Origin: Methanococcoides methylutens
GTDB lineage: Archaea > Halobacteriota > Methanosarcinia > Methanosarcinales > Methanosarcinaceae
Assembly (NCBI RefSeq): GCF_000765475.1
Contig: NZ_JRHO01000014.1
Location: 1 to 61,573, forward strand
Direction of reading: 5' to 3'
Length of the DNA stretch: 61,573 bases
Within the stretch, counting starts at the first letter, position 1. Every line of letters begins with the position of its first letter. Both the position numbers and the translations under genes were made by a program. Below are positions 1 through 61,573 of the stretch, piece after piece. The notes under the pieces are model-generated. The model saw nothing but the letters and a program-made list of their open reading frames with translations. It did no database searches and was not told the origin of the DNA.

Positions 1-67
1 GAACATTTAACTCGCATGGCTTAGTCGAATACCGATAGCAGTAACCTCTGGCAGGATCAACCAGAGT
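1..67 (-). rRNA. 16S rRNA, 5' end (partial)
   Basis: Read on the minus strand, the bases from about 67 down to 1 give the conserved archaeal small-subunit rRNA start: CTGGTTGATCCTGCCAG followed by the GGTTACTGCTATCGG and CTAAGCCATGCGAG stretches. Only the first ~67 nt lie in the window; the gene runs off the left edge. The exact mature 5' end is placed by family knowledge and could be off by a base or two. Confidence 0.95.
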
Positions 68-530
68 TATTTGTTAAAGCACACAAAATTTGGAAGTTAA
101 CTAAGAATTGTCGGAAAAGAACTCTTTGTTTAATTAGAGAGTTGTTTTCTTTGCACAATAGTTGGTTAGTTCTTTTGATAGATAAAGTCACTATCAGTCA
201 GAATTAACCGAACTGCCACTTTCAACGTCAGACCGGAAAAGCTCCGGTCTCCACTAATGATTTTGAAATGGAGGTGATTGAAATTCCACGCACGTTGTGC
301 GGGATTCTCATAATACATCTCATCGCATATATACCTTCCTGATCGGAAGATTATGACACATTTTTGGAGAATGTATCGATATACGTGAAATGCATGACGT
401 TTTTCGAACTCTCAGTAGATCGTGTCAGAATCGACAGCGACCAGCTCACTGAGAGCACCCCTACAATAGCTCACTCGTATTTATACGTTGTGTGTCAATG
501 TGTGACACGGATATATATGCAAGGAGTAAT
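68..530 (-). promoter_or_regulatory. rRNA operon promoter and leader region
   Basis: About 460 bases without a protein gene lie upstream of the 16S start. On the minus strand there are three TATA-like blocks: TATATATCC near 509-519, GTATAAATACG near 476-486 and GGTATATATGC near 325-335. This suggests several tandem promoters, as is usual for strongly expressed rRNA operons. A hairpin lies at 230-250 (stem AGACCGGA / TCCGGTCT, 5-nt loop) in the leader. The region between the last TATA and the 16S gene would carry the pre-16S processing stem. Promoter calls are from sequence resemblance only. Confidence 0.6.
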
Positions 531-671
531 GCTCAAATTTTGATTATAAAATAAGCGTTTTTCACAATTTATAATTGGAGAGTAATACAATAAAATAGTG
601 ATCACTGATCGGCATTTCTCTTTACTAAAATAAATTAAACATGATAGACGGATTACCTACCTCACAGGTCT

Positions 672-1853
672 TCACTTCGGCAGATTCACATGAACCGTTG
701 TCCCACTACCTTCCTCACTCTCCACCCAGATCTTACCATTATGTGCTTCTACAATGTTCTTGCTGATGTACAGCCCCACTCCTGTGCCTCCATACTTGCG
801 TCTGGTCGAGGCGTCGATCTGGTAAAACCTCTGAAACAGGATCGGCATCAATTCTTTTGGGATACCGATCCCGGTATCTTCAACACTAATGTGCAGATCG
901 TCCCCTTCCTCTTGTGCAGTCACACTTATCCTGCCTCCTGATGGTGTGAATTTGATAGAATTATCAACAAGGTAGACCAATAGATCGGTCAATTTATCTT
1001 TATCCCCTTTTATTGAAGGTAAACTGTCAGGTATGTGCTTTTCAATGGTCAGATCATTCTCCCTGAACCGCGGAAGCATATCAGTAACAACGTGGTCCGT
1101 GATCTCTGCGATTCGGACCGGCTCAAATGTATATTCAATGGCACAGGCTTGCATCTTGCTAATGTAAAGGAGAGAATCAACAAGACGCCTGAGCCGCTCG
1201 GAGTTGCGCATGATCGTATTGACTGATTTTCTCTGCTCCTCATTAACTGAACCCAACGTTTCATCGGACAGGACCTGACTGTAGCCTTCGATGCAGGTAA
1301 GAGGTGTTTTGAGCTCATGGCTTACGTTCGACAGGAACTCATCCTTCATCCTGTCAAGGGATTTCAGTTCCTCGTTAGCGTTCGCAAGTTCCTCTGCGTA
1401 TCGCTGAAGTGCATCCTCTGCCCGCTTGCGTATGGTGATGTCTTCAACAATACAGATGCCGCCCTTCAGAGTACCATCTTCAGATATGTTCGGGCTGAAG
1501 TCGGCCTTGATGGGTGTGATCTTGGTGCCAGTGGTGGGAATATACTCCCCCTCGTACTGTCCCGACCTCCTTTCCAGGACCGCCTCAAGAGCAAGCCGCA
1601 TATTTTCATCCCTTAAGGATACCCCCATGTTAAAACCGACTACCTCTTCTTTCGGCAGACCAAGAATCTTAAGAAGGCTTTCATTACATTCAGTAACGAT
1701 CCCGTTCTTATCAAAATGGAAGATCCCCAGCGGCGAATTCTCAAAGATAAGCCGGTACTTCGTCTCGGACTCACGTAACGCCTTATCTGTCTGTTTATTA
1801 TTAGTAGTTAGGATAAACCAGCCCCCCATCACTCTGCAAGAGTTAATTTGCAT
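672..1853 (-). CDS. PAS-domain sensor histidine kinase
   Basis: A 393-residue kinase. Residues about 28-145 form one PAS domain ([20 protein letters not shown]). A short coiled linker follows, then a HisKA domain with the H box [13 protein letters not shown] (phospho-acceptor His179), then an HATPase domain with N box (DNSIKF), G1 (DTGIGIP) and G2 ([15 protein letters not shown]). There are no membrane segments, so it is probably a cytoplasmic sensor; the ligand is unknown. No response regulator is adjacent, as is common for archaeal kinases. ATG at 1853 is the first in-frame start after an upstream TGA. The gene ends in TGA and is convergent with the rRNA leader. Confidence 0.9.
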
Positions 1854-2162
1854 TGTCCATGGACATAAATGTTGTTCCCTGATTCATGGGATCTACACAG
1901 TATTGTTACGCAGCATACGAAACAAAAACTGTATGCTAGATACTGTTGAACAGCTTTCAAGTGGGACGAGATAAAAAGGGATGATAAAGGAAGAGAACCG
2001 ATAAAAAGCGGAAGAAATACTTCCTAACAAGAATCCAATGGCTTTGCCGAATATAATCCTCCGTTAGATATACCAAAAAAAATCACAAACTATAACACCC
2101 CTCAAATCTTTAACACTCCATACAACATTTTCCAGATCACGAATACAAAGGGGTACTCAATC
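1854..2162. other. Divergent intergenic region between kinase and helicase
   Basis: This 309-base AT-rich spacer separates two divergent genes. It contains no frame that looks coding and no repeat or RNA fold that I can support. Promoters for both neighbours are expected here but I could not place a clear TATA box. Confidence 0.4.
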
Positions 2163-5100
2163 TTGCCATCCACCAACCTTAACGATAACCAGCAAAAAGC
2201 AGTCACTTACACCAACGGTCCACTTCTTATCCTCGCAGGTCCCGGCTCAGGAAAGACATTCACCATCACAGAGAAAGTGGTCGATCTTACCGAAAAATCC
2301 CTCCTTCCTGAAAAGATACTGGCACTCACATTCTCAGAAAAAGCAGCCGGAGAGATGCAGGAAAGGATCGAGAACAAGATAGGTGTTGGAAGCGGCATCA
2401 CAGTTTCCACATTCCACTCATTCTGCAATGACCTGATACGTGAGTTCTCCCTTTACCTTGGCATAAACCAGAATGCAAAACTGATTTCAAAGGAACACTC
2501 CCACGTCTGGGGGATCAAGAACATCGACTCATTCGATTTCCAGAACCTGGCAATCCCGACACAACCATACGACCTCATCACAAGCCTGCTGGAAGGCGTC
2601 TCCCAGCTGAAGGACCACCTGATCCCACCAAAGGAACTGGCTGAATATGCAGGCAGGAAGCTGGAAGATGCCAGCATTGACGAAGGTGAAAGGGATGTCC
2701 TGCTGAAGCTGAGCGACCTTGCAAGGTTCTATGAGCATTACCAGCAGTACAAGAGTGACAACGGGTTCCTTGACTACGATGACATGATCTCCATGGCCTG
2801 CAACCTCCTTGAGACGAACGATGTTGTCAGGAACATGGTGAAGGCCAGATATGACTATGTGCTCGTGGACGAGTTCCAGGACACCAATTTTGCACAACTG
2901 TTCCTGGTTCACATGATAGCGGATGGCAATAACCTGACCTGTGTGGCTGACGATGACCAGTGTATCTACCGTTTCAGGGGAGCATATCTTGCCAACATCG
3001 AGCAATTGCAGGAATACTACCATTCCCTTGAGAAGATCCCGCTTGAGAAGAACTACAGGTCAAGCTCACAGATCGTATAGCTGTCCCAGCAGCTCATTGC
3101 GAACAACCCGCAGAGGCAGGAAAAGAACCTCACGGCCCACAATGGTGAGAAGAGCGAGGTGAAGGTTGTCAAAGCACCTGATGATGTGAGCGAGGCAGAG
3201 TGGGTCGCTGAAGAGATCACGAACACGATCAATGAAGGCGTTCGCCCAGGGGAGATCTTCATACTTACCCGAAAAAGGGCTGACGGAAAGAAGTTCAGCG
3301 AATCATTGAAGCAGAGGATGGTGCCGGTGGAATTCGTAGGCAGCCTCCAGCTGAACCGTTTCCCGGTGGTGAGGGAAGCGATGGCATACCTCCACGTGGT
3401 GGCTGATCCGTTCAACAACGGGATCGCCTTTGCAAAGATACTGTCAAGGGAAGGAGTGAGCGAGCACAACCTGCAGAAGATCAACCTTCAGGCATTGAAG
3501 ATCAGCAGAGATGACAGCGATACAGGGGACGGGATATATTCCGTGCTGCTCTACCAGCTTGATGAAATTGACATCGGCCAGAAGGACCTGATCAGGTCCA
3601 TCGTGTCCCGGCTCAATGAGCTGATCGAATACAAGAAGATCCACCTGCCATCGGATACTGTGAAGCACCTGCTGTCCGAGAAGACCGATTTCTACAGGAC
3701 ACAGCTGCAGGAGGATACACAGGCATCCAGAAGGAACATTTCCATCCTGAACTCCCTTGTGACCACTGTGGAAGACCTTGAACTTGTTGATGGCGGCAGT
3801 GAACTGGAGACCGTGGTCGAGGACCTGGAGCTGGTCTTCGGCCTAGACCTGGACGAGGGAGTGTCCAGTGATGAGGATACTGTCAAGGTGATGACGATCC
3901 ACCAGTCCAAGGGCAAGGAAGCGAAGGTGGTGTTCGTCTGCGACATGGCCACCAGACACCTTCCTCTGAACTACAGGAGAAAGGCCTTCACCGTGCCAAA
4001 GGAGCTATCAAAGGGCCGCCAGAGGGATGTGGACGAGAAGGTGCTGCACCTTGAGGAGGAAAGAAGGCTGGCCTATGTTGCCATGACAAGGGCAAAGGAA
4101 GAGCTTTACCTGGTGTTCCCTGAAAAATATGAAGGCAACAAACGGAAGGTCTCCCCCAGCGAGTTCCTCACACAACTTGAGTACACGTCAAATCCGCTGG
4201 TCGGGTATATCGAAGCAGAGCAGTTCGAAAGGAAGAGCGAGGTGGAGGACGTCTCACCCCTGATGAAGAAAAAAGACGAGTACCTCTGGATGCTCGGCAT
4301 GTATTCAAAGCAGGGACAGTTAAAGCAGGCCCTGGAATCCCTTGTGGTCCTCGCCCAGCTCAGGGAGATCGAGGCCGAAGGCAACCTGTCCGCTTTTGAT
4401 GCAAAGGATTTCCTGCAGGTCAACCCTAAGCAACCTCAGGAGCTGGAGGACCTGATCGACAACAAAATCCCGCCCCTTGTGGACCCGAACATGAGATTCT
4501 CGGCTTCAAAGATAAAGACATACCAGGACTGCCCGCTGAAATTCAAGTACGGGACAGTCCTCAACATTCCCACTCCGCAGAAGACCTATTTCCAGGTCGG
4601 TACAGATGTCCACTCCGTCTACGAACAACTGTCCCGAATGGACATGAAGGGAGAATCCATTGATATCTCCACAGCCAACCAGCTGCTGGATGACATCTGG
4701 GACCCTGCTGCCTACCCTTCCAGGACCCAGGAACAACAGGAACACGGCAAGATGAAGCAGATGATGGACTTCTGGTTCCGCTTTGAGGCCGACAATCCCA
4801 ACGAGACCGTTGCAGTGGAAGAATTCTTCGACCTTGACCTGAACGGTGCCCATTTCGGAGGGGTCATCGATAGAATAGACCGGACCCCGACAGGCGAATA
4901 CATCGTCATCGACTACAAGACCGGCAAGACCACCCTCTCAAAGAACAAGATGAAGGACGATGTCCAGCTGGCCCTCTATTGCCTGGCCGTGAAGGAGATG
5001 TACGGCAAGCTCCCGGTACAAGCCGGATTGCTTTATGTCAACCCCGAGGTCCAGGAGCTTCGTATGATGAATGTCGATGAGGAGAGGATTAGTGTTGTGG

Positions 5101-5219
5101 TTGATGGGATCAATGCTGTGGTTGCAAGGGTTTTAAAGGATGACTTTGAGGTTGAAGGGGAGCCGAATTGTTATTTCTGTGATTTTAAGGGGATCTGTGA
5201 GTGGAGGGAGGGGGAGTGA
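2163..5219 (+). CDS. UvrD/PcrA-like superfamily I helicase fused to RecB-type nuclease, with in-frame UAG
   Basis: One 1018-codon gene interrupted by a TAG at 3078-3080 (codon 306); the frame is identical on both sides. The N-terminal part has Q motif, Walker A (AGPGSGKT, residues 25-32), Walker B/motif II (VDEFQDT) and motif III (DDDQCIYRFRGA). The TAG follows motif IV (NYRSSSQIV) at a place where PcrA/UvrD homologues often have Gln or another polar residue. The rest holds motifs V/VI (TIHQSKGKEAKVVF, YVAMTRAKEELY). From about residue 779 there is a PD-(D/E)XK nuclease (GVIDRIDR, VIDYKTGK). Cysteines at QDCPLKF and NCYFCDFKGIC suggest an AddB/Cas4-like Fe-S cluster. The role is probably DNA break processing. 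The start is TTG at 2163 with GGGG upstream; a start-codon shift is possible. Under the standard code it would be called a pseudogene or two genes (2163-3080 and 3159-5219). Confidence 0.85.
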
Positions 5220-5261
5220 GTTTTATATTTTAGAAATCAGTAAATATTTATTTTCTGTTCA

Positions 5262-5966
5262 ATGAGGGGTACAAAAATAGCTCAGATATTAAAAGAACAA
5301 GATAGTCTCGATGAGGCAGGTGGCAAGAGAATCTTAGGAGGAATTATAGCAATAATCCTGGGTCTATTGACACTCTATTTCACTGAAAGTGGTCTAATAG
5401 GCTTCGGCCTTATCGTTGTAGGAATCATAGTAGTCCAGCAGGGAAATGCTTTTTGGAAAGGAGCAGATGGAGAAAATATGGTCACTAACCTTCTTGAGAA
5501 CCTGCCTTATAATTGGTCTGTACTTAACGACATGGTGGTAGGCTCTTCACAGATCGATCATATTGTAGTTTGTCCTAAAGGCGTTTACACGATTGAAACT
5601 AAGAATTATAGAGGAACAATCTATGGGAATGCTGAAAAGAAGGAATGGATGCAAGTTTTCCCTAATGGTTCAAAATATGACTTTTATAATCCAGTTAAAC
5701 AAGGCAACAAGCATTCTTTAGAATTAAGTAGATATCTTGAATCAAATGGGCTCAAAACGTGGGTTAACACCGTAGTTGTGTTCCCGAGTGACGAAGTAGA
5801 ATTGAAAGTATATTCACCAAAAACACAAGTGTTGTATCTTAAAGATGTAGCTGCATATTTTATGAATCAGAAAGATTCAATTGATCAGAATACCTGTGAT
5901 GATATTGTGAAGTGTATACAGAATTTGAATCCTGCAGAGTATGAGAACGTTGGTTACAATAATTGA
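5262..5966 (+). CDS. NERD domain protein, membrane-anchored
   Basis: A 234-residue protein with two predicted membrane segments near residues 25-60 (GGIIAIILGLLTLYF and GLIGFGLIVVGIIVV), followed by a nuclease-related domain (NERD). The visible NERD signature is GADGENMV, then QIDHIVVCPKGVYTIETKNYRG, containing the D-x(n)-E-x-K nuclease-like core (D at DHIVV, ETKN). NERD proteins are thought to act on DNA and are often near helicases. Here it follows the UvrD-RecB gene by 42 bases and may be co-transcribed with it. The substrate is unknown. The gene ends in TGA. Confidence 0.8.
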   Translation: MRGTKIAQILKEQDSLDEAGGKRILGGIIAIILGLLTLYFTESGLIGFGLIVVGIIVVQQGNAFWKGADGENMVTNLLENLPYNWSVLNDMVVGSSQIDHIVVCPKGVYTIETKNYRGTIYGNAEKKEWMQVFPNGSKYDFYNPVKQGNKHSLELSRYLESNGLKTWVNTVVVFPSDEVELKVYSPKTQVLYLKDVAAYFMNQKDSIDQNTCDDIVKCIQNLNPAEYENVGYNN

Positions 5967-6175
5967 TTTGTTGACAGTTCTATTGGGATACTGAGAATGG
6001 TATTCAACTTATATTGAATTTTAGTCAGGAAAGAGTAGAAAACTGTGAAGTTTCTCTGGAAAAATAAAACAGAAATTCCAATAGAACAAGTTGTACTTTT
6101 GTAAAAGGTTATTTAAAGAAATATTAACAGATTAAACTAATAGTCATATTCGAGTTGACGGGGGACAAATCAATC

Positions 6176-6979
6176 ATGAACACAGACCAAAGAAATCAAA
6201 CAATCAAAATCATCACAGCAGTAACGTTCCTGATAATGATCACCGTCAACGCACTGGCCAACATCCTCCCCATCAATGACATGACCACCGGCCAGCTCTC
6301 AGACTCCTACCCCAATCTTTTTGCCCCTGCAGGAGCAACCTTTGCGATCTGGGGACTCATATATCTATTACTGGGCGGCTACACACTTTACCAGCTCGGC
6401 ATCTTTCAGGGAAACACAACCACCGACAGGACCGAGCTCATCTATAAGATCGGAATCCTGTTCTCTGTATCTTCCATTGCCAATACATCCTGGATCTTCG
6501 CATGGCACTATGAAATAATCCCATTATCCATGTTGCTGATGATTGTTATACTCATTTGCCTGATCCTGATAAATCAACTTACAAGCAGGGAACATTTTTC
6601 TAAAGACGAATACTTCTTTATCAGGCTTCCTTTTAGCGTTTACTTCGGATGGATCACAGTAGCAACCATTGCCAATGCCACTGTACTCCTTGTCAGCCTG
6701 GGCTGGAAAGACTTCATTTTGAGTGACGCTTCCTGGACTGTTATAGTAATTGCTTTAGGACTTGTTATCGGCCTTGTGACAATGCTGAAGAACAGGGATG
6801 TTGCCTACGGGCTTGTTATTGTCTGGGCTTATTCGGGGATATTGCTAAAGCATACATCGCCTGAAGGATTTGGGGGGCAGAATCCCGTGATTATCAATAC
6901 GACGATTGGGTGTATTGTTTTGTTGCTTCTTGGTGTGGTTTATTTGTTGATTTCGAAAAGGAAGAGGATGGGGTATTGA
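6176..6979 (+). CDS. TspO/MBR-like tryptophan-rich membrane protein
   Basis: About 267 residues with eight or so hydrophobic segments. The segment after the first helix (ANILPINDMTTGQLSD, YPNLFAPAGATFAIWG) matches the long form of the TspO/tryptophan-rich sensory family, with Trp residues at helix ends (WGLIYLLLG, WIFAWHYE, WGLKD-type positions). These proteins sit in the cytoplasmic membrane; ligand and function in archaea are unknown. I start at ATG 6176, since a GGGGGA box lies about 10 bases upstream; an in-frame TTG at 6155 precedes that box and is less likely. It is a single gene flanked by an AT-rich spacer. Confidence 0.7.
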   Translation: MNTDQRNQTIKIITAVTFLIMITVNALANILPINDMTTGQLSDSYPNLFAPAGATFAIWGLIYLLLGGYTLYQLGIFQGNTTTDRTELIYKIGILFSVSSIANTSWIFAWHYEIIPLSMLLMIVILICLILINQLTSREHFSKDEYFFIRLPFSVYFGWITVATIANATVLLVSLGWKDFILSDASWTVIVIALGLVIGLVTMLKNRDVAYGLVIVWAYSGILLKHTSPEGFGGQNPVIINTTIGCIVLLLLGVVYLLISKRKRMGY

Positions 6980-6993
6980 ATAAGGAAGATATA

Positions 6994-7149
6994 ATGGACA
7001 AGATACTGCAATTAACTCCTGAGACAGCTAGGAGGGTATTCATAGATTATAGAGGTACTCTGAAGAGGATACAAGATAAAATAAGGCTAACAGGAGAAAT
7101 AAAACTCAATGCAAGGTTTATGATAGTACTTGCAGATAAGCTCATGTGA
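6994..7149 (+). CDS. Small uncharacterized protein (51 aa)
   Basis: A short frame starting at ATG 6994, 14 bases after the preceding gene, with a GGAAGAT ribosome binding site just upstream. The product is basic and probably helical (TPETARRVFIDYRGTLKRI, then KLNARFMIVLADKLM), with no membrane segment or cysteines. It ends in TGA inside a terminator-like hairpin. I do not recognise the family. Its good ribosome site and spacing argue that it is real. Confidence 0.5.
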   Translation: MDKILQLTPETARRVFIDYRGTLKRIQDKIRLTGEIKLNARFMIVLADKLM

Positions 7150-7155
7150 GAGCTT
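7138..7155 (+). terminator. Hairpin terminator after the 51-aa gene
   Basis: Perfect 6-bp stem AAGCTC / GAGCTT with loop ATGTGA, followed by a T-rich run on the plus strand (7156-7176). It covers the stop codon of the plus-strand gene and abuts the stop of the minus-strand pseudogene. Confidence 0.55.
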
Positions 7156-7643
7156 ATTCCTCTTTTTCTTTTTTGTTGCTTTGTAAACTTAATTTATGTG
7201 ATTTTGCTTTATCGTTAAATTCAGGTAGGCAGTTAAACTTTTCAATATAGGTTGCAAAGCACTCATATTCAAATTTTGCTACTTTTCCCATAGTTCTTAA
7301 ATCTTCAGGATAATTTGTCTTTACATCGCATATGAATGGACGAACAGAAACAAAAAGTACGTTAAGAAGGTCTTGAAGGTTTTGATATTTATACATAAAC
7401 CTGTCAGCTCCTACATGCTTTGTCTTTCCATTAATAGTACTATTAAACTGCTTTAAACGACCTTTTAGTCCAGCTCGTGAATTTAGACATACCCACATAT
7501 TTAATTTCACGAATCCAACTGAAATCTTGTCCAGACAAATCCAATTCTGAAAGAGCTATGCAATAAATTCCCGGATATTCAATATCAGGTAGGTTATCCC
7601 TGACTCACCATTTTACCCATTTAGTAAATATAGTCTCATCCAT
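7154..7643 (-). pseudogene. GIY-YIG nuclease-like gene, broken by a stop and a frameshift
   Basis: Read on the minus strand from ATG at 7643, the frame gives MDETIFTKWVKW then TGA, then VRDNLPDIEYPGIYCIALSE and a run ending KYVGMS near 7490. The match continues in the next frame (NSRAGLKGRLKQFNSTI). One extra A in the AAA run near 7486-7490 accounts for the shift. The pair GIY (in PGIYC) and YVG (in KYVGM) is the GIY-YIG catalytic core signature. About 160 codons in total. Its ATG overlaps the TGA of the upstream GIY-YIG/DUF4357 gene (ATGGATGA), so the two once formed an operon. A sequencing error could explain the frameshift but not the TGA as well. Confidence 0.75.
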
Positions 7644-8487
7644 TTGATATTCCTTTTTGTCTTACAAGTTCATCGAGTGTTTTACCGTCTTTGTCCTTCC
7701 AAAGCATCCATCCATTAGCAGCTCTGCCTAGTACAACTGATGCCGACATGGATGGTGAAGAAAAAGTAAAATCTTCTTGGTAAACATAGACACCATCTTC
7801 TTCCTTTACAATTCCCTTTTCTAATAAATTGGCTCTAAATGCCCGTATACTTGGTTGAAGAGAAGTTGTTTCTTCCATATTTGATTTTGATCCCTTATTA
7901 ACAACAAAACCTTCTTCAGTATATTCACCAATGGCATTTGCATTTTTGCTCTTGCAGAAATATGTGTGTCTCTTGCTACGTTTTGTTTGTTCAAAAATAG
8001 GATAACCAAGAGTAGCCATTATAATCTTTAATTCATCAAAGAAACGTAAAACGAAATCCCGGTCTTGATCTGTTAAAGATGATTTAGTAGGAGTATTACT
8101 ATTTTCAAGAGTACATTTATTGACTAATTTAGCCTGCTCACAAGCATGATTTTCAAGATATTTAATGTGAGCTTTGTTCAAGTTATTTTTCTCTGAAACA
8201 AAGCATATAGCTTGATTCCAGAAATCCTTCTTTTTGTGGTGATCGCTTAAACGAACAGTCAGTATTTCAGATTCACCAACATACACTTTTGGTTTTCCAA
8301 CTTCATCTTTTTCGCCGATTAGAAAATATAATCCTGGCTGTTCAAGCTCTGATCTTTTTAGGCCTGCGTCTAATTTTGCTCTAGGAATGGAAACAGCTTT
8401 GACAATAGAATCAAAGAATTCACATATTTTTACTCCCTGTGGATTGGCATCTGGCAGGTAAATTGAAATTGTTCTTCCTATTGTCAT
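7636..8487 (-). CDS. GIY-YIG nuclease with C-terminal DUF4357
   Basis: About 283 residues from ATG 8487 (MTIGRTISIYLP), chosen because GAGGAT lies seven bases upstream; a TTG 14 codons earlier lacks such a site. The GIY-YIG domain has GLYFLIGEKDEVGKPKVYVGE, then a basic segment (DHHKKKDFWNQA) and the conserved ENHACEQAKL/Asn region. The C-terminal part (GRAANGWMLWKDKDGKTLDE) matches DUF4357. Proteins of this arrangement are found beside restriction-modification and other mobile genes; the biochemical role is not settled. It is AT-rich compared with the flanking genes, suggesting acquisition. It is followed by the broken GIY-YIG gene and is divergent from the zinc-ribbon protein at 8618. Confidence 0.8.
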   Translation of the reverse strand: MTIGRTISIYLPDANPQGVKICEFFDSIVKAVSIPRAKLDAGLKRSELEQPGLYFLIGEKDEVGKPKVYVGESEILTVRLSDHHKKKDFWNQAICFVSEKNNLNKAHIKYLENHACEQAKLVNKCTLENSNTPTKSSLTDQDRDFVLRFFDELKIIMATLGYPIFEQTKRSKRHTYFCKSKNANAIGEYTEEGFVVNKGSKSNMEETTSLQPSIRAFRANLLEKGIVKEEDGVYVYQEDFTFSSPSMSASVVLGRAANGWMLWKDKDGKTLDELVRQKGISNG

Positions 8488-8617
8488 GAATCGATCCTCA
8501 GAATAATTAGTTTTATTGACAAACTTCAAAACATATTCTATTTATATGTATAAATAAGTTAATATTGAATTAATATGTGATTGTTTTTTGGATCAATTTA
8601 GATAGAAGGAGAGAAAA

Positions 8618-9433
8618 ATGAATAATGAAAGATACGTTGAATTCTATCGCATAGCACAAAGTGTACTTGGTGATAAGCTTGTAAAGCCTATTGAAGAGGA
8701 TAAAGAAATAATATCAGAATGGGTATCAAATGAAGGTTGGTTAATGTTACCATTGCCCTCTGAATCATGCATGAGTGATGCAAAAAACCGTAGGGGACCA
8801 AATATTTATGTTTCTGCTAGTGATGAAGAGATCATAATTGGGATTGCAGTAAATACGTTAGAGTCAGTATACCAGTTAAAAAACATTCTTCATGAATTCC
8901 ACAACAAGGAAAAAAGCGATTTACTTCATGAAATTACCCGATTAGATGACTCTTTTTTAACAAAAGTAGAACGTAAAATAAAGGAGAAACATTTTAATCA
9001 AGCACCTAAATATCAGAATGAAATTAAGATACAATCAAATAAGTTGGATAATGAGTCAATCAATGAGATTTTTTTCATCGTGGATAAGATTCGAGAAGAT
9101 GGATTGAATTTAAAGAAATCCCGAGGTACATCTCATCCTATTGAAACCCCTAGAATAGAACTTACAGGTACGTTATTTGAAAATGATGATGAGATATTCA
9201 GAGAAAAACTCAGTTCTATTAAACCTATTTTTGAGACGTGTATTAATATTAAAAGTAGAACTGAATTGAATAAAATAGACAAAGAGAAAATTGTAGTAAT
9301 TTGTGCAAAATGCAAAGAAATTATTCCCGAAAGTGAATGCTCTACTGGGACATTTTGTAAAAAATGTGGCTCACTTTTAAAAAGAACAAAAATGAAAAAG
9401 ATTGATGATTCATATCATTTGAGAAGTGATTAA
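8618..9433 (+). CDS. Uncharacterized protein with C-terminal zinc ribbon
   Basis: A 271-residue protein, family not recognised. The start is ATG 8618 with AAGGAGAG eight bases upstream. The first ~200 residues are mixed alpha/beta and charged, with no membrane segment. Residues about 228-255 carry CAKCKEIIPESE then CSTGTFCKKCGSLL, a CxxC...CxxC zinc ribbon that could bind nucleic acid or a partner protein. Codon use is AT-rich like the GIY-YIG genes it diverges from (130 bases apart), so the three probably arrived together. It ends in TAA followed by a T-run (9452-9460). Confidence 0.7.
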   Translation: MNNERYVEFYRIAQSVLGDKLVKPIEEDKEIISEWVSNEGWLMLPLPSESCMSDAKNRRGPNIYVSASDEEIIIGIAVNTLESVYQLKNILHEFHNKEKSDLLHEITRLDDSFLTKVERKIKEKHFNQAPKYQNEIKIQSNKLDNESINEIFFIVDKIREDGLNLKKSRGTSHPIETPRIELTGTLFENDDEIFREKLSSIKPIFETCINIKSRTELNKIDKEKIVVICAKCKEIIPESECSTGTFCKKCGSLLKRTKMKKIDDSYHLRSD

Positions 9434-9559
9434 AAAGGTAAAAAATATTTTCTTTTTTTAGCTCAAATTACTTCCTAAAATTCTGAGTACCTTGATTTCA
9501 AGATACCTATATCCCCCATAAATGTTCAGGTAGAATAATTCGAACCCATCCACGCACCC

Positions 9560-9568
9560 TATAAATAC
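9560..9568 (+). promoter_or_regulatory. TATA box of the sir2 gene (leaderless transcript)
   Basis: CTATAAATA is centred about 27 bases upstream of the ATG at 9591. This is the usual archaeal TATA-to-start-site distance, so transcription should begin at or very near the start codon. No Shine-Dalgarno sequence lies between them. Confidence 0.6.
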
Positions 9569-9590
9569 CATAACCACCCCACCTTAACTC

Positions 9591-10340
9591 ATGCAAGAAC
9601 TCCTCACCCTCCTGCAAAAATCAAAATACTGCGTCATCCTCACTGGCGCAGGGATATCCACGCTTTCAGGCATACCGGACTTCCGGGGGAAGGACGGGAT
9701 CTATAACAAGTTCGATGCGGACCTGATCTTTTCAATAGACTACTTCAACGAGGATCCTTCGTATTTTTATACGCATTCCAGGGGACTGATATATGATCTT
9801 GAGAGGAAGGAGCCGAACATCGTCCATAAGGCCCTGGCAGAGCTTGAGAGGAGAGGGATCGTTAAGGCGGTGATCACGCAGAACATTGATATGTTGCACC
9901 AGAGGGCGGGTTCTGAGAACGTTATCGAGGTTCACGGGTCTCCGGCGAGGCATACGTGTCTTGCGTGCGGGAAGAAGTATTCCTTTGAGGAAGTTGTGGG
10001 GCTTCTTGAGAAGGAAGAGATTCCCATGTGCAATGAGTGCGGGGGGCTGATCAAGCCGGATGTTGTGTTCTATGGGGAGATGCTTGAGCATGATGTGATC
10101 GAAAAGGCCATTGAGGAGAGCTCTAAGGCAGACCTCATCATTGTGCTGGGATCAACACTGGTGGTCCAGCCGGCGGCTACGCTTCCGTTGTATACGCTGG
10201 ATAACGGCGGGGAGCTTGTTATTGTTAACAATATGGCGACTCCGCTGGATGATTATGCAACCGGGAAGTATGATGACCTTGTGGAAGTTTTCAGTTATCT
10301 GGATGAAGTAATGGGTCTTAACATTTCAGAACATATATAA
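9591..10340 (+). CDS. Sir2-family NAD-dependent protein deacylase
   Basis: A 249-residue sirtuin of usual prokaryotic length. Visible motifs are the NAD-binding GAGISTLSGIPDFRG (residues 20-34), TQNIDMLHQRAG, the catalytic His in EVHGS, a zinc site CLACGKKYSF plus MCNECGG, and IKPDVVFYGE. Later STLVVQPAA and IVNN complete the Rossmann fold. It removes acyl groups from lysines using NAD+; in archaea a known target class is the Alba chromatin protein. The gene stands alone with its own TATA box and appears leaderless. Confidence 0.93.
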   Translation: MQELLTLLQKSKYCVILTGAGISTLSGIPDFRGKDGIYNKFDADLIFSIDYFNEDPSYFYTHSRGLIYDLERKEPNIVHKALAELERRGIVKAVITQNIDMLHQRAGSENVIEVHGSPARHTCLACGKKYSFEEVVGLLEKEEIPMCNECGGLIKPDVVFYGEMLEHDVIEKAIEESSKADLIIVLGSTLVVQPAATLPLYTLDNGGELVIVNNMATPLDDYATGKYDDLVEVFSYLDEVMGLNISEHI

Positions 10341-10384
10341 ATGAATACAGCTTAAAGAGCTGATACATATATAATTTAAAAACG

Positions 10385-11803
10385 ATGAATATGAAACTGA
10401 TACCGGATCACATAGCAGAGGCTGAACCACAGGCACACGGGCAGTTGATACTGTCCTTTGCCTTCATGTTCCTGTTCCTGCTGTTCCCCTTCGTCAGCTG
10501 GGAGGTCCTTATCGGCCTCTTCTTCTCCTTATTTGTAGCCATCAGGTATCTTGAGGACAGACCAGACGCATTGGGAATGTTCGAACCGATGTTGAAGATA
10601 CGATCGCCTCAGTATCTGGTAGTTTCGATCTTCATCCTGCTTCTGGTAAGCTTTGTGCTCAACCTGTTCTCTGCCACATATCCGCTCTTTGTGATAGGGC
10701 AGACGATCACCATATCGACCATGGGTCTGGGAGTTGCAACCATCGTTCGTTGCCACATGAAATCAAAGTATATTTACCTTACAAAGAATGAATACCCTTC
10801 AAAGAAATACAAAGATGAAACCAACGTCCTGAATCTCATACCTTCAAGCATCTCAATGCTTATCACCGGAATTATCTTCGCATTCATCGCCGGTGCCTGG
10901 ATAGTCTACTGGCAGGATTCCGGCATATCCTATAATCTGGTGTTCTTTGTAGCAGTAATAGGCTCAATAACGGCTGCACTTTTCGAATCCATACCATCCA
11001 GGATAAATGAGAATATTTCCATCCCGCTTGGTGCAGGAATGGCAATGTGGCTTTTCGTCTCCTTTGGCTATTCCATACCACCCCAGCAGATATTATTCGC
11101 CCTTCTGTTCTCATTGTTCTTAGGATACCTTGCGTATTATGCAAAGATAGCAGACATATCCGCATCCCTGAGTGCCACCCTTATCGGTGTCCTCATCATA
11201 GCGTTCAGCAATATCTACTGGTTCGTCCTGCTGCTGACATTCTTCATACTTGGAGGCATGTTCACCAAGTACAAGTACAAACTGAAAGAATCCATGGGCA
11301 TTGCAGAATCAAAGGGCGGTGTGCGAACCTACGAGAATGTTTTCAGCAACAGTACAGCAGCCCTCATACTGGCCATCGCATACGGGATCTACCCGCAATA
11401 TGGCGAACTGATCATCTTCGCATACCTTGGTACAGTAGCAACCGCTGCAGGTGACACCCTTGCCAGCGAGATCGGTACGACCTCCAACCAGAAGCCAAGG
11501 ATGATAACCACCCTCAAGACTGTCAGGACCGGCATCGATGGCGGAGTTACCCTGCTTGGAGAACTTTCATCCATAGGCGGATCTGCAGTCATCGCTATCC
11601 TTGCAGTGGCTTTCGGCATGGTGGACAATATCACCGCAGCCCTTTTCATAACCATCACAGGTGGTTTCCTGGGTACGAATGTTGACAGCCTTCTGGGTGC
11701 TACCCTCCAGAGTAGAGGAGTGTTATCTAACAGTGGTGTCAATTTTGTAGCTACCTTCATAGGTGCAATTATCTCTGCAGGCCTCTATCTACTGCTTTTC
11801 TAA
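10385..11803 (+). CDS. DUF92 family membrane protein (TIGR00297)
   Basis: A 472-residue polytopic membrane protein with about twelve hydrophobic segments. The C-terminal half has the DUF92 signatures: GGMFTKYKYKLKESMGIAE, YENVFSNSTAALILA, TAAGDTLASEIGT and GTNVDSLLGATLQ. Plant members of this superfamily are phytyl/farnesyl phosphate kinases, so a role in isoprenoid phosphate metabolism is plausible. That is inference and no archaeal activity is assumed. The N-terminal half (residues 1-230) is an additional membrane region. It follows sir2 by 44 bases, with CATATATAA at 10366-10374, so it probably has its own promoter. Confidence 0.8.
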   Translation: MNMKLIPDHIAEAEPQAHGQLILSFAFMFLFLLFPFVSWEVLIGLFFSLFVAIRYLEDRPDALGMFEPMLKIRSPQYLVVSIFILLLVSFVLNLFSATYPLFVIGQTITISTMGLGVATIVRCHMKSKYIYLTKNEYPSKKYKDETNVLNLIPSSISMLITGIIFAFIAGAWIVYWQDSGISYNLVFFVAVIGSITAALFESIPSRINENISIPLGAGMAMWLFVSFGYSIPPQQILFALLFSLFLGYLAYYAKIADISASLSATLIGVLIIAFSNIYWFVLLLTFFILGGMFTKYKYKLKESMGIAESKGGVRTYENVFSNSTAALILAIAYGIYPQYGELIIFAYLGTVATAAGDTLASEIGTTSNQKPRMITTLKTVRTGIDGGVTLLGELSSIGGSAVIAILAVAFGMVDNITAALFITITGGFLGTNVDSLLGATLQSRGVLSNSGVNFVATFIGAIISAGLYLLLF

Positions 11804-11842
11804 CCGTTGCAGATAGTACCCCATAACTTAAACTTCAGCAAA

Positions 11843-11850
11843 ACTATATC
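11843..11850 (+). promoter_or_regulatory. TATA-like box for the JAMM gene
   Basis: ACTATATC is centred about 27 bases before the ATG at 11874, with no ribosome binding site between. This suggests a leaderless mRNA. Only one block supports it. Confidence 0.4.
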
Positions 11851-11873
11851 ATCTTCGAAAACAATTTCTTATT

Positions 11874-12269
11874 ATGAAAGTAAATGGCATTGCACGTGAA
11901 ACGCTGGAGTTCATCCTGGGTGTCAGCAAGGCATCGGCCCCGAACGAGTTTGCCGGGCTTTTGCAGGTGGAGAAAGAAGTGATCGCAGAGGTCCTCATAC
12001 TTCCGGGAACCGAGTCCAGTGATCAGAATGCTGTTATCAAGCTGTTCATGATGCCAAACGTATCATCCGTGGGATCGGTACATAGCCATCCCGGGCCTAA
12101 CATAACTCCTTCAAAGGCCGACCTCCGGCTCTTCGGGAAGACAGGAAGCTATCACATCATTGTAGGAGAGCCTTATGATGAGAACAGCTGGCAATGTTAC
12201 AATGCTGATGGCGAGCCTATTGATCTACCTGTACTGGATGTTGAACTGGATGAACCGGAATTCATCTGA
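11874..12269 (+). CDS. JAMM/MPN-family metalloprotease-like protein
   Basis: A 131-residue single-domain protein. Glu in NEFAGLL and the motif HSHPGPNITPSKADLRLF (residues about 77-94) form the JAMM zinc site (E ... HxHPG...SxxD). Archaeal relatives remove ubiquitin-like SAMP modifiers from proteins or act in sulfur transfer. Which applies here cannot be told from sequence. All metal ligands are present, so it should be active. No SAMP gene is adjacent. Confidence 0.82.
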   Translation: MKVNGIARETLEFILGVSKASAPNEFAGLLQVEKEVIAEVLILPGTESSDQNAVIKLFMMPNVSSVGSVHSHPGPNITPSKADLRLFGKTGSYHIIVGEPYDENSWQCYNADGEPIDLPVLDVELDEPEFI

Positions 12270-12322
12270 TGCTGTGGTATCTACAACATATTAATTTCTA
12301 TTTTAGTTATTGCAGTCTGAAA

Positions 12323-12523
12323 TTACTCATCCTGCATCTTCTTGTGGACGAGGCCACCGAGCCAGAAGCCCACCATTCCAATTGCAAAGGCTGCCGGTAT
12401 GAGAATAAGCATCTTAAAGCCGAGTGGTTCCATAAGAGGGAAGCCCACTGCTACGAAAGCAAGAATGAAAAAGATGTAGCCTGCATACTGTGCCTGTCTT
12501 CTGGAGATATTGCTCTTTGACAT
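12323..12523 (-). CDS. Small membrane protein (66 aa)
   Basis: Two predicted membrane helices (YIFFILAFVAVGFPLM and ILIPAAFAIGMVGFWLGG) flanked by basic ends (MSKSNISRRQAQ, VHKKMQDE). The start is placed at ATG 12523, since the conserved-looking product begins MSKSN and a GTGACC box lies just upstream; an upstream in-frame ATG gives an unlikely Tyr/Cys-rich extension. It is convergent with the JAMM gene. Function unknown. Confidence 0.65.
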   Translation of the reverse strand: MSKSNISRRQAQYAGYIFFILAFVAVGFPLMEPLGFKMLILIPAAFAIGMVGFWLGGLVHKKMQDE

Positions 12524-12635
12524 GATGGTCACTTTGTAATATCTGATAGTATTTAAAGGAAACAGATAACATTGATATGCATCCATCAAAAGTTATCACC
12601 ATATATGACTTATAATTCAAAAAAGTAAAGCGGAA

Positions 12636-14588
12636 TTATTCACTGATGATCTCGTCATCAACTGGTATCGTAAAAGTGAACTTGCTGCCTTTTCCAACTT
12701 CGCTTTCAACCCGGACATTCCCGCCATGCATTTCCACAAACTTCTTAACAAGAGCAAGACCAAGCCCTGTACCACCATATTCACTTGAAGTTGAGGAATC
12801 CACCTGAATGAAAGGATAGAACAATTTACCCCGGTCTTTTTGTGAGATGCCTACGCCAGTATCTTCTACAAAAATAGAAATTAACTTGTCAGACCTTTCC
12901 ACCCCTATTGTCACAGAACCACCCTGATCGGTGAACTTGATCGCATTGCTTACAAGATTATAGAGTATCTGCTTGAGCTTCAATGGATCTGCCACTATAG
13001 AAAAATCTTCCATGTTAATGCTGTATTTCAGTTCAATATTCTTCTTTTTTGCAAGAGGCATCATGGTCGACGTTATCCCATTGATGATAGCAAGAATGGC
13101 AAATTTTTCAGGGAAAAGCTCCATCTTACCAGCTTCGATCTTTGAAATATCAAGAAGATCATTGACTATTTCTAAAAGATGTTTGCCGTTTTTAATAACA
13201 TTTGACAGATATTTTTTTTGGATGTCACTTAAAGTACCAAAATTCTCATTGTACAGAACATCCGAGAACCCTATGATCGAATTGAGAGGAGTCCTCAGCT
13301 CATGATTCATATTTGCTATAAATTCGGTCTTGGCCCGATTGGCATTTTCAGCAGCGATCTTTGCAGCTATAAGCATATCTTCAGCATTTTTGCATTCAAG
13401 ACCTGCACCTATGATCTGAGAAACCATATTAAGAATATCGAGATCTTCTTTTGTCCACTCCCCGGCATTTAGGACATCATCAAGACCAAGGTAACCTATC
13501 AATTGATTATTCATATACAAAGGCAAAACTATCAGAGATCTTATATCCTACATTTCAAGGATCTCTTTCTCTGCAGACGCCTCTTCTGTCAAAGTTGAAA
13601 CATCTGTAATGTGGATCAACTCGTCTTTATGGAGTTTGTCCATCCACCAGGGAAACATACTTACCGGAAGATCCTGAAGGCTGTCCTTTTGTGGAGTAAC
13701 ACCCACAGGACAGTATTCATGAGTATTATTCATCCATTCCCCGTCATTACTGAATCTAAAAATGTAACTTCTGCTGCACCCACATAATTCACAGATCTTT
13801 TGAAGAGCTACATTAATAGTATCATCAATATTTTTAGGAGATACGAACATGGAAGAAATAGAAGATATAGTTCTTTGAATTTCGAGCTTTCGTTCGATAA
13901 GCAGGTTTGCTTTTTTGATCTCAGTAATATCCACAAAAGAAGCCATCATGCAAATCGGATCCCCTAGCTCATTAGATATAACGTTAGCTGATAAATTTAC
14001 TGAAAAATCAGTACCATCTTTTTTTCTGGCAAGTAATTCTCCAGTCCAGCTACCTTCAGAGAATAATTCGTTTTTTGCTTGTTTTGCTATGCTTTTATCC
14101 TACCACAATTCTACAGGAGTTCTTCCAAGAATCTCTTTTTCGTCATCATAACCCCACAATTCAAGAAAAGAAGGATTAACATAGGTAAGATTCCCTTCAG
14201 GATCAGCAAGAAAAATAGCATTGATCGATGAATCGATAGCCTTCTCTTTTACTAAAAGATCTTTTTCTGCGTCCTTAAGATTTGAAATATCTATAAAGCT
14301 CTCGATAAAATATAGATCGTCACCCTTCTCAAACTTCTTGACCGTTTTCAAAATTGGAATTGGTTCACCCTTATAATTTAAAACTACACATTCAGATCGG
14401 TCTAAAATTTGTCCAGGGTGAGCAACAGGACATTGACTGGCCTCAGCGGGGCAGATATATTTATGACACACGTTACCAATGATCTCTTCTTTTGGCAGTC
14501 CGATCATGTTTGCAGCTGTTTCGTTCGCATCAACTATAACATGATCTTTACTATCAATGATCACAACACCCGAGATAATTGAATCCAA
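12636..14588 (-). CDS. PAS-PAS-GAF histidine kinase with two in-frame UAG codons
   Basis: A ~650-codon kinase in one frame with TAG at 14100-14102 (codon 163) and 13548-13550 (codon 347). Order: PAS with a Cys-containing insert ([20 protein letters not shown]); a second PAS ([19 protein letters not shown] ... [18 protein letters not shown]) ending [13 protein letters not shown]; a GAF domain ([13 protein letters not shown] ... [19 protein letters not shown]); HisKA ([18 protein letters not shown]) and HATPase ([27 protein letters not shown]). In GAF domains the residue before IRS is very often Gln, so CAG-to-TAG is likely. The start is unclear: TTG at 14588, or an ATA at 14619-14621 which is correctly spaced behind GGGGGA, where the tandem paralogue has ATG. 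The standard code would split it into three fragments. Confidence 0.82.
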
Positions 14589-14621
14589 AATAATATCAAC
14601 TATTTTTTCTTCATTGTGTAT

Positions 14622-14984
14622 CGTTTATCCCCCTATTTTGTGAGTACATTATGATGATGACTCTATTGAATATACCATTAATTACTATAAACTTTGCCAT
14701 TAAATTTTATGATAAAATAGAAAAATAGTAATTTTATTACAGAACCTATGCTAGTCATATTAAGTATAGATCGATTTACAATTGAAATTTGTTGATCTAC
14801 TAAAAAATATATTGTCCGGATGAACTGAAGATCATCTTTTGACGATTAATCCATTTAATTCAGTGATCAAACATGTTATGCATCTGATTCCCGTCATTAC
14901 CTGACCCAAAAATAGAACTCCGGCTATATTATTTCATATATAGCAGACGATATCAAGAACTATATTATGAACTCATCAATACTT
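14622..14984. other. AT-rich spacer between kinase and its decayed paralogue
   Basis: About 360 bases upstream of the kinase. It is rich in A/T, with no coding frame of note and no clear inverted repeat. It should hold the kinase promoter. Confidence 0.35.
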
Positions 14985-15670
14985 TTTAATAGATGTGACC
15001 AGAAAAGAAAGCGAAACTATGCTCATTCCAGTTTCAAGCCTTTACTTGATGCCCAGGTTTGCCTCATCAATATTGGTGACACACAAAAAAGAAACCATCA
15101 GACAAACCGGATCTCCAACATCATCCTTAATTAGATGTGATGATAAATATATTGTAAATTTGCACTGTTTCGTTCAAGAACCTCATTTTTATCATCATAG
15201 CCCCATGATCAAGGAAGGAAGAGTTAACATAGGTCAGGCACCCTTCAAGATCTGCCATTGCAATAGCATTAATTGAAGAATCAATTACCTTTTTTTATTA
15301 AAATTTCCTCTTTTTCTTCTTTAAGGCTTGAAACGTCTATAAAGCTCTCGATCAGGTACATATGACCATCCTTCTCTACCTTCTTGACCCTTTTCAGAAT
15401 AGGAACTGATTCGCCCTTATAATTCAGAAGAATGCGTTCAGATTGATCTATAAGTTGACCCGGATGAGATACAGGGCAATGTCCGATCTCAGTAGGACAA
15501 ATATATTTGTGACATACTTTACCAATGAGATCTTCCTTTGGAATTCCGATCATCTTAGTAGCTGTCTCATTAATATCAACTATAACATGATCTTTGCCAT
15601 CAATAACAACTACAGCCGAGATAATAGAATCCAAAACAATGTCAATATAATCTTCTTTCTTACTTATCAT
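14985..15670 (-). pseudogene. Decayed tandem copy of the PAS histidine kinase
   Basis: From ATG 15670 (GGGGAG five bases upstream) the frame encodes about 125 residues closely matching the N-terminus of the kinase at 12.6-14.6 kb: [53 protein letters not shown]. It fails at a poly-A/T run near 15290. Beyond it, homology continues in shifted frames ([25 protein letters not shown], then DDVGDPVCLMVSF) to about 14990, after which nothing remains of GAF, HisKA or HATPase. It is therefore a truncated, frameshifted paralogue in the same orientation, the remains of a tandem duplication. A short PAS-only protein could still be made from the first part. Confidence 0.75.
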
Positions 15671-15871
15671 TCCCACTCCCCAGCAGTACTAGATGATTGT
15701 AATTATAACTATAATTATTATAAGATTAATTTTTTATTTATATTATAAAAATGTTTGTAAAAAATATAGCTGTTTCGGAAAATACGGTTTATATGCAGTT
15801 ACGTTTATGTCAGAATAGCTATATACTGAGAATATAGAATTCTTGAAATTAATTTGAGAGCCTGCCACTCA

Positions 15872-16015
15872 ATGCCATCACATAACCTCAGAGATCAATA
15901 TCGAAATAGATATGTACTTTCAGATATGCTTTATTTATGTTCTATAAAGGAAAGTGTTAAAATATCAATGGATATTAGAGCTACTGACAGGCATTGCAGA
16001 CAAATTTATTTGTAA
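15872..16015 (+). pseudogene. Possible remnant of a winged-helix regulator (47 codons)
   Basis: A short open frame (LRDQYRNRYVLSDMLYLC ... DIRATDRHCRQIYL). Its pattern loosely resembles the start of the winged-helix regulators common in Methanosarcinaceae (R-x-R-Y-x-I-x-x-D-I-L). There is no ribosome binding site and the frame stops early. It could be a relic or chance. The rest of the 15671-16061 spacer shows nothing else I can name. Confidence 0.25.
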
Positions 16016-16061
16016 GATAACTTTAGCTTAAGCTTAAACCTGGAGCAAGAAGGTGTAATAT

Positions 16062-16469
16062 ATGGGATTGGGAAACTTTATCAGCAACCTGTTTGGGAAA
16101 GAAAAGGCAACTGTAAGCAGCGAACCAATAGTAGAGGAGATCAGTACGAACCTTTACGAAATAAATACACGTGCATTCGATAATGAGGTCGTGAATTCAC
16201 ATTTACCTGTCATAGTGGATTGCTTTACAAAGACCTGCCCGCCATGCAGAAAAATGGCGCCGATCTTTGAAAAGGTAGCAGCAGAATATGACGGAAAGAT
16301 CAAGTTCGTAAAAATCAATCTCAAGAACTCACCTGGGATCGGAAAGCAGTTCAAGATCGTGGGCGTACCAACCTTTTTGTTCTTCAGGAGTGGGGAAATG
16401 GTGACAAACGTAGTTGGATTTGTCGAAGAAGAGAAGCTGAAAGAGAAGCTTGAAACTCTTTTGGAATGA
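16062..16469 (+). CDS. Thioredoxin family protein
   Basis: A 135-residue protein. An N-terminal extension (~30 residues, FISNLFGKEKATV) precedes a thioredoxin fold with active site CPPC at 59-62 (FTKTCPPCRKMAP) and the cis-Pro region VGVPTFLFFRSGE. The CPPC in place of CGPC should alter the redox potential. A third Cys (54) lies just before the active site. It is first in a run with the ferredoxin-thioredoxin reductase gene 33 bases downstream, so it is very likely its partner: ferredoxin electrons to the reductase to thioredoxin to target disulfides. No signal peptide; cytoplasmic. Confidence 0.9.
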   Translation: MGLGNFISNLFGKEKATVSSEPIVEEISTNLYEINTRAFDNEVVNSHLPVIVDCFTKTCPPCRKMAPIFEKVAAEYDGKIKFVKINLKNSPGIGKQFKIVGVPTFLFFRSGEMVTNVVGFVEEEKLKEKLETLLE

Positions 16470-16502
16470 TGTATTAAGAATCACTTATTCAGAGTGAGAA
16501 TT

Positions 16503-16802
16503 ATGAGCGAAGGTAAAACTAAAAAAGAAGATGTCCATGCATGGACTACCAAATATGCCGATAAAGCCGGCTATATGCTTAACCCTGATGAAGAGATGAG
16601 GGACCTTGTCCTCGAAGGAATAGCAAAGAACAAGGACACTCACGGAAAGAACTACTGCCCCTGCAGGATAGTCACAGGCGATGAACTCGAAGACAAAAAG
16701 ATAATTTGTCCTTGCATATACCATAAGGATGAGATCGAGACCGATGGTTCCTGTCATTGTGATCTGTTCTTCAAAAAAGATGAAGATAATGATGAAGATT
16801 AA
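16503..16802 (+). CDS. Ferredoxin-thioredoxin reductase catalytic subunit-like protein
   Basis: A 99-residue protein with the six-cysteine pattern of the FTR catalytic chain: CPC at 52-54, CPC at 69-71 (IICPCIYH) and CHC at 84-86. In this family four Cys bind a 4Fe-4S cluster and two form the redox disulfide; the CIYH His is also conserved. Methanogens lack the variable chain, as seems to be the case here. The start is ATG 16503 rather than the GTG at 16494, which would overlap the AGTGAG ribosome site. It follows the thioredoxin gene directly and precedes the Fe-S protein/fwdB genes, placing redox control beside CO2-reduction subunits. Confidence 0.9.
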   Translation: MSEGKTKKEDVHAWTTKYADKAGYMLNPDEEMRDLVLEGIAKNKDTHGKNYCPCRIVTGDELEDKKIICPCIYHKDEIETDGSCHCDLFFKKDEDNDED

Positions 16803-16858
16803 GATCGAACACCTTTTTTGATCTTTTATTGATATGAGAATATTTATCAGGTGAACCT

Positions 16859-17317
16859 ATGACAAATGCATTGGAGATATATCAGCTTCTCCCAAAAACG
16901 AACTGTAAACAATGTGGGAAAGCCACCTGCATGGCTTTTGGAGCTGCCCTTCTTTCAAGAGAAGTTACCATAGATGACTGTCCACCCCTTAAAGAGGACA
17001 AGTTCAAGGAAAACTATGAGAAGCTCTCACAAATGATCACACCCTCAGGCGAAGCCTCTGAATCCGGGATGATCGTCCATACGGAAAAATGTATTGGATG
17101 CGGTAACTGTGTGGTCGCCTGCCCTGTAAACGTCGCAGAAGACCCTCATGGTGCAGGTTCAGGAAAAGCCCCTACCAGTGAAAATGTCATCCTGCGAGTT
17201 GAGGATGGTGTTGTACGTCTCTCCAATGTTAACCAGTGCCGCCGTTTTGGAAAGAACAAGATAATGTGCAACGGCTGCATAGTGACATGTCCGACAAAAG
17301 CAATAGAGTTCGTCTGA
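16859..17317 (+). CDS. Iron-sulfur protein, PF04060-type cluster plus ferredoxin domain
   Basis: A 152-residue protein. Residues 10-46 have the 4Fe-4S motif seen in CdhE/RnfB-type proteins (LPKTNCKQCGKATCMAFG ... DCPPL). Residues about 75-152 are ferredoxin-like: KCIGCGNCVVACPVN and, after an insert, QCRRFGKNKIMCNGCIVTCP, giving two further cluster sites, the second with unusual spacing. It sits 18 bases before fwdB, so it is probably the electron-entry subunit or partner for this formylmethanofuran dehydrogenase. FwdG/FwdF are the usual Fe-S subunits and this is not a standard form of either. Ribosome site GGTGA at 16850. Probably cytoplasmic. Confidence 0.75.
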   Translation: MTNALEIYQLLPKTNCKQCGKATCMAFGAALLSREVTIDDCPPLKEDKFKENYEKLSQMITPSGEASESGMIVHTEKCIGCGNCVVACPVNVAEDPHGAGSGKAPTSENVILRVEDGVVRLSNVNQCRRFGKNKIMCNGCIVTCPTKAIEFV

Positions 17318-17335
17318 AACTACGTGGTGAGATAA

Positions 17336-18580
17336 GTGGAACAGGAATATTACGTTTGTACAGGTTGTGCACTTCTTTGCGATGATATCGAAATAGAAAT
17401 AACTGATAAAAAACTCTCAAAAATTAACAATGCCTGCTTAAAGGGTGTAGCCCGCCTAAAAGAGTGCGCTGAGCCTGCAGAGTGCAAAGTTGATGGAAGC
17501 AATGTCAACATCGATGATGCGATAAAGGAAGCAGCAAGTATACTTAAAAATGCCAGCAATCCCCTGATTTTCGGCATGGGAAACTCTACCACCAGTGCCC
17601 AGAAAAAAGCTATAGAGCTGGCAAAAACGACAAATGCATATATTGATGATACATCCTCATTCTGTCAGGGACCCGTTATTGAAGCGATCCTTGGAGACAG
17701 GATCAAAACATGCACACTGGATGAAGTGAAAGATTATTCTGACGTGATTGTCTATTGGGGTGCAGACCCTTCAAACTCACATCCACGTCATCTCTCAAAA
17801 TACACATACTTCCCTCGCGGAAAAGAAAGGCAGCGTGGCTGGGAAGAAGACAGGACCGCTATCTGTATCGATGTGAGAAAATCTGATACCGCCATCATAT
17901 GCGGGGACAAGTTCTACCAGATACCACCACAGGCAGATGAGGAACTGATCGATGCACTTGTCGCTGCATTGTCAGGAAAGGTCCCGAAGGTCTCCTTTGG
18001 AATGGGACCAAAGAAGATACTGGAACTTGCCAACATGTTAAAGAAAGCAAAGTTCGGTACCATATGTGTCGGTCTTGGACTGATATATTCCATTCCTGAT
18101 GTTGAACCTCTTGTCAGATTGATGAACAAGCTCAACGAGGTCTCTAATTTCCACCTGATACCAATGGTGGGACAGTACAACATGCGTGGATTTGATCATA
18201 ACCTGCATGAAGAAACGGGATACATCAATCGTGCAAGATTCCAGGAAAGTGATGTCGAGCATGGTCCGCAATGCTCAATTGTTGAACTATTGAGAACAAA
18301 GAGTGTGGACGCAGCCCTTATAATAGGATCTGATCCAATGTCAAGCCTGCCGGGAACTATTGCTAAAGAACTTCTTGACATCCCTGTGATAACCATCGAT
18401 CCCTGTGTGACAATGACGTCCAGAAAAGCGAAGGTAGCAATAGCTTCTGTTACCAGTGGTTCTGAATGTGGTGGCACTGCCATAAGAATGGACGGTGTTG
18501 AGGTCGAGTTCAAGCCGATGATACCCACTGACGATCTGAGCGATGAAGAGATACTTAGCCGCATCATGGAGGCATTATAA
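17336..18580 (+). CDS. fwdB: Formylmethanofuran dehydrogenase subunit B
   Basis: A 414-residue molybdopterin-type catalytic subunit. The N-terminus YVCTGCALLCDDIEI plus Cys34 bind the 4Fe-4S cluster. Cys110 in DDTSSFCQGP is the expected metal (W/Mo) ligand, here Cys rather than Sec. WGADPSNSHPRH is the family's cofactor motif, and GSDPMSSLPG and DPCVTMTSRKA follow. The enzyme reduces CO2 to formate for formyl-methanofuran in the first step of methanogenesis, or the reverse during methylotrophic growth. The start is GTG at 17336 behind GGTGA. The stop TAA overlaps the ATG of fwdD (TAATG). Subunits A and C are not in the window. Mo versus W form cannot be told from this. Confidence 0.9.
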   Translation: MEQEYYVCTGCALLCDDIEIEITDKKLSKINNACLKGVARLKECAEPAECKVDGSNVNIDDAIKEAASILKNASNPLIFGMGNSTTSAQKKAIELAKTTNAYIDDTSSFCQGPVIEAILGDRIKTCTLDEVKDYSDVIVYWGADPSNSHPRHLSKYTYFPRGKERQRGWEEDRTAICIDVRKSDTAIICGDKFYQIPPQADEELIDALVAALSGKVPKVSFGMGPKKILELANMLKKAKFGTICVGLGLIYSIPDVEPLVRLMNKLNEVSNFHLIPMVGQYNMRGFDHNLHEETGYINRARFQESDVEHGPQCSIVELLRTKSVDAALIIGSDPMSSLPGTIAKELLDIPVITIDPCVTMTSRKAKVAIASVTSGSECGGTAIRMDGVEVEFKPMIPTDDLSDEEILSRIMEAL

Positions 18581-18975
18581 TGGGATTTGGACAATTTCTT
18601 GCAGCTCCTGAATATGACATTAAGATCATAACATACCGGGACATATTCCAGAACACTGCTCTTGAGTCCTCAAGGAGCGGAGAGGAATACCTCAACCGTT
18701 CAGCAGTCATAAAGATAGACGCAAATGACATGAAAAAGATGGGATTCAAGGAGAACGGTCATGCTATCCTGAAGAACACACTTGCAAGGATCGTGGTTTC
18801 TGTTCAGCTATCCGAATATGAGGAGGCACATGAAGGCATTGCCTACATGACAAACAGCCCTTGGTCAAATGCACTTGTATCCGCTGACGATGGTACAGGA
18901 GTACCAAAGTTCAAGATGATAACTGCAACGATCTCTGATGCAAAGGACGAGAAAATAACAACTTATGATATGTGA
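18580..18975 (+). CDS. fwdD: Formylmethanofuran dehydrogenase subunit D
   Basis: A 131-residue molybdopterin-dinucleotide-binding beta-barrel. Recognisable are the start FLAAPEYDIKIITYRDIFQ, a RSAVIKIDANDMKKMGF segment and the C-terminal AYMTNSPWSNALVSADDGTG. It caps the catalytic cofactor in FwdB. It is translationally coupled to fwdB (shared TAATG). It ends in TGA, followed by a terminator hairpin. It is the last gene of the thioredoxin-FTR-Fe-S-fwdB-fwdD run. Confidence 0.9.
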   Translation: MGFGQFLAAPEYDIKIITYRDIFQNTALESSRSGEEYLNRSAVIKIDANDMKKMGFKENGHAILKNTLARIVVSVQLSEYEEAHEGIAYMTNSPWSNALVSADDGTGVPKFKMITATISDAKDEKITTYDM

Positions 18976-19055
18976 TATCAGACCTGATATCTTATATTTA
19001 TCAATTTTTTGCACTCGTTCTGCAAGTGGTCATTAAGGATCATAAAAAAGATTTT

Positions 19056-19084
19056 GCCGAAAAGATCAGACAAGATTTTTCGGC
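19056..19084. terminator. Convergent terminator hairpin
   Basis: Perfect 8-bp stem GCCGAAAA / TTTTCGGC with a 13-nt loop between fwdD and the convergent marker-8 gene, overlapping the latter's TGA. It has T-rich ends on both strands and could serve both transcripts. Confidence 0.5.
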
Positions 19085-19914
19085 TGCTTCTTTTCAGGAA
19101 GCATTGGCAGTGGCATTGTGTTTACAAGGATCGGACTTTCTACTTCCTTGGCACGTTCAAGCAACAGCTCCTTTCCTTTTTGAGTGAGTCCAAATAAAGG
19201 CACAGCAGTTCCTACCTGTACCAGAGGCTTTATTGTATCCCTTATGTTCTTTGAAGCACATGAAGTTATGATATCAAGATATTTGATTATCTCGAGAGCA
19301 TCTTCCCTGCTAAGACCTGTTGTATGTGCACCGATTATCATAAGTTCAAGGTCATTCTCTTTCTCGATCTCACGAAGGGTCCTTGCAGTAGAAGGGTCGA
19401 CCACAGTCACTGCGATCCTTTTGAAGCCGAGGTTACTTGCTTTCAAAACACCACCGACAGGATCAATACTTGCACTTGAAGGATCGAGCACGATGCCTCC
19501 CCTGTCCTCGATACCGTTGATGACCTTATCAATAGGTTCGGTCTCCACAAGACCTGATATCCTTGCACCCATTCCCTGAACAAGGGTTGGATTATTGGTA
19601 ATTACAGTACCTGCACCATCACAAACGGTTATCGTGGTGTCCAGCATGTCACGGTTCAGTCCGGTCATCATAACTTCTGAAGCACCAAAACCCACAAAGA
19701 CATCCATCTCAAGTTTACGGTCCTCAGTAAAAAGACCAAAGTCCCTTATGCGAAACTCCATGTTCTCCTTTACAGCCTCACAGGTGATCTTTTTGATACC
19801 TCTTGCCTTTTCAAAAAGAGGACACCATTGGAGCTGTGGCTCGCCAACTTCGACAACCTTTCCATCCTCGACGACAACCCTTGTCTTTCCAAGGATCTCC
19901 ATAATGTGTACCAT
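19066..19914 (-). CDS. Methanogenesis marker protein 8 (DUF2099)
   Basis: A 282-residue protein. It shows the marker-8 pattern: GKTRVVVEDGKVVEVGEP, an early CPLF, VFVGFGASEVMMTGL, VCDGAGTVITNNPTLVQGMG and GGVLKASNLGFKRIAVTVVD. The family is confined to methanogens. Its function is unproven, though it is proposed to act in modification or assembly of methanogenesis enzymes. ATG 19914 is behind AGAGGTT; a second ATG four codons on is an alternative. It is 37 bases downstream of the PaaK/F390-like gene and probably co-transcribed with it. Confidence 0.88.
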   Translation of the reverse strand: MVHIMEILGKTRVVVEDGKVVEVGEPQLQWCPLFEKARGIKKITCEAVKENMEFRIRDFGLFTEDRKLEMDVFVGFGASEVMMTGLNRDMLDTTITVCDGAGTVITNNPTLVQGMGARISGLVETEPIDKVINGIEDRGGIVLDPSSASIDPVGGVLKASNLGFKRIAVTVVDPSTARTLREIEKENDLELMIIGAHTTGLSREDALEIIKYLDIITSCASKNIRDTIKPLVQVGTAVPLFGLTQKGKELLLERAKEVESPILVNTMPLPMLPEKKQPKNLV

Positions 19915-19951
19915 ACTTTAACCTCTGGAAATAATATGAAATAATGAAGGG

Positions 19952-21253
19952 TTAGATAGCTTCCCTTCTGTCAAAGACCCTCTTGGCCTTACCTGTGCTT
20001 CTGGGAATAGTGCCCTTTTCTACAAGATCAACGTTTGCCCTGATGTTCAGGACGCTCTTGAGTTCGCCTTCAACAACCCTTTTTACTGTTGCAAGGTCCC
20101 CGATCTCACCGGTGAAAGCATCTTCATCAAGTTCGACTCTTACAGTGATCTCGTCCAGCTTTTTCTTGTTCCTGTCAAGATATATCTCGAACTGGTCAGT
20201 GATCTTCTCGATCCTGACAAGTACATCCTCGATCTGGGATGGGAACACATTGATGCCCCTTACAATGAGCATATCATCTGCTCTTCCAAGGATCCTTGAG
20301 ATACGATCAGTGGTACGTCCACAGGCACACTCACTTTTCAGGCGCCTGGCAATATCTCCGGTACGATACCTGATAACAGGTAGTGCTTCCTTTGTAAGGG
20401 AGGTGAGTACGATCTCTCCTTTCTCGCCTTCTGCAACCTCCTCTCCATTTTTATCAAGGATCTCTACAATATAGTGGTCGCTCCAGATGTGAAGACCATC
20501 CTGCTCCGGACATTCAAATCCAATGCCGGGACCCATCATTTCAGAAAGACCGTAGGAGTCGTATGCCTTAATGTTAAAAGCAGATTCAAGTTCTTTTCTT
20601 GTGCTGGAAGACCACGGTTCTGCACCGAAGCATCCTACACGCAATGATAATTTATCAATGACACCCATTTCCCTGACGGTCTCTGCAAGGTAAAGGCCAT
20701 AAGAAGGAGTACAGTGAATAGCAGTAACACCAAAGTCCTCCATCATTTCGATCTGGCGGACGGTATTTCCTGTTCCGCTTGGAACTGCCATGGCGCCCAG
20801 TCTCTCAATACCATAGTGGAAACCAAGGCCACCAGTGAAAAGACCATAATTAACAGCATTCTGGAAAGTATCAGTAGCATCAAGTCCTACCATTGTGAAA
20901 TTACGTGCCATCATATCTGCCCAGGTGTTGATGTCATTGGCAGTATAACCGACCACAGTAGGTTTACCGCTTGTACCGGAAGAAGCATGGATACGAACAA
21001 TGTCCTTCTTAGGAACAGCAAAAAGACCAAAAGGATAGTTGTCACGAAGGTCTGTTTTTCGGGTAGTTGGCAGTTTTTTAATGTCATCCAAGGACTTGAC
21101 ATCATCAGGAGTTATGCCCAAAGCATCGAACTTCTCCCTGTAGAAAGGAACATTATCATAGACTGCAGCAGCCGTTTTCTTTAAACGTTTAAGTTGCAGT
21201 TCCCGAAGTTCATTGTGCTCCATTGTTTCAAATTTTGGCTGCCAGTATTTCAT
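19952..21253 (-). CDS. Phenylacetate-CoA ligase / coenzyme F390 synthetase-like adenylate-forming enzyme
   Basis: A 433-residue AMP-forming ligase. The P-loop HASSGTSGKPTVVGYT, the motif YDSYGLSEMMGPG, YRTGDIARRL and ILGRADDMLIVRGINVFPSQIE place it in the PaaK/F390-synthetase group. In methanogens these homologues are annotated both ways; the substrate (an aryl acid, or F420 with AMP) cannot be decided here. CACGRTTDRIS has a CxC near the ADP-forming loop typical of the group. The start ATG has an excellent GGTGATC site. It lies upstream of marker 8 on the same strand. Confidence 0.85.
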   Translation of the reverse strand: MKYWQPKFETMEHNELRELQLKRLKKTAAAVYDNVPFYREKFDALGITPDDVKSLDDIKKLPTTRKTDLRDNYPFGLFAVPKKDIVRIHASSGTSGKPTVVGYTANDINTWADMMARNFTMVGLDATDTFQNAVNYGLFTGGLGFHYGIERLGAMAVPSGTGNTVRQIEMMEDFGVTAIHCTPSYGLYLAETVREMGVIDKLSLRVGCFGAEPWSSSTRKELESAFNIKAYDSYGLSEMMGPGIGFECPEQDGLHIWSDHYIVEILDKNGEEVAEGEKGEIVLTSLTKEALPVIRYRTGDIARRLKSECACGRTTDRISRILGRADDMLIVRGINVFPSQIEDVLVRIEKITDQFEIYLDRNKKKLDEITVRVELDEDAFTGEIGDLATVKRVVEGELKSVLNIRANVDLVEKGTIPRSTGKAKRVFDRREAI

Positions 21254-21489
21254 GAGATGATCACCTTTTCAGGTCTCATTGAATTCAATCTTTAAATTAT
21301 TTCCCATCAGCTCTTCGACAAAAAAGACCGGGACGAAAAAATACTGCTTTTGTATCCTTCCAAAATCCCATTAAAAGTTCACATTTATGAAATATAATGC
21401 CATGAATTATAATTTTGAATACATAAAATTTATTTGATGAACATATATTGCTACTTCGTGATCATGTATTATATTTTTAGAGGGGAAAC

Positions 21490-22425
21490 ATGAACGAAGT
21501 AGGTAATATAACAAGAAATGACAGAATATATAGAGAAACTTTAGTTATTATAAAAGAACTATGGAATGATTTCATATATGGAGGACATCTTTTTGCATTC
21601 GGTGCAATTTGTGTTGCATTCATGTGCTCGATCCTTTTCGCGATCCCCATAACATGGGATTTCCTGGTCATAATCTACCTTACATTTTACATAATCTACC
21701 TGTACGATTATTTCAATGGAACAGAAGATGACGAGAAAACAAATTCAACGCGTGCAAACTATTTCCGAAAAAATGATTCAAAGACGATAACCTACATATT
21801 ATACGGGTCCATCATATCCATCGCTTCCATCTATGTGCTCTATAGTGACATACCGAACATGCTGATAGGATTTGCTATCCTGATCCTCGGATTGACATAT
21901 CAGGCATATTTTAAAGGTCTGACAAAAAAAATAACAGCATTTAAGAATATTTTTGTATCACTGGTATGGGCCATACTTGTCTATGTCATGTTCATTTACT
22001 ACTCATATCCAATAACATCAGAAGCAATGATCATCTCTGCTTTTGTCTTCCTGAGAATGACAGGGATACAGATCCTTTTTGACATAAGGGACATCGAAGG
22101 TGACCAGAAGAAAGGCCTTCGCACATTCCCTGCCATCTACGGATACAGAAAAGGTCTTATGACCCTGATCGCCATCAACTTCATAACGGTCATACTGCTT
22201 ATTTACGAAGCATACATAGGCGCTCTTCCATACGCTGCACTAATGATCGTACCGGTAATTTTCTACGCCCAGAACTATCTGGACAAGGTCGACAAGTCAA
22301 GAAAAGACCATAAGAGCTACCTCTTTGCAGCCGGAGAACCGTTCATCTGGTTCATTCTGATATTTTCAGGTTCAATGTTCTTCCGCATCGTTCCATACAT
22401 ACCAGATATCCCGAACATCCTGTGA
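21490..22425 (+). CDS. UbiA-family prenyltransferase
   Basis: A 311-residue membrane protein with eight or nine helices. The two Asp-rich motifs of the family are visible: DYFNGTEDDEKTN (residues about 73-85) and DIRDIEGDQKKG (about 198-209). They bind Mg-prenyl diphosphate. Substrates in archaea include geranylgeranylglyceryl phosphate (lipids), quinone-like carriers such as methanophenazine, and hemes. Which one applies is unknown. AGAGGGG lies seven bases upstream of the ATG. The last codons overlap a possible small gene (22422). Confidence 0.88.
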   Translation: MNEVGNITRNDRIYRETLVIIKELWNDFIYGGHLFAFGAICVAFMCSILFAIPITWDFLVIIYLTFYIIYLYDYFNGTEDDEKTNSTRANYFRKNDSKTITYILYGSIISIASIYVLYSDIPNMLIGFAILILGLTYQAYFKGLTKKITAFKNIFVSLVWAILVYVMFIYYSYPITSEAMIISAFVFLRMTGIQILFDIRDIEGDQKKGLRTFPAIYGYRKGLMTLIAINFITVILLIYEAYIGALPYAALMIVPVIFYAQNYLDKVDKSRKDHKSYLFAAGEPFIWFILIFSGSMFFRIVPYIPDIPNIL

Positions 22426-22658
22426 GCAAGGCATATAAGATCAAAAAGGAAGCAGACAGAACTCTCGATCTTGCAATAACGATTCCGGTCACAATAAGGC
22501 CCACAGACATCTTGCTCGTAGTTATAGGAGTATTCATACTGAACATTGTGACCGGACCAGATACTGCTGGAAAAGCATCCAGCAAGCTCACTCATTCTCA
22601 ATTGCTTCTACAGGATCAAGTTTTGAAGCACGTCTTGCAGGATAAACTCCTGCAATGA
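22422..22658 (+). CDS. Possible small membrane protein (78 aa)
   Basis: A GTG overlapping the UbiA stop (GTGA) opens a frame with one good membrane helix (DILLVVIGVFILNIVTG) and a polar N-terminus. The last ~24 codons run antisense through the end of the FtsX-type permease gene and look low-quality, so the natural end may have been lost. Alternatively the frame is chance. No family recognised. Confidence 0.35.
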   Translation: MSKAYKIKKEADRTLDLAITIPVTIRPTDILLVVIGVFILNIVTGPDTAGKASSKLTHSQLLLQDQVLKHVLQDKLLQ

Positions 22659-23757
22659 GATTCAGGATAAAAGCAAAGCCTGCAGCATAAACAAAATTAA
22701 TGGCCTCTATTTTCATTGGCATTGTAGTCAGGCCAAGATACACCTCACTTGGAAGCTCAAGCTCGTAAGCCCCGATAGCCACTGATGCTATGTATCCAAT
22801 TATACAGCCCACTACCACACCGGATGCTCCAAGGAAAGCTGACTCTAAAAGGAAGATCGACGTGATGCTCTTTCTGGAAACTCCCATTGCCTTAAGCATA
22901 CCGATCTCTTTTTTCTTGTCCATAACTACTGTTATCAGTGTATTAGCAATACCAAAACCTGCGATCACATAGATTAGAGCATAGAATACCCACACGAACA
23001 CTTTCTGAGTGTTGAGCAGCTCGAGGATATCCTTGTTGGCCTCGGTCCAGCTAACCGCATCAGTACCGGTCTCACTCTCAATAAGAGCCGCTATACCTTC
23101 TGCCTGGTAAGGATCAGTCACTCTGACACCGATGGACGTCACAACCCCGTTCTTTCGGAAGAGGTCCTGCAGGGTCCCAAGCCTTGCATATGCGAGACTT
23201 TCGTCACTGGCAGTTCCGGTGTCTACAATACCAACTACCTTGAAGGATCTCGTAGGTGAACCCGGATAAACAGCCTCAACGTTGTCCCCAACACGCACTT
23301 CGAGATTGTCTGCAAGTTCATCGCCAAGGACAATACCATGTCCTGTAAGGGAAAGGTCCACAAAACTACCTGAGACAATGTCGTCACCTACCCGCATTAC
23401 TCTCTCTTCAGCATGCGGTTCTATACCTTTGAGCAATACGCCTTCTGCATTGTCCCTATATTTCAAAGCCGCCTGGCCTGAAAGATAAGGAGATACTGCA
23501 ACAACCCCTTCTTTCTGTATGATGACATCCATCAGGTAATTGTACAAATGGAGATCCTCTTCAGCATCCGACTGTGGGCTGACAACAATATGCGGAGCAT
23601 TCTCAATAGTGATCTCGATAAGTTCCTCCTGAACCCCTGAGACCATTGACATGAGGACAACTATGGTAGCAACTGCCAGTGCAACGGCAAGAAGAGAGAA
23701 CAGAGTATGCCGCCGGCGTGAGTTGATATGACGCATTGCTATGCTTAACTCGAACAC
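22588..23757 (-). CDS. ABC transporter permease, FtsX/LolC-MacB type
   Basis: A 389-residue permease: N-terminal helix after a basic stretch (INSRRRHTLFSLLAVALA), a ~200-residue extracytoplasmic MacB-like core domain (residues 50-255), and three C-terminal helices with the coupling motif KKKEIGMLKAMGVSRKSI. Such permeases pair with a LolD-type ATPase and move lipoproteins, peptides or drugs, or signal mechanically. No ATPase gene is adjacent, so the partner must be encoded elsewhere. GTG start behind GGGGGATC; TGA stop convergent with the UbiA gene. Confidence 0.88.
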   Translation of the reverse strand: MFELSIAMRHINSRRRHTLFSLLAVALAVATIVVLMSMVSGVQEELIEITIENAPHIVVSPQSDAEEDLHLYNYLMDVIIQKEGVVAVSPYLSGQAALKYRDNAEGVLLKGIEPHAEERVMRVGDDIVSGSFVDLSLTGHGIVLGDELADNLEVRVGDNVEAVYPGSPTRSFKVVGIVDTGTASDESLAYARLGTLQDLFRKNGVVTSIGVRVTDPYQAEGIAALIESETGTDAVSWTEANKDILELLNTQKVFVWVFYALIYVIAGFGIANTLITVVMDKKKEIGMLKAMGVSRKSITSIFLLESAFLGASGVVVGCIIGYIASVAIGAYELELPSEVYLGLTTMPMKIEAINFVYAAGFAFILNLIAGVYPARRASKLDPVEAIENE

Positions 23758-23945
23758 AAGAGATCCCCCGACACAGGTTCTGTGCCTGTTATGGATATTA
23801 TATTATTTTACCCGGCTTAATATTTATTTGTATTGTATGCATTTATCTTGAAACTGGCCACGCACTTCATATTAAGACAAAAGTAATCTGAAAATCAATT
23901 TGCATCAAGGCACATATATTTATAGGTTTCAAAGATTATAATAAT

Positions 23946-23994
23946 GGGCAGGTCTTTCCACAGATGAGCTGTGGAGATGACATGAGGGCTGCCC
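23946..23994 (+). ncRNA. Nested hairpin upstream of the TPR gene
   Basis: Outer stem GGGCAG (23946-23951) / CTGCCC (23989-23994) encloses a 7-bp inner stem TCCACAG / CTGTGGA (23957-23963, 23969-23975) with loop ATGAG and an asymmetric purine-rich bulge (GATGACATGAGGG). It ends 16 bases before the ATG at 24011, just before the GAGGT ribosome site, so it would lie in the 5' UTR. It could be a regulatory leader or a small RNA; I cannot match it to a known class. Confidence 0.4.
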
Positions 23995-24010
23995 TTATAG
24001 AGGTAATCGG

Positions 24011-24925
24011 ATGGATCTTATTAATAAGCTAAAGGATAAACAAAAAGACCAGAGCGCTAAGAATTGGTTCGACCTTGGTGTGCAAACAAAAAGCCTGGAT
24101 AAAAAAGTACAGTACTTCACGAAATGCCTGTTGATAGAACCGGAAAACGTGGAAGCATTAAGACTTCTGGCAGATGCACAGGACGAGCTTGGCATGATAG
24201 ATGCTGCCATGGGAAGCCGAGCAAGAGCAGACGACATTGAAGGCTCATCCGGCATTTTCAGCCAGGGATCTGGAAGCTATACAGAAAGCGATACATTTGG
24301 TTCCGATAGTTTTACCCCAGACACCATGGCCTTAGAAGAGGAAGAACAATTAGTGGAAGAAAACACATTCTCAACACCTGAAAGTAATGGAAGTATTCCA
24401 TTTGACACCTCTTTTAACGAACCTGACCAGGGCACTGAAATACCCGGTTCAAACAACGAGAAGTGGGCTATTTTTGAGATCGCAAAGGAAAATGAAGCTA
24501 AAAAAGAAGAAGAAAGCTTCAGCACAAGTTCAGCATCATCACCTCAACAGGAAACAAACGTCGTTGTGGAAGAACTAACTGAAACAGAAGATCAAACAGT
24601 TACTCCAGACATACCAGCCAGTGCCCCGGAAGAAACTCCTACAAGAGCAAAGAAGGAGCCGGTCGTTGTTAAAAAGCAGACTGAGCAAAGGGTAGCAACT
24701 CCCACTATGGAACAGACTACACGTCAGCCAGCTGCTCAAGCATCAGCAACCAGACCTGCACCAACCCCTTCCACTTCAGCTGCCATTCCACAGGCAATAC
24801 CACAGTGCAGTATTTCAGAACCGATAGCAATGAAATTGCCAATGGGAGAGATAATCAAGTTCTGGATCGTGGGTGCAGTTGTGTTGATCATCGTAGGCAT
24901 GATCATGAACTCACTGGCAGTATAA
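24011..24925 (+). CDS. TPR-containing protein with C-terminal membrane anchor
   Basis: A 304-residue protein. Residues 15-75 look like two TPR helices pairs (AKNWFDLGVQTKSLDKKVQY, LLIEPENVEALRLLADAQDEL). Then a long acidic, Ser/Glu/Pro/Thr-rich, probably disordered segment (80-265) with AEAKKEEE-type stretches. Finally one membrane helix at the very C-terminus (IIKFWIVGAVVLIIVGMIM). This is a tail-anchored layout with the TPR in the cytoplasm, suggesting a scaffold for other proteins. AGAGGT lies six bases before the ATG. It is a single gene with its own structured leader and strong terminator. Confidence 0.75.
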   Translation: MDLINKLKDKQKDQSAKNWFDLGVQTKSLDKKVQYFTKCLLIEPENVEALRLLADAQDELGMIDAAMGSRARADDIEGSSGIFSQGSGSYTESDTFGSDSFTPDTMALEEEEQLVEENTFSTPESNGSIPFDTSFNEPDQGTEIPGSNNEKWAIFEIAKENEAKKEEESFSTSSASSPQQETNVVVEELTETEDQTVTPDIPASAPEETPTRAKKEPVVVKKQTEQRVATPTMEQTTRQPAAQASATRPAPTPSTSAAIPQAIPQCSISEPIAMKLPMGEIIKFWIVGAVVLIIVGMIMNSLAV

Positions 24926-24954
24926 GAATAACTTTAAAAAAATATCAACTACCA

Positions 24955-24987
24955 AAAACTACCAATTTCCGCCGAATTGGTAGTTTT
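24955..24987 (+). terminator. Strong hairpin terminator after the TPR gene
   Basis: Perfect 13-bp stem AAAACTACCAATT / AATTGGTAGTTTT with loop TCCGCCG, followed by ATATTTTTAATTA. It starts 29 bases after the TAA. It resembles a bacterial-type intrinsic terminator and is the longest perfect hairpin I found in the window. Confidence 0.7.
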
Positions 24988-25205
24988 ATATTTTTAATTA
25001 ATTGTTTGAACAGATCAGGTATGGCATGAAGAATTTCCATAACAAATTATGAGCACATATTGCTCGAACATTGTACTCCCCATACACTGATATTCGTGTT
25101 TATTGCAATTGAACTGTTAAGCTTAGATAATTTAATAGATTGATTCTTGCTCGCAGGGTTTTACTATATACTGATATATAGCATATAGAAAATATGTGTA
25201 CAAAA

Positions 25206-25213
25206 TATATATG
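25206..25213 (+). promoter_or_regulatory. TATA box for small membrane protein gene
   Basis: ATATATAT centred about 27 bases upstream of the ATG at 25237, with no ribosome site between, pointing to a leaderless transcript. Confidence 0.45.
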
Positions 25214-25236
25214 CAATTTATTCGTTTGTACAGCCC

Positions 25237-25416
25237 ATGAAAAAGATCGCCAGTATGTTGATCGCAATAATACTAGTCCTATTCACATTCTGCACAATTT
25301 ACTGGAATTCAGTACACATATATTTTGATGTACTTCTACCTTTGATATTTGCCGCGATATTTGCATACCTTTTACTTGTTCTTCTCTTATGCAGAAAGCC
25401 ATAGCAATCTTCCTGA
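25237..25416 (+). CDS. Small two-helix membrane protein (55-59 aa), ending in or passing a TAG
   Basis: From ATG 25237 the frame starts MKKIASMLIAIILVLFTF and ends in CRKP, with two hydrophobic helices separated by a short aromatic loop (IYWNSVHIYFDV). A TAG stands at 25402-25404, then Gln-Ser-Ser and TGA at 25414-25416. If UAG is a sense codon in this organism the protein is 59 residues; if not it is 55 residues and the only gene here ending in TAG. The TATA box spacing supports expression. Family unknown. Confidence 0.5.
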
Positions 25417-25573
25417 TACCTGAAAAAACATGCAGGCAAGGCATAATTTCGGATAGCTTAGTTCAGGAACAATGCCGATCATTTGAAATGAAGATACTGA
25501 TTCCAGATTCAAAAAGAATGCGTGATGAGAATTTCTCATCACTGCTCAGGAATAAATTATTCAACACCAATTC

Positions 25574-26620
25574 TTAAAGATCGCTGTCACCGTAGCAACT
25601 GATCTCCATATAGACCGGATAGTGATCCGATACAGCCACTGTCATCTCTTCGGAAAGACCGTATTCAAGATCATATCTGAACACACCATTTTCACCGCTA
25701 AGGTCGGAAGCATCGGTCAGCACTATCCTGTCATAGGTATAGTCAGTGCTCTTTGTGGTAGTATCAAGACTATTATCGATCAGCCAGAAATACCCATCAA
25801 GATCACTGGATGAGTCCTCATCAAAGTAATTACCGTCAGCGTTGAAGTCACCCATGATGACAAAGTCCCCTTCATCAGTATAGGACTGTTGTGCATATTC
25901 AAGCACATCATCAAGAGCGTTGATCTCTTCGGTAGCCTCGTCCGGGTCGGTGTGGATCACCATAAGGACTGCATCATAATCACCTTCTATTGCACTGAAA
26001 GAGCTGATATATGGCTGCCTGTGGAACGGATCGGTACCTTCAGGTTCAGGATATGTTTCAGGTGTGCCCGTTACGGCAACTGTGGTGGTGTCATAGATAT
26101 AGGCATACTGCTCCTTGCTGGAAGTCCTCCCAAGCCGCTCACTTACAACATAATCATATTGTGAGCCGTCACTGTTCACAAGGTCCACAAGTTCAGGAAG
26201 TGCGGTCTGCGAGGAATCGCGGATCTCCTGGATAGCTATGACATCATAGGTGCGGACGATGTCTGCAAGCACCAGCATGACATCAGGTTTTGATGCCTTT
26301 GTCACACCGAACACCTGTATGTTGAAAGCCCCTATCCGAAGATCTTTCGCATCGGATGCTGAACCTTCAAGTTCAGGTGTTGTTGTAGTATCATCCACAT
26401 TATCCATATCATCGATATCAGATGGAACACTTACCACAGGTTGGTTGACCTTGTCCAATTCACTCAACTCGGATTCTATCTCTTCTATTGCACCTGACAC
26501 CTCTGCTGCAGCCGTAGCGATCTCATCCACAGACCCTGCAAGTTCTTCAGTGGAATCCGTACAGCCGGAAGATACCAGGAATATTGCTAAAAATAAGATA
26601 AGGATTGTTTTTTGTAACAT
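25574..26620 (-). CDS. Secreted lipoprotein of the endonuclease/exonuclease/phosphatase family
   Basis: A 348-residue protein. The signal sequence has a lipobox (LVSSGC, Cys19), so it is lipid-anchored outside the membrane. Residues 25-95 are a coiled, Ser/Glu/Asp-rich spacer. The EEP (DNase I-like) domain follows: RIGAFNIQVFG, IAIQEIRD (catalytic Glu), YIYD, VIHTDPD, VIMGDFNADGNYF (Asp/Asn) and AVSDHYPVYM (Asp-His). The usual active-site residues are all present, so it is probably a surface nuclease or phosphodiesterase, perhaps scavenging extracellular DNA. Its substrate is inferred from the family. It is a single gene; TAA stop. Confidence 0.88.
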   Translation of the reverse strand: MLQKTILILFLAIFLVSSGCTDSTEELAGSVDEIATAAAEVSGAIEEIESELSELDKVNQPVVSVPSDIDDMDNVDDTTTTPELEGSASDAKDLRIGAFNIQVFGVTKASKPDVMLVLADIVRTYDVIAIQEIRDSSQTALPELVDLVNSDGSQYDYVVSERLGRTSSKEQYAYIYDTTTVAVTGTPETYPEPEGTDPFHRQPYISSFSAIEGDYDAVLMVIHTDPDEATEEINALDDVLEYAQQSYTDEGDFVIMGDFNADGNYFDEDSSSDLDGYFWLIDNSLDTTTKSTDYTYDRIVLTDASDLSGENGVFRYDLEYGLSEEMTVAVSDHYPVYMEISCYGDSDL

Positions 26621-26888
26621 TTCTATACTCCTTTTTTGGAAGTATAGATTTTTAGTTATTATATTATATTAAAGTTATTAAATAATCGAAAAAAATAACC
26701 TATTGATCTTAAAGACCCTGCATAAATGCAGTAACAAGTAAAAGCTTTTCGAAGATTCGAACATCCCTGATCAATAAAAAAAAGGGAGAATAAGGAGAGC
26801 ATGCTCCTTATTCCACCATAATATCCTAATATTGGATGAGAATCAGGATAGTAAGTTCATGATCATCTTCAAATGACCAGATAGAAGC

Positions 26889-28547
26889 TTATTTTCCACC
26901 TTCCCCGGAGGAACTCAGATAAGAAAGAGCTTCCTGCGTCCTCTGGAATATAAGCACATCTTTTTCCTTTACCATTTCACTAAGAGCCGTATCAGAGTTG
27001 ATAGCAGCCATTACTTCCGGCTGAACGCTTGTGAGATAGACATGATCCCCCAACTTATTACGGTTTAGAATAAAGCTTTTCAGCCTTTCTATACCCGTGG
27101 TATCGATAAAAGGAACATACCGCATCCTGATCACGACATACTTCTTTCTCATATTGATCTGTTCATCGACCTTGTGCTCGAATACGTTCATCGCTCCAAA
27201 GAAGAACGGACCATTGATCGTGTAGACAGCTACATTATCATGGAGATATGGGTCGGAAAGTATCGTAGCATTGATACCTTCTGATGGGTCATAGTTTTCC
27301 ATTGTATGAATATCGATCATATTTGTCAGCCTTATGAACAGCAGTATTATTGAAAGGAACATGCCTGCCTGAATGGCAAATACAAGATCTGTCAGCACGG
27401 TCAGTGCAAAGGTCGAAAGCAGGACGAAGGTGTCCATCTTGCTAATCCTCATAGTGGTCCTGATCTCTTCAATGTTGATCATTTTTATAGAAACCAGTAT
27501 CAGGATACCTGCAAGATAGGCCTTTGGTATGTACCTTGCAATCGGTCCGAAGAATATGAGAATAGCAAACAATATCAGAGAGTGTATTACTCCTGACATA
27601 CGTGTCCTGGCGCCTTCCCTGATATTTACTGCACTTCTTGCAATTGCTGCCGTTGCAGGAATACCTGCAAAGAAAGGAAGAACCACATTCGCAATACCCT
27701 GACCAATAAGCTCTTTTTTACTGTTATGTTTTGTAGTTGTCATTGCATCGCAGACCACAGCGCATAGAAGCGATTCTATGGTTCCCAGCAGAGCTATCGT
27801 AAAGGCAGCCGGAAGAACAGCATATATGAGCTCAAGATCGAAGTTCAGCATGTGAAACTGCGGGATATTCCCCGGAATGTCGCCTACTATTGGAACCTCA
27901 AGATGAAAGTAATACGTAAGAACCACAGAGATCATTAGCGTCACAATGGATGCTGGAACATTGTTCAGGTATCTTGACCCGGATAGTATCCTTGGAAGCA
28001 ATAGCATCAGTGCAATGGTACCGCTAAAGATGAGGATAGCTGTGGTGTTCGCCATTCCAAGAGCTACAAATACATCATACACAGTTTCCCAGACATGCTC
28101 ACGTGCAGGAAGTACAAGTCCAAAGGAATTGGAAAGCTGGCCGATCAATATGATCACACCGATACCACTTGTAAAACCGGAGATCACGGGCAATGGGATA
28201 TACTTCACCACTTTACCCAGGTTCATTATACCGAACAGTATCTGGAAGATACCCGCTAAGCATCCTGCAAGCAACAAACCTTCCACACCATGAGTATTGA
28301 CCGTTGAGAGAATGATAACGGTCATGGCCCCTGTAGGCCCTGATATGGAATAACGTGAACCGCCAAAAGAGGAGACAAGAGCACCTGCAATTATTGCAGT
28401 ATAAAGTCCCATTACAGGTTCTACCCCGGATGCCAGAGCGAATGCAATTGCAAGAGGAAGCGCTACGACCGCAGTGATGAAACCTGCTTTAAGGTCACTC
28501 AAAAACGATTCTTCAAAATATTTTTTTATTTTATGTTCAGTTGTCAT
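26889..28547 (-). CDS. SulP-family anion transporter with STAS domain
   Basis: A 552-residue transporter. The start (FLSDLKAGFITAVVALPLAI) and the segments FGGSRYSISGPTGAMTVII and GIANVVLPFFAGIPATAAIARSAVN are SulP signatures. There are about 12 helices over residues 18-420. A C-terminal STAS domain (about 440-545) contains YVVIRMRYVPFIDTTGIERL. Family members carry sulfate, bicarbonate or other anions, often with Na+ or H+. Because no sulfate assimilation or carbonic anhydrase gene is nearby, the substrate stays open. TAA stop. Confidence 0.92.
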   Translation of the reverse strand: MTTEHKIKKYFEESFLSDLKAGFITAVVALPLAIAFALASGVEPVMGLYTAIIAGALVSSFGGSRYSISGPTGAMTVIILSTVNTHGVEGLLLAGCLAGIFQILFGIMNLGKVVKYIPLPVISGFTSGIGVIILIGQLSNSFGLVLPAREHVWETVYDVFVALGMANTTAILIFSGTIALMLLLPRILSGSRYLNNVPASIVTLMISVVLTYYFHLEVPIVGDIPGNIPQFHMLNFDLELIYAVLPAAFTIALLGTIESLLCAVVCDAMTTTKHNSKKELIGQGIANVVLPFFAGIPATAAIARSAVNIREGARTRMSGVIHSLILFAILIFFGPIARYIPKAYLAGILILVSIKMINIEEIRTTMRISKMDTFVLLSTFALTVLTDLVFAIQAGMFLSIILLFIRLTNMIDIHTMENYDPSEGINATILSDPYLHDNVAVYTINGPFFFGAMNVFEHKVDEQINMRKKYVVIRMRYVPFIDTTGIERLKSFILNRNKLGDHVYLTSVQPEVMAAINSDTALSEMVKEKDVLIFQRTQEALSYLSSSGEGGK

Positions 28548-28916
28548 TAGATCAAGTCTTTAAATCGATTCATTTTTTGATTTATGAAGCACGAGATCGA
28601 AAAAAGCATCATACAGACATAGAAATGACTCAGGATACATGGACTAAACCTGTGGCTATCAAAGACCAGATCCAGAAAATCAGATGACTGATGCGTTAAT
28701 TTCCACGGGCTCCATCACCGGGTGCCAATTTTTTTAATGTAGCCGGTTGGTTGCGTTAGACATGTTACTAGGGTAAATAGTTTTTGGAACGATCTTTATT
28801 TTAATTGATCAGAACCAGAAAGTACCATAATTAAAAAAAGAGCAAAAGAGGGTTTTTGAAATCTACAAATACAAATAAAACCCAGTAGGAAAACGCTATC
28901 TAAATGCAGCAGTCAG
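28548..28916. other. Intergenic region between sulP and corrinoid protein genes
   Basis: About 370 bases. It contains the sulP promoter (minus strand) and the 3' end of the corrinoid gene's transcript. A poly-A run at 28834-28840 may be part of a terminator. I see no coding frame or clear repeat. Confidence 0.35.
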
Positions 28917-29576
28917 TCATTCCTTATGGCATCTGATAAGTATTTCAGCAGCATCCACAGCTTCTTTAGCAGTCCTGACACAGGCATCAGCACCGATCTT
29001 GTCAGCATATTCCTGCGTAACAGGAGCACCACTGACCATTACTTTTACATCATCCCGAATTCCTTTTTCTTTCAAGAGATCGATGATCTCCCTGAGATTG
29101 TTCATTGTCGTGCTTGTCATAGAGGATGCTGCAATGATGGTAGCTTCATTCTCAATTGCTGCATCGACAAACTCTGATGGACCTAGGTCCTTACCCAGAT
29201 CGATCACATTAAAGCCTGCAATTCGTAACATACTTGATGCAATGTTCTTCCCCAGATCATGCGTGTCATTCCTGACAGTGCCTATGACAACAGTTCCTTT
29301 GCTTTCGACCTTTATCCCACTTTCAGCCAGCCTTTCAGCAATGAGATCGTTCGCTTTATCAAGAAGAGAAGCTGAATTCATCAACTGGGCAAGGAAATAC
29401 TCTTTTTCTTCAAATCTTCTACCGATCTCAGTCAGAGCCTCAACGAATTTTTCCAGAAGGTCTTTCACGTCATAGCCGCTTTCAAACCACTTTTCAATGA
29501 CCTCGAATACCCTATTTTCATCAATTTCCACAAATGATTCGTATGCCTGACCGAGAAGTTCCTCTTTTGATAGCAT
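28917..29576 (-). CDS. Corrinoid protein of the methylamine/methanol methyltransferase type
   Basis: About 219 residues from ATG 29576, seven bases after GGGTGAG. Residues 1-90 are the methionine-synthase-like helical cap. Residues 95-219 are the B12-binding domain with the base-off motif DTHDLGKN (DxHxxG, the His is the lower cobalt ligand), then SSMTSTTMNNL and VSGAPVTQEYA. Such proteins take a methyl group from a cognate methyltransferase (MtmB, MtbB, MttB, or a non-Pyl MtgB-like enzyme) and pass it to coenzyme M or a pterin. No methyltransferase gene is next to it, so the substrate is unknown. It lies 218 bases downstream of fae on the same strand. Confidence 0.88.
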   Translation of the reverse strand: MLSKEELLGQAYESFVEIDENRVFEVIEKWFESGYDVKDLLEKFVEALTEIGRRFEEKEYFLAQLMNSASLLDKANDLIAERLAESGIKVESKGTVVIGTVRNDTHDLGKNIASSMLRIAGFNVIDLGKDLGPSEFVDAAIENEATIIAASSMTSTTMNNLREIIDLLKEKGIRDDVKVMVSGAPVTQEYADKIGADACVRTAKEAVDAAEILIRCHKE

Positions 29577-29794
29577 TACACTCACCCTTTAAAGTACCAT
29601 AATAAATGTTCATGGAACACTATATAATACTATTTATTCAGTGATCTGGAAATGACTCAACCTGCTGGAAAGATAGTTTACATTTAATAGTGTAGGCTAA
29701 TGAGGATCTATGATCAGCAAATCAATAATAATGAAAAATAAAAAGTGTAATTTATGATGATATCCTGCGAATTTACTCGCAGGAGATCATTGAT

Positions 29795-30298
29795 TTAAGC
29801 AAATGGGTGCTCTGCAGAGTCCTTCTTTGCAAGTGCTTCATCGACTGTTGGTTTTCCGTCAACAGCACGCTTTATTGCCATCTTTGTTGCTTCGTAGTTG
29901 AACTCGTAGATCTTTTCCTTGTCTGTTGCATCCCATTCAAGGAAGACTGAAACAATGATGAGAAGATTCTCTGCTTCTTCTTTTGGAATGACGCCATCAG
30001 CTACACTGTCCATTACAGCTTTTGCAACAGCTGCCTGTGCAGGTCCGAACATCAGGGAAGCCTGGGATACATTCTTGATGGTTACCTTGTTCACCAGAAG
30101 TGTTGCAGGTTTTGGCATAACATTTGGTTCAAGGACTGCAAGTAATGGGGAATGACCCTGCTGCGGGTTTGCAAGTGCGTTCATGAACGCGGTCTCAACT
30201 GCACTTCCCTTTGTACCGATAACAAGATCGATGTGTGCAACTTCTGGTCCTTCTCCTACCAATGCTTCGCCAATTAAGCTGTTTGTGAATTTTGCCAT
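29795..30298 (-). CDS. fae: Formaldehyde-activating enzyme
   Basis: A 167-residue protein that matches Fae from end to end: GEALVGEGPEVAHIDLVIG (with the catalytic His), NALANPQQGHSPLLAVLEP, MPKPATLLVNKVTIKN and FGPAQAAVAKAV. It condenses formaldehyde with tetrahydromethanopterin to methylene-H4MPT, and in methanogens is thought to detoxify or use formaldehyde. It is cytoplasmic. It diverges from an HxlR-type regulator 180 bases away, a family first described as controlling formaldehyde metabolism, which suggests co-regulation. TAA stop. Confidence 0.93.
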   Translation of the reverse strand: MAKFTNSLIGEALVGEGPEVAHIDLVIGTKGSAVETAFMNALANPQQGHSPLLAVLEPNVMPKPATLLVNKVTIKNVSQASLMFGPAQAAVAKAVMDSVADGVIPKEEAENLLIIVSVFLEWDATDKEKIYEFNYEATKMAIKRAVDGKPTVDEALAKKDSAEHPFA

Positions 30299-30431
30299 AT
30301 TTTACTCTCCATTTGGACTTTCAGAATAATCCGATCCGGATGTAATGGAAGTAATTCAAAAAATTACCAACCCCATACCAGAACTTGAACGCATTCTCCA
30401 AAGCCGTATTTGCACCCCCTAATAACAAAAG

Positions 30432-30464
30432 GTTATTTAATAACTTAATCTTACCATATGGTAA
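30432..30464 (+). promoter_or_regulatory. Two palindromes overlapping the hxlR promoter
   Basis: GTTATT-T-AATAAC (30432-30444) and the perfect 14-mer TTACCATATGGTAA (30451-30464) lie 15-47 bases before the ATG of the HxlR gene, over the likely TATA box (TTATTTAATA) and start site. They are good candidates for binding sites of a dimeric regulator, most simply the adjacent HxlR protein (autoregulation), possibly also acting on the divergent fae gene. Confidence 0.55.
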
Positions 30465-30478
30465 CCAGGTGAGAATTC

Positions 30479-30859
30479 ATGGGAGAGTTAGAGAACAGTC
30501 CAATCGATAAAGCAATCAGATTAATAAGCAAAAAATGGGCACTTAACATTATCAGAGATATGTTCTGTGGCAGCACACACTTCAATGATTTTTTAAAGAA
30601 TAATCCCAAAATCAGTAGTAAGGTATTATCAGACAAATTGCGTCAGCTTGAAAAAGATGAACTTATAGAAAAGGTGATCACCTCCAAAACACCCCTGAAC
30701 ATAGAATATCACTTGACAGACAAAGGCCGGAATCTTAACAGGGTACTTTTCGAACTTTCAGAGTTCGCTTATAAGGAATGCGTGGACGAATCTGCTCCGG
30801 AATGTACTGAGAAAAGCTTTGAGCTTACAAAAAAGATCCTCGGAATTAATGATCAATGA
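30479..30859 (+). CDS. HxlR-family winged-helix transcriptional regulator
   Basis: A 126-residue regulator: IDKAIRLISKKWALNIIRD, FNDFLKNNPKISSKVLSDKLRQLEKDELI (recognition helix region) and IEYHLTDKGRNL (wing). HxlR proteins bind DNA as dimers. Many open with a redox- or aldehyde-reactive Cys (xCPxEKA); here that residue is Ser (NSPIDKA), but Cys is found at DMFCGS and twice in the C-terminus (KECVDESAPEC). ATG 30479 follows GGTGA. The divergent fae gene and the palindromes in between suggest a formaldehyde or one-carbon response. TGA stop. Confidence 0.88.
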   Translation: MGELENSPIDKAIRLISKKWALNIIRDMFCGSTHFNDFLKNNPKISSKVLSDKLRQLEKDELIEKVITSKTPLNIEYHLTDKGRNLNRVLFELSEFAYKECVDESAPECTEKSFELTKKILGINDQ

Positions 30860-30903
30860 GCACGTAACATTAAATGTTAATTATCAAGTATAACCGTAAT
30901 AGC

Positions 30904-30948
30904 TCAAAAAAAAATAAAAAAGAGAAGCAAGGACAAATATCCTTACTT
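30904..30948 (-). terminator. Terminator of the surface-protein gene
   Basis: On the minus strand, 15 bases after the TAA at 30963, a hairpin (AAGTAAGGA / TCCTTGCTT, one mismatch, 6-nt loop) is followed by a long U-rich tract (complement of 30905-30921). Confidence 0.5.
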
Positions 30949-30962
30949 TACTTTGACCTCAC

Positions 30963-33900
30963 TTATCTCATCTGTTCATCTTCTTCATCCTTCCTCCTCT
31001 TCCAGAGGACGAAGAAGAAAATTCCCAGAATTCCTGCGATCACAGGAAGCAGCCACATTGAACTTGTAACTCTTTCTTCTGTAGAATCACCTAAATGTCC
31101 GCTGTAGGTTGTGGTGTCAACATCCTCACTTTCCACAGGGAACATTGCATCCATACCAAATGGGAGCGCTCCTACTGCGAACTCTGAGAATCCCGGAGTC
31201 CTCACTGTGAAGAAATAATAGTCTTCATCCACTGAAGAGGAAACAACTTCAAGCACTTCCCATTCAACAGACTCAGCGCCGCAGTGAGTCACAGTTGTGG
31301 TGGTTGGATCAAGTTCATTCTGCTCATACCATGCTACAGGAACACGGATGTGGATCAGTGCACTTTCCGTACTTCCCGGACTACTGGTGTCAATATTGAT
31401 GTATCCATAGACACAAGCTCCATTGCCTACTGCAAATGATATGTCAGCAGGTTCTTCCTAAGAGGATGATGAGCTCTGAGTGATGGTCACATCCATGTCA
31501 TCGACATCCCTACCCAGATTAATGTCCACACCGGTGACCATACATCCGGCATTCCTGAGCTGTTCAAGTGTATCGATTTCAACGGTATCTCCTGACATAA
31601 CATGTCCCACATCAAACTCCCCGGAAGCCTCAAGTGCTGAGCAGGCAGCTTCATTTTCCTGCTTTTCCTTCAGATCCTGGAAGTAGTAGTAGTTTGGAAG
31701 ACCGTCGTCATCAGATGATCCACCCACAGTGCTTGTCTTAACAGTTGTGAAGTTACTGATCAGGGAAGAGTTGTTGAAACCAAAGATGTCGTAGCTGACT
31801 ACCTTATAGTAGTACAGTGTTTCATCCTGAAGTCCGGTTAGCATGATACTGTGATCTGTTCCAAATACTGCTTTTGAAATATTCATAGAGACATTTGAAT
31901 CGAGACCATAGTATACCGTGGAATTGGCAGCTTCATTCGTCTTCCAGGAAATGGTAGCTGACCTGTCTGTCACCTGTGATGCAGTCACATTGGTTATTTC
32001 CATATCGATTGCATCAATACCATAGGCAATAGGACCGATCGGAACAATATTACCTCCAAGATCCTCAATAGTCGCATTCAGATAATACATTCCGGATGGC
32101 AGTGATGTGAAGTTCACAGAAAGACTGCCGGGGTATGATGTGGAATTGAACAATCCTGTACTGTTGTAAAGGTAGATCGTAACATTCCTTATGCCCATAT
32201 TATCAGATGCTGTTACATTGGCAAATACCCAGTCCTGACTGAAATTACCTGAAGGTAGCACATCATCATTGAATACAATTACCGGATCGGTCGTATCAAG
32301 CAGGATAGATCTTGTTTCAGTTTCATTGGTGTTACCGGCATAGTCCCAGACACTTGCGTTCAGCTGGTAGTAACCATCAGCAAGACCGCTGAAAGTAACG
32401 GAATAAGTTGGATCCGAGCTTATGCTGGAATCAACAACTCCACTGCTGTTGTACAGGTAGATTCCGGAAGCGTTCAGCCACATGTCACTCACACTTATGT
32501 TACCAACAATGTAGCTCTGGCTGAAATTGCCCTCATCAGTTGTCTCATCATTGAAATCGATCGCAGGTTTAACAGTATCCAGTGTGATCTCCAGAGTAGA
32601 GGTAGTGTTGGTGTTACCTGCAAGATCAACTACGGTTGCATTCAGGTAATAGACACCATCAGCAAGACCTGTGAATTCGTTGGAAAGGTTACCATTACCT
32701 TCGGTTGTACTGGAATCCACAAGTGAACTCTCATTGTACAGGGATATTGTAAGGCTGGAATAGCCGAAAACATCGAAGGATGTAACGTTAGCAAAGATAC
32801 TGGTCTGGCTGAAGTTACCTTCAGCAGTTGTATCCTCGTTGAATACAATTACCGGATCGGTCGTATCAAGCAGGATAGCTCTTGTTTCTGTATACTTGAT
32901 ATTGCCTGCAATATCCCATGCACTTGCGTTCAACTGGTAGTAACCATCTGCTAGTGATGTGAAGTTTACGGAATGTGTTAGATCAGAACTGATGCTTGAA
33001 TCTTTAAGACCCGTCTCGTTGTAGAGATAGATAGCAGAAGCATTAAGTGAAACGTCACTCACGCTTATGTTACCAACGATATAGTTCTGGCTGAAATTGC
33101 CTTCATCGGTTGTCTCATCATTGAAATCGATGAACGGAGCATTGTTGTCTATTGTTACATCAATAACATCGATTGCACAGAACTTTTCAGCTGATTCGTT
33201 CTCGCATGCTTCCCAGATAATATTGTAGCTGCCATCTGCAAACTGAGTGCTGTCAATATCAACAGAGAGGTTGTTCTGGAAGAGACCTTCATAAGAGAGA
33301 ACATTTCCTGTAATGTTGCTCAGGCTTACATTGGACAGAAATGCATCCCCGTTGTTGTCAGTAACAGATGCATTGACATAGAAAGTACCAGAAATATTGG
33401 CATCCGGTTCAGGTGCAATTATAGCCACATGTGGTGCTGTATTAATAGAAGTTATATCGAATTCACTTATCTCAAACCCGGCAAGTACCTCATCGATCTG
33501 AACAAGCTCTTCACCATCTTCCACAGTTACCCACAGGTTGAAATCATATGTTACACCCGGTGTCAGATCATCAGTAGTGTAATAGATGAACGCATTACCG
33601 ATATCATCGTTTGACATCAGGAATCTCTCCTTCTTGGAGTAACAATCCGGTACCTGAGTACAGTTGATGAAATATGTCGGTGTCTGAGAGCCGGAAGCTG
33701 AACTGAAAGAGCTGGTCATTGCAAGGAAATAACCGGTACCGTTATAGACGGTCATGCTTTCGGTTGCAAGCAGATGTGTTCCAGGTCCAAGTTTTTTGTT
33801 ACTTGAAGTGTCAGTGGACTCATTGGAAACAGAAAAGCTACTTACCTCATATCCTTCCAGGTCCCCCAGGTCAAAGTCAAGTACCTTTCCAACCACATTG

Positions 33901-36533
33901 GTAGTAGCAGCATCTGCAATATTTCTGGAGAAAAGACTGTAGTTCTTGTTCATTTCTTCATTCCGATCCACGAAAATACCGGAAACAGACCCTGTATCAG
34001 AACCGTCTTCCAGATGCCTTGACCATGATGTGGAAATGTCAACTGAGTTGAGATCCTGGTAATAATACTGCAAGGCTGTTTCCAGATCAGAACTGAGAGA
34101 ATACTTACCTATCACAAATGTACCGGATTCAACACTCTTTTCCACAGACCAATTAAATGCGTCATCAAATGTAGTCGAGGAGTGACTATAGCTCACATCC
34201 GTAAGCTGGTCACGAACCTGGTTTCCTTCTGCCGTAACAAATTTCAGGAGAGTTATGTCAATATCATTGACCTCTACCGCACCATTGCCTGTTCTGTTGA
34301 ACTCATAAGTAATATTATGTGTTCCGGAAGAAGGAATCGTAAAGCTTATAGGTCTTGTTCCTGTTGAACCTTCGTCAATATTTGATTTATCTTTACTGAG
34401 AGACCTCATCTTTTCTTCAAGCACAGGTTCTGGGGCACCATCAACATAGATCCTGACCCATACATCATTATCCAGAGCTCCGGTAAGTTTCACAATGTTC
34501 ATGGTGCTCATAAGGGTAAGGTCAACATTATCCATTGATGTGTTAAACTCAACATTTATACCTTCAACAAAATCAGAACTTGAAAAAGTAAAGTCAGTTT
34601 CATTGAGTGGAACTGCGAAGAGGGAGGTCATTGGGGGTTTTGGAACAAATTCTGCAGGACTGTTCAGGAGGTATGGATAACCATTATTGGTCGTTCCACC
34701 GATAGCCCAGACCGAAGTAAAATCCCATCCAACGAATGTTGATTGCTTTTTCATGTCAGCAGTGTTCCTACCTTCACCACCAGAGCTTGTGGTTTGCCCG
34801 GATGTCACATTATTCCAGTAACTGTTTGTGACAGGTAGTTCAAAATTAGCTCCTACAAGACCACCGACGTTTGAACCAGCACCAGTCACAAAACCAGTGG
34901 AGTAACTCCGATCAACAGATCCTCCTCCAAGATTACCAACAAGACCTCCAGCTCTACTATCAGTCCCTCCACCAGTAACGTTACAGGTGGAATAACTCTG
35001 ATTTATAATACCTCCAACATTCCAACCAACAAAACCCCCAATATCCACAAAACCAATGACGTTACCACCAGAATAACTTAATAAAATATTTCCTTCATTA
35101 TAAGCTGTAATACCGCCCACATAATAGTCTTCAGAGCTTACATTTCCATTAAAACTACTACTAGTTATGTTACCTGCATTGGCTCCTATAAGTCCACCTG
35201 TATATGTGTATGTACCAGTCACATTACCAATGGCAGAACTTTGGTTTATCTCTCCAATATTTAATCCAGCAAGAGCTCCAGTACAATACTTGCCGGTAAT
35301 ATTTACATTTACTAAACCAATATTCCTAATAACTGCTTCATTAGTTGCCCATCCAAATAATCCAACATAGTCTTCAGTTGGTCTGTAAATGTAAAGATCA
35401 TTTATCTCATATCCATTTCCGTCTAAAGTTCCGCTGAACTGAATACTAGGATCTTCTGAATCATATCCTATTGGATCAAATCCCCCGCCCAACTCAATAG
35501 TTTCACTGGCATCGATATCATTAATCAATGTGTAGTTTGCTGACAGGTCAGTGCTCATATTCTGAAGCTGCTCAACTGTCGAGATCTGATATGGATTCCC
35601 AGCAGAACCGTCTCCGCCTGCAAAAAAACTTACAGGTTCAGAGAATGTCCGGAGGAATGGATAACCATTATTGGTAATTCCGTCTATAGCCCACTCAGAA
35701 GTAAAGTTCCAACCAACATAGGTAGATTGGTCTTCCATCTGAGATGTTGTTTTGCCTGTACCACCACCACTTGTAACTTGACCGGAAGTTTGGGTATCCC
35801 AATAACTATTGGTGACAGTATAATCATTTTCTCCAACAAGGCCACCTAGATAATTATTGCCAGTAACATATCCAGTAGAATAACTTTCATTAATAGTTCC
35901 GTAATCTGGATCAAAATACCGATTATCTCCAGCAAGGCCACCTACATAATCAGAACCAGTAACATTGCTCATGGAATAACTTTGATAAATAGAACCAAAA
36001 TTACTCCCCACAAGACCACCCACAGATAAATCACCACTGATATTGCCTGTAGAATAGCTCTGTGTAACAAAACCATCATTCATTCCAGCAAGACCACCTA
36101 CCTCATAATGACCAGTAATACTCACATCTTCAAGGCCAATATTTTTGACCACTGCAACAGAATCCACATATCCAAAAAGACCAACATCATCTGTGGTTGG
36201 TCTATTGATGTAAAGACCAGTGATAACAAAACCATCACCATCAAAAGTGCCTGTGAATTGATTATCCAAATCACCGATAGGAGTGAAGCCTGCGTTACCA
36301 TTCCAGCCACTGGTGACACTGGCATCGATATCATTGATCAATATATAGTTTGCTGACAGGTCAGTGCTCATATCCTGAAGCTGCTCTACTGTCGAGATCT
36401 GATATGGATCCGCGACAGTACCGTCTCCACCTGCAAATGTGGCTGCACTCGCAGGAGATGAGATCATCATACCGATTAATATCAGCAATAAACTAAGAAA
36501 AAGTGTATTATTCGATCTTTTTATAAATATCAT
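30963..36533 (-). CDS. Giant cell-surface protein: GLUG repeats, Ig-like repeats, FN3, PGF-pre-PGF; one in-frame UAG
   Basis: An 1856-codon gene with TAG at 31458-31460 (codon 1692) and TAA at 30963. A signal peptide (cleavage after SPASA) leads into two GLUG-type blocks, each opening AGGDG ... PYQISTVEQLQ and carrying repeats like VGGLVG-N-SYSTG-VTG. A ~400-residue middle domain follows, then four Ig-like repeats with T-EGNFSQ, then a fibronectin III-like domain (ATISWKTNEAANSTVYYG). The tail before the TAG has VDINLGRDVDDMDVTI; after it, EEPADISFAVGNGACVYGY and VRTPGFSEFAVGA complete a PGF-pre-PGF domain. A membrane helix (LLPVIAGILGIFFFVLW) and RRKDEEDEQ end it. The complete C-terminal domain straddles the TAG, so readthrough is needed for anchoring. 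Probably an S-layer-associated adhesin. Confidence 0.85.
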
Positions 36534-37013
36534 TATATCAACCTAAATTTTATAAATATATATTATTAAATAATTAATAGAGTTTTATATAAATCGTTTA
36601 CATGCTATATATATACATAACTATCAAGCGAATTTGAAATTAAAAGATCAATAGTTTTGATTTAAAAGTAAAAACATTTAGATAACATAATTGAAATGTT
36701 TTTAAATCTACATACATTATATTCCTGAAATAGATAATTATAATAGCAACAAAAAAGCACAACAGAAATACTACCGACGAAATCATCGCTGGAAAAGACT
36801 TAGAGGATCAACGTGCTTTACTGTTGCAGGCTCTTTTTTCTTATCATTCGACATAATTAGATACTATTCTTGAACGTAAATCTCTATATTAAAAATAATC
36901 CGGTAAAGATGGCATTTGGAAGATCAGGAAAGAACATAGAGAGGTCATTTTCAAACCCATTGCAAAAAATATAATAACTAACGATGCAACTTTAATAAGT
37001 GGGGAAAGGGCTC
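36534..37013. other. AT-rich intergenic region
   Basis: About 480 bases between the divergent surface-protein and MBL genes. It is very AT-rich at 36541-36760, with TATA-like blocks (for example TATATATAC near 36606-36614) that could serve either gene. I see no coding frame, CRISPR or clear RNA fold. Confidence 0.4.
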
Positions 37014-37694
37014 ATGAATAAAGCTACAAATGTAATTCCAATACCTCTGAAGATGACAACTGCTTTCATCGTAAGAGGAGAAGGAACTGTTCTGGTCGAT
37101 ACCGGTTATCCGGGAAGCGAAGATGCTATCATTGAAAAACTCCGGGAGGTTGATATCGCTCCCGAAGATGTGAATCTCATTGTTATGACACATGGTCATC
37201 CCGATCATGCCGGAAGTGCTGCAAAGTTGCATGAAATAACCGGTGCAAAAGTTGCCATACATCACCTGGATGCAGATAAGCTACGCAATGGTATACAGGG
37301 AGAACTGAAACCTGCCAGATTTATCGGAAGGATCTTCAAGCCTTTTCTTGGACGGGGAAAGAGCACACGTTATCCTCCACTTGAACCCGATATTCTCATT
37401 GAGGATCTGTTCGAACTTGATGAATACGGAGTCATGGGAAAAGTTATCTCCACACCAGGACATACTCCCGGATCTGTATCAATTATTCTGGATAATGGTG
37501 ATGCCATCGTGGGAGATCTGATAGTCCCATCACTTCTTTCCAGCAAGCCCAATATTCCATTCTGGGCAGATGATCGGGATGAAGTTATGAAAAGCATCCA
37601 AAAACTAATTGACTATGCTCCGGAGAGAATATATATTGCACATTTCGGAGGACCTTACACTTTGGAAGATCTGAAAGAGAGTTTTCGGATATAA
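37014..37694 (+). CDS. MBL-fold metallo-hydrolase
   Basis: About 226 residues from ATG 37014 (MNKATNVIPIPLK), behind GGGGAAAGGG; a GTG five codons earlier would sit inside that site. The metallo-beta-lactamase fold shows TGYPGSED, MTHGHPDHAGS (HxHxDH metal motif), STPGHTPGSVSI (second His) and VGDLIVP (bridging Asp), with a final HFGG. Both metal sites look complete. The closest general class is glyoxalase II/RNase-like small hydrolases; substrate unknown. TAA stop. Confidence 0.85.
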   Translation: MNKATNVIPIPLKMTTAFIVRGEGTVLVDTGYPGSEDAIIEKLREVDIAPEDVNLIVMTHGHPDHAGSAAKLHEITGAKVAIHHLDADKLRNGIQGELKPARFIGRIFKPFLGRGKSTRYPPLEPDILIEDLFELDEYGVMGKVISTPGHTPGSVSIILDNGDAIVGDLIVPSLLSSKPNIPFWADDRDEVMKSIQKLIDYAPERIYIAHFGGPYTLEDLKESFRI

Positions 37695-37837
37695 TTGATC
37701 ATAAAGATCACAGTATTTCTTTATATAGAGACATCTTCTCTGAATTCGGGTCAACTAGTTTAATTTAAACAACCAATACGATCATATTCCAAAGAAATCT
37801 AGTTGTAAGTGAACTTGGTACGAAAAACCGAAGGCAC

Positions 37838-38095
37838 ATGTTTTATAAAAGTAGCCGATAGGAACGCACAACCCCCGCTAAATGTCCCGTAGTACCTCTA
37901 GGGATCGTTGCAACAGAAGATGATCTGCAGGTAAGCGACTGGTTCACAGGAATGTTATTACAAATCGTGCAAGCACAAACATCCTTTCTTCATTTTATTC
38001 ATATTATCTCTTCCAAAGGATGCACACTCCAATATCTTGGAAGATATGATGAGGCAATCGAATGTAATGAAAGAGCAGAAGAATTAAAATCTTAA
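37838..38095 (+). pseudogene. 85-codon frame with one TAG, ending in a TPR-like unit
   Basis: From ATG 37838 the frame runs FYKSSR, TAG (37859-37861), ERTTPAKCPVVPLGIVATED, and ends LQYLGRYDEAIECNERAEEL before TAA at 38093-38095. The last 20 residues are a convincing TPR helix pair. The middle part is not recognisable. It may be a remnant of a larger TPR protein or, if UAG is a sense codon, a short real gene. No ribosome binding site is evident. Confidence 0.35.
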
Positions 38096-38301
38096 GCTAA
38101 AAGAAAGATCATAAGTCTTTATTAGAAAAAAAGAGTTTAGGCTTTCAAAATTTCAAGCTAACAGATATTTAATATTTGGATCTATGGAAATCAGAAATCA
38201 TTGTTAAAATATTACAATAATTGAGGATTTCCACACTACTTTAATGACTTAATTTTAATGACCTTATAACGTATTTGTCGAAACTGGCACATATCACCAG
38301 A

Positions 38302-39237
38302 TCACTTTGATGCCAGAAAACACAGTATAGCATCTGCGTATTCTTCAGGAAGATATTGCTCTCCTAAATGTCCCACACCTTCAAATTGGACAACTTCTGA
38401 ATCGGGAACCTTTTCCGCGATCATAATGGAAATTCCCGTAGGTGTGAGAATATCTTCATTTCCTGCGAGAAGCAGCATCTTGCTTTGAAGTTCAGGCAGG
38501 CGTTCATATGTGCCATTCCACCCCAGGTTCCCTTCTGCATACTTACTGAGTATTGGGTCCGTAGAGGAATCAGAAGCCCGATATTGAAGTCTGCTTTTCA
38601 GAAGCTCAGTCTGTGGAACATCGAGACTGTATGTTGCTGATGAAAGGATCAAACGATCAACTTTTCCGGGGTATTCAAGAGCCAATTCCTGAGCAATCGA
38701 TGCTCCCATGGAGGTACCAAATACATTTACAGAATCCAGATCAAGCGCATTCATCAGCCCCCCGGTATCATTGACCAGAAGATGTATCGTAATAGAACTG
38801 TTATTGTCAAATGAATATCCCATTCCCCTGTTGTCGAAGATAATGACCCTGTGCCTATCGGCCAGTTGCTCTACAAATGTCGCATTCCACATGTCCATTG
38901 TTGAAGCAAATGGAGATATCATTATAATCGGTTCACCTGAACCAAACTCACGGTAGGCTATCTTAATGCCATTAACAGAAGCATATTTAACAGGAGCTTC
39001 AACTATCGAAAATTCGTCAGTATCATAATTTCCACTTTCTCCATGCAATCCATCATTGCTAGATATGGAATCAAGCAGAGGTGGGATGTCAATGAATGAA
39101 TAGGCATTTACAGAAGATGAATTGATCGAAAATTCTGAAGATTCGTGCATTGCGCTTTCACCCTCCATTCCAATACAACCAGAAAATGCAAGAGTTATGA
39201 GAATCAGTGTTAGAATCAGATCAATTCTTAATTTCAT
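38302..39237 (-). CDS. Alpha/beta hydrolase lipoprotein
   Basis: A 311-residue protein with a lipoprotein signal (LAFSGC, Cys21), so it is likely tethered outside the membrane. After a Ser-rich spacer (22-75) the hydrolase fold shows YREFGSGEPIIMISPF, the nucleophile elbow FGTSMGAS (Ser), VIIFDNRGMGYS, NEDILTPTGIS (Asp) and GVGHLGE (His). The catalytic triad seems complete. It is close to the peroxidase/esterase-type alpha/beta hydrolases; substrate unknown. Surface location is unusual and suggests action on external esters or polymers. It is a single gene; TGA stop. Confidence 0.87.
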   Translation of the reverse strand: MKLRIDLILTLILITLAFSGCIGMEGESAMHESSEFSINSSSVNAYSFIDIPPLLDSISSNDGLHGESGNYDTDEFSIVEAPVKYASVNGIKIAYREFGSGEPIIMISPFASTMDMWNATFVEQLADRHRVIIFDNRGMGYSFDNNSSITIHLLVNDTGGLMNALDLDSVNVFGTSMGASIAQELALEYPGKVDRLILSSATYSLDVPQTELLKSRLQYRASDSSTDPILSKYAEGNLGWNGTYERLPELQSKMLLLAGNEDILTPTGISIMIAEKVPDSEVVQFEGVGHLGEQYLPEEYADAILCFLASK

Positions 39238-39496
39238 GATATTTGAATATAATCTAAAATATAAAAAGACAACTTCCGATCAGACAACTAAGCAATCCCG
39301 GAGAAACCATAGGAGAAACACTTTCCCAAATGTTGGAAATATTAGATAAAATTTCCACAGCACCAGTAAGGATCTATTCTTACCTGAAACTACATCAAGA
39401 TAGCAGCTATTTGAGCGAATAATATGTGATTGGATACTTAATAATCATTAAATCGGAAAGTACTTTCTAAATGTACATCTGAAAACAAGGAATCAT

Positions 39497-41773
39497 TCAG
39501 TCAAAGTTTTCAGAATTTCCTGCAACAACTGCCTGTCCCAAAGAAACCCCACCATCACCACATGGGATTCTGTTATGGGTGATGAATTCAAACCCAGCGT
39601 CCTTAACAACTTCACAGATACGTCCTGTTATGTGTTCGTTATAAGCAACACCCCCACTTAGTCCCACAGTGTCAACATTCCTTTTCTTAGCAGCTGATAT
39701 TGCAAGTTCCGCAACCCCGACGGCAAGGGCATCCTCTACAGAATATGCAAGATCGCAAACATCATGTGTACCAAGCCTTTCGTAGAGATCATATAACAAA
39801 CTGGTAGTATCAAGCACTCCTCGTTTGCAAACGACAGGCAGATCCAGGTTATGCACACCCTTTTTTGCAACCGATTCCAGCTTCATTGCAGGCTCACCCT
39901 GGTAACTGCGAGATTGTGAAATACCAAGAAGTGCTGCTGCACTGTCAAGCACCCTTGCAAAACTGCTCGTTCTAACCAGGTTTACACCCTTTTCCAGTTG
40001 CTGCAATACAATGTCACGTTCTGGCTCACCATGCTTAAAATAAAGAGGAAGCCCTCTCAATTCTTTCGGCTCAAGAACATCATGCAACATCCCCAGAAGC
40101 ATGCGTGAAGGATTGATCGCAGCCTTGTCCCCACCAGGCATTGGCTGCTCCATAAGATGAGCAATTCTTTCATAACCAGAATATGTGGCTTCAAGGACCT
40201 CTCCACCCCATATTGTTCCATCTTCCCCATAACCAGCACCATCAAGAGCTATACCGATGATCCTTGAATCGGCAGGCAAGAGATTGTCCACCATTAGAGA
40301 TATGATGTGTGCATAATGATGTTGCACGTAAACCGTATTATTTCCACCTTGCTCCTGTGCGAAATGCGTGGTGTTGAATTCAGGATGAAGGTCACAACCC
40401 CATCGATGAGGATTAATCTTTGTCAATTGTTCTAAATTAGAAACGACCTGCTTGTGATACTGAGCGGTCTCAAAGTGCCTTGTGTTACCAATATACTGGG
40501 AAATATATGCACTGTTCTCCTTTGCCAATGTAACAGTAGTGTTAAGTTCGGGACCAACACCTATCGCCGCTTCTATTGAGAACGGAAGCTCTATCCTCTC
40601 AGGTACAAAACCCCTCGATCGTCTTATGAAAGCTTTTCTACCATTAACGAACCTGATAACCGTGTCATCTGTCCTGTTCCTGATAACATAGTTGTGAAGA
40701 AGATAATGATCTGCGATTCTTTCGAGATGTGACAATGCCTCTTCATTATCTGTCATCATTGGAAGACCTGGAAGATTTGCAGATGTCATCACATAAACAT
40801 CCGTGTCACTATTATCAAACAGAAGGTGGTGTGTGCCTGAATACGGTAACATTGCTCCTATATTGTGCAGATCGGGAGCAATGTGATCAGATAATGCAAG
40901 ACCATTACTTTTGTCCAGAACAACTATTGGACGCTGCCTGCTGAGCAATAGGGAACTTTCATCTGCATCGATACTGGCAAAAGAAGATACCGTATCAACA
41001 TCTTTTGCCATCACTGCAAAAGGCTGGGCAGGACGATCAAGAGAATTCCTGAGCTTCAGGACAGCACTGTCTGAAGTAGCATCACAGACAAGATGGAAAC
41101 CACCGTATCCTTTGACTGCAACTATTGATCCACTATCAATGAGTTCAGCACATCTGATAATGGCATCATGTCCGGATGCAATAACATCACCACTACCATT
41201 GGTAAGTGAAAGAACAGGACCACAATCCTGACAGCAGGTGGCCTGTGCATGGAATCTTCTGTCAGACGGGAGTTTGTACTCAAGACCACACCCCTGGCAC
41301 AGGGGGAATTCGACCATACTGGTATTTTTCCGATCAAAAGGAAGAGAATTTACCAGGGAATATCTCGGGCCACAGTTCGTGCAGGAAGTAAATGGATAGT
41401 GATAGCGCCTGTCCTTACGATCATACATTTCCCGCAGGCAATCGGAACAGATTGCAGTGTCAGTGGGGATAATGGAGCTGGTATTATCATCCAGTTCGCT
41501 GTCAAGTATCGAGAAAACGGAAAAGCCCGATACAGGAAAATCCTTAGTTTTTATTTGGTCGATAAGTGATAGAGGTGGCTTTTTATTATAGAGGTCGTGG
41601 AGGAAACTTTCGAGGTCATTATTTTCACCTTCTACGACTATCTCTACGTCATTCCCCCTATTTTTCACATGACCGAAGAGGCCGTTCTCTGTTGCGATAC
41701 TATAGATGAAAGGGCGAAAGCCAACACCCTGCACTACCCCGCTAACGTTGATCTTCCTACATTGAGTTTGCAT
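39497..41773 (-). CDS. hypF: Carbamoyltransferase HypF
   Basis: A 758-residue protein of the usual HypF length. Order: acylphosphatase domain (GVVQGVGFRPFIYS), two zinc fingers (CSDCLREMYD ... CTNCGPR; CQGCGLEY ... CCQDCGP), a YrdC-like domain (VKGYGGFHLVCDA) and a Kae1-like domain with VQHHYAHI. It makes the carbamoyl group passed to HypE for the cyanide ligands of [NiFe] hydrogenase. It is separated from hypCDABE by the hydrogenase genes and DUF1059, about 4.4 kb away, on the opposite strand to them. All functional motifs are intact; TGA stop. Confidence 0.95.
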   Translation of the reverse strand: MQTQCRKINVSGVVQGVGFRPFIYSIATENGLFGHVKNRGNDVEIVVEGENNDLESFLHDLYNKKPPLSLIDQIKTKDFPVSGFSVFSILDSELDDNTSSIIPTDTAICSDCLREMYDRKDRRYHYPFTSCTNCGPRYSLVNSLPFDRKNTSMVEFPLCQGCGLEYKLPSDRRFHAQATCCQDCGPVLSLTNGSGDVIASGHDAIIRCAELIDSGSIVAVKGYGGFHLVCDATSDSAVLKLRNSLDRPAQPFAVMAKDVDTVSSFASIDADESSLLLSRQRPIVVLDKSNGLALSDHIAPDLHNIGAMLPYSGTHHLLFDNSDTDVYVMTSANLPGLPMMTDNEEALSHLERIADHYLLHNYVIRNRTDDTVIRFVNGRKAFIRRSRGFVPERIELPFSIEAAIGVGPELNTTVTLAKENSAYISQYIGNTRHFETAQYHKQVVSNLEQLTKINPHRWGCDLHPEFNTTHFAQEQGGNNTVYVQHHYAHIISLMVDNLLPADSRIIGIALDGAGYGEDGTIWGGEVLEATYSGYERIAHLMEQPMPGGDKAAINPSRMLLGMLHDVLEPKELRGLPLYFKHGEPERDIVLQQLEKGVNLVRTSSFARVLDSAAALLGISQSRSYQGEPAMKLESVAKKGVHNLDLPVVCKRGVLDTTSLLYDLYERLGTHDVCDLAYSVEDALAVGVAELAISAAKKRNVDTVGLSGGVAYNEHITGRICEVVKDAGFEFITHNRIPCGDGGVSLGQAVVAGNSENFD

Positions 41774-41838
41774 CTTTAAGGTAACTGGTTCAAAATACTA
41801 TAAATAGACCTCGTGATTTCTTTGTCTGAGGGGTATTC

Positions 41839-42029
41839 TTGCCTGACAATAGACTTGAAGAGAAAAGTGATTCATGAGTTCTAGAAGAAAACATTGACCC
41901 CACAGTCATTCCCCGAATGCTTTCATCACTTGTTTATTATTATTATTATTAGTATAGGATGTTTTACGAACGAGAATTTTTAAATTTTTACTATATTGAA
42001 TTGAGTATATTACATTGTCCTTAAATAGA
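41839..42029 (+). pseudogene. Possible decayed short gene
   Basis: From TTG 41839 one frame reads PDNRLEEKSDS, TGA, VLEENIDPTVIPRMLSSL, five Tyr codons from a TAT repeat (41933-41950), TAG, then RMFYEREFLNFYYIEL and TAA. A TATA box (CTATAAATAG, 41799-41808) lies upstream. The peptide before the repeat looks protein-like, but the TGA and the repeat suggest decay. It may be chance. Confidence 0.25.
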
Positions 42030-42064
42030 AAGGATAAGATACTGTAAATGGGAGGTCATAATTT

Positions 42065-42250
42065 ATGACATATAAATTAGCTTGTAAAGATTTAGGGGTT
42101 GCTTGTCCCTTTGTTGCTGAAGGAAAAACCACGGATGAAATGATGGAAATTGCTGTAAAGCACGCCAAAAAAGAACATGGTTATACTGATGAACAATTAA
42201 ATGATCCTGATACTCAAAAAGAGATCAAAGCAGCAATAAAGGAAGAATAA
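42065..42250 (+). CDS. DUF1059 small protein
   Basis: A 61-residue protein with the DUF1059 pattern: YKLACKDLGVACPFVAEG, MMEIAVKHAKKEHGY, ending KEIKAAIKEE. Two Cys in the N-terminal beta strand are typical (CKD...CPF). Function unknown; members are widespread in archaea and bacteria. A strong GGGAGGT site lies 8 bases upstream. Single gene; TAA stop. Confidence 0.87.
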   Translation: MTYKLACKDLGVACPFVAEGKTTDEMMEIAVKHAKKEHGYTDEQLNDPDTQKEIKAAIKEE

Positions 42251-42559
42251 CATCAATTGTCGTGAAACGGAGTGACTTGCTCATAAAGGGAAAGGCACAT
42301 CCGAATACAACTTTCTTTTTATTCAATTTTCTTTTTTATATATATTCTCTGATCGTAGTTTGAAAGTTTTATCCATTTACTCAAACCCATGCCAGGTGTC
42401 TTTTTCTATTCGACGCAATATAATTGGTGTAAGCAAAAATCTGAAGATATCATGTTGGACAAAACATAAGGGTTTGGCTCAAATGATTCGATTCTAAAGA
42501 TATGCCCTCCATCAAACGATCCGGAAATCCACAGACATCCCAACCAGATCAGTTCCTTT
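42251..42559. other. Intergenic region with nothing assigned
   Basis: Just over 300 bases between the convergent DUF1059 and hydrogenase protease genes. A T-rich stretch at 42305-42345 could terminate the DUF1059 transcript. I see no gene or repeat. Confidence 0.35.
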
Positions 42560-43066
42560 TCAAACTTTGATGAGAGTATTTCTGGCTATTTCCTCAAAAA
42601 TATACGGGATCACACTGTCCACTGCAGCCAGAACCTCCGGACTGAGATCCATTGAAAGATCGTGGTTGATCTCACCGATCTCTATTCCAAAAACGATTAC
42701 CTCAGGAAGTTCCTGAACATGTTTTCCAATAGCCAGAATATCAGATATACCGATATCGTGGGCTGAGAATATTCCAACGTGTTCACTGTCTTTGTTCAAA
42801 AGATCCTCAAGATCGAAACGAAGAATTGAACCTTTTTTTGTAAGGCCACTGCCAACCACTGAATCAATAATAATGACCTTATCAACACCTTCCAGCAGGT
42901 TCAGTATATCCAACCCACATACACCGGCATCAAGGATATCAATGCCTTCCGGAATACCGGTTCTTTCTTTTTTGAGAGTCTCCACAACCCTTATGCCAAC
43001 ACCATCGTCTCCCATTAGCGTATTTCCACATCCGATTATGCGAACAGACGGACTTGATTCAGACAT
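42560..43066 (-). CDS. Hydrogenase maturation protease
   Basis: A 168-residue HyaD/HybD/VhtD-type endopeptidase. GCGNTLMGDDGVGIRVVE holds the conserved Glu/Asp nickel ligand region, DILDAGVCGLDIL and IIDSVVG follow, and FSAHDIG carries the conserved His. It removes the C-terminal peptide of the large subunit after nickel insertion. It is third in the operon, 48 bases after the large subunit, whose C-terminus (after DPCITCAVH) has a 16-residue tail suitable as its substrate. TGA stop. Confidence 0.92.
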   Translation of the reverse strand: MSESSPSVRIIGCGNTLMGDDGVGIRVVETLKKERTGIPEGIDILDAGVCGLDILNLLEGVDKVIIIDSVVGSGLTKKGSILRFDLEDLLNKDSEHVGIFSAHDIGISDILAIGKHVQELPEVIVFGIEIGEINHDLSMDLSPEVLAAVDSVIPYIFEEIARNTLIKV

Positions 43067-43113
43067 TCAGGCCTCCGGAGTATAATCTGTAAATATGAGA
43101 ATGCTTAATTTTC

Positions 43114-44901
43114 TCACAGCAGTCGGAATATGCCAGGAGGATTCTTTCCTGTCAGGTCTATTGTGTGGACAGCGCATGTAATACAGGGATCATAGGACCT
43201 CCCCACATGTAAAATGCCGGTCGGGTTACTGAAATCGACTCCCAGCCAGTTATCAACTGCAGAGATTCTGCACCCCACCAGTGCCTGCTCAAGAGGACCC
43301 GGTACTCCTTCACTGTCCCTGGGACTCAGGTTCCAGGCACTTGGGGTAACTATCTGGTAATTGGCGACCTTTGACTCATCATCTGTTATGAGCCAGTGTC
43401 CCAGTGCACCCCGGGGAGCTTCACAAAGACCCATTCCTCTGGAATCTCTGCCCATTGACATATCAATATCAACACGGAATCTTCCATTTGGATCAAGGTC
43501 TGTTGTTATCCACTTGATCATCTCATTGGTGATAATGAACAATTCCTGCATGCGTGCCATCATTCTGGTAAAGCTGTTGAAAGGAGAATAGTTATTATCC
43601 CGGAATAATTGTACAAGACCCGTAACAAGTGGCTCTTTCATAATAAGCAGACGTGATAAAGGGCCAACCTCGCATGGGATACCATCATAACGTGGAGCTT
43701 TAGACCATGTATATTTTTCCTCCGAAAAGTTATCATAATTGATCCGGTCGGGATCTGTAAAAGGTTCGGTTACCCCTTCATATGGATGTCTGTCGCCTTC
43801 ATAATCGTCATAGAAAGCATGTTTGACGTTTTCTGTGACCTTATTTGAATCAAAATCATGATACTCTAACGAGCTGGTCATAAAACCGGAAGTCTGGAAA
43901 CGATCGCCGGAAGGACTTGTCGGATCATAGCCTTCATGACCCACGTTATAGAATCCGCCATATGAAAGTAAGCCTATTTTTGAGAGATCATTGTAGCCAC
44001 TCATTTTATCGTGCTTGAGACTGATCGGAAGTCCCAGCAGTTCTTCACCAATAAGTTCTGAGCCGAATGCGGAATATAGCTCTACATCCCCCCAACCATT
44101 TGGACGTGAAAGGTCATTCTTCTGAAGTGACATTTCAGTTAGTTCATTAAGATGTTCAATAAAGAAGTCTACAGCTTTCTTTGGAGAAGACGCCTTGTAA
44201 GTGTTCTCGATCCAGTCCTCAAAAGGTATGCTGATTACATTTTTATTTAAGAAATCGACAACTTCAGACATGATCGATGACAATGTTTGAATGTCTGAAG
44301 TTGTTGGATTGTTTGTAACTCCCCCGGGATAGGTTACGGTCTGGTGGGGCATCTTTCCACCGATCACAGCACCGGCATCGTGTAGTCTTTTCTTCATCGG
44401 GATAACGCCAACATATGAACTGCCGGGAGGGATCAGTTCCCCACCGATCTTATAGCTGATCGGGGCAAATCTTCCAAGTAATTCTTTCCAGACAGAAGCT
44501 CCAAGATCACCAAAAGTGGACATTACATTACCATAGGCAGGATTTGCAAGGTCCGGAGCCCACAGGATATAAAAATGGAGTAAATGATTTGAGACCGTGT
44601 TCAGACCCTGATTTATATTCCTTGCAACAAGTGCATCCTTTGGAACAGAGCCGGCAACACCATATAGCTCATCAAGCGCATTGACCGCAGCTATTGAGTG
44701 TGCTACGGGACATACCCCGCATATCCTCTGGGATAGAAGAATTGAATCCCTCGGGTCCTGACCGCGATATATACGTTCAAATCCCCTGAAGATCATATTG
44801 GAACTTCTGGCCTCCTTTATGATGCCATTCTCATCAACCTCAGTATCCAATCTTAAAGGACCTACAACCCTTGTAAGGGGATCAACTGTTACACGAACCA
44901 T
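43114..44901 (-). CDS. [NiFe] hydrogenase large subunit
   Basis: A 595-residue large subunit. The N-terminal nickel motif is RICGVCPVAHS and the C-terminal one DPCITCAVH. DPLTRVVGPLRL and the central CEAPRGALGHW are also standard. The tail TIDLTGKNPPGIFRLL would be removed by the adjacent protease. Four Cys ligands are present. It resembles group 1 membrane-bound hydrogenases such as the methanophenazine-reducing VhtA, but the small subunit lacks the export and anchor elements, so I do not assign vhtA. The start codon follows the small subunit's TGA by six bases. Confidence 0.92.
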   Translation of the reverse strand: MVRVTVDPLTRVVGPLRLDTEVDENGIIKEARSSNMIFRGFERIYRGQDPRDSILLSQRICGVCPVAHSIAAVNALDELYGVAGSVPKDALVARNINQGLNTVSNHLLHFYILWAPDLANPAYGNVMSTFGDLGASVWKELLGRFAPISYKIGGELIPPGSSYVGVIPMKKRLHDAGAVIGGKMPHQTVTYPGGVTNNPTTSDIQTLSSIMSEVVDFLNKNVISIPFEDWIENTYKASSPKKAVDFFIEHLNELTEMSLQKNDLSRPNGWGDVELYSAFGSELIGEELLGLPISLKHDKMSGYNDLSKIGLLSYGGFYNVGHEGYDPTSPSGDRFQTSGFMTSSLEYHDFDSNKVTENVKHAFYDDYEGDRHPYEGVTEPFTDPDRINYDNFSEEKYTWSKAPRYDGIPCEVGPLSRLLIMKEPLVTGLVQLFRDNNYSPFNSFTRMMARMQELFIITNEMIKWITTDLDPNGRFRVDIDMSMGRDSRGMGLCEAPRGALGHWLITDDESKVANYQIVTPSAWNLSPRDSEGVPGPLEQALVGCRISAVDNWLGVDFSNPTGILHVGRSYDPCITCAVHTIDLTGKNPPGIFRLL

Positions 44902-44907
44902 TATTGG

Positions 44908-45981
44908 TCAGTCTCCTTCTTTTTTTATACTTTTCTTATTTTTCTTGCTTGAATACAGAGGTCTGGCATTATCAGGAAAATCCGGTTCCACACATGCAAT
45001 ACATGGGGAACCCGACTGTACACAGTAACTGTGCCCATCATTCCATTTGCGAAGTGCACAGTCAGCATGTGCAAGGAAGGCCTGACATCCCATTCTCAAC
45101 AGGCATTTTTCCCCACCAGCACAACTATCGAATTCCTTGTTTTTGAAGAATTCCTTACGGGGACAGTCCTTATGGACGTTATGATCCGGCGGGAAGAAGA
45201 CCTTTGGCCTGCCAAACTCATCCAGTACCTCAGGCAGGTCATCTGGTATCTTGACATTACCGGATATAATTGCACTTAACGTAAAGATTATCCAGTCAGG
45301 ATGAGGAGGACAGCCCGGGATGTTGATCACAGGTTTGTCTATCCCGAGAACCTTCAGCATGCCTTTTGATGGGTCCTTCTTCGTGAAGGCAACACCCCTG
45401 TAATCCAGAATATCAACTATATCGCTATTTGCTGTATTAATGCCCCCATACGCAGCACAGGTCCCCACAGCGATTATAAGGTCAGCATTCTGGGCTGCCT
45501 TTTTGAACATATCCTTGCTGCTACGGTTCCCGGACATGAAATATTTCCCTGAACCTTCAGGCCCGTTTGCAATTGCCCCCTCAACCATCAGGATGTAGTT
45601 TCCCCTTTCACTGATCTCATCGAGCAGGATCTCAGAATTAAGTTCTGATGTATTGGCAGGCTCACCATCAACAAATAGTCCCTGGTGTGCAAGGAATGCT
45701 TCATGCCGTTCCAGATCGATGTTGAGTATCTCAAATGCCTTCAGGAGCCCCGGGTTGGAAGCATCCAGTAAAGACTCAGAACATCCCGTACATTGGGCAC
45801 CCTGTATCCACAGGACATGGGTCACAGGAAAGTCAGGGTCACCCTGAGTATCGTTCTTATAGTTCTCCAGAAGCTTGAAACTCCCGCCCGACCCTCTTGC
45901 CTTAAGGAACTTATGCCAGTCCATCCTTAAGAAATCAAGATCATTTACACTACTATCTGAATTTGTATTTCCCTCACTCAA
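44908..45981 (-). CDS. [NiFe] hydrogenase small subunit, apparently soluble
   Basis: A 357-residue small subunit. The proximal cluster motif is QCTGCSES ... VGTCAAYGG ... NIPGCPPHPDW. Further Cys/His ligands (HKDCPR, FDSCAGGEKC, MGCQAF, ADCALRKWN, YCVQSGSPCIACVEP) fit three clusters. Unlike VhtG it has no twin-arginine signal peptide and no C-terminal membrane helix (it ends in KKNKKSIKKEGD). The start may be TTG 45981 or ATG 45924 (MDWHKFLKARGSGG); neither has a classic ribosome site at ideal distance. First of a three-gene operon, divergent from hypCDABE across 175 bases. Confidence 0.9.
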   Translation of the reverse strand: MSEGNTNSDSSVNDLDFLRMDWHKFLKARGSGGSFKLLENYKNDTQGDPDFPVTHVLWIQGAQCTGCSESLLDASNPGLLKAFEILNIDLERHEAFLAHQGLFVDGEPANTSELNSEILLDEISERGNYILMVEGAIANGPEGSGKYFMSGNRSSKDMFKKAAQNADLIIAVGTCAAYGGINTANSDIVDILDYRGVAFTKKDPSKGMLKVLGIDKPVINIPGCPPHPDWIIFTLSAIISGNVKIPDDLPEVLDEFGRPKVFFPPDHNVHKDCPRKEFFKNKEFDSCAGGEKCLLRMGCQAFLAHADCALRKWNDGHSYCVQSGSPCIACVEPDFPDNARPLYSSKKNKKSIKKEGD

Positions 45982-46086
45982 GTGACCATCTCATTATGAA
46001 TGATTTTCAAGATCGATCCTGTGATAGCCCCCCACTAAAATTGATCGATAAAACCCATCTCACTATAGTAGTTATTTTACTTCCAG

Positions 46087-46133
46087 ATATAAATAGCAAT
46101 TACATGATTGGTAGCAGACAACACATATTAAAT
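46087..46133. promoter_or_regulatory. Divergent hydrogenase/hyp promoters
   Basis: On the plus strand ATATTAAATA (46124-46133) is centred about 28 bases before the hypC ATG (46157), with no ribosome site between, so hypC is probably leaderless. On the minus strand ATTTATAT (complement of about 46087-46094) is a candidate TATA for the hydrogenase operon, giving a leader of about 80 nt. Confidence 0.45.
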
Positions 46134-46156
46134 ACAAAACACCCCTTTTTTATAGT

Positions 46157-46387
46157 ATGTGCATAGCCATTCCAGGGAAAATAACTTCGATCCTGAATGA
46201 AAATACGGCTACTGTGGATATCGGGGGTATAAAGAGAAAAGTGAACCTTGATCTTATAGGGGGAGCTGATAGTTCACTTATAGGCAAGCATGCGCTTGTT
46301 CATGTCGGGTATGCCATCTCATTGATCTCTGATGAAGAAAGTGAAGAAATTCTCAAACTACTAAGAGATGTGATGGACCTCAGTTGA
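46157..46387 (+). CDS. hypC: Hydrogenase maturation chaperone HypC
   Basis: A 76-residue protein starting MCIAIPGKITSI, with the essential Cys2 and the OB-fold of the HypC/HupF family (VDIGGIKRKVNLDLI, KHALVHVGYAIS). With HypD it carries the Fe(CN)2CO unit to the large subunit. It is the first gene of hypCDABE. Confidence 0.95.
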   Translation: MCIAIPGKITSILNENTATVDIGGIKRKVNLDLIGGADSSLIGKHALVHVGYAISLISDEESEEILKLLRDVMDLS

Positions 46388-46388
46388 T

Positions 46389-47483
46389 ATGATGGAAAAT
46401 ATTGAACAAAAGCTTATATCACGAATTAATGAAAATGCCACCCCTCTTCGAATAATGCATGTATGTGGCACTCATGAAAGGACCATATCAAAATATGCAA
46501 TTCGCGATATAATCTCTGAGGACGTCCAGTTATTAAGCGGTCCCGGATGCCCTGTTTGTGTAACCCCTGTAGAGGACATCGACTTTGCAATTGAACTGGC
46601 AAGGTCAGGAAAGGTGATCACTTCCTTTGGGGATATGATGAGGGTACCGGGAACTACGGAAAGTCTATTTGATGCAAGGTCCGATGGATATGATATTCGC
46701 ATGGTCTACAGCATCGATGATGCCATAAAGATCGCAAAAGATAACCCAACCCTTGAGATCGTATTTTTCGGGATCGGATTTGAGACCACTGCACCCTCCA
46801 ATGCTGCTGCATTATTAAGAGGAGTGCCTGAGAACTTCAGCATTCTCACATCCCATAAACTCATGCCTCCGGCAATGGAGATCCTCACACGAGATACGAA
46901 TTTGGACGGATTTTTGGCACCAGGACATGTGTCAACGATCATTGGAACTGAACCATATGATCCAATTTCAGAAAAAGGGTTTCCAATCGTAGTAACGGGT
47001 TTTGAAGCTCTTGATGTTCTCCTCGGCATAGCCATGGTCCAGAACCAGCTCGAAACCGGCAGGTCTTGTGTGGAAAACGCATACCCACGCTGTGTGAATG
47101 TTGAGGGAAACCTCAAGGCCCGGGAATTATTATATGAGGTCTTTAAGAAGACCGATAGCAAATGGCGGGGAATTGGCATGATCGAAAATTCAGGTCTTGC
47201 TCTGAAAAAAGAGTTTGAACAATTTGATGCTGTAAATGTTCATGCTGATATTTATAAGCGACTTCATGAGAAAAAAGCTTCAGAGAGCGATAATGTTGAT
47301 GGTAAAAATGGTCTTTATGAAGAATGTATCTGTGCTGAAATATTGACAGCTCGTGCTCAACCTTCCCAATGTCCTCTCTTTGGTAGAAGATGTTCACCTG
47401 AAGCTCCGGTCGGCCCCTGCATGGTAAGCCTGGAAGGAACATGCTATAACTGGTACAAATATAGACATAATAAAGGAATATAA
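46389..47483 (+). CDS. hypD: Hydrogenase maturation protein HypD
   Basis: A 364-residue protein. It has the catalytic/ligand motifs CGTHERTI, GPGCPVCVTP and GFETTAPSNA, and a C-terminal 4Fe-4S set in CPLFGRRCSPEAPVGPCMVS plus a final GTCYNWYKY. It forms the scaffold on which CN and CO ligands are added to iron. The ATG follows the hypC stop by one base; translation is probably coupled. TAA stop. Confidence 0.95.
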   Translation: MMENIEQKLISRINENATPLRIMHVCGTHERTISKYAIRDIISEDVQLLSGPGCPVCVTPVEDIDFAIELARSGKVITSFGDMMRVPGTTESLFDARSDGYDIRMVYSIDDAIKIAKDNPTLEIVFFGIGFETTAPSNAAALLRGVPENFSILTSHKLMPPAMEILTRDTNLDGFLAPGHVSTIIGTEPYDPISEKGFPIVVTGFEALDVLLGIAMVQNQLETGRSCVENAYPRCVNVEGNLKARELLYEVFKKTDSKWRGIGMIENSGLALKKEFEQFDAVNVHADIYKRLHEKKASESDNVDGKNGLYEECICAEILTARAQPSQCPLFGRRCSPEAPVGPCMVSLEGTCYNWYKYRHNKGI

Positions 47484-47484
47484 T

Positions 47485-47868
47485 ATGCATGAGTATTCAC
47501 TTGCCTGTGAGATCTTTGAAACTGTGATAGCAATAGCAGATCAGAATAAAGCATCAGCAGTAAATTCCATAACACTGGAAATTGGCAGGCTAACACATGT
47601 GAATCCTGACCAGTTATTGTTCTGCCTTGATGTTCTGTCCGGGGACAGTATTGCCGAAGGTGCAAAGGTCAATGTGAATTTCGTTTCACCGTACGGTGAG
47701 TGTGAATGCGGATATAGAGAAGATACCGGAGTTCCAGACAATGCTTGTTGTGATGATCAGCAATCCCTTTACGAATATGCATTAATGACCTGCCCCGTAT
47801 GCGGGAAGTTGCTTCAGCTGGTTGGTGGAAATGAGCTCATAATTCAGACGATAGATATCGACATATGA
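47485..47868 (+). CDS. hypA: Hydrogenase nickel-insertion protein HypA
   Basis: A 127-residue protein starting MHEYSLACEIFE (His2 and Glu3 bind nickel). The zinc loop is longer than usual: CECGYRED ... ACCDDQ ... MTCPVCGK, with an insert of about 25 residues between the CxC and CxxC pairs. The start lies one base past the hypD stop, behind AAAGGAATA. Confidence 0.93.
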   Translation: MHEYSLACEIFETVIAIADQNKASAVNSITLEIGRLTHVNPDQLLFCLDVLSGDSIAEGAKVNVNFVSPYGECECGYREDTGVPDNACCDDQQSLYEYALMTCPVCGKLLQLVGGNELIIQTIDIDI

Positions 47869-47889
47869 AATTAGAGAGAGGAAAAATCA

Positions 47890-48543
47890 ATGCTGATGCA
47901 CGTGGTAAATGTCAACAAAGATGTCATGAAAGCCAATAATGAGCTTGCACATAGCAACAAGAAGCTTTTGATCAAAAACAGGGTTTTCGCCATGAATATC
48001 ATGGGAGCCATAGGTTCCGGGAAAACAACCCTTATTGAAGAGGCGATCAATGCGCTCAAAGACCGTTACAGAATTGCGGTTATTGCAGGTGATGTGGTAG
48101 CAGAGATGGATGCATCCCGTTTTGAAAAACTTGGTGTGAGAACTGTAGCTGCAAACACCGGACGTGAATGTCATCTGGATGCAAAACTTGTGGAAAGATC
48201 AATGGAAAATATCGATCTTGAAGATACTGATATCTTATTCATCGAAAACGTAGGGAATCTCATCTGCCCTGTGGACTATAAACTTGGTGAGAACGTCCGT
48301 GTTGTGGTCGTAAGTGTAAGTGAGGGTGATGATACTGTTTTAAAACATCCGATGATATTCAGGACCTCTGACCTTGCCATCGTGAACAAGGTGGACATCA
48401 GTGAAGCTGTATCTGCCGATCCTTCCAAAATGAAAGCTGATATTGAAAAGTTAAATCCATCAATTCCCGTACTCCTAACCTCTAGAAATGACAGGATAAG
48501 CATTGATAGATGGATAGAGTACATCGAATCCTATCTTGAATAA
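47890..48543 (+). CDS. hypB: Hydrogenase nickel-insertion GTPase HypB
   Basis: A 217-residue SIMIBI GTPase: P-loop GAIGSGKTTLIEEA, AGDVVAEMDASRFEKLGV, the metal-binding region TGRECHLDAK, ENVGNLICPVDY and NKVD. It lacks the N-terminal CxxCGC nickel motif and a His-rich stretch, as in many archaeal HypB. It delivers nickel with HypA in a GTP-dependent way. ATG behind GAGAGG. TAA stop. Confidence 0.95.
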   Translation: MLMHVVNVNKDVMKANNELAHSNKKLLIKNRVFAMNIMGAIGSGKTTLIEEAINALKDRYRIAVIAGDVVAEMDASRFEKLGVRTVAANTGRECHLDAKLVERSMENIDLEDTDILFIENVGNLICPVDYKLGENVRVVVVSVSEGDDTVLKHPMIFRTSDLAIVNKVDISEAVSADPSKMKADIEKLNPSIPVLLTSRNDRISIDRWIEYIESYLE

Positions 48544-48579
48544 AGACATTCTTGTTTCTGATAACAATAAGTGATGATC

Positions 48580-49641
48580 ATGTCAAAAGATAAAGTCATA
48601 AGGATGGAACACGGAGCTGGTGGAGAAACGATGCAGGCACTTATCCGTGAAGTGATCCTCGACAACATAACTAGCAGATCTGCAGGACTTGTGGGTCTTG
48701 ACAATCTCGATGACGGTGCAACGATAAACATCGCAAGTACCATTGCCAATAACAAAAACTCTGATGAGATTGTGATAACTACAGACAGTCACGTGATAAA
48801 ACCTGCTTTTTTCCCTAATTCCAACATTGGCAGGCTTGCTGTTTCAGGTACTGTCAATGATCTTGCAGTAATGGGAGCTGCACCTCTTGCCCTTACATGT
48901 GCGATAGTTGTGCCGGAAGGGTTTGAACTTGATTCTTTTGAGCAAATAATAAGGTCCATGAACGAAACTGCAGAAGAGGTGGGTGTTCCTATCATAACAG
49001 GTGACACAAAAACCATCGAGAGAAACGGACTTGACTCCATAATAATTAATACTACAGGTATCGGGATCGCGGATGAAGTTATCCGGGACTGTGGGATGTG
49101 TCCCGGTGACAGGATAATCCTTACAGGCACCATAGGTGATCACGGGATATCGCTCCTGGCCCATAGGGAAGGATTCGATCTTACCACCGACCTGGTATCT
49201 GATGTAGCGCCTTTATGGAATATGATAAGGTCAGTTATTCCAATACGAACTATCGAAGGCAGGCCTGCCATATCAGCCATGAAAGATCCGACAAGAGGAG
49301 GACTTGCAGGCGCACTGAACGAAATGGCTCAGAAAAGCGGAACAGGGATCATCATTGAACAAAAGGACCTTCCTATAAAAAGATCAGTATCATCTGCCTG
49401 TGAAATGCTTGGGATAGACCCGCTTGAAGTAGCAAACGAAGGTAAAGCGGTCATCTGTGTGAAAGCTGAACATGCAGAGGAAGTACTATCAATAATTCGT
49501 GAACATGAGTATGGTAAGGATGCTGCCATCATAGGGGAAGCAACAGACGAGAATTCAAGAAAGGTTCTGATGAGAACAACAATTGGAAGCATGAGGTATG
49601 TAGATACACCTACAGGCGACCTGATACCAAGGATATGCTGA
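48580..49641 (+). CDS. hypE: Hydrogenase maturation protein HypE
   Basis: About 353 residues of the AIR-synthase-like family. The start is placed at ATG 48580 (MSKDKVIRMEHGAGGETM). Motifs: DDGATINI, GRLAVSGTVNDLAVMGA, KDPTRGGLAGALNEMA. It ends in PRIC, the C-terminal Cys that accepts the carbamoyl group and turns it to thiocyanate. Last gene of the operon; TGA stop. Confidence 0.95.
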   Translation: MSKDKVIRMEHGAGGETMQALIREVILDNITSRSAGLVGLDNLDDGATINIASTIANNKNSDEIVITTDSHVIKPAFFPNSNIGRLAVSGTVNDLAVMGAAPLALTCAIVVPEGFELDSFEQIIRSMNETAEEVGVPIITGDTKTIERNGLDSIIINTTGIGIADEVIRDCGMCPGDRIILTGTIGDHGISLLAHREGFDLTTDLVSDVAPLWNMIRSVIPIRTIEGRPAISAMKDPTRGGLAGALNEMAQKSGTGIIIEQKDLPIKRSVSSACEMLGIDPLEVANEGKAVICVKAEHAEEVLSIIREHEYGKDAAIIGEATDENSRKVLMRTTIGSMRYVDTPTGDLIPRIC

Positions 49642-49800
49642 GATATGAAATTAGCCTGCTCTTTTTTAACTTTTTGAAATGTATGGGATTTCTACTACGT
49701 GATTCCGTCAATTAGATCAAAATTAACCCATAACTGATAACATTTATATAACATCTGTGTTAATTTTGTAACATATTACAAATTTCAAAGAGGACATCTT

Positions 49801-50592
49801 ATGAATAAAAATTTAGGACTTATATTGATCGTTTTAGCTATTCTTGCATCTGGTTGTGTGTCTACGACCACTATGACCCCTGTGGGATCAGATGATCTGA
49901 TCTTAAGTACAGAATCGATAGTTATGAAGGAATTCCAGGAACAGGATATATCCGTGATGGTGCTCAACAACAATACCAGCCAGCCAATTGATTCTGTAAG
50001 AGTGAGTTCTTTTGGGCCATTTACAATTCTCGGGGACAGCTCAGATATAAACATTCCTGCAACTAAGAAAGCAACTGTTAATGCCAGGATCCAGGCCCCT
50101 GCATTTGATTCAGTTGAAGAAACTACAATGCTGACCATATCATACGCATCAGGCCTTGATGAGGATGAAAAGCCCGTGATCATGACAAAGAACATTCCGG
50201 TCCAGACCGTTGTCCTTCCGGATGCATCACTGCAATTCGTAGGTTTTGTAGAAGATATAGATAATCTGCTTGCAACTCCACCGGTTTCCACCTGGGAAGC
50301 TGAAAAGGGTGAAAATGCTACTATAAAGTTCTCAGTTAAAAACAACGGACAGACCACGATCGCTGCAGATAGCCTGATTGTGCTTGTTGATATTGAGAAC
50401 GAGCTTATCGGAGGAAATGCCAGCTTCAACATAACCCAGGCAATGGCAAGGGGAGGTACTTCCTATACCCGCGGTGTTGAGCTTCCGGTACTTGAAGATG
50501 CTCCTAATGGGGAGACAGACGTGTCTGTGAGACTGATGCAGGGAGATTACCTTATTGATTCCCAGTCCCTTGTACTCAAAATAAAACTTTGA
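49801..50592 (+). CDS. Surface lipoprotein (CARDB-like)
   Basis: A 263-residue protein with a lipobox (LASGC, Cys19) and an all-beta exterior: repeats of the type FQEQDISVMVLNNNTSQPI and NATIKFSVKNNGQTTIAAD look like CARDB/Ig-type cell-adhesion folds. It heads a three-gene set, with the next gene starting just after its TGA. Function unknown; probably part of a surface complex with the PGF-CTERM protein that follows. Confidence 0.75.
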   Translation: MNKNLGLILIVLAILASGCVSTTTMTPVGSDDLILSTESIVMKEFQEQDISVMVLNNNTSQPIDSVRVSSFGPFTILGDSSDINIPATKKATVNARIQAPAFDSVEETTMLTISYASGLDEDEKPVIMTKNIPVQTVVLPDASLQFVGFVEDIDNLLATPPVSTWEAEKGENATIKFSVKNNGQTTIAADSLIVLVDIENELIGGNASFNITQAMARGGTSYTRGVELPVLEDAPNGETDVSVRLMQGDYLIDSQSLVLKIKL

Positions 50593-50607
50593 TCAGGTTT
50601 GATTCAC

Positions 50608-51591
50608 ATGGGATTTGAAATATCGGGATCTAAAATATCCCTATTTTTATTTTTTATTTCCATCAGCTTGATCTTAACTTCATTTTCCGGCTGCATTGAT
50701 ACTCCGGGAGACCTTTATAGGGAGTATGATGAGGTCTTCATCCAGGACATAGATGTGATGTCCACTCCTCAGGAAGAAGGTGCTCTCCTGACAGTAACCC
50801 CCTATATCCGAAATGACCAGAATTCCGACAGTTCGATGCTTTCTGTAAAGATCAATGTAATCGACCAGAGCACGAAGCTGATAGTTGCCGAAAAGAATCT
50901 GGACATGGGTTATGTCAAAGCCGAATCCATGGCTTACAATAGTGTATCTCTTGAAGTTCCGGAACCAGGGGAGTATTTAATAGAAGTTCAGCTTTTTGAG
51001 GATGACAGGCTTCTGGAAGAAAGAGGTACTTTCGTTACAGTGAAAGAAAAACCATCAGCTGACCAGCCGGCTAGCATTAAGCTTACCGACATGAACCTTG
51101 TGATCACCAAATTCGTGAACTCGGATAGAGAGGCAGTGGTAGATATCTCTCCCGGGATCTACAACGAGGGAGGAGATTCCAGATCTCTTAATATGATAGT
51201 AACCGCAAGAGTGGATCCTTACAAAGCATATACCGAAAGTGACGAACTCGGGATACTCAAAGGTTCAAGCCGGGTCAGGGGAAACGTCCGTTTTGTCCTC
51301 CCGAGGAATGACGATTACACATTTACAGTTGTTGTGGAAGAGAACGGAAGGGAAGTTTCCATATCTGAAACCCCAGCGCCGGTTAAGCTGGATGAGATCT
51401 ATAAGATAGACGTTATCAATACATATCCACTTGTGGAAGAAGGTACACCAGTTGTCGAGGATGAGGCAACAGAGGAACCAGCTGAAGATGCGATGCCCGG
51501 ATTCCAGATCCTGATGACGCTCACAGCAGTCCTTCTGGTAGCCGGGATCGTTAATAGTGGAATATTAAGCAGCAAAAAGCAAAGAAAATGA
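50608..51591 (+). CDS. Surface protein with lipobox-like N-terminus and PGF-type C-terminal anchor
   Basis: About 327 residues from ATG 50608 (MGFEISGSK). The N-terminus has a hydrophobic signal with FSGC (possible lipid-attached Cys). Extracellular beta-rich domains follow (SLEVPEPGEYLIEVQLFE; FVLPRNDDYTFTVVVEE). Near the end, an acidic stretch (EDEATEEPAED) leads into MPGFQILMTLTAVLLVAGIV and a basic KKQRK, which fits the PGF-CTERM signal for archaeosortase. Having both a lipobox and a PGF-CTERM tail is unusual. Second gene of the set. Confidence 0.75.
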   Translation: MGFEISGSKISLFLFFISISLILTSFSGCIDTPGDLYREYDEVFIQDIDVMSTPQEEGALLTVTPYIRNDQNSDSSMLSVKINVIDQSTKLIVAEKNLDMGYVKAESMAYNSVSLEVPEPGEYLIEVQLFEDDRLLEERGTFVTVKEKPSADQPASIKLTDMNLVITKFVNSDREAVVDISPGIYNEGGDSRSLNMIVTARVDPYKAYTESDELGILKGSSRVRGNVRFVLPRNDDYTFTVVVEENGREVSISETPAPVKLDEIYKIDVINTYPLVEEGTPVVEDEATEEPAEDAMPGFQILMTLTAVLLVAGIVNSGILSSKKQRK

Positions 51592-51601
51592 AGGGAATAA
51601 T

Positions 51602-51916
51602 ATGACGGGGGAAGAAGACATAAATAAAATCGAGAGCATGGAAGAAGAAAAACCTGCAACGTTGGCTCCGGATGCAAAAGGAAGAGCTTCAAACAGCAAC
51701 AACAATGACGAATCTTTCAAGAAACTCGTTAATGCATCAGTGGTGATCGTTCTTGTGGCTCTGATCTTTATTGCCCTGTTCTCTTTCTTTTTTAGTATGC
51801 AGGAAGCGATCTTTGCCCTTTTCAACCCCAGATATCAGGCACTTATGCAGGCAGTCTTTAGCCTGATGGTTGTGGTTATGGGAGTTTACATGATCAAGAT
51901 GTTTTTGGGAAAGTGA
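51602..51916 (+). CDS. Small membrane protein (104 aa)
   Basis: An acidic, disordered N-terminus (EEDINKIESMEEEKPATL) is followed by two helices (VVIVLVALIFIALFSFFF and AVFSLMVVVMGVYMIKMF) with an amphipathic MQEAIFALFNPRYQAL segment between. It is 10 bases behind the PGF-type gene and may act in the same complex, perhaps as its membrane partner. Function unknown. TGA stop. Confidence 0.7.
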   Translation: MTGEEDINKIESMEEEKPATLAPDAKGRASNSNNNDESFKKLVNASVVIVLVALIFIALFSFFFSMQEAIFALFNPRYQALMQAVFSLMVVVMGVYMIKMFLGK

Positions 51917-51968
51917 TCAATCAGCCAGATCACGATCTTTGCGCGAGGTTATTGGGAATCCAGATGTC

Positions 51969-52004
51969 CTGAGACTTAGAAAAAAAGAGAATGATAAGTC
52001 TCAG
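51969..52004. terminator. Bidirectional terminator hairpin
   Basis: Perfect 10-bp stem CTGAGACTTA / TAAGTCTCAG with a 16-nt A-rich loop, flanked on the plus strand by TCTTTTTTC. It sits between two convergent genes and covers the methyltransferase stop codon (TGA, 52001-52003). Confidence 0.6.
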
Positions 52005-52558
52005 TCTTTTTTCAGAACAACTGCTCTGCTTAGAAATACCTTTGGCCTTTCCACAATTGTGAAACCATTGTCTAAAGCCATCCTGATAGTCTTGTCAAAG
52101 CTTTTAGCTGAAACATGCAGATATGGTTCTGCTATGAACAGGAGTCCATTGGCTTTTACAATGGAAGCCAGCTCATTGAGGGTCTTTTCCGGTTTCGCAA
52201 CCTCATGAAGCATATAAAAAGCTATTGTGAGATCGACCATCTCCGATATACCAATTACATCCTCTTTACATTTGTGTAGTACAATACGCTCCTCTAACTC
52301 CGTACCCTGGATCTTCTTTCTGAGCTTGTGAAGCATACCCTCCTGCAGGTCAGAAGCTATGACCAGACCGGAGCTACCAACCATCCAAGCTATCTCTATT
52401 GAGAAGAAACCAGAACCACATCCAAGATCAAGAACGGTCATTCCTTCTTTGACATAAGGTTCCAGTATCTTCGAGGGTTTCTGGAACCATCTTCTTATTT
52501 TGTTATCCAGAATGCCTGAGATCGCAGCCGGACACACACGGTTGTATCGAATGTTCAC
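52001..52558 (-). CDS. Class I SAM-dependent methyltransferase
   Basis: A 185-residue enzyme. SAM-binding motif VLDLGCGSGFFSIEIA, then VIASDLQEGML (acidic loop binding the ribose) and LTIAFYMLHEV. The small size suggests a metabolite or small-molecule substrate. It lies 15 bases after the CPBP protease on the same strand. The substrate is unknown. Confidence 0.85.
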   Translation of the reverse strand: MNIRYNRVCPAAISGILDNKIRRWFQKPSKILEPYVKEGMTVLDLGCGSGFFSIEIAWMVGSSGLVIASDLQEGMLHKLRKKIQGTELEERIVLHKCKEDVIGISEMVDLTIAFYMLHEVAKPEKTLNELASIVKANGLLFIAEPYLHVSAKSFDKTIRMALDNGFTIVERPKVFLSRAVVLKKD

Positions 52559-52573
52559 AATATCCCCTTAAAA

Positions 52574-53401
52574 TTAATTATCTGCAAGATGTTCTCTGGA
52601 AAAGAACATTTCCCGATCATATGCAATGATAACAGCAGCCACAATGATCAGAACACCGGTTTCAATGATCTTTGTGTTCTGGGATATATCCAGGATCTCC
52701 TGCGACATGTTCACCATAAAGTGAAAAGCAATTGCAGCTATGATACTTTTCCTGTTCTTTATGCATATCCAGCTGATTATCATTCCCATGGGAACGATGC
52801 TGACAAAGAAGTTCAAACCATACCAGACACTTTCATGGAATATCTCATACTGATAGGAGTTGTTGACAAATAACAGTGGAAAGTGCCAGAGCGACCATAG
52901 CACACTGAAAATAAGAGACGCTTTGAAGTAAGTGTGCCGGCTCTGCAGGCTGTCAAAGGCATACCCTCGCCATCCCAGCTCTTCAAAGCCTGCTGCAAGT
53001 AAAAGCAGCAACAATACAGGGACAAAACCGGTAGAGAAGGAGAAGCCTTCAGCAAGCTGGAACTGCGATATTGATCCTCCGAACAACAGAGAAATAAAGA
53101 TCGATGCCAGCACTGCCAGAGGCATTATCAGAATCAATACAGGGAGAATTTTTGGCTGTATAAGTCTTATGTTGATCAACCTGTTAACAAAATCTCTTCT
53201 AAGATCAATATTTTTAGACCTGATAATCATGACAAGTGAGATAAGAAATGGTGCCATGAGCCCCGGTAGCATGAACAGCATATATAGCCCGTCCCCACCA
53301 TCCTGAAAGCTTACATATGCTCCTGCAAACCAGAGAGCATAGGTTATGATAAAAGTTGAAAGATAGTAGATGCCAGGTTTGTAATTGTAGTTGGGTATCA
53401 T
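52574..53401 (-). CDS. CPBP-family intramembrane metalloprotease
   Basis: A 275-residue membrane protein with about eight helices. The CPBP/CAAX motifs are present: FEELGWRGYAFDSL (EExxxR), FSVLWSLWHFPLLFVN (first His) and IAFHFMVNMSQE (second His). Family members cleave within membranes, for example CAAX-like or bacteriocin-related substrates. Operon with the methyltransferase. Substrate unknown. Confidence 0.87.
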   Translation of the reverse strand: MIPNYNYKPGIYYLSTFIITYALWFAGAYVSFQDGGDGLYMLFMLPGLMAPFLISLVMIIRSKNIDLRRDFVNRLINIRLIQPKILPVLILIMPLAVLASIFISLLFGGSISQFQLAEGFSFSTGFVPVLLLLLLAAGFEELGWRGYAFDSLQSRHTYFKASLIFSVLWSLWHFPLLFVNNSYQYEIFHESVWYGLNFFVSIVPMGMIISWICIKNRKSIIAAIAFHFMVNMSQEILDISQNTKIIETGVLIIVAAVIIAYDREMFFSREHLADN

Positions 53402-53530
53402 TGTTTTCTCCAGATCTTAATTACGATGGGCTTTTAAAATACGATAATATTTGGACAGGGAGAGTAAATTAAATTTAACAGTATACATAAGACTTGCTAC
53501 TAAAATATATATATATTCTGTTTTAACAGC

Positions 53531-53622
53531 CAGATCTCGCTTCTGGAGCGCGGAACGAGGTGATGAGCTTCGCTCAACACCTCACTGACAGCAGAACGGA
53601 AGCCTCAATCGTAAATTCAAAA
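53531..53622 (+). repeat. 92-bp direct repeat, copy 1 (integrase C-part beginning)
   Basis: Nearly identical (three mismatches) to 56481-56572. It encodes the same peptide (PDLASGARNEVMSFAQHL) and contains a hairpin at 53557-53583: GAGGTG-A-TGAGC-TTC-GCTCA-A-CACCTC. It lacks the att core upstream (53500-53530 is unrelated), so recombination has trimmed it. The 53623-53646 link leads into att copy 1. Confidence 0.85.
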
Positions 53623-53646
53623 CAGCAAAACCAAAGCTCATCATTG

Positions 53647-53700
53647 CGAAAATCATCAGAAAATGAACATAATGGGCCCGAGGAGATTACACACCCAGAT
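53647..53700 (+). repeat. Att-like copy 1: fragment of tRNA-Val 3' end with integrase N-part
   Basis: 42 bases (53647-53688) are identical to 60103-60144 at the tRNA-Val gene, including TGGGCCCGAGGAGATT, the complement of the tRNA acceptor and T-stem. The next 12 bases (53689-53700) match copy 2 instead (ACACACCCAGAT). This is the usual look of an attR/attL junction from integration into a tRNA 3' end. Confidence 0.8.
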
Positions 53701-53843
53701 AACGCTTCTGGGGAGTGTGACAAAACAGGATCACAACCATTTGACAGAAATCCCTTTAGTTCCTACCCCCATATTCCAGAGTATTTCGAAAAACCTATGG
53801 TTACATATTCATTGCTTCACAAAAAGGATTGAACATACCCATC

Positions 53844-54620
53844 TTATCTTGCCTTCTTTTTATATCTGATATCTCTCACATAAATCTGGTAGTGAGCACC
53901 TGAAGCATCCGATGAACGCCTTTCAATTTCAAATAATTTTGTTGCTTCGACCAGATCACTGAGCTTTTTATATCCATAGTTTCTTGAATCAAAATCAGAA
54001 GCCCTTTTTATCACATTTTGACCAACGTTACCAAGAGGTGCCCACCCGTCATCATCCGCAGAATCTTCAACTGCATTTCTTAGCAGGTTTACAAGTTTAG
54101 AATCTCCTTTCAATTCATTTGTACTATATTTTTTATACCCACCTATATCTGATACAGTTGTTTCTTCCTCTTCAGTTTTTCTGAGATTTTCTGTATATAT
54201 GAATTTATCACATGCAACTATGAAAGGCTTGGGTGTTTTCTTTTCACCAAACCCATATACATTCAGCCCAGATTCCCTTATTCTCTGGCACAATCTGGTA
54301 AAATCACTATCACTTGATACTATACAGAACCCATCCAGTTTTTCAGTATATAGAAGGTCCATTGCATCTATGATCAATGAGCTATCAGTTGAATTTTTTC
54401 CTGTAGTATAACTGAACTGCTGAATAGGCTGTATAGAATAATCGAGTAGTGTTTCTTTCCATGGATTAAGTTGAGGGGTGGTCCAGTTTCCATAGATACG
54501 CTTTACACTGGCAATTCCGTATTTGGCAATTTCATCGAACAACCCTTCAACGATCGATGGTTGTGCATTATCAGCATCTATTAGTACTGCTAACTTATTT
54601 TGTGATTTATCTTCTTCCAT
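53844..54620 (-). CDS. NYN-domain ribonuclease-like protein with OST-HTH/LOTUS domain
   Basis: A 258-residue protein. The NYN/PIN-like domain (residues 9-150) has LAVLIDADNAQP, GNWTTPQL, DSSLIIDAMDLLY and IVSSDSDFTRLC, with the acidic residues (Asp15/17, Asp near 84-88, Asp near 105-107) of a metal-dependent nuclease. A C-terminal LOTUS-like wHTH follows (VNLLRNAVEDSADDDGWAPLGNVG ... SDLVEATKLFEIE). Similar proteins bind and cut RNA. It sits between att copies 1 and 2 and may be cargo. A GGGGGT box precedes its start. TAA stop. Confidence 0.85.
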   Translation of the reverse strand: MEEDKSQNKLAVLIDADNAQPSIVEGLFDEIAKYGIASVKRIYGNWTTPQLNPWKETLLDYSIQPIQQFSYTTGKNSTDSSLIIDAMDLLYTEKLDGFCIVSSDSDFTRLCQRIRESGLNVYGFGEKKTPKPFIVACDKFIYTENLRKTEEEETTVSDIGGYKKYSTNELKGDSKLVNLLRNAVEDSADDDGWAPLGNVGQNVIKRASDFDSRNYGYKKLSDLVEATKLFEIERRSSDASGAHYQIYVRDIRYKKKAR

Positions 54621-54950
54621 TCATTTACCCCCAATTGATCAATTTGAATTATCCATCCCCTCACATCTTTTAAAAATAAGCATCCAATTATCTTTTATGC
54701 TGATGGCAAACAATAATTAAAATTGTGCTATTTCTCGACATCCATAATATTTGATACATTCATAATATTTGAATAATTTGATTATACCATGAAGTTACAT
54801 TTTCATCAACTTGGAAATTTAATATAACGGTATTGCCAAATGATCATGCTTAGTACATTTGAAGATTTGAAAATGGTAGAAATGTTGGAATGGTAGAAAT
54901 GGGTAGTGTCCGCCAATTCGCATTGGTGGACTGCTGCGTCTCCAAATGTT

Positions 54951-55940
54951 TTAATATCTCCTGAAGTTCCCGAAATGGAATCTCGGGAACCCTCTCCAGG
55001 ATGAAACATAAAGATCCCTTCGCATTTTTAACCGTGGGTGTATGCGGCTTCCGAAGAAGTTCATGTCCCCCATGCTGATCATGAAAGCCCCGATCATTAT
55101 AAGGCCGCATCCCTTAATGGTGTTCCCAAAGAGAGGATCATTTAGTATTATGTATCCGAAGAAGATACTGCTTACTGGTTCCAGCAATGCAAGCACACTA
55201 GCTTTCTGTGCTTTCATGCTCACGGCACCATTTAGATATATAAGGGCTGCAACGGCTGAAAGCAAGAGTCCCATCTGCAAGAGCATCCAAATGTTCTCAA
55301 GGAGGACCTGTCCAGAGACACTGACCGCATATGGAGAGAGGATAAGCATGCCCATGAGAGTTGGCCAGAACAACAGAGACAATCCTGAGTAGTCTTCTTT
55401 GAGATGGTCTATGGTCAGGCTGCTAGACGCATTTGAAAACCCTGCTATTATTCCGAAGAATATGCCCAGTGGATAGTTGTCAGCAACTCCAACAGATGTT
55501 ATGTTACTTGGATCTATCAGCATTAGTATGCCTACCACTGACAATAGCAAAGCTATCATGCTCTGGATGCTTATCCTTTCCTTGAATAGCAATGGTGATG
55601 CCAGGGTCACATACACAGGGGCTGTATAGAGTAACATGACTGCGATAGATACACCTGCGTATTTCATGGATAAGAAATATGAAAACAGGCATATAATGTT
55701 TAAAATTCCTCTTAAAACCATATAAGGCTTTTTTTTTGATAAATACAAGTCATTATACCTTTTTGTAGCTATAATAAAGCATATTACCCCTATTAATCCA
55801 AAGAAAAACCTATAGAACAGTATAGCACCTGTTTCCATTCCATTTATGCCATTTAATAGCACACCAACACTTCCATACATAATACATGACATAATAATGT
55901 ATATGGAAGGTTTATTTGAGTTTCTATCCATTCTAATCAT
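54951..55940 (-). CDS. EamA/DMT-family transporter
   Basis: A 329-residue protein with ten predicted helices and two EamA repeats (MYGSVGVLLNGI ... GISIAVMLLYTAPVYV; SSLTIDHLKEDYSGL ... LEPVSSIFFGYIIL). Likely a metabolite exporter, substrate unknown. The last ~28 residues (GSRIHPRLKMRRDLYVSSWR) are basic and unlike the family, so the end may have been altered by rearrangement. It lies in the att-bounded region. Its upstream side (55941-56150) is very AT-rich. Confidence 0.85.
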   Translation of the reverse strand: MIRMDRNSNKPSIYIIMSCIMYGSVGVLLNGINGMETGAILFYRFFFGLIGVICFIIATKRYNDLYLSKKKPYMVLRGILNIICLFSYFLSMKYAGVSIAVMLLYTAPVYVTLASPLLFKERISIQSMIALLLSVVGILMLIDPSNITSVGVADNYPLGIFFGIIAGFSNASSSLTIDHLKEDYSGLSLLFWPTLMGMLILSPYAVSVSGQVLLENIWMLLQMGLLLSAVAALIYLNGAVSMKAQKASVLALLEPVSSIFFGYIILNDPLFGNTIKGCGLIMIGAFMISMGDMNFFGSRIHPRLKMRRDLYVSSWRGFPRFHFGNFRRY

Positions 55941-56172
55941 AAGAAACTCTGAATAGTAAATCTAGTATATATAGATAATTACAATTAACAACTATTAAGA
56001 ATACATAAAATGATTATAGACCCTTAATTCTATTAATATACAATAAAATTAATTATAAATTGATATTTATATGAATTATCTATGATTTATAGATTTATTA
56101 ATAATAGAAACGTTTAGGAGTGCTACATTCTAAAGTTAGTAGTGAATTTTTCGGAATCATATATTTAATTTG

Positions 56173-56325
56173 GTTGAGAAGTCCTACAAAGCCGTAATTT
56201 CCCTGGATGAAAACTTCACCCCCACCCTAGAAGTTATACAACCTAGCTCAGATGTCGAAGCAAGACTTAGATCTGTGGAAACCCAGCTATATCTCATGCA
56301 GAAATCGAGATCAATCGAGCCTTAA
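56173..56325 (+). pseudogene. Remnant of a second integrase N-terminal part
   Basis: A 50-codon frame (AVISLDENFTPTLEVIQP, ARLRSVETQLYLMQKS) aligns with the end of the N-part at 59.8-60.2 kb (FIISLDKEFDGNIQVVQP, TRLETLEKQMKSLQKS). It stops at TAA, about 115 bases before att copy 2. This shows an earlier copy of the same element decayed here. The spacer 55941-56172 holds no gene and is AT-rich. Confidence 0.65.
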
Positions 56326-56441
56326 ATCATTAAAGATACACCAAAATCCCCATTGCGCAGGGTGATGTTAGCCACTCCTCCAACAATAAAAATAGCACAA
56401 AAAACAGCGAAAACTAAAACCTAAACCACAAACAAGAGAAG

Positions 56442-56485
56442 CAGAAAATGAACATAGTGGGCCCGAGGAGATTACACACCCAGAT
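56442..56485 (+). repeat. Att-like copy 2
   Basis: CAGAAAATGAACATAGTGGG and CCCGAGGAGATT (56442-56473) match copies 1 and 3 with one change (AAT to AGT), followed by ACACACCCAGAT as in copy 1. It sits at the start of the integrase C-part. Confidence 0.75.
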
Positions 56486-56572
56486 CTCGCTTCTGGAGCG
56501 CGGAACGAGGTGATGAGCTTCGCTCAACACCTCACTGACAGCAAAACTGAAGCTTCAATCGTAAATTCAAAA
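56481..56572 (+). repeat. 92-bp direct repeat, copy 2
   Basis: Matches 53531-53622 with three substitutions. It holds the hairpin GAGGTG-A-TGAGC-TTC-GCTCA-A-CACCTC (56507-56533). It is part of the integrase C-part and so may include recombinase arm sites. Confidence 0.8.
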
Positions 56573-56959
56573 ATCTGGAGTTGTCGAAGTATATGTCAGT
56601 GACAACGAAATGAAGGAAGCCTATGAAGCCTGTCCGGAAGACATGAAGACCGTCTTCCAATTACTTGCATACTCCGGGAGTAGACTCACACATGTCCATA
56701 AAATGCTCCAGAGCTTCGATGAGAGGAAAATTATCGTGGATGGAGATGTTGCCTATTACCCTACGGCTTCCTTCTCAGAAGGGATGAAACACACCTTTGA
56801 GGTCTTTTTTTGTACGCTATTTTTTAAAAAATCGAGTTCTCTTTATCGATAAAACTCATGTGTGCAGATGATTTATATGGGCATAAAATGGAAAGTTGAC
56901 AATCATGCAGGATTAGATTAAAGTAATGCTGCTGCAATATTAATTTAGGGAGTGATTAT

Positions 56960-57127
56960 GTGCCTTATGAAGAAAAAAGTCACTGGGAATATCTTGTCGA
57001 CGAAATAGACGGGACAAATTTTGAAAGACAACTAAATAGACATGGATCTTCAAATTGGGAACTCGTTGCAATATGTGGGAACAGCATTATCTTTAAACGC
57101 CAAGTCACAGAGGTCAACAAATATTAA
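56960..57127 (+). CDS. DUF4177-like small protein (55 aa)
   Basis: A short frame from GTG 56960, seven bases after GGGAGTGA. The product has SHWEYLVDEIDGTNFERQLN and NWELVAICGNSIIFKR, fitting the WEY-x(n)-GWELV-FKR pattern of DUF4177. Function unknown; such proteins occur in mobile and accessory regions. TAA stop. It lies inside the att-bounded segment. Confidence 0.65.
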   Translation: MPYEEKSHWEYLVDEIDGTNFERQLNRHGSSNWELVAICGNSIIFKRQVTEVNKY

Positions 57128-57537
57128 ACCCTCAACCCACCACTCAAATCCACTACTAAATCTCGGAACTCTACAGAAAAATGTAACAATCAATCTCAAT
57201 AGATGAAAATTTGGTTTATGTTATAATGTCAGCAAAGAGAGATTATAATTTTTAATAAAATAGTTGTCAGTCGTTTGAGGTTTCTTTATAGAGGTAATAA
57301 ATAAAAATAAACGATAGAAAACCCGACTATAGATTATTAATTCACAATGTAAACTTTATTTTGATATATTTTTAGTAAATAAAGAATTATCAAGATTTAT
57401 TAGATGATTTAGGTTTTAAAATACCTGCAAATTTTAAGAGCAGATGTTATGAATGATTCAGTTCTAAAGTAAATATATATCCAAGTATCCCAAATATTGT
57501 TTTGTAAGTTAATTTCATGATAGTGGAGGAATCCAGA
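57128..57537. other. AT-rich intergenic region
   Basis: 410 bases of very AT-rich sequence upstream of the coiled-coil surface gene. A TATA-like AAATATATATC (57471-57481) about 60 bases before the next ATG is a likely promoter. No gene is visible. Confidence 0.4.
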
Positions 57538-58803
57538 ATGAAGAGAGGAATGATGAAAGGTTTTGCAACTGTCGCCGCTGTGCTAATGGTAGTCAGCTTA
57601 CTTCCTATGACAGCACTTGCAGATACCGGTAATGGATTTGAGGACGCACCCGGCCAGATGAAAATGAATGCTACTGGTGAGACGGTAGGCATACAGGATC
57701 AGGACAGGTTGAGGACAAATTATCAGGAAGCAAAGAACGACTATAATAGAATGACATCTAATTTCCAGACAATGAAAAGCCAACAAGCAAGAGGCCTGAT
57801 TGAATCTGAAGATTATTTTGTTGCATCTCAAGATTATCTAAATGAAACTATTAATCTTATGATTCAACGCCTTGAGCTCTACGAAGTAGAGAGTCAAAAC
57901 GATGATGTGAACGAGACAATTGACGATTACATCGGTCAACTCGAGCTTATCAGAGTAGATGTTGAGGGTGCAGAAACAAGGGAAGAACTCTCTGATGCTC
58001 TGAAGGAGATCCGGGAGCTCTGGAAAGATGCAATTGAGGACATGAGAAGTTTCAATGAAATGAAAGTTGGTGAGAGGCTTGATGATCATATTGGCAACAC
58101 CAATCGCATATCTGAGCGCCTGCAGAACGAAATAAGGGAAATGGAGCAGAACGGAGAGGATGTTGAACCCCTTCAAAACATGCTTAATGAATACAATAAT
58201 CTGATGGCTGGTGCGGAATCACTCCAAGAAGATGGAGAGATTGGAGATGCAATAAAAGCTACCAAAGAAGCCAACGAGCAACTCCGGAAACTACTGCAGG
58301 AGATGAAACAGCTCAGAGAAGGCTTTGTGAACATGGCAGGCGAGGGACCATTTAATGCCGAGGGTGACGGTACCATCGTCCTTTCCGGACAACTTAACGT
58401 TACCATCAGTGCAACGGATGCAATGCTTGTTATCAAGGACCTTGCAGGGGATGCAGAAATTGACATCAAAGGGGAATATGATCTCGTGAATGAGGAGGCA
58501 AATGACGGATGTTGTGCCTTTGTATATGACAACTTCACAGGTGATGCTACCATTAACGGAAGCCGGATTACCATAATGATACGCGGAGAGGACATGACAG
58601 TCTTCGCAGAAGGGTCTGGAAGCGCTTCACTTTCAGGAGAGGGATCATACCAGATAGGTGAAGGTGCCAAAGTATTTGTGACCGAGTTTGCAGAAGATGA
58701 AGGAGAAAACGAAGAAGAGACAGATGATTTAGGAACTAAAGGTATGGAAGGGGCTGATACACCCAGCCAAAATGGTAATGGTAATAAGCCACAGGAGGTT
58801 TAA
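57538..58803 (+). CDS. Secreted coiled-coil protein with beta-rich C-terminal domain
   Basis: A 421-residue protein from ATG 57538 (MKRGMMKGFATVAAVLMVVS), behind GTGGAGGA; the signal peptide probably ends at TALA. Residues 60-280 are strongly helical with heptad-like Glu/Leu patterns (NDYNRMTSNFQTMKSQQAR; RLQNEIREMEQNGEDVEPL). Residues 285-395 form a beta-rich domain (GDGTIVLSGQLNVTISATDA; SGSASLSGEGSYQIGEGAKV). The C-terminus is acidic and polar without an anchor. Exported, possibly surface-bound. Function unknown. A lipoprotein gene follows two bases later. Confidence 0.7.
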   Translation: MKRGMMKGFATVAAVLMVVSLLPMTALADTGNGFEDAPGQMKMNATGETVGIQDQDRLRTNYQEAKNDYNRMTSNFQTMKSQQARGLIESEDYFVASQDYLNETINLMIQRLELYEVESQNDDVNETIDDYIGQLELIRVDVEGAETREELSDALKEIRELWKDAIEDMRSFNEMKVGERLDDHIGNTNRISERLQNEIREMEQNGEDVEPLQNMLNEYNNLMAGAESLQEDGEIGDAIKATKEANEQLRKLLQEMKQLREGFVNMAGEGPFNAEGDGTIVLSGQLNVTISATDAMLVIKDLAGDAEIDIKGEYDLVNEEANDGCCAFVYDNFTGDATINGSRITIMIRGEDMTVFAEGSGSASLSGEGSYQIGEGAKVFVTEFAEDEGENEEETDDLGTKGMEGADTPSQNGNGNKPQEV

Positions 58804-58805
58804 TC

Positions 58806-59063
58806 ATGGTCAGCTTTAAACACATTGGAATTATTGCCATCATTCTGATAGGACTCACATTCTCAGGTTGTGTTGACGACCAGCCTGCAGAAGAAGTAGT
58901 TGATGCTGAAGTTGAAGCACCAACCGCAGACGAGATACTTGGAGAGGAAGGGGTCGGACTGACCGATTCAGAAATAGATGCACTTGAAAGTGATCTTGAC
59001 GAACTGGAAGCCAACCTTTCAGAGTTTGATGAGGACGAGAACCTAACCATAGAAGAAGTCTGA
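58806..59063 (+). CDS. Small acidic lipoprotein
   Basis: 85 residues. The lipobox FSGC (Cys22) is followed by an extremely acidic mature part (DDQPAEEVVDAEVEAPT, EIDALESDLDELEANLSEF). AGGAGGT lies six bases before the ATG, overlapping the end of the upstream gene, so the two are one operon and may form a complex. Function unknown. TGA stop. Confidence 0.75.
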   Translation: MVSFKHIGIIAIILIGLTFSGCVDDQPAEEVVDAEVEAPTADEILGEEGVGLTDSEIDALESDLDELEANLSEFDEDENLTIEEV

Positions 59064-59080
59064 AAGAATAAAAGTTCAGG

Positions 59081-59100
59081 CTCTTTTTCCTTTTTTTTAA
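59081..59100 (+). terminator. T-rich terminator
   Basis: Two T-tracts (TTTTT, TTTTTTTT) begin 18 bases after the lipoprotein stop on the plus strand, the pattern expected of an archaeal U-tract terminator. Confidence 0.5.
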
Positions 59101-59808
59101 TTTTATATTACAATTCTTCTAATGCTATTGATACTTGCCGAAAATTCTCTTGCTTACGATATAGTTTACAATTTTTGTACCTTTCCGGAAAACGGTTGAA
59201 GTCGAAGATCAACTGCTCCTATGAATCCTATGCCCTGAAACTCACGAGATCATCCATATCCAGCTTTTTTGAATGGAGGTATATCATTGCATTGACATTG
59301 TTCAATCATATCAAGAGATGAGATGCAGGTGAAAATTTAGGAAAAGAATGAAATTGTTGTAACGTGGGAACAGGAACCCCCTGTGTGAGTTAACCCGTTT
59401 TTCTGGATAGTTTGTCATAATGCTGGACGACCAATCGACAAAGAATCCTTTAGCTCCCACTCCCATATTATATATTGTTTTTTCATTAAATACGGCTGTT
59501 GGTTCAGCTTCAATTATAGTTAAGCTAAAATATAAATCTATGTAAACTTATGCATTAACCTGAAAAAAGAAGGCAACTGAATCCGAATTTTAAATAAGAT
59601 TATAATTTATATTGTCGAATTTGATCTCTTCAATCAAAGGACCTCCTTCGGATATGAGAAGTCCACCAAAAGCTCCTCACAGCCTCCTCATGGACCCAAT
59701 TCCCCCTTTTGGAAGTCTTCTATGGACCCCTCCAAAAAAATGTCTCAGAGGGGACGAGAGAAAGGCATAAAGTGTTGTGCAACAATTGTATATGGGGAGA
59801 GAATAGCA
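59101..59808. other. Intergenic region with element debris
   Basis: About 700 bases without a confident gene. A stretch at 59437-59471 (ATCCTTTAGCTCCCACTCCC) resembles 53740-53773 just past att copy 1 (ATCCCTTTAGTTCCTACCCC), suggesting that both derive from the integrated element. The rest is unassigned. Confidence 0.35.
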
Positions 59809-60183
59809 ATGGAACCCATCGGAAAATCCAAAATAACAGCGCATCGACCTAAAAAAGACATAACATATCCTATGGTTCGATTGCCGCAATCACACTCACA
59901 TCTCGCAGGTGAAACCGCGTATATTTTTGAAATCGATAACAATGGAAGCCCTTTGTTCATAATATCCCTCGACAAAGAATTCGACGGAAACATACAAGTT
60001 GTACAACCAACTGACAATTCAGACCTCGAAACCCGCCTAGAAACCCTCGAAAAACAGATGAAATCATTACAAAAATCAATACAAACCCAAAGCTCTTCAT
60101 CACGAAAATCATCAGAAAATGAACATAATGGGCCCGAGGAGATTCGAACTCCTGATTCCCGCCGTGTAAAGGCGATGTCATAA
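59809..60183 (+). CDS. Integrase N-terminal part running into the tRNA-Val gene
   Basis: 124 residues from ATG 59809 (MEPIGKSKITAHRPKKD), behind GGGGAGAG. Residues 1-60 resemble a swapped-hairpin/AbrB-like DNA-binding fold (YPMVRLPQSHSHLAGETAYIF, then FIISLDKEF). Residues 75-95 are a coiled coil (LETRLETLEKQMKSLQKS). After a Ser-rich linker the frame enters the tRNA gene antisense (EHNGPEEIRTPDSRRVK) and stops inside it. In an uncut gene the GPEEI would continue into THPDLAS... of the C-part. It is thus the N-half of an SSV-type integrase split by integration. Confidence 0.65.
   Translation: MEPIGKSKITAHRPKKDITYPMVRLPQSHSHLAGETAYIFEIDNNGSPLFIISLDKEFDGNIQVVQPTDNSDLETRLETLEKQMKSLQKSIQTQSSSSRKSSENEHNGPEEIRTPDSRRVKAMS
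60103..60144 (+). repeat. Att-like copy 3 at the intact tRNA-Val gene
   Basis: 42 bases identical to att copy 1 (53647-53688). It covers the last 16 bases of the tRNA (60129-60144) plus flanking integrase N-part sequence. Confidence 0.8.
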
Positions 60184-60202
60184 CCGGCTAGACCACGGGC
60201 CC
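60129..60202 (-). tRNA. tRNA-Val (anticodon UAC)
   Basis: On the minus strand: acceptor GGGCCCG pairs with CGGGCCC near the 3' end; D arm GTCTAGCCGGTTATGAC; anticodon stem TCGCC/GGCGG (60165-60180) around loop TTTACAC, anticodon UAC; T arm AGGAG-TTCGAAT-CTCCT; discriminator A. All stems pair. CCA is not encoded. The gene's 3' end is the att core of the adjacent element. Confidence 0.93.
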
Positions 60203-60363
60203 CTGTTGCAAATAATACACATCAGTATCCGCCACCATTTTAGTGGTGTGGGATGTGCAACCCCATAATAGCATTAGTCATATATAATGTTTTTCGTGCA
60301 GAGGCGGGGATGTGCAGGAATGAATCACAACCATTAATAATCAGTAATGCATAATTGAGTAGC

Positions 60364-60654
60364 ATGACCGACACTAATGAAAATTCTGAAATAGTCCAGC
60401 AGAGCAAGCAGCTTGAAGAATTCAAGGTTGATCTCAACTACAACAAAGAGATGGGACAGATCGTCATCTGGATTCCGGTCGGGGAGCATGATATGCGCAT
60501 CATTACCAATAGCGAGGACGGAAAACTGGATTGTGTCTTTGTTCACATGCATCCAAGTCCTGAAAAGGCGCAGGAAGCCTATGAGAATTTTGCTACTGCA
60601 GATGACGTCAGGACAATGTTCACCCTCACCGGCATTGGAAAGAAATGTAAATGA
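60364..60654 (+). CDS. Uncharacterized small protein (96 aa)
   Basis: A 96-residue soluble protein (start ATG 60364; TTG at 60355 is an alternative). It has an acidic N-terminus (NENSEIVQQSKQLEE) and a beta-rich body (GQIVIWIPVGEHDMRIITN, LDCVFVHMHPSPEKAQEAY). I do not recognise the family. CATATATAAT at 60276-60285 is a likely promoter. TGA stop; hdrA starts 97 bases downstream. Confidence 0.6.
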   Translation: MTDTNENSEIVQQSKQLEEFKVDLNYNKEMGQIVIWIPVGEHDMRIITNSEDGKLDCVFVHMHPSPEKAQEAYENFATADDVRTMFTLTGIGKKCK

Positions 60655-60750
60655 TGCTGGTTGATGTAATCAGCAATTAATAATAGATTTAAATCGGTTT
60701 GAAATTTCATTACATCATAAATTATAAAACTTCAAGAGGAAGCCTATCGC

Positions 60751-61573
60751 ATGCGAATCGGAGTATATATCTGCCACTGTGGATTGAACATTGCCAGTGT
60801 CATCAACATGGATGCACTTCATCAGAAAGTCGAGGAGATGGAGGATGTTGCACTTGTAAAAGACATTCAGTTCATGTGCTCTGACTTCGGTCAGGAGCAG
60901 TTGATCGATGACATCAAGGAAAACAACATCGACAGGATACTGGTAGCAGCGTGCACTCCGAAACTCCATGAACCCACATTCAAACGCGTCCTCGAAAAAG
61001 CAGGTATCAACCCGTACCTTCTGGAGATAGCAAACATCCGCGAGCAGTGCTCATGGGTACACATGCACAACCACAGCATGGCTACCCAGAAAGCTTTCGA
61101 TCTTATCAAAATGGGCGTTGCAAAACTTAAGCTGCTGGCACCATTGCAGATCCGTACGTTCAAGGCGAACAAGGACGTTCTTGTCATCGGCGGTGGAGTT
61201 GCAGGTATCGAAGCAGCCCTGACACTTGCAGATGCCGGAACACACGTCTACATGGTTGAGAAGGAACCAACCATCGGCGGAAAGATGGCTTTGCTCAACG
61301 AGGTGTTCCCCACAAACGACTGTTCCATATGCGTGCTTGCACCGAAGATGACGGATGTGCAGAACCATCCGAATATCGAGATGCGGACCTACTCCGAGAT
61401 CACCGACATCTCCGGCTCAGTGGGCAATTTCAATGTAAAGGGAGTAGAACATCCCAGATATGTCATGATCGATCGCTGCAAAGGATGTATCGACCAGTGT
61501 TCAAATGTCTGTCCGGTAGAGATACCTAACCCATTTGACAGCGGACTTGGCAAAACAAAGGCAATCAACATGC
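60751..61573 (+). CDS. hdrA: CoB-CoM heterodisulfide reductase subunit A, partial
   Basis: The first 274 codons of a gene running off the right edge. The start is ATG 60751 behind AAGAGGAAG. The N-terminal domain begins RIGVYICHCGLNIASVIN and has ACTPKLHEPTF. The FAD-binding domain shows VLVIGGGVAGIEAALTLADAG and MVEKEPTIGGKMALLNEVFP, then TNDCSICVLAPKM. A ferredoxin motif CKGCIDQCSNVCPVEIP begins near the edge. HdrA is the flavin electron-bifurcating subunit of soluble HdrABC. In Methanosarcinaceae it probably acts with HdrBC from ferredoxin; the partners are outside the window. Confidence 0.93.
   Translation, partial: MRIGVYICHCGLNIASVINMDALHQKVEEMEDVALVKDIQFMCSDFGQEQLIDDIKENNIDRILVAACTPKLHEPTFKRVLEKAGINPYLLEIANIREQCSWVHMHNHSMATQKAFDLIKMGVAKLKLLAPLQIRTFKANKDVLVIGGGVAGIEAALTLADAGTHVYMVEKEPTIGGKMALLNEVFPTNDCSICVLAPKMTDVQNHPNIEMRTYSEITDISGSVGNFNVKGVEHPRYVMIDRCKGCIDQCSNVCPVEIPNPFDSGLGKTKAINM

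Follow-up and report, generated by a model that had tools for sequence, protein, structure and literature searches.

The methylamine methyltransferases MtmB, MtbB and MttB carry pyrrolysine (Pyl), the 22nd amino acid, encoded by UAG, as a conserved catalytic residue. Archaea with a 'Pyl code', in which every TAG codon is reportedly translated as pyrrolysine, are said to have been described by Kivenson et al. in Science in 2025. The tRNA-His guanylyltransferase of M. acetivorans, Thg1, is the proven precedent for pyrrolysine outside methyltransferases and transposases (PMC2933860); the amino acid was physically detected in this enzyme, is not needed for its function and was acquired by neutral evolution, according to Heinemann et al. 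(2009) as cited in PMC2933860 and PMC3639795. In Methanosarcina UAG serves as both a stop and a sense codon, with reporter read-through of 20–30% (PMC2933860).

The DNA analysed here, a window of 61,573 nucleotides from Methanococcoides methylutens, lies at the start of contig 14 in a genome of 2.5 Mb. The frame at 2163-5219 (plus strand), together with its Pfam matches and orthologues, identifies a UvrD/Rep-type helicase with a C-terminal PD-(D/E)XK nuclease. The frame opens with TTG at 2163; the five closest orthologues shown also begin with TTG, and the two more diverged ones have ATG at or adjacent to this position. The frame closes with TGA at 5217-5219. It spans 1018 codons once an in-frame TAG (3078-3080, codon 306) is read through, and 712 codons remain between this TAG and the terminator, as the first-pass annotation of the window had stated. 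The 1018-residue product matches the UvrD N-terminal domain (UvrD-helicase, residues 6-286), UvrD_C (292-652) and PDDEXK_1 (778-1013), all three above the curated Pfam cut-off, which places the protein in the SF1A UvrD/Rep superfamily and among the PDDEXK nucleases; the domains are intact on both sides of the TAG and the matches continue across codon 306. The protein thus has the SF1 helicase core common to PcrA, Rep and UvrD and the C-terminal PD-(D/E)XK nuclease found in AddA and RecB. It differs from all five, however, in being a single-chain archaeal helicase-nuclease whose scores against the respective equivalogs are far under the NCBIfam cut-offs, the best being 351.6 bits against pcrA where 911.2 are required. 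The gene 3' of the helicase (5262-5966, plus strand) weakly matches the N-terminal regions of the PglW and MAD6 defence kinases.

Directly 5' of the TAG is a conserved stretch, IPLEKNYRSSSQIV (3036-3077, plus strand), that corresponds to helicase motif IV (NYRS). The earlier placement of the TAG at motif IV needs qualification: the codon does follow the NYRS stretch directly but, being eight residues past the arginine of the motif, it lies on the stretch after the motif and outside it. In the 111 genomes of the family, orthologues that align readily number about 30, and among these a stop at codon 306 occurs in this genome only. All eight close Methanococcoides orthologues (86-95% identity), each open over the same frame, have Gln at this position, specified by CAG in six and by CAA in one of the seven whose codon was read. 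More distant orthologues display Gln, Glu, Asp, Asn or Lys, while the corresponding position holds Gln in PcrA and Lys in Rep. The ancestral state is Gln (CAG), from which TAG is one C-to-T transition away, in accord with the initial proposal that homologues often have Gln or a similar residue here and that CAG lies a single change from TAG. By alignment, position 306 is permissive for residue identity, and this variability after motif IV suggests that Pyl would probably be near-neutral at the site. The helicase UAG is not conserved in orthologues, as it is at methyltransferase-type sites, a property that neutral cases such as Thg1 do not require; as the TAG is private, the codon's own conservation lends no support to its reading as sense. 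The motif around the TAG was not found in viral contigs.

The genome encodes a complete pyl cassette in which pylT (anticodon CTA) adjoins pylS, pylB, pylC and pylD, followed by an MtbA-like methyltransferase gene. PylS, PylB, PylC and PylD each score far above the NCBIfam cut-off. Two sequence features of a genetically encoded pyrrolysine protein are present, namely a UAG within a conserved, intact frame and a host with pylT(CUA), pylS and pylBCD. The genome's own MtbB and MttB contain the known classical internal TAG, and the mtmB copies are split or cut by contig ends. The UAG codon and the decoding machinery are common to these methyltransferases and the helicase, whereas the Pyl residue is catalytic and conserved in the former and the helicase site is, judged by alignment, variable and non-catalytic. 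Among 46 tRNA loci no CUA-anticodon tRNA was found other than pylT, one weak locus (contig 10, 174374-174444, plus strand; 32 bits) being typed not reliably and only as a low-scoring Cys candidate. The two tRNA-Gln have the anticodons TTG and CTG, and two proteins matched the release-factor N-terminal domain. A search for a PYLIS-like element in the 100 nt after the TAG revealed no unusually stable RNA fold (z 0.23; 107 of 200 shuffles fold equally well); such a fold is not required for UAG decoding.

Taken with the data below, the helicase TAG is very probably a pyrrolysine sense codon in a working helicase-nuclease gene, the result of a near-neutral CAG-to-TAG change that leaves a full-length product. 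A C-to-T transition on the organism's own lineage would have converted the CAG (Gln) codon to TAG, and Pyl-tRNA(CUA), with pyrrolysine built by PylBCD and charged by PylS, would read UAG without a special signal. The predicted product is a 1018-residue protein with Pyl306, possibly accompanied by some 305-residue product through competing termination, and Pyl306, in the variable region that follows motif IV, would probably be near-neutral for the enzyme. From the sequence we infer that codon 306 is translated, that the residue is Pyl and that the change was neutral. The predicted tryptic peptide across codon 306 is SSSQIV-Pyl-LSQQLIANNPQR, the Pyl residue having a mass of about 237.15 Da.

The first-pass annotation regarded pyrrolysine in a DNA repair enzyme as unusual. 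The complete pyl system makes such a residue plausible, and the case is not singular, as in-frame TAGs also occur in other genes, among them those of histidine kinases, a surface protein and CcmF-like and TatD-like proteins. The window contains four in-frame TAGs in three genes. Besides the helicase, these are a sensor histidine kinase with PAS, GAF, HisKA and HATPase_c domains (12636-14588, minus strand; 650 codons from the first listed start, in a stop-to-stop frame to 14624) and a 1856-codon surface protein with GLUG, Big and fn3-like domains (30963-36533, minus strand). The kinase has two TAGs, at codon 163 (14100-14102) and codon 347 (13548-13550), both of which are CAG in five congeners. 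The TAG of the surface protein (31458-31460, minus strand) recurs at the equivalent position in two other species, G020 and G016 (M. alaskense; protein 55% identity), and a conserved C-terminal membrane anchor lies 3' of it. Elsewhere on contig 14, a gene encoding a CcmF-like protein with a CcmF_C domain (218124-219134, minus strand) contains a TAG that seven Methanococcoides genomes share, at identities down to 71%; three others have His there. A TatD-like hydrolase gene (309763-310614, plus strand) has a private TAG 25 codons before its end, at a position occupied by Glu in ten congeners, and a second PAS/GAF histidine kinase gene (772789-774879, plus strand) has an in-frame TAG in common with G019. 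The strongest evidence that these organisms read TAG as sense is its persistence across species in such genes, flanked on either side by conserved protein; this evidence would extend to the helicase through the common decoding machinery.

The initial stop scan was swamped by antisense shadow frames, most of which fell away once frames were filtered by dN/dS and screened for overlap with other frames. Frames rejected in this way include 281018-282088 of G019, overlapped by a NifH-like gene on the opposite strand, 247321-248079 of G019, which overlaps an OMP decarboxylase gene, and, in M. methylutens, 520374-521474 and 674552-675628, which overlap a His biosynthesis gene and a CobW-like gene, respectively. 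A TAG of G019 at the start of 669241-672099 was set aside because its position precedes the ATG used in M. methylutens. A phosphopantetheinyl-transferase-like frame of 229 codons (contig 14, 100545-101231) with TAG for CAG was left out of the counts on account of its high dN/dS (0.31).

The rarity of TAG as a terminator is consistent with its use as sense. A survey of 800 kb of contig 14, compared with G019, showed that conserved genes end in TGA (259), TAA (212) or TAG (2 of 473), a further six being unclear; in both TAG-ended genes a TGA follows, within 3 and 24 codons. Since UAG is seemingly read as Pyl in many genes and is almost never a stop, the helicase gene is most likely unbroken, its UAG a recent and harmless change to sense. 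The near absence of TAG terminators and the many internal TAGs resemble the pattern reported for Pyl code archaea, although pylB of this genome (L179:4457-5590, minus strand) still ends in TAG. This TAG is one base ahead of pylC, and reading on would add 43 codons up to a TGA. It is possible that it reflects feedback or a true UAG stop, and UAG may thus still be able to terminate translation, so that its reassignment may be incomplete. In M. burtonii and other organisms, too, pylB is reported to end in TAG (PMC2933860). The TAG end of pylB, together with the partial read-through in Methanosarcina, makes partial termination at codon 306 of the helicase possible.

It could be argued that the gene is a young pseudogene, in which a recent nonsense mutation ends the product at codon 305 and decay is not yet visible. 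Termination after residue 305 would yield the N-terminal helicase portion alone, with the nuclease missing. The private nature of the TAG is consistent with this explanation, as is the view that the helicase is dispensable in the genus, since G017 is without a full-length orthologue and has a 55-codon remnant among its matches. The 3 kb gene, however, contains no second lesion besides the TAG of the kind that marks a pseudogene, and the decay in close relatives that would have pointed the same way was looked for and is absent, their copies of the frame being uninterrupted. In the comparison with G019, dN/dS of the helicase is 0.06 before the TAG and 0.08 after it. On the organism's own branch the region after the TAG has accumulated 13 nonsynonymous and 18 synonymous changes, where 71-77% nonsynonymous changes are expected under neutrality (p 2e-5 to 6e-4), demonstrating that purifying selection on this branch persists beyond the TAG; what the test detects is constraint over most of the branch and not the age of the TAG, and a nonsense mutation of very recent date would be compatible with it. 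The corresponding ratio on the G019 branch is 5:20, and the slight excess of replacement changes on the own branch, in the direction expected of a pseudogene, is non-significant (p 0.09); there may have been mild recent relaxation. Open frames in the congeners and purifying selection after the TAG nevertheless put the helicase frame beyond chance. In addition, wherever a well-supported gene of this genome has a private internal nonsense codon, that codon is TAG (helicase, one; kinase, two; TatD-like gene, one), never TAA or TGA, although only ~43% of the mutational opportunity yields TAG. The tally, four own events in three genes (~0.035 at 43% each), leaves out a few short, unassigned frames with TAA or TGA differences and used filters picked post hoc, so that it is supporting evidence only. 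As the tRNA and the whole pathway for decoding UAG are present, the helicase TAG probably does not act as a complete stop, and the young pseudogene is improbable.

There is a similarly slim chance that Pyl306 has a function, either by linking the helicase-nuclease to pyrrolysine supply, such that the full-length protein is made only when Pyl is, or by altering the action of the enzyme. A conditional switch giving truncated protein when pyrrolysine is scarce and the full helicase-nuclease only during methylamine growth is very unlikely. Growth-substrate dependence is reported for Acetohalobium arabaticum (PMC8211752), and the partial stop function of UAG in Methanosarcina described above would permit a switch; the congeners, however, are without the TAG, and hence there is no conserved regulation, while the near absence of TAG terminators suggests efficient decoding. 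An error of sequencing or assembly for CAG in the draft genome is just as hard to sustain: one assembly of the species was examined and the difference is a single base at an ancestral CAG, yet errors would strike all codons equally, whereas the window holds four in-frame TAGs, one of them conserved in other assemblies. Finally, a suppressor tRNA that inserts glutamine or another standard residue at UAG is almost certainly not the explanation, for although Gln is the residue of relatives at three of the four private TAGs, pylT is the sole CUA tRNA identified among the 46 loci (the weak contig 10 locus aside), the tRNA-Gln anticodons are TTG and CTG, and the TatD-like site replaces Glu while the CcmF-like TAG aligns with His, Ser and Thr, so there is no Gln rule.

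With pyrrolysine as the preferred reading of codon 306, the helicase case is, by analogy, similar to the Pyl of M. acetivorans Thg1 and is not exceptional within this genome. Both genes have a species-private in-frame UAG, do not encode methyltransferases and reside in pyl-encoding methanogens; the protein families differ, and the Pyl detected physically in Thg1 is a predicted residue in the helicase. The helicase-nuclease would join the few likely pyrrolysine proteins outside the methyltransferases, and with its neighbours it suggests that a former stop codon is spreading as an ordinary sense codon through single-step changes of CAG and GAG at variable sites that tolerate them. Genes of this type are truncated or split by standard annotation. 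G019 has private TAGs of its own, in a SepCysS/SepSecS-like gene (orthologue of 651838-652992 on contig 14 of M. methylutens, where the codon is CAG) and in a gene for an NADH-dehydrogenase-like membrane subunit (orthologue of 448817-449860, where the codon is ATT).

Follow-up and report, generated by a model that had tools for sequence, protein, structure and literature searches.

As shown in Table 1, a histidine kinase gene with two in-frame TAG codons lies on the minus strand of the window, which comprises positions 1 to 61,573 of a 1.0 Mb contig of Methanococcoides methylutens (genome 2.5 Mb, 15 contigs, 99.87% complete). The translated frame ends at a TAA stop codon (12636-12638) and is open up to position 14624. 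Counted from the ACG triplet at its 5′ end, the first UAG is codon 175. The two TAG codons are the sole interruptions; no TAA, TGA, or frameshift was found inside the 662-codon frame. In the read-through product, the PAS, GAF, HisKA, and HATPase_c domains all exceed the Pfam cut-offs. The TAG-bearing copy retains the H-box of HisKA and the N and G boxes of HATPase_c, as a sensor histidine kinase should. The original prediction of two TAG codons in an otherwise unbroken PAS-PAS-GAF-HisKA-HATPase frame was thus borne out by translation, Pfam, and the orthologues.

Table 1. Features of the kinase locus (window coordinates) and of the related kinase clade
Feature	Position	Strand	Description	Basis
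Histidine kinase gene PAS-PAS-GAF-HisKA-HATPase_c	12636..14624	-	662 codons, ACG 14622-14624 to TAA	Translation, orthologue alignment, Pfam
HATPase_c domain	12657..12989	-	G boxes DTGVGIS and GGTGLGL intact	Pfam, alignment
HisKA phospho-acceptor domain	13128..13334	-	H-box NHELRTP intact	Pfam, alignment
GAF domain	13404..13829	-		Pfam
Second in-frame TAG	13548..13550	-	GAF domain, context EM-TAG-DIRSL	CAG (Gln) in 5/5 orthologues
Second PAS domain (PAS_9)	13920..14222	-		Pfam
First in-frame TAG	14100..14102	-	Second PAS domain, context ELW-TAG-D	CAG (Gln) in 5/5 orthologues
Possible initiation region GGGGGA-TAA-ACG-ATA	14619..14633	-	ACG conserved in all six orthologues	Aligns with paralogue ATG
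AAAGTTTATA-type element	14677..14693	-	Possible archaeal TATA box (candidate)	Conserved upstream in orthologues
Kinase clade loci, this genome	C2:76297-78915, C2:93063-94148		L155, L089	
Kinase clade loci, further members			L156-L165, L174	

Intact orthologues without internal stop codons were found in five congeners, with identities of 91, 86, 77 (Methanococcoides vulcani), 70, and 70%. All five have CAG (Gln) at both TAG positions. Two C-to-T changes on the terminal branch leading to this species thus gave rise to the TAG codons. No indels relative to the five orthologues were found in the shared region, and the mixture of stop codons, frameshifts, and deletions typical of a pseudogene is absent. 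It had been proposed that the second UAG sits where GAF domains typically have Gln, and this is a fair description of these relatives: 10 of the 16 homologous segments compared have Gln at the site.

Selection was assessed with a codon model on a six-species tree of the kinase orthologues. The overall omega was 0.21. The TAG-bearing branch, with an omega of 0.25-0.29, does not differ from the background of about 0.2, and omega = 1 was rejected for it (lnL -6915.2 versus -6924.2, 9 lnL units). Omega = 1 was also rejected for the sequence downstream of the first TAG (omega 0.236, p = 6e-5) and downstream of the second TAG (omega 0.247, p = 0.0009). When the terminal branches of this species and its nearest relative were taken jointly, a mild relaxation was seen (0.34 versus 0.20), mostly from the intact relative. 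The signal on the TAG-bearing branch may predate the TAG codons, at least for much of the branch. The dN/dS comparison across relatives that the original prediction had suggested therefore gave values well below 1, both on the branch and 3′ of both TAG codons, and not the value near 1 of a pseudogene.

The 5′ end of the gene is unusual. The tandem paralogue (at about 15.67 kb) begins with ATG ATA AGT AAG, while the kinase has ACG ATA CAC AAT. The paralogue ATG pairs with the kinase ACG, and ATA (14619-14621) is the next codon in both genes. The proposed ATA start opposite the paralogue ATG is thus off by one codon. An ATA start is not supported by this alignment, since ATA does not lie at the start position of the paralogue; ACG is favoured over ATA as the candidate start position. 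No in-frame ATG, GTG, or TTG was found in the kinase frame upstream of the TTG at 14588, and three of the six orthologues have in-frame ATG codons further upstream. ACG ATA, preceded by a TAA, also occurs in the intact orthologues of two congeners (G001 and G005). Thus, the odd start has nothing to do with the TAG codons. Two of the intact orthologues have no usual in-frame start further up. ACG ATA after the purine-rich stretch is a possible non-AUG start. Initiation at an out-of-frame ATG just downstream, followed by -1 slippage on a run of six A residues, was set aside; it would be feasible in three species and is absent in the other three. The paralogue itself is a remnant (window about 14900-15676, minus strand). 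It had been taken as an example of decay through TAA, TGA, and frameshifts, and this holds after the first 129 codons or so, where in-frame TAA and TGA codons and frame changes occur. The first 129 codons, however, are conserved, with a dN/dS of 0.24 against G001, and the paralogue is therefore unfit as a neutral control. It is possibly a retained single-PAS protein.

The genome encodes the machinery for pyrrolysine (Pyl). A strong match to PylS was found in this genome and its congeners. The gene for tRNA-Pyl, with the anticodon CTA (CUA), immediately precedes pylS; pylB and pylC come next, and both lie above the cut-off in profile scoring. A reading frame is also present 3′ of pylC. Both tRNA-Pyl(CUA) and PylRS are thus present, as in a host of Pyl proteins. 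A whole-genome tRNA search gave 46 hits, and the anticodon was read for all but one. The sole CUA tRNA among those read is tRNA-Pyl, and tRNA-Gln has only the anticodons TTG and CTG (UUG and CUG). No second amber tRNA was found among the 46 genome-wide hits, one of which, a weak tRNA-like hit (L258), was left unread. Another tRNA, L243, has a loop intron and was assigned as Ser(aga) by the program but looks like Met by eye; judged by eye, neither L243 nor L258 resembles a CUA tRNA. A duplicated release factor was rejected; as in the relatives, there is only one aRF1-like gene and one shorter pelota-like gene, with the roles assigned from length. The pylB gene ends in TAG beside the start of pylC (L051:8458-8460, minus strand), and readthrough would add about 40 residues. 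According to PMC2933860, pylB also ends in TAG in M. burtonii and in two species of Methanosarcina. Such an end might let the reading of UAG feed back on the synthesis of Pyl.

How often does this genome use TAG as a stop codon? Stretches totalling 740 kb of the same contig were set against 780 kb of the nearest relative. The 740 kb contain 498 conserved ORFs, of which 262 end with TGA, 225 with TAA, and only 11 with TAG. Eight of these 11 continue in frame into a conserved protein. Two of the eight are fragments of the kinase studied here; the other six are two methylamine methyltransferase-type genes (a label taken from the sequence around the UAG), a UvrD-like helicase gene, a ResB-like gene, a gene for a PGF-domain surface protein, and a gene with a tail of 24 residues. 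One of the 11 is probably a shadow frame, and two of the 498 ORFs are left as candidate TAG terminators. The lineage-specific stop codons in the middle of genes are TAG, with four strong cases, three of them at Gln codons; two further, weaker ones lie in short ORFs. The strong cases are the helicase (Gln), the kinase twice (Gln and Gln), and the 24-residue-tail gene (a Glu codon in the nearest relative). No convincing mid-gene TAA or TGA was found in the 740 kb in genes that are intact in the nearest relative; the TAA and TGA events recorded fall at the beginning or end of a gene or in regions that align poorly. The nearest relative has some genes broken by TGA, so such decay does exist in the genus. 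UAG is not fully reassigned in the sense that no gene ends with it: it can probably still terminate translation, since pylB ends with TAG and the two other conserved ORFs may do so, while a readthrough extension of these is also conceivable.

Some of these genes lie in the window. The UvrD/PcrA-like helicase gene (2163-5219, plus strand) has its TAG at 3078-3080, in place of a CAA (Gln) codon of the nearest relative, and 15 of the 15 flanking residues are identical on both sides. The gene for the large PGF-domain surface protein (30966-36584, minus strand) has a TAG about 164 codons before its end, in the context SSSSS-TAG-EEPADI, and this TAG is conserved in the nearest relative. Elsewhere in this genome, further TAG codons common to the nearest relative were seen at C14:218124-219134, C14:232665-233483, and C14:100476-101240, in ResB-like, QueG-like, and phosphopantetheinyl-transferase-like genes (names given by eye).

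It was also revealed that another histidine kinase gene of this genome, on contig C2 (76297-78915; Table 1), has one TAG in the HATPase domain; it serves as a positive control for this class of protein. Its clade has 20 members across all 11 Methanococcoides genomes, and every member has exactly one TAG in the aligned region. In the 13 members that were aligned with each other, the TAG occupies the same column, before the G1 box. The G1 box is needed by any kinase. The clade sequence 3′ of the TAG is under selection (dN/dS 0.07-0.20), and no TAG was found in the next-best matches of the clade outside the genus. These results indicate that UAG is compatible with a maintained kinase in Methanococcoides. 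This clade with a fixed UAG is a more surprising lead than the gene studied here, and it makes a role of Pyl outside methyl transfer directly testable. It is doubtful, but conceivable, that Pyl works in the signal transduction of Methanococcoides; the clade would then keep a Pyl in the HATPase domain while other kinases, such as the one studied here, gain one by drift, and the output could track Pyl supply and, through it, methylamine metabolism.

Taken together, the UAG codons of the kinase mRNA are probably read by Pyl-tRNA(CUA); the kinase would then be made in full length, with Pyl replacing the earlier Gln at both sites. The claim that the codons are read and do not reflect decay gains support from the pyl genes with a sole CUA tRNA, the low dN/dS, the scarcity of UAG terminators, and the kinases with a conserved UAG; in the studied gene itself, conserved and selected coding sequence flanks each UAG on both sides. 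Because UAG is almost never a stop codon here and is very probably read as Pyl, an intact gene is likelier than a broken one. Judged from the sequence, the product would be a working kinase. The history was likely a neutral one: nearly all genes would first have moved to UAA or UGA stop codons, after which a CAG-to-UAG transition would have become a tolerable sense change. Such a transition would have occurred twice in the kinase after the split from the nearest relative. With Pyl-tRNA reading UAG, Gln-to-Pyl changes may drift in.

Recent decay of the kinase, with the TAG codons as ordinary nonsense mutations, is quite unlikely. The TAG codons are lineage-specific, the gene has no clear start codon, omega is slightly raised in the two youngest branches, and the genome has many other histidine kinases, all of which would fit decay. 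On the other hand, TAG makes up only about 35% of the one-step nonsense changes expected in the kinase, yet neither TAA, TGA, nor a frameshift accompanies it over 662 codons. The TAG-bearing copy has kept all its catalytic boxes, the odd start is common to intact orthologues, and the TAG-only pattern extends to the rest of the sampled genome. It is unlikely, too, that UAG is read only in part, so that a short PAS-only protein of about 174 residues is made together with some full-length kinase, at a ratio set by Pyl-tRNA and tunable by methylamine metabolism. The TAG end of pylB and the presence of just one aRF1-like protein, apart from the pelota-like protein, leave room for such competition, and in Acetohalobium the growth substrate determines what UAG means (reviewed in PMC8211752). 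Two serial UAG codons would multiply the losses, however, and since neither TAG is conserved in the orthologues, this gene cannot hold a conserved switch.

Reading of UAG as glutamine by tRNA-Gln would leave the protein unchanged. In the relatives, Gln occupies both kinase sites as well as that of the helicase, and UAG is one base from CAG; nevertheless, the tRNA-Gln species found are only CUG and UUG, the sole CUA tRNA among those read is tRNA-Pyl, and a Gln origin is expected anyway from the common C-to-T change. This is a very improbable reading. Sequencing or assembly errors are more improbable still. The two changes are both C-to-T substitutions, and the kinase shows no indels in a nearly complete assembly of few contigs. 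If Pyl is inserted at both codons, as preferred here, the kinase would offer a clean example of Gln-to-Pyl drift that took place twice in a single genus. Standard annotation would split the gene into fragments or label it a pseudogene, and if UAG is nearly a sense codon here, genes throughout the genus need to be called with a Pyl-aware code.

By analogy, the closest precedent is the tRNA-His guanylyltransferase Thg1 of M. acetivorans, whose Pyl was acquired through neutral evolution (Heinemann et al. 2009, according to PMC2933860). Like Thg1, the kinase lies outside methylamine metabolism and has in-frame UAG, specific to its lineage, at sites where an ordinary residue stands in the relatives. 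In contrast to Thg1, in which Pyl was physically observed, the kinase has two UAG codons, and its Pyl is predicted from the sequence. The methyltransferases MtmB, MtbB, and MttB depend on the same decoding machinery, and in-frame UAG of this type occurs in the same genome; however, their Pyl is catalytic and conserved, while Pyl in the kinase would replace Gln in one species only. A sensory histidine kinase is also contained in predicted Pyl cluster 16 (PMC3639795), which is a prediction only. The two cases are alike in that a histidine kinase gene from the Methanosarcinaceae carries an in-frame UAG. Cluster 16 differs in that it comes from M. acetivorans, M. mahii, and M. barkeri, and consists of a gene plus a hypothetical protein, pseudogene, or shadow frame. 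The present species and this kinase gene turned up nowhere in the literature searched. Kivenson and colleagues reportedly proposed in Science in 2025 a code in which all TAG codons mean Pyl in archaea including Methanococcoides burtonii. The present species belongs to the same genus and likewise has almost no UAG terminators, but here pylB and perhaps two more genes still end with TAG. If that proposal holds, the general phenomenon is known, and the kinase is a further instance of it.
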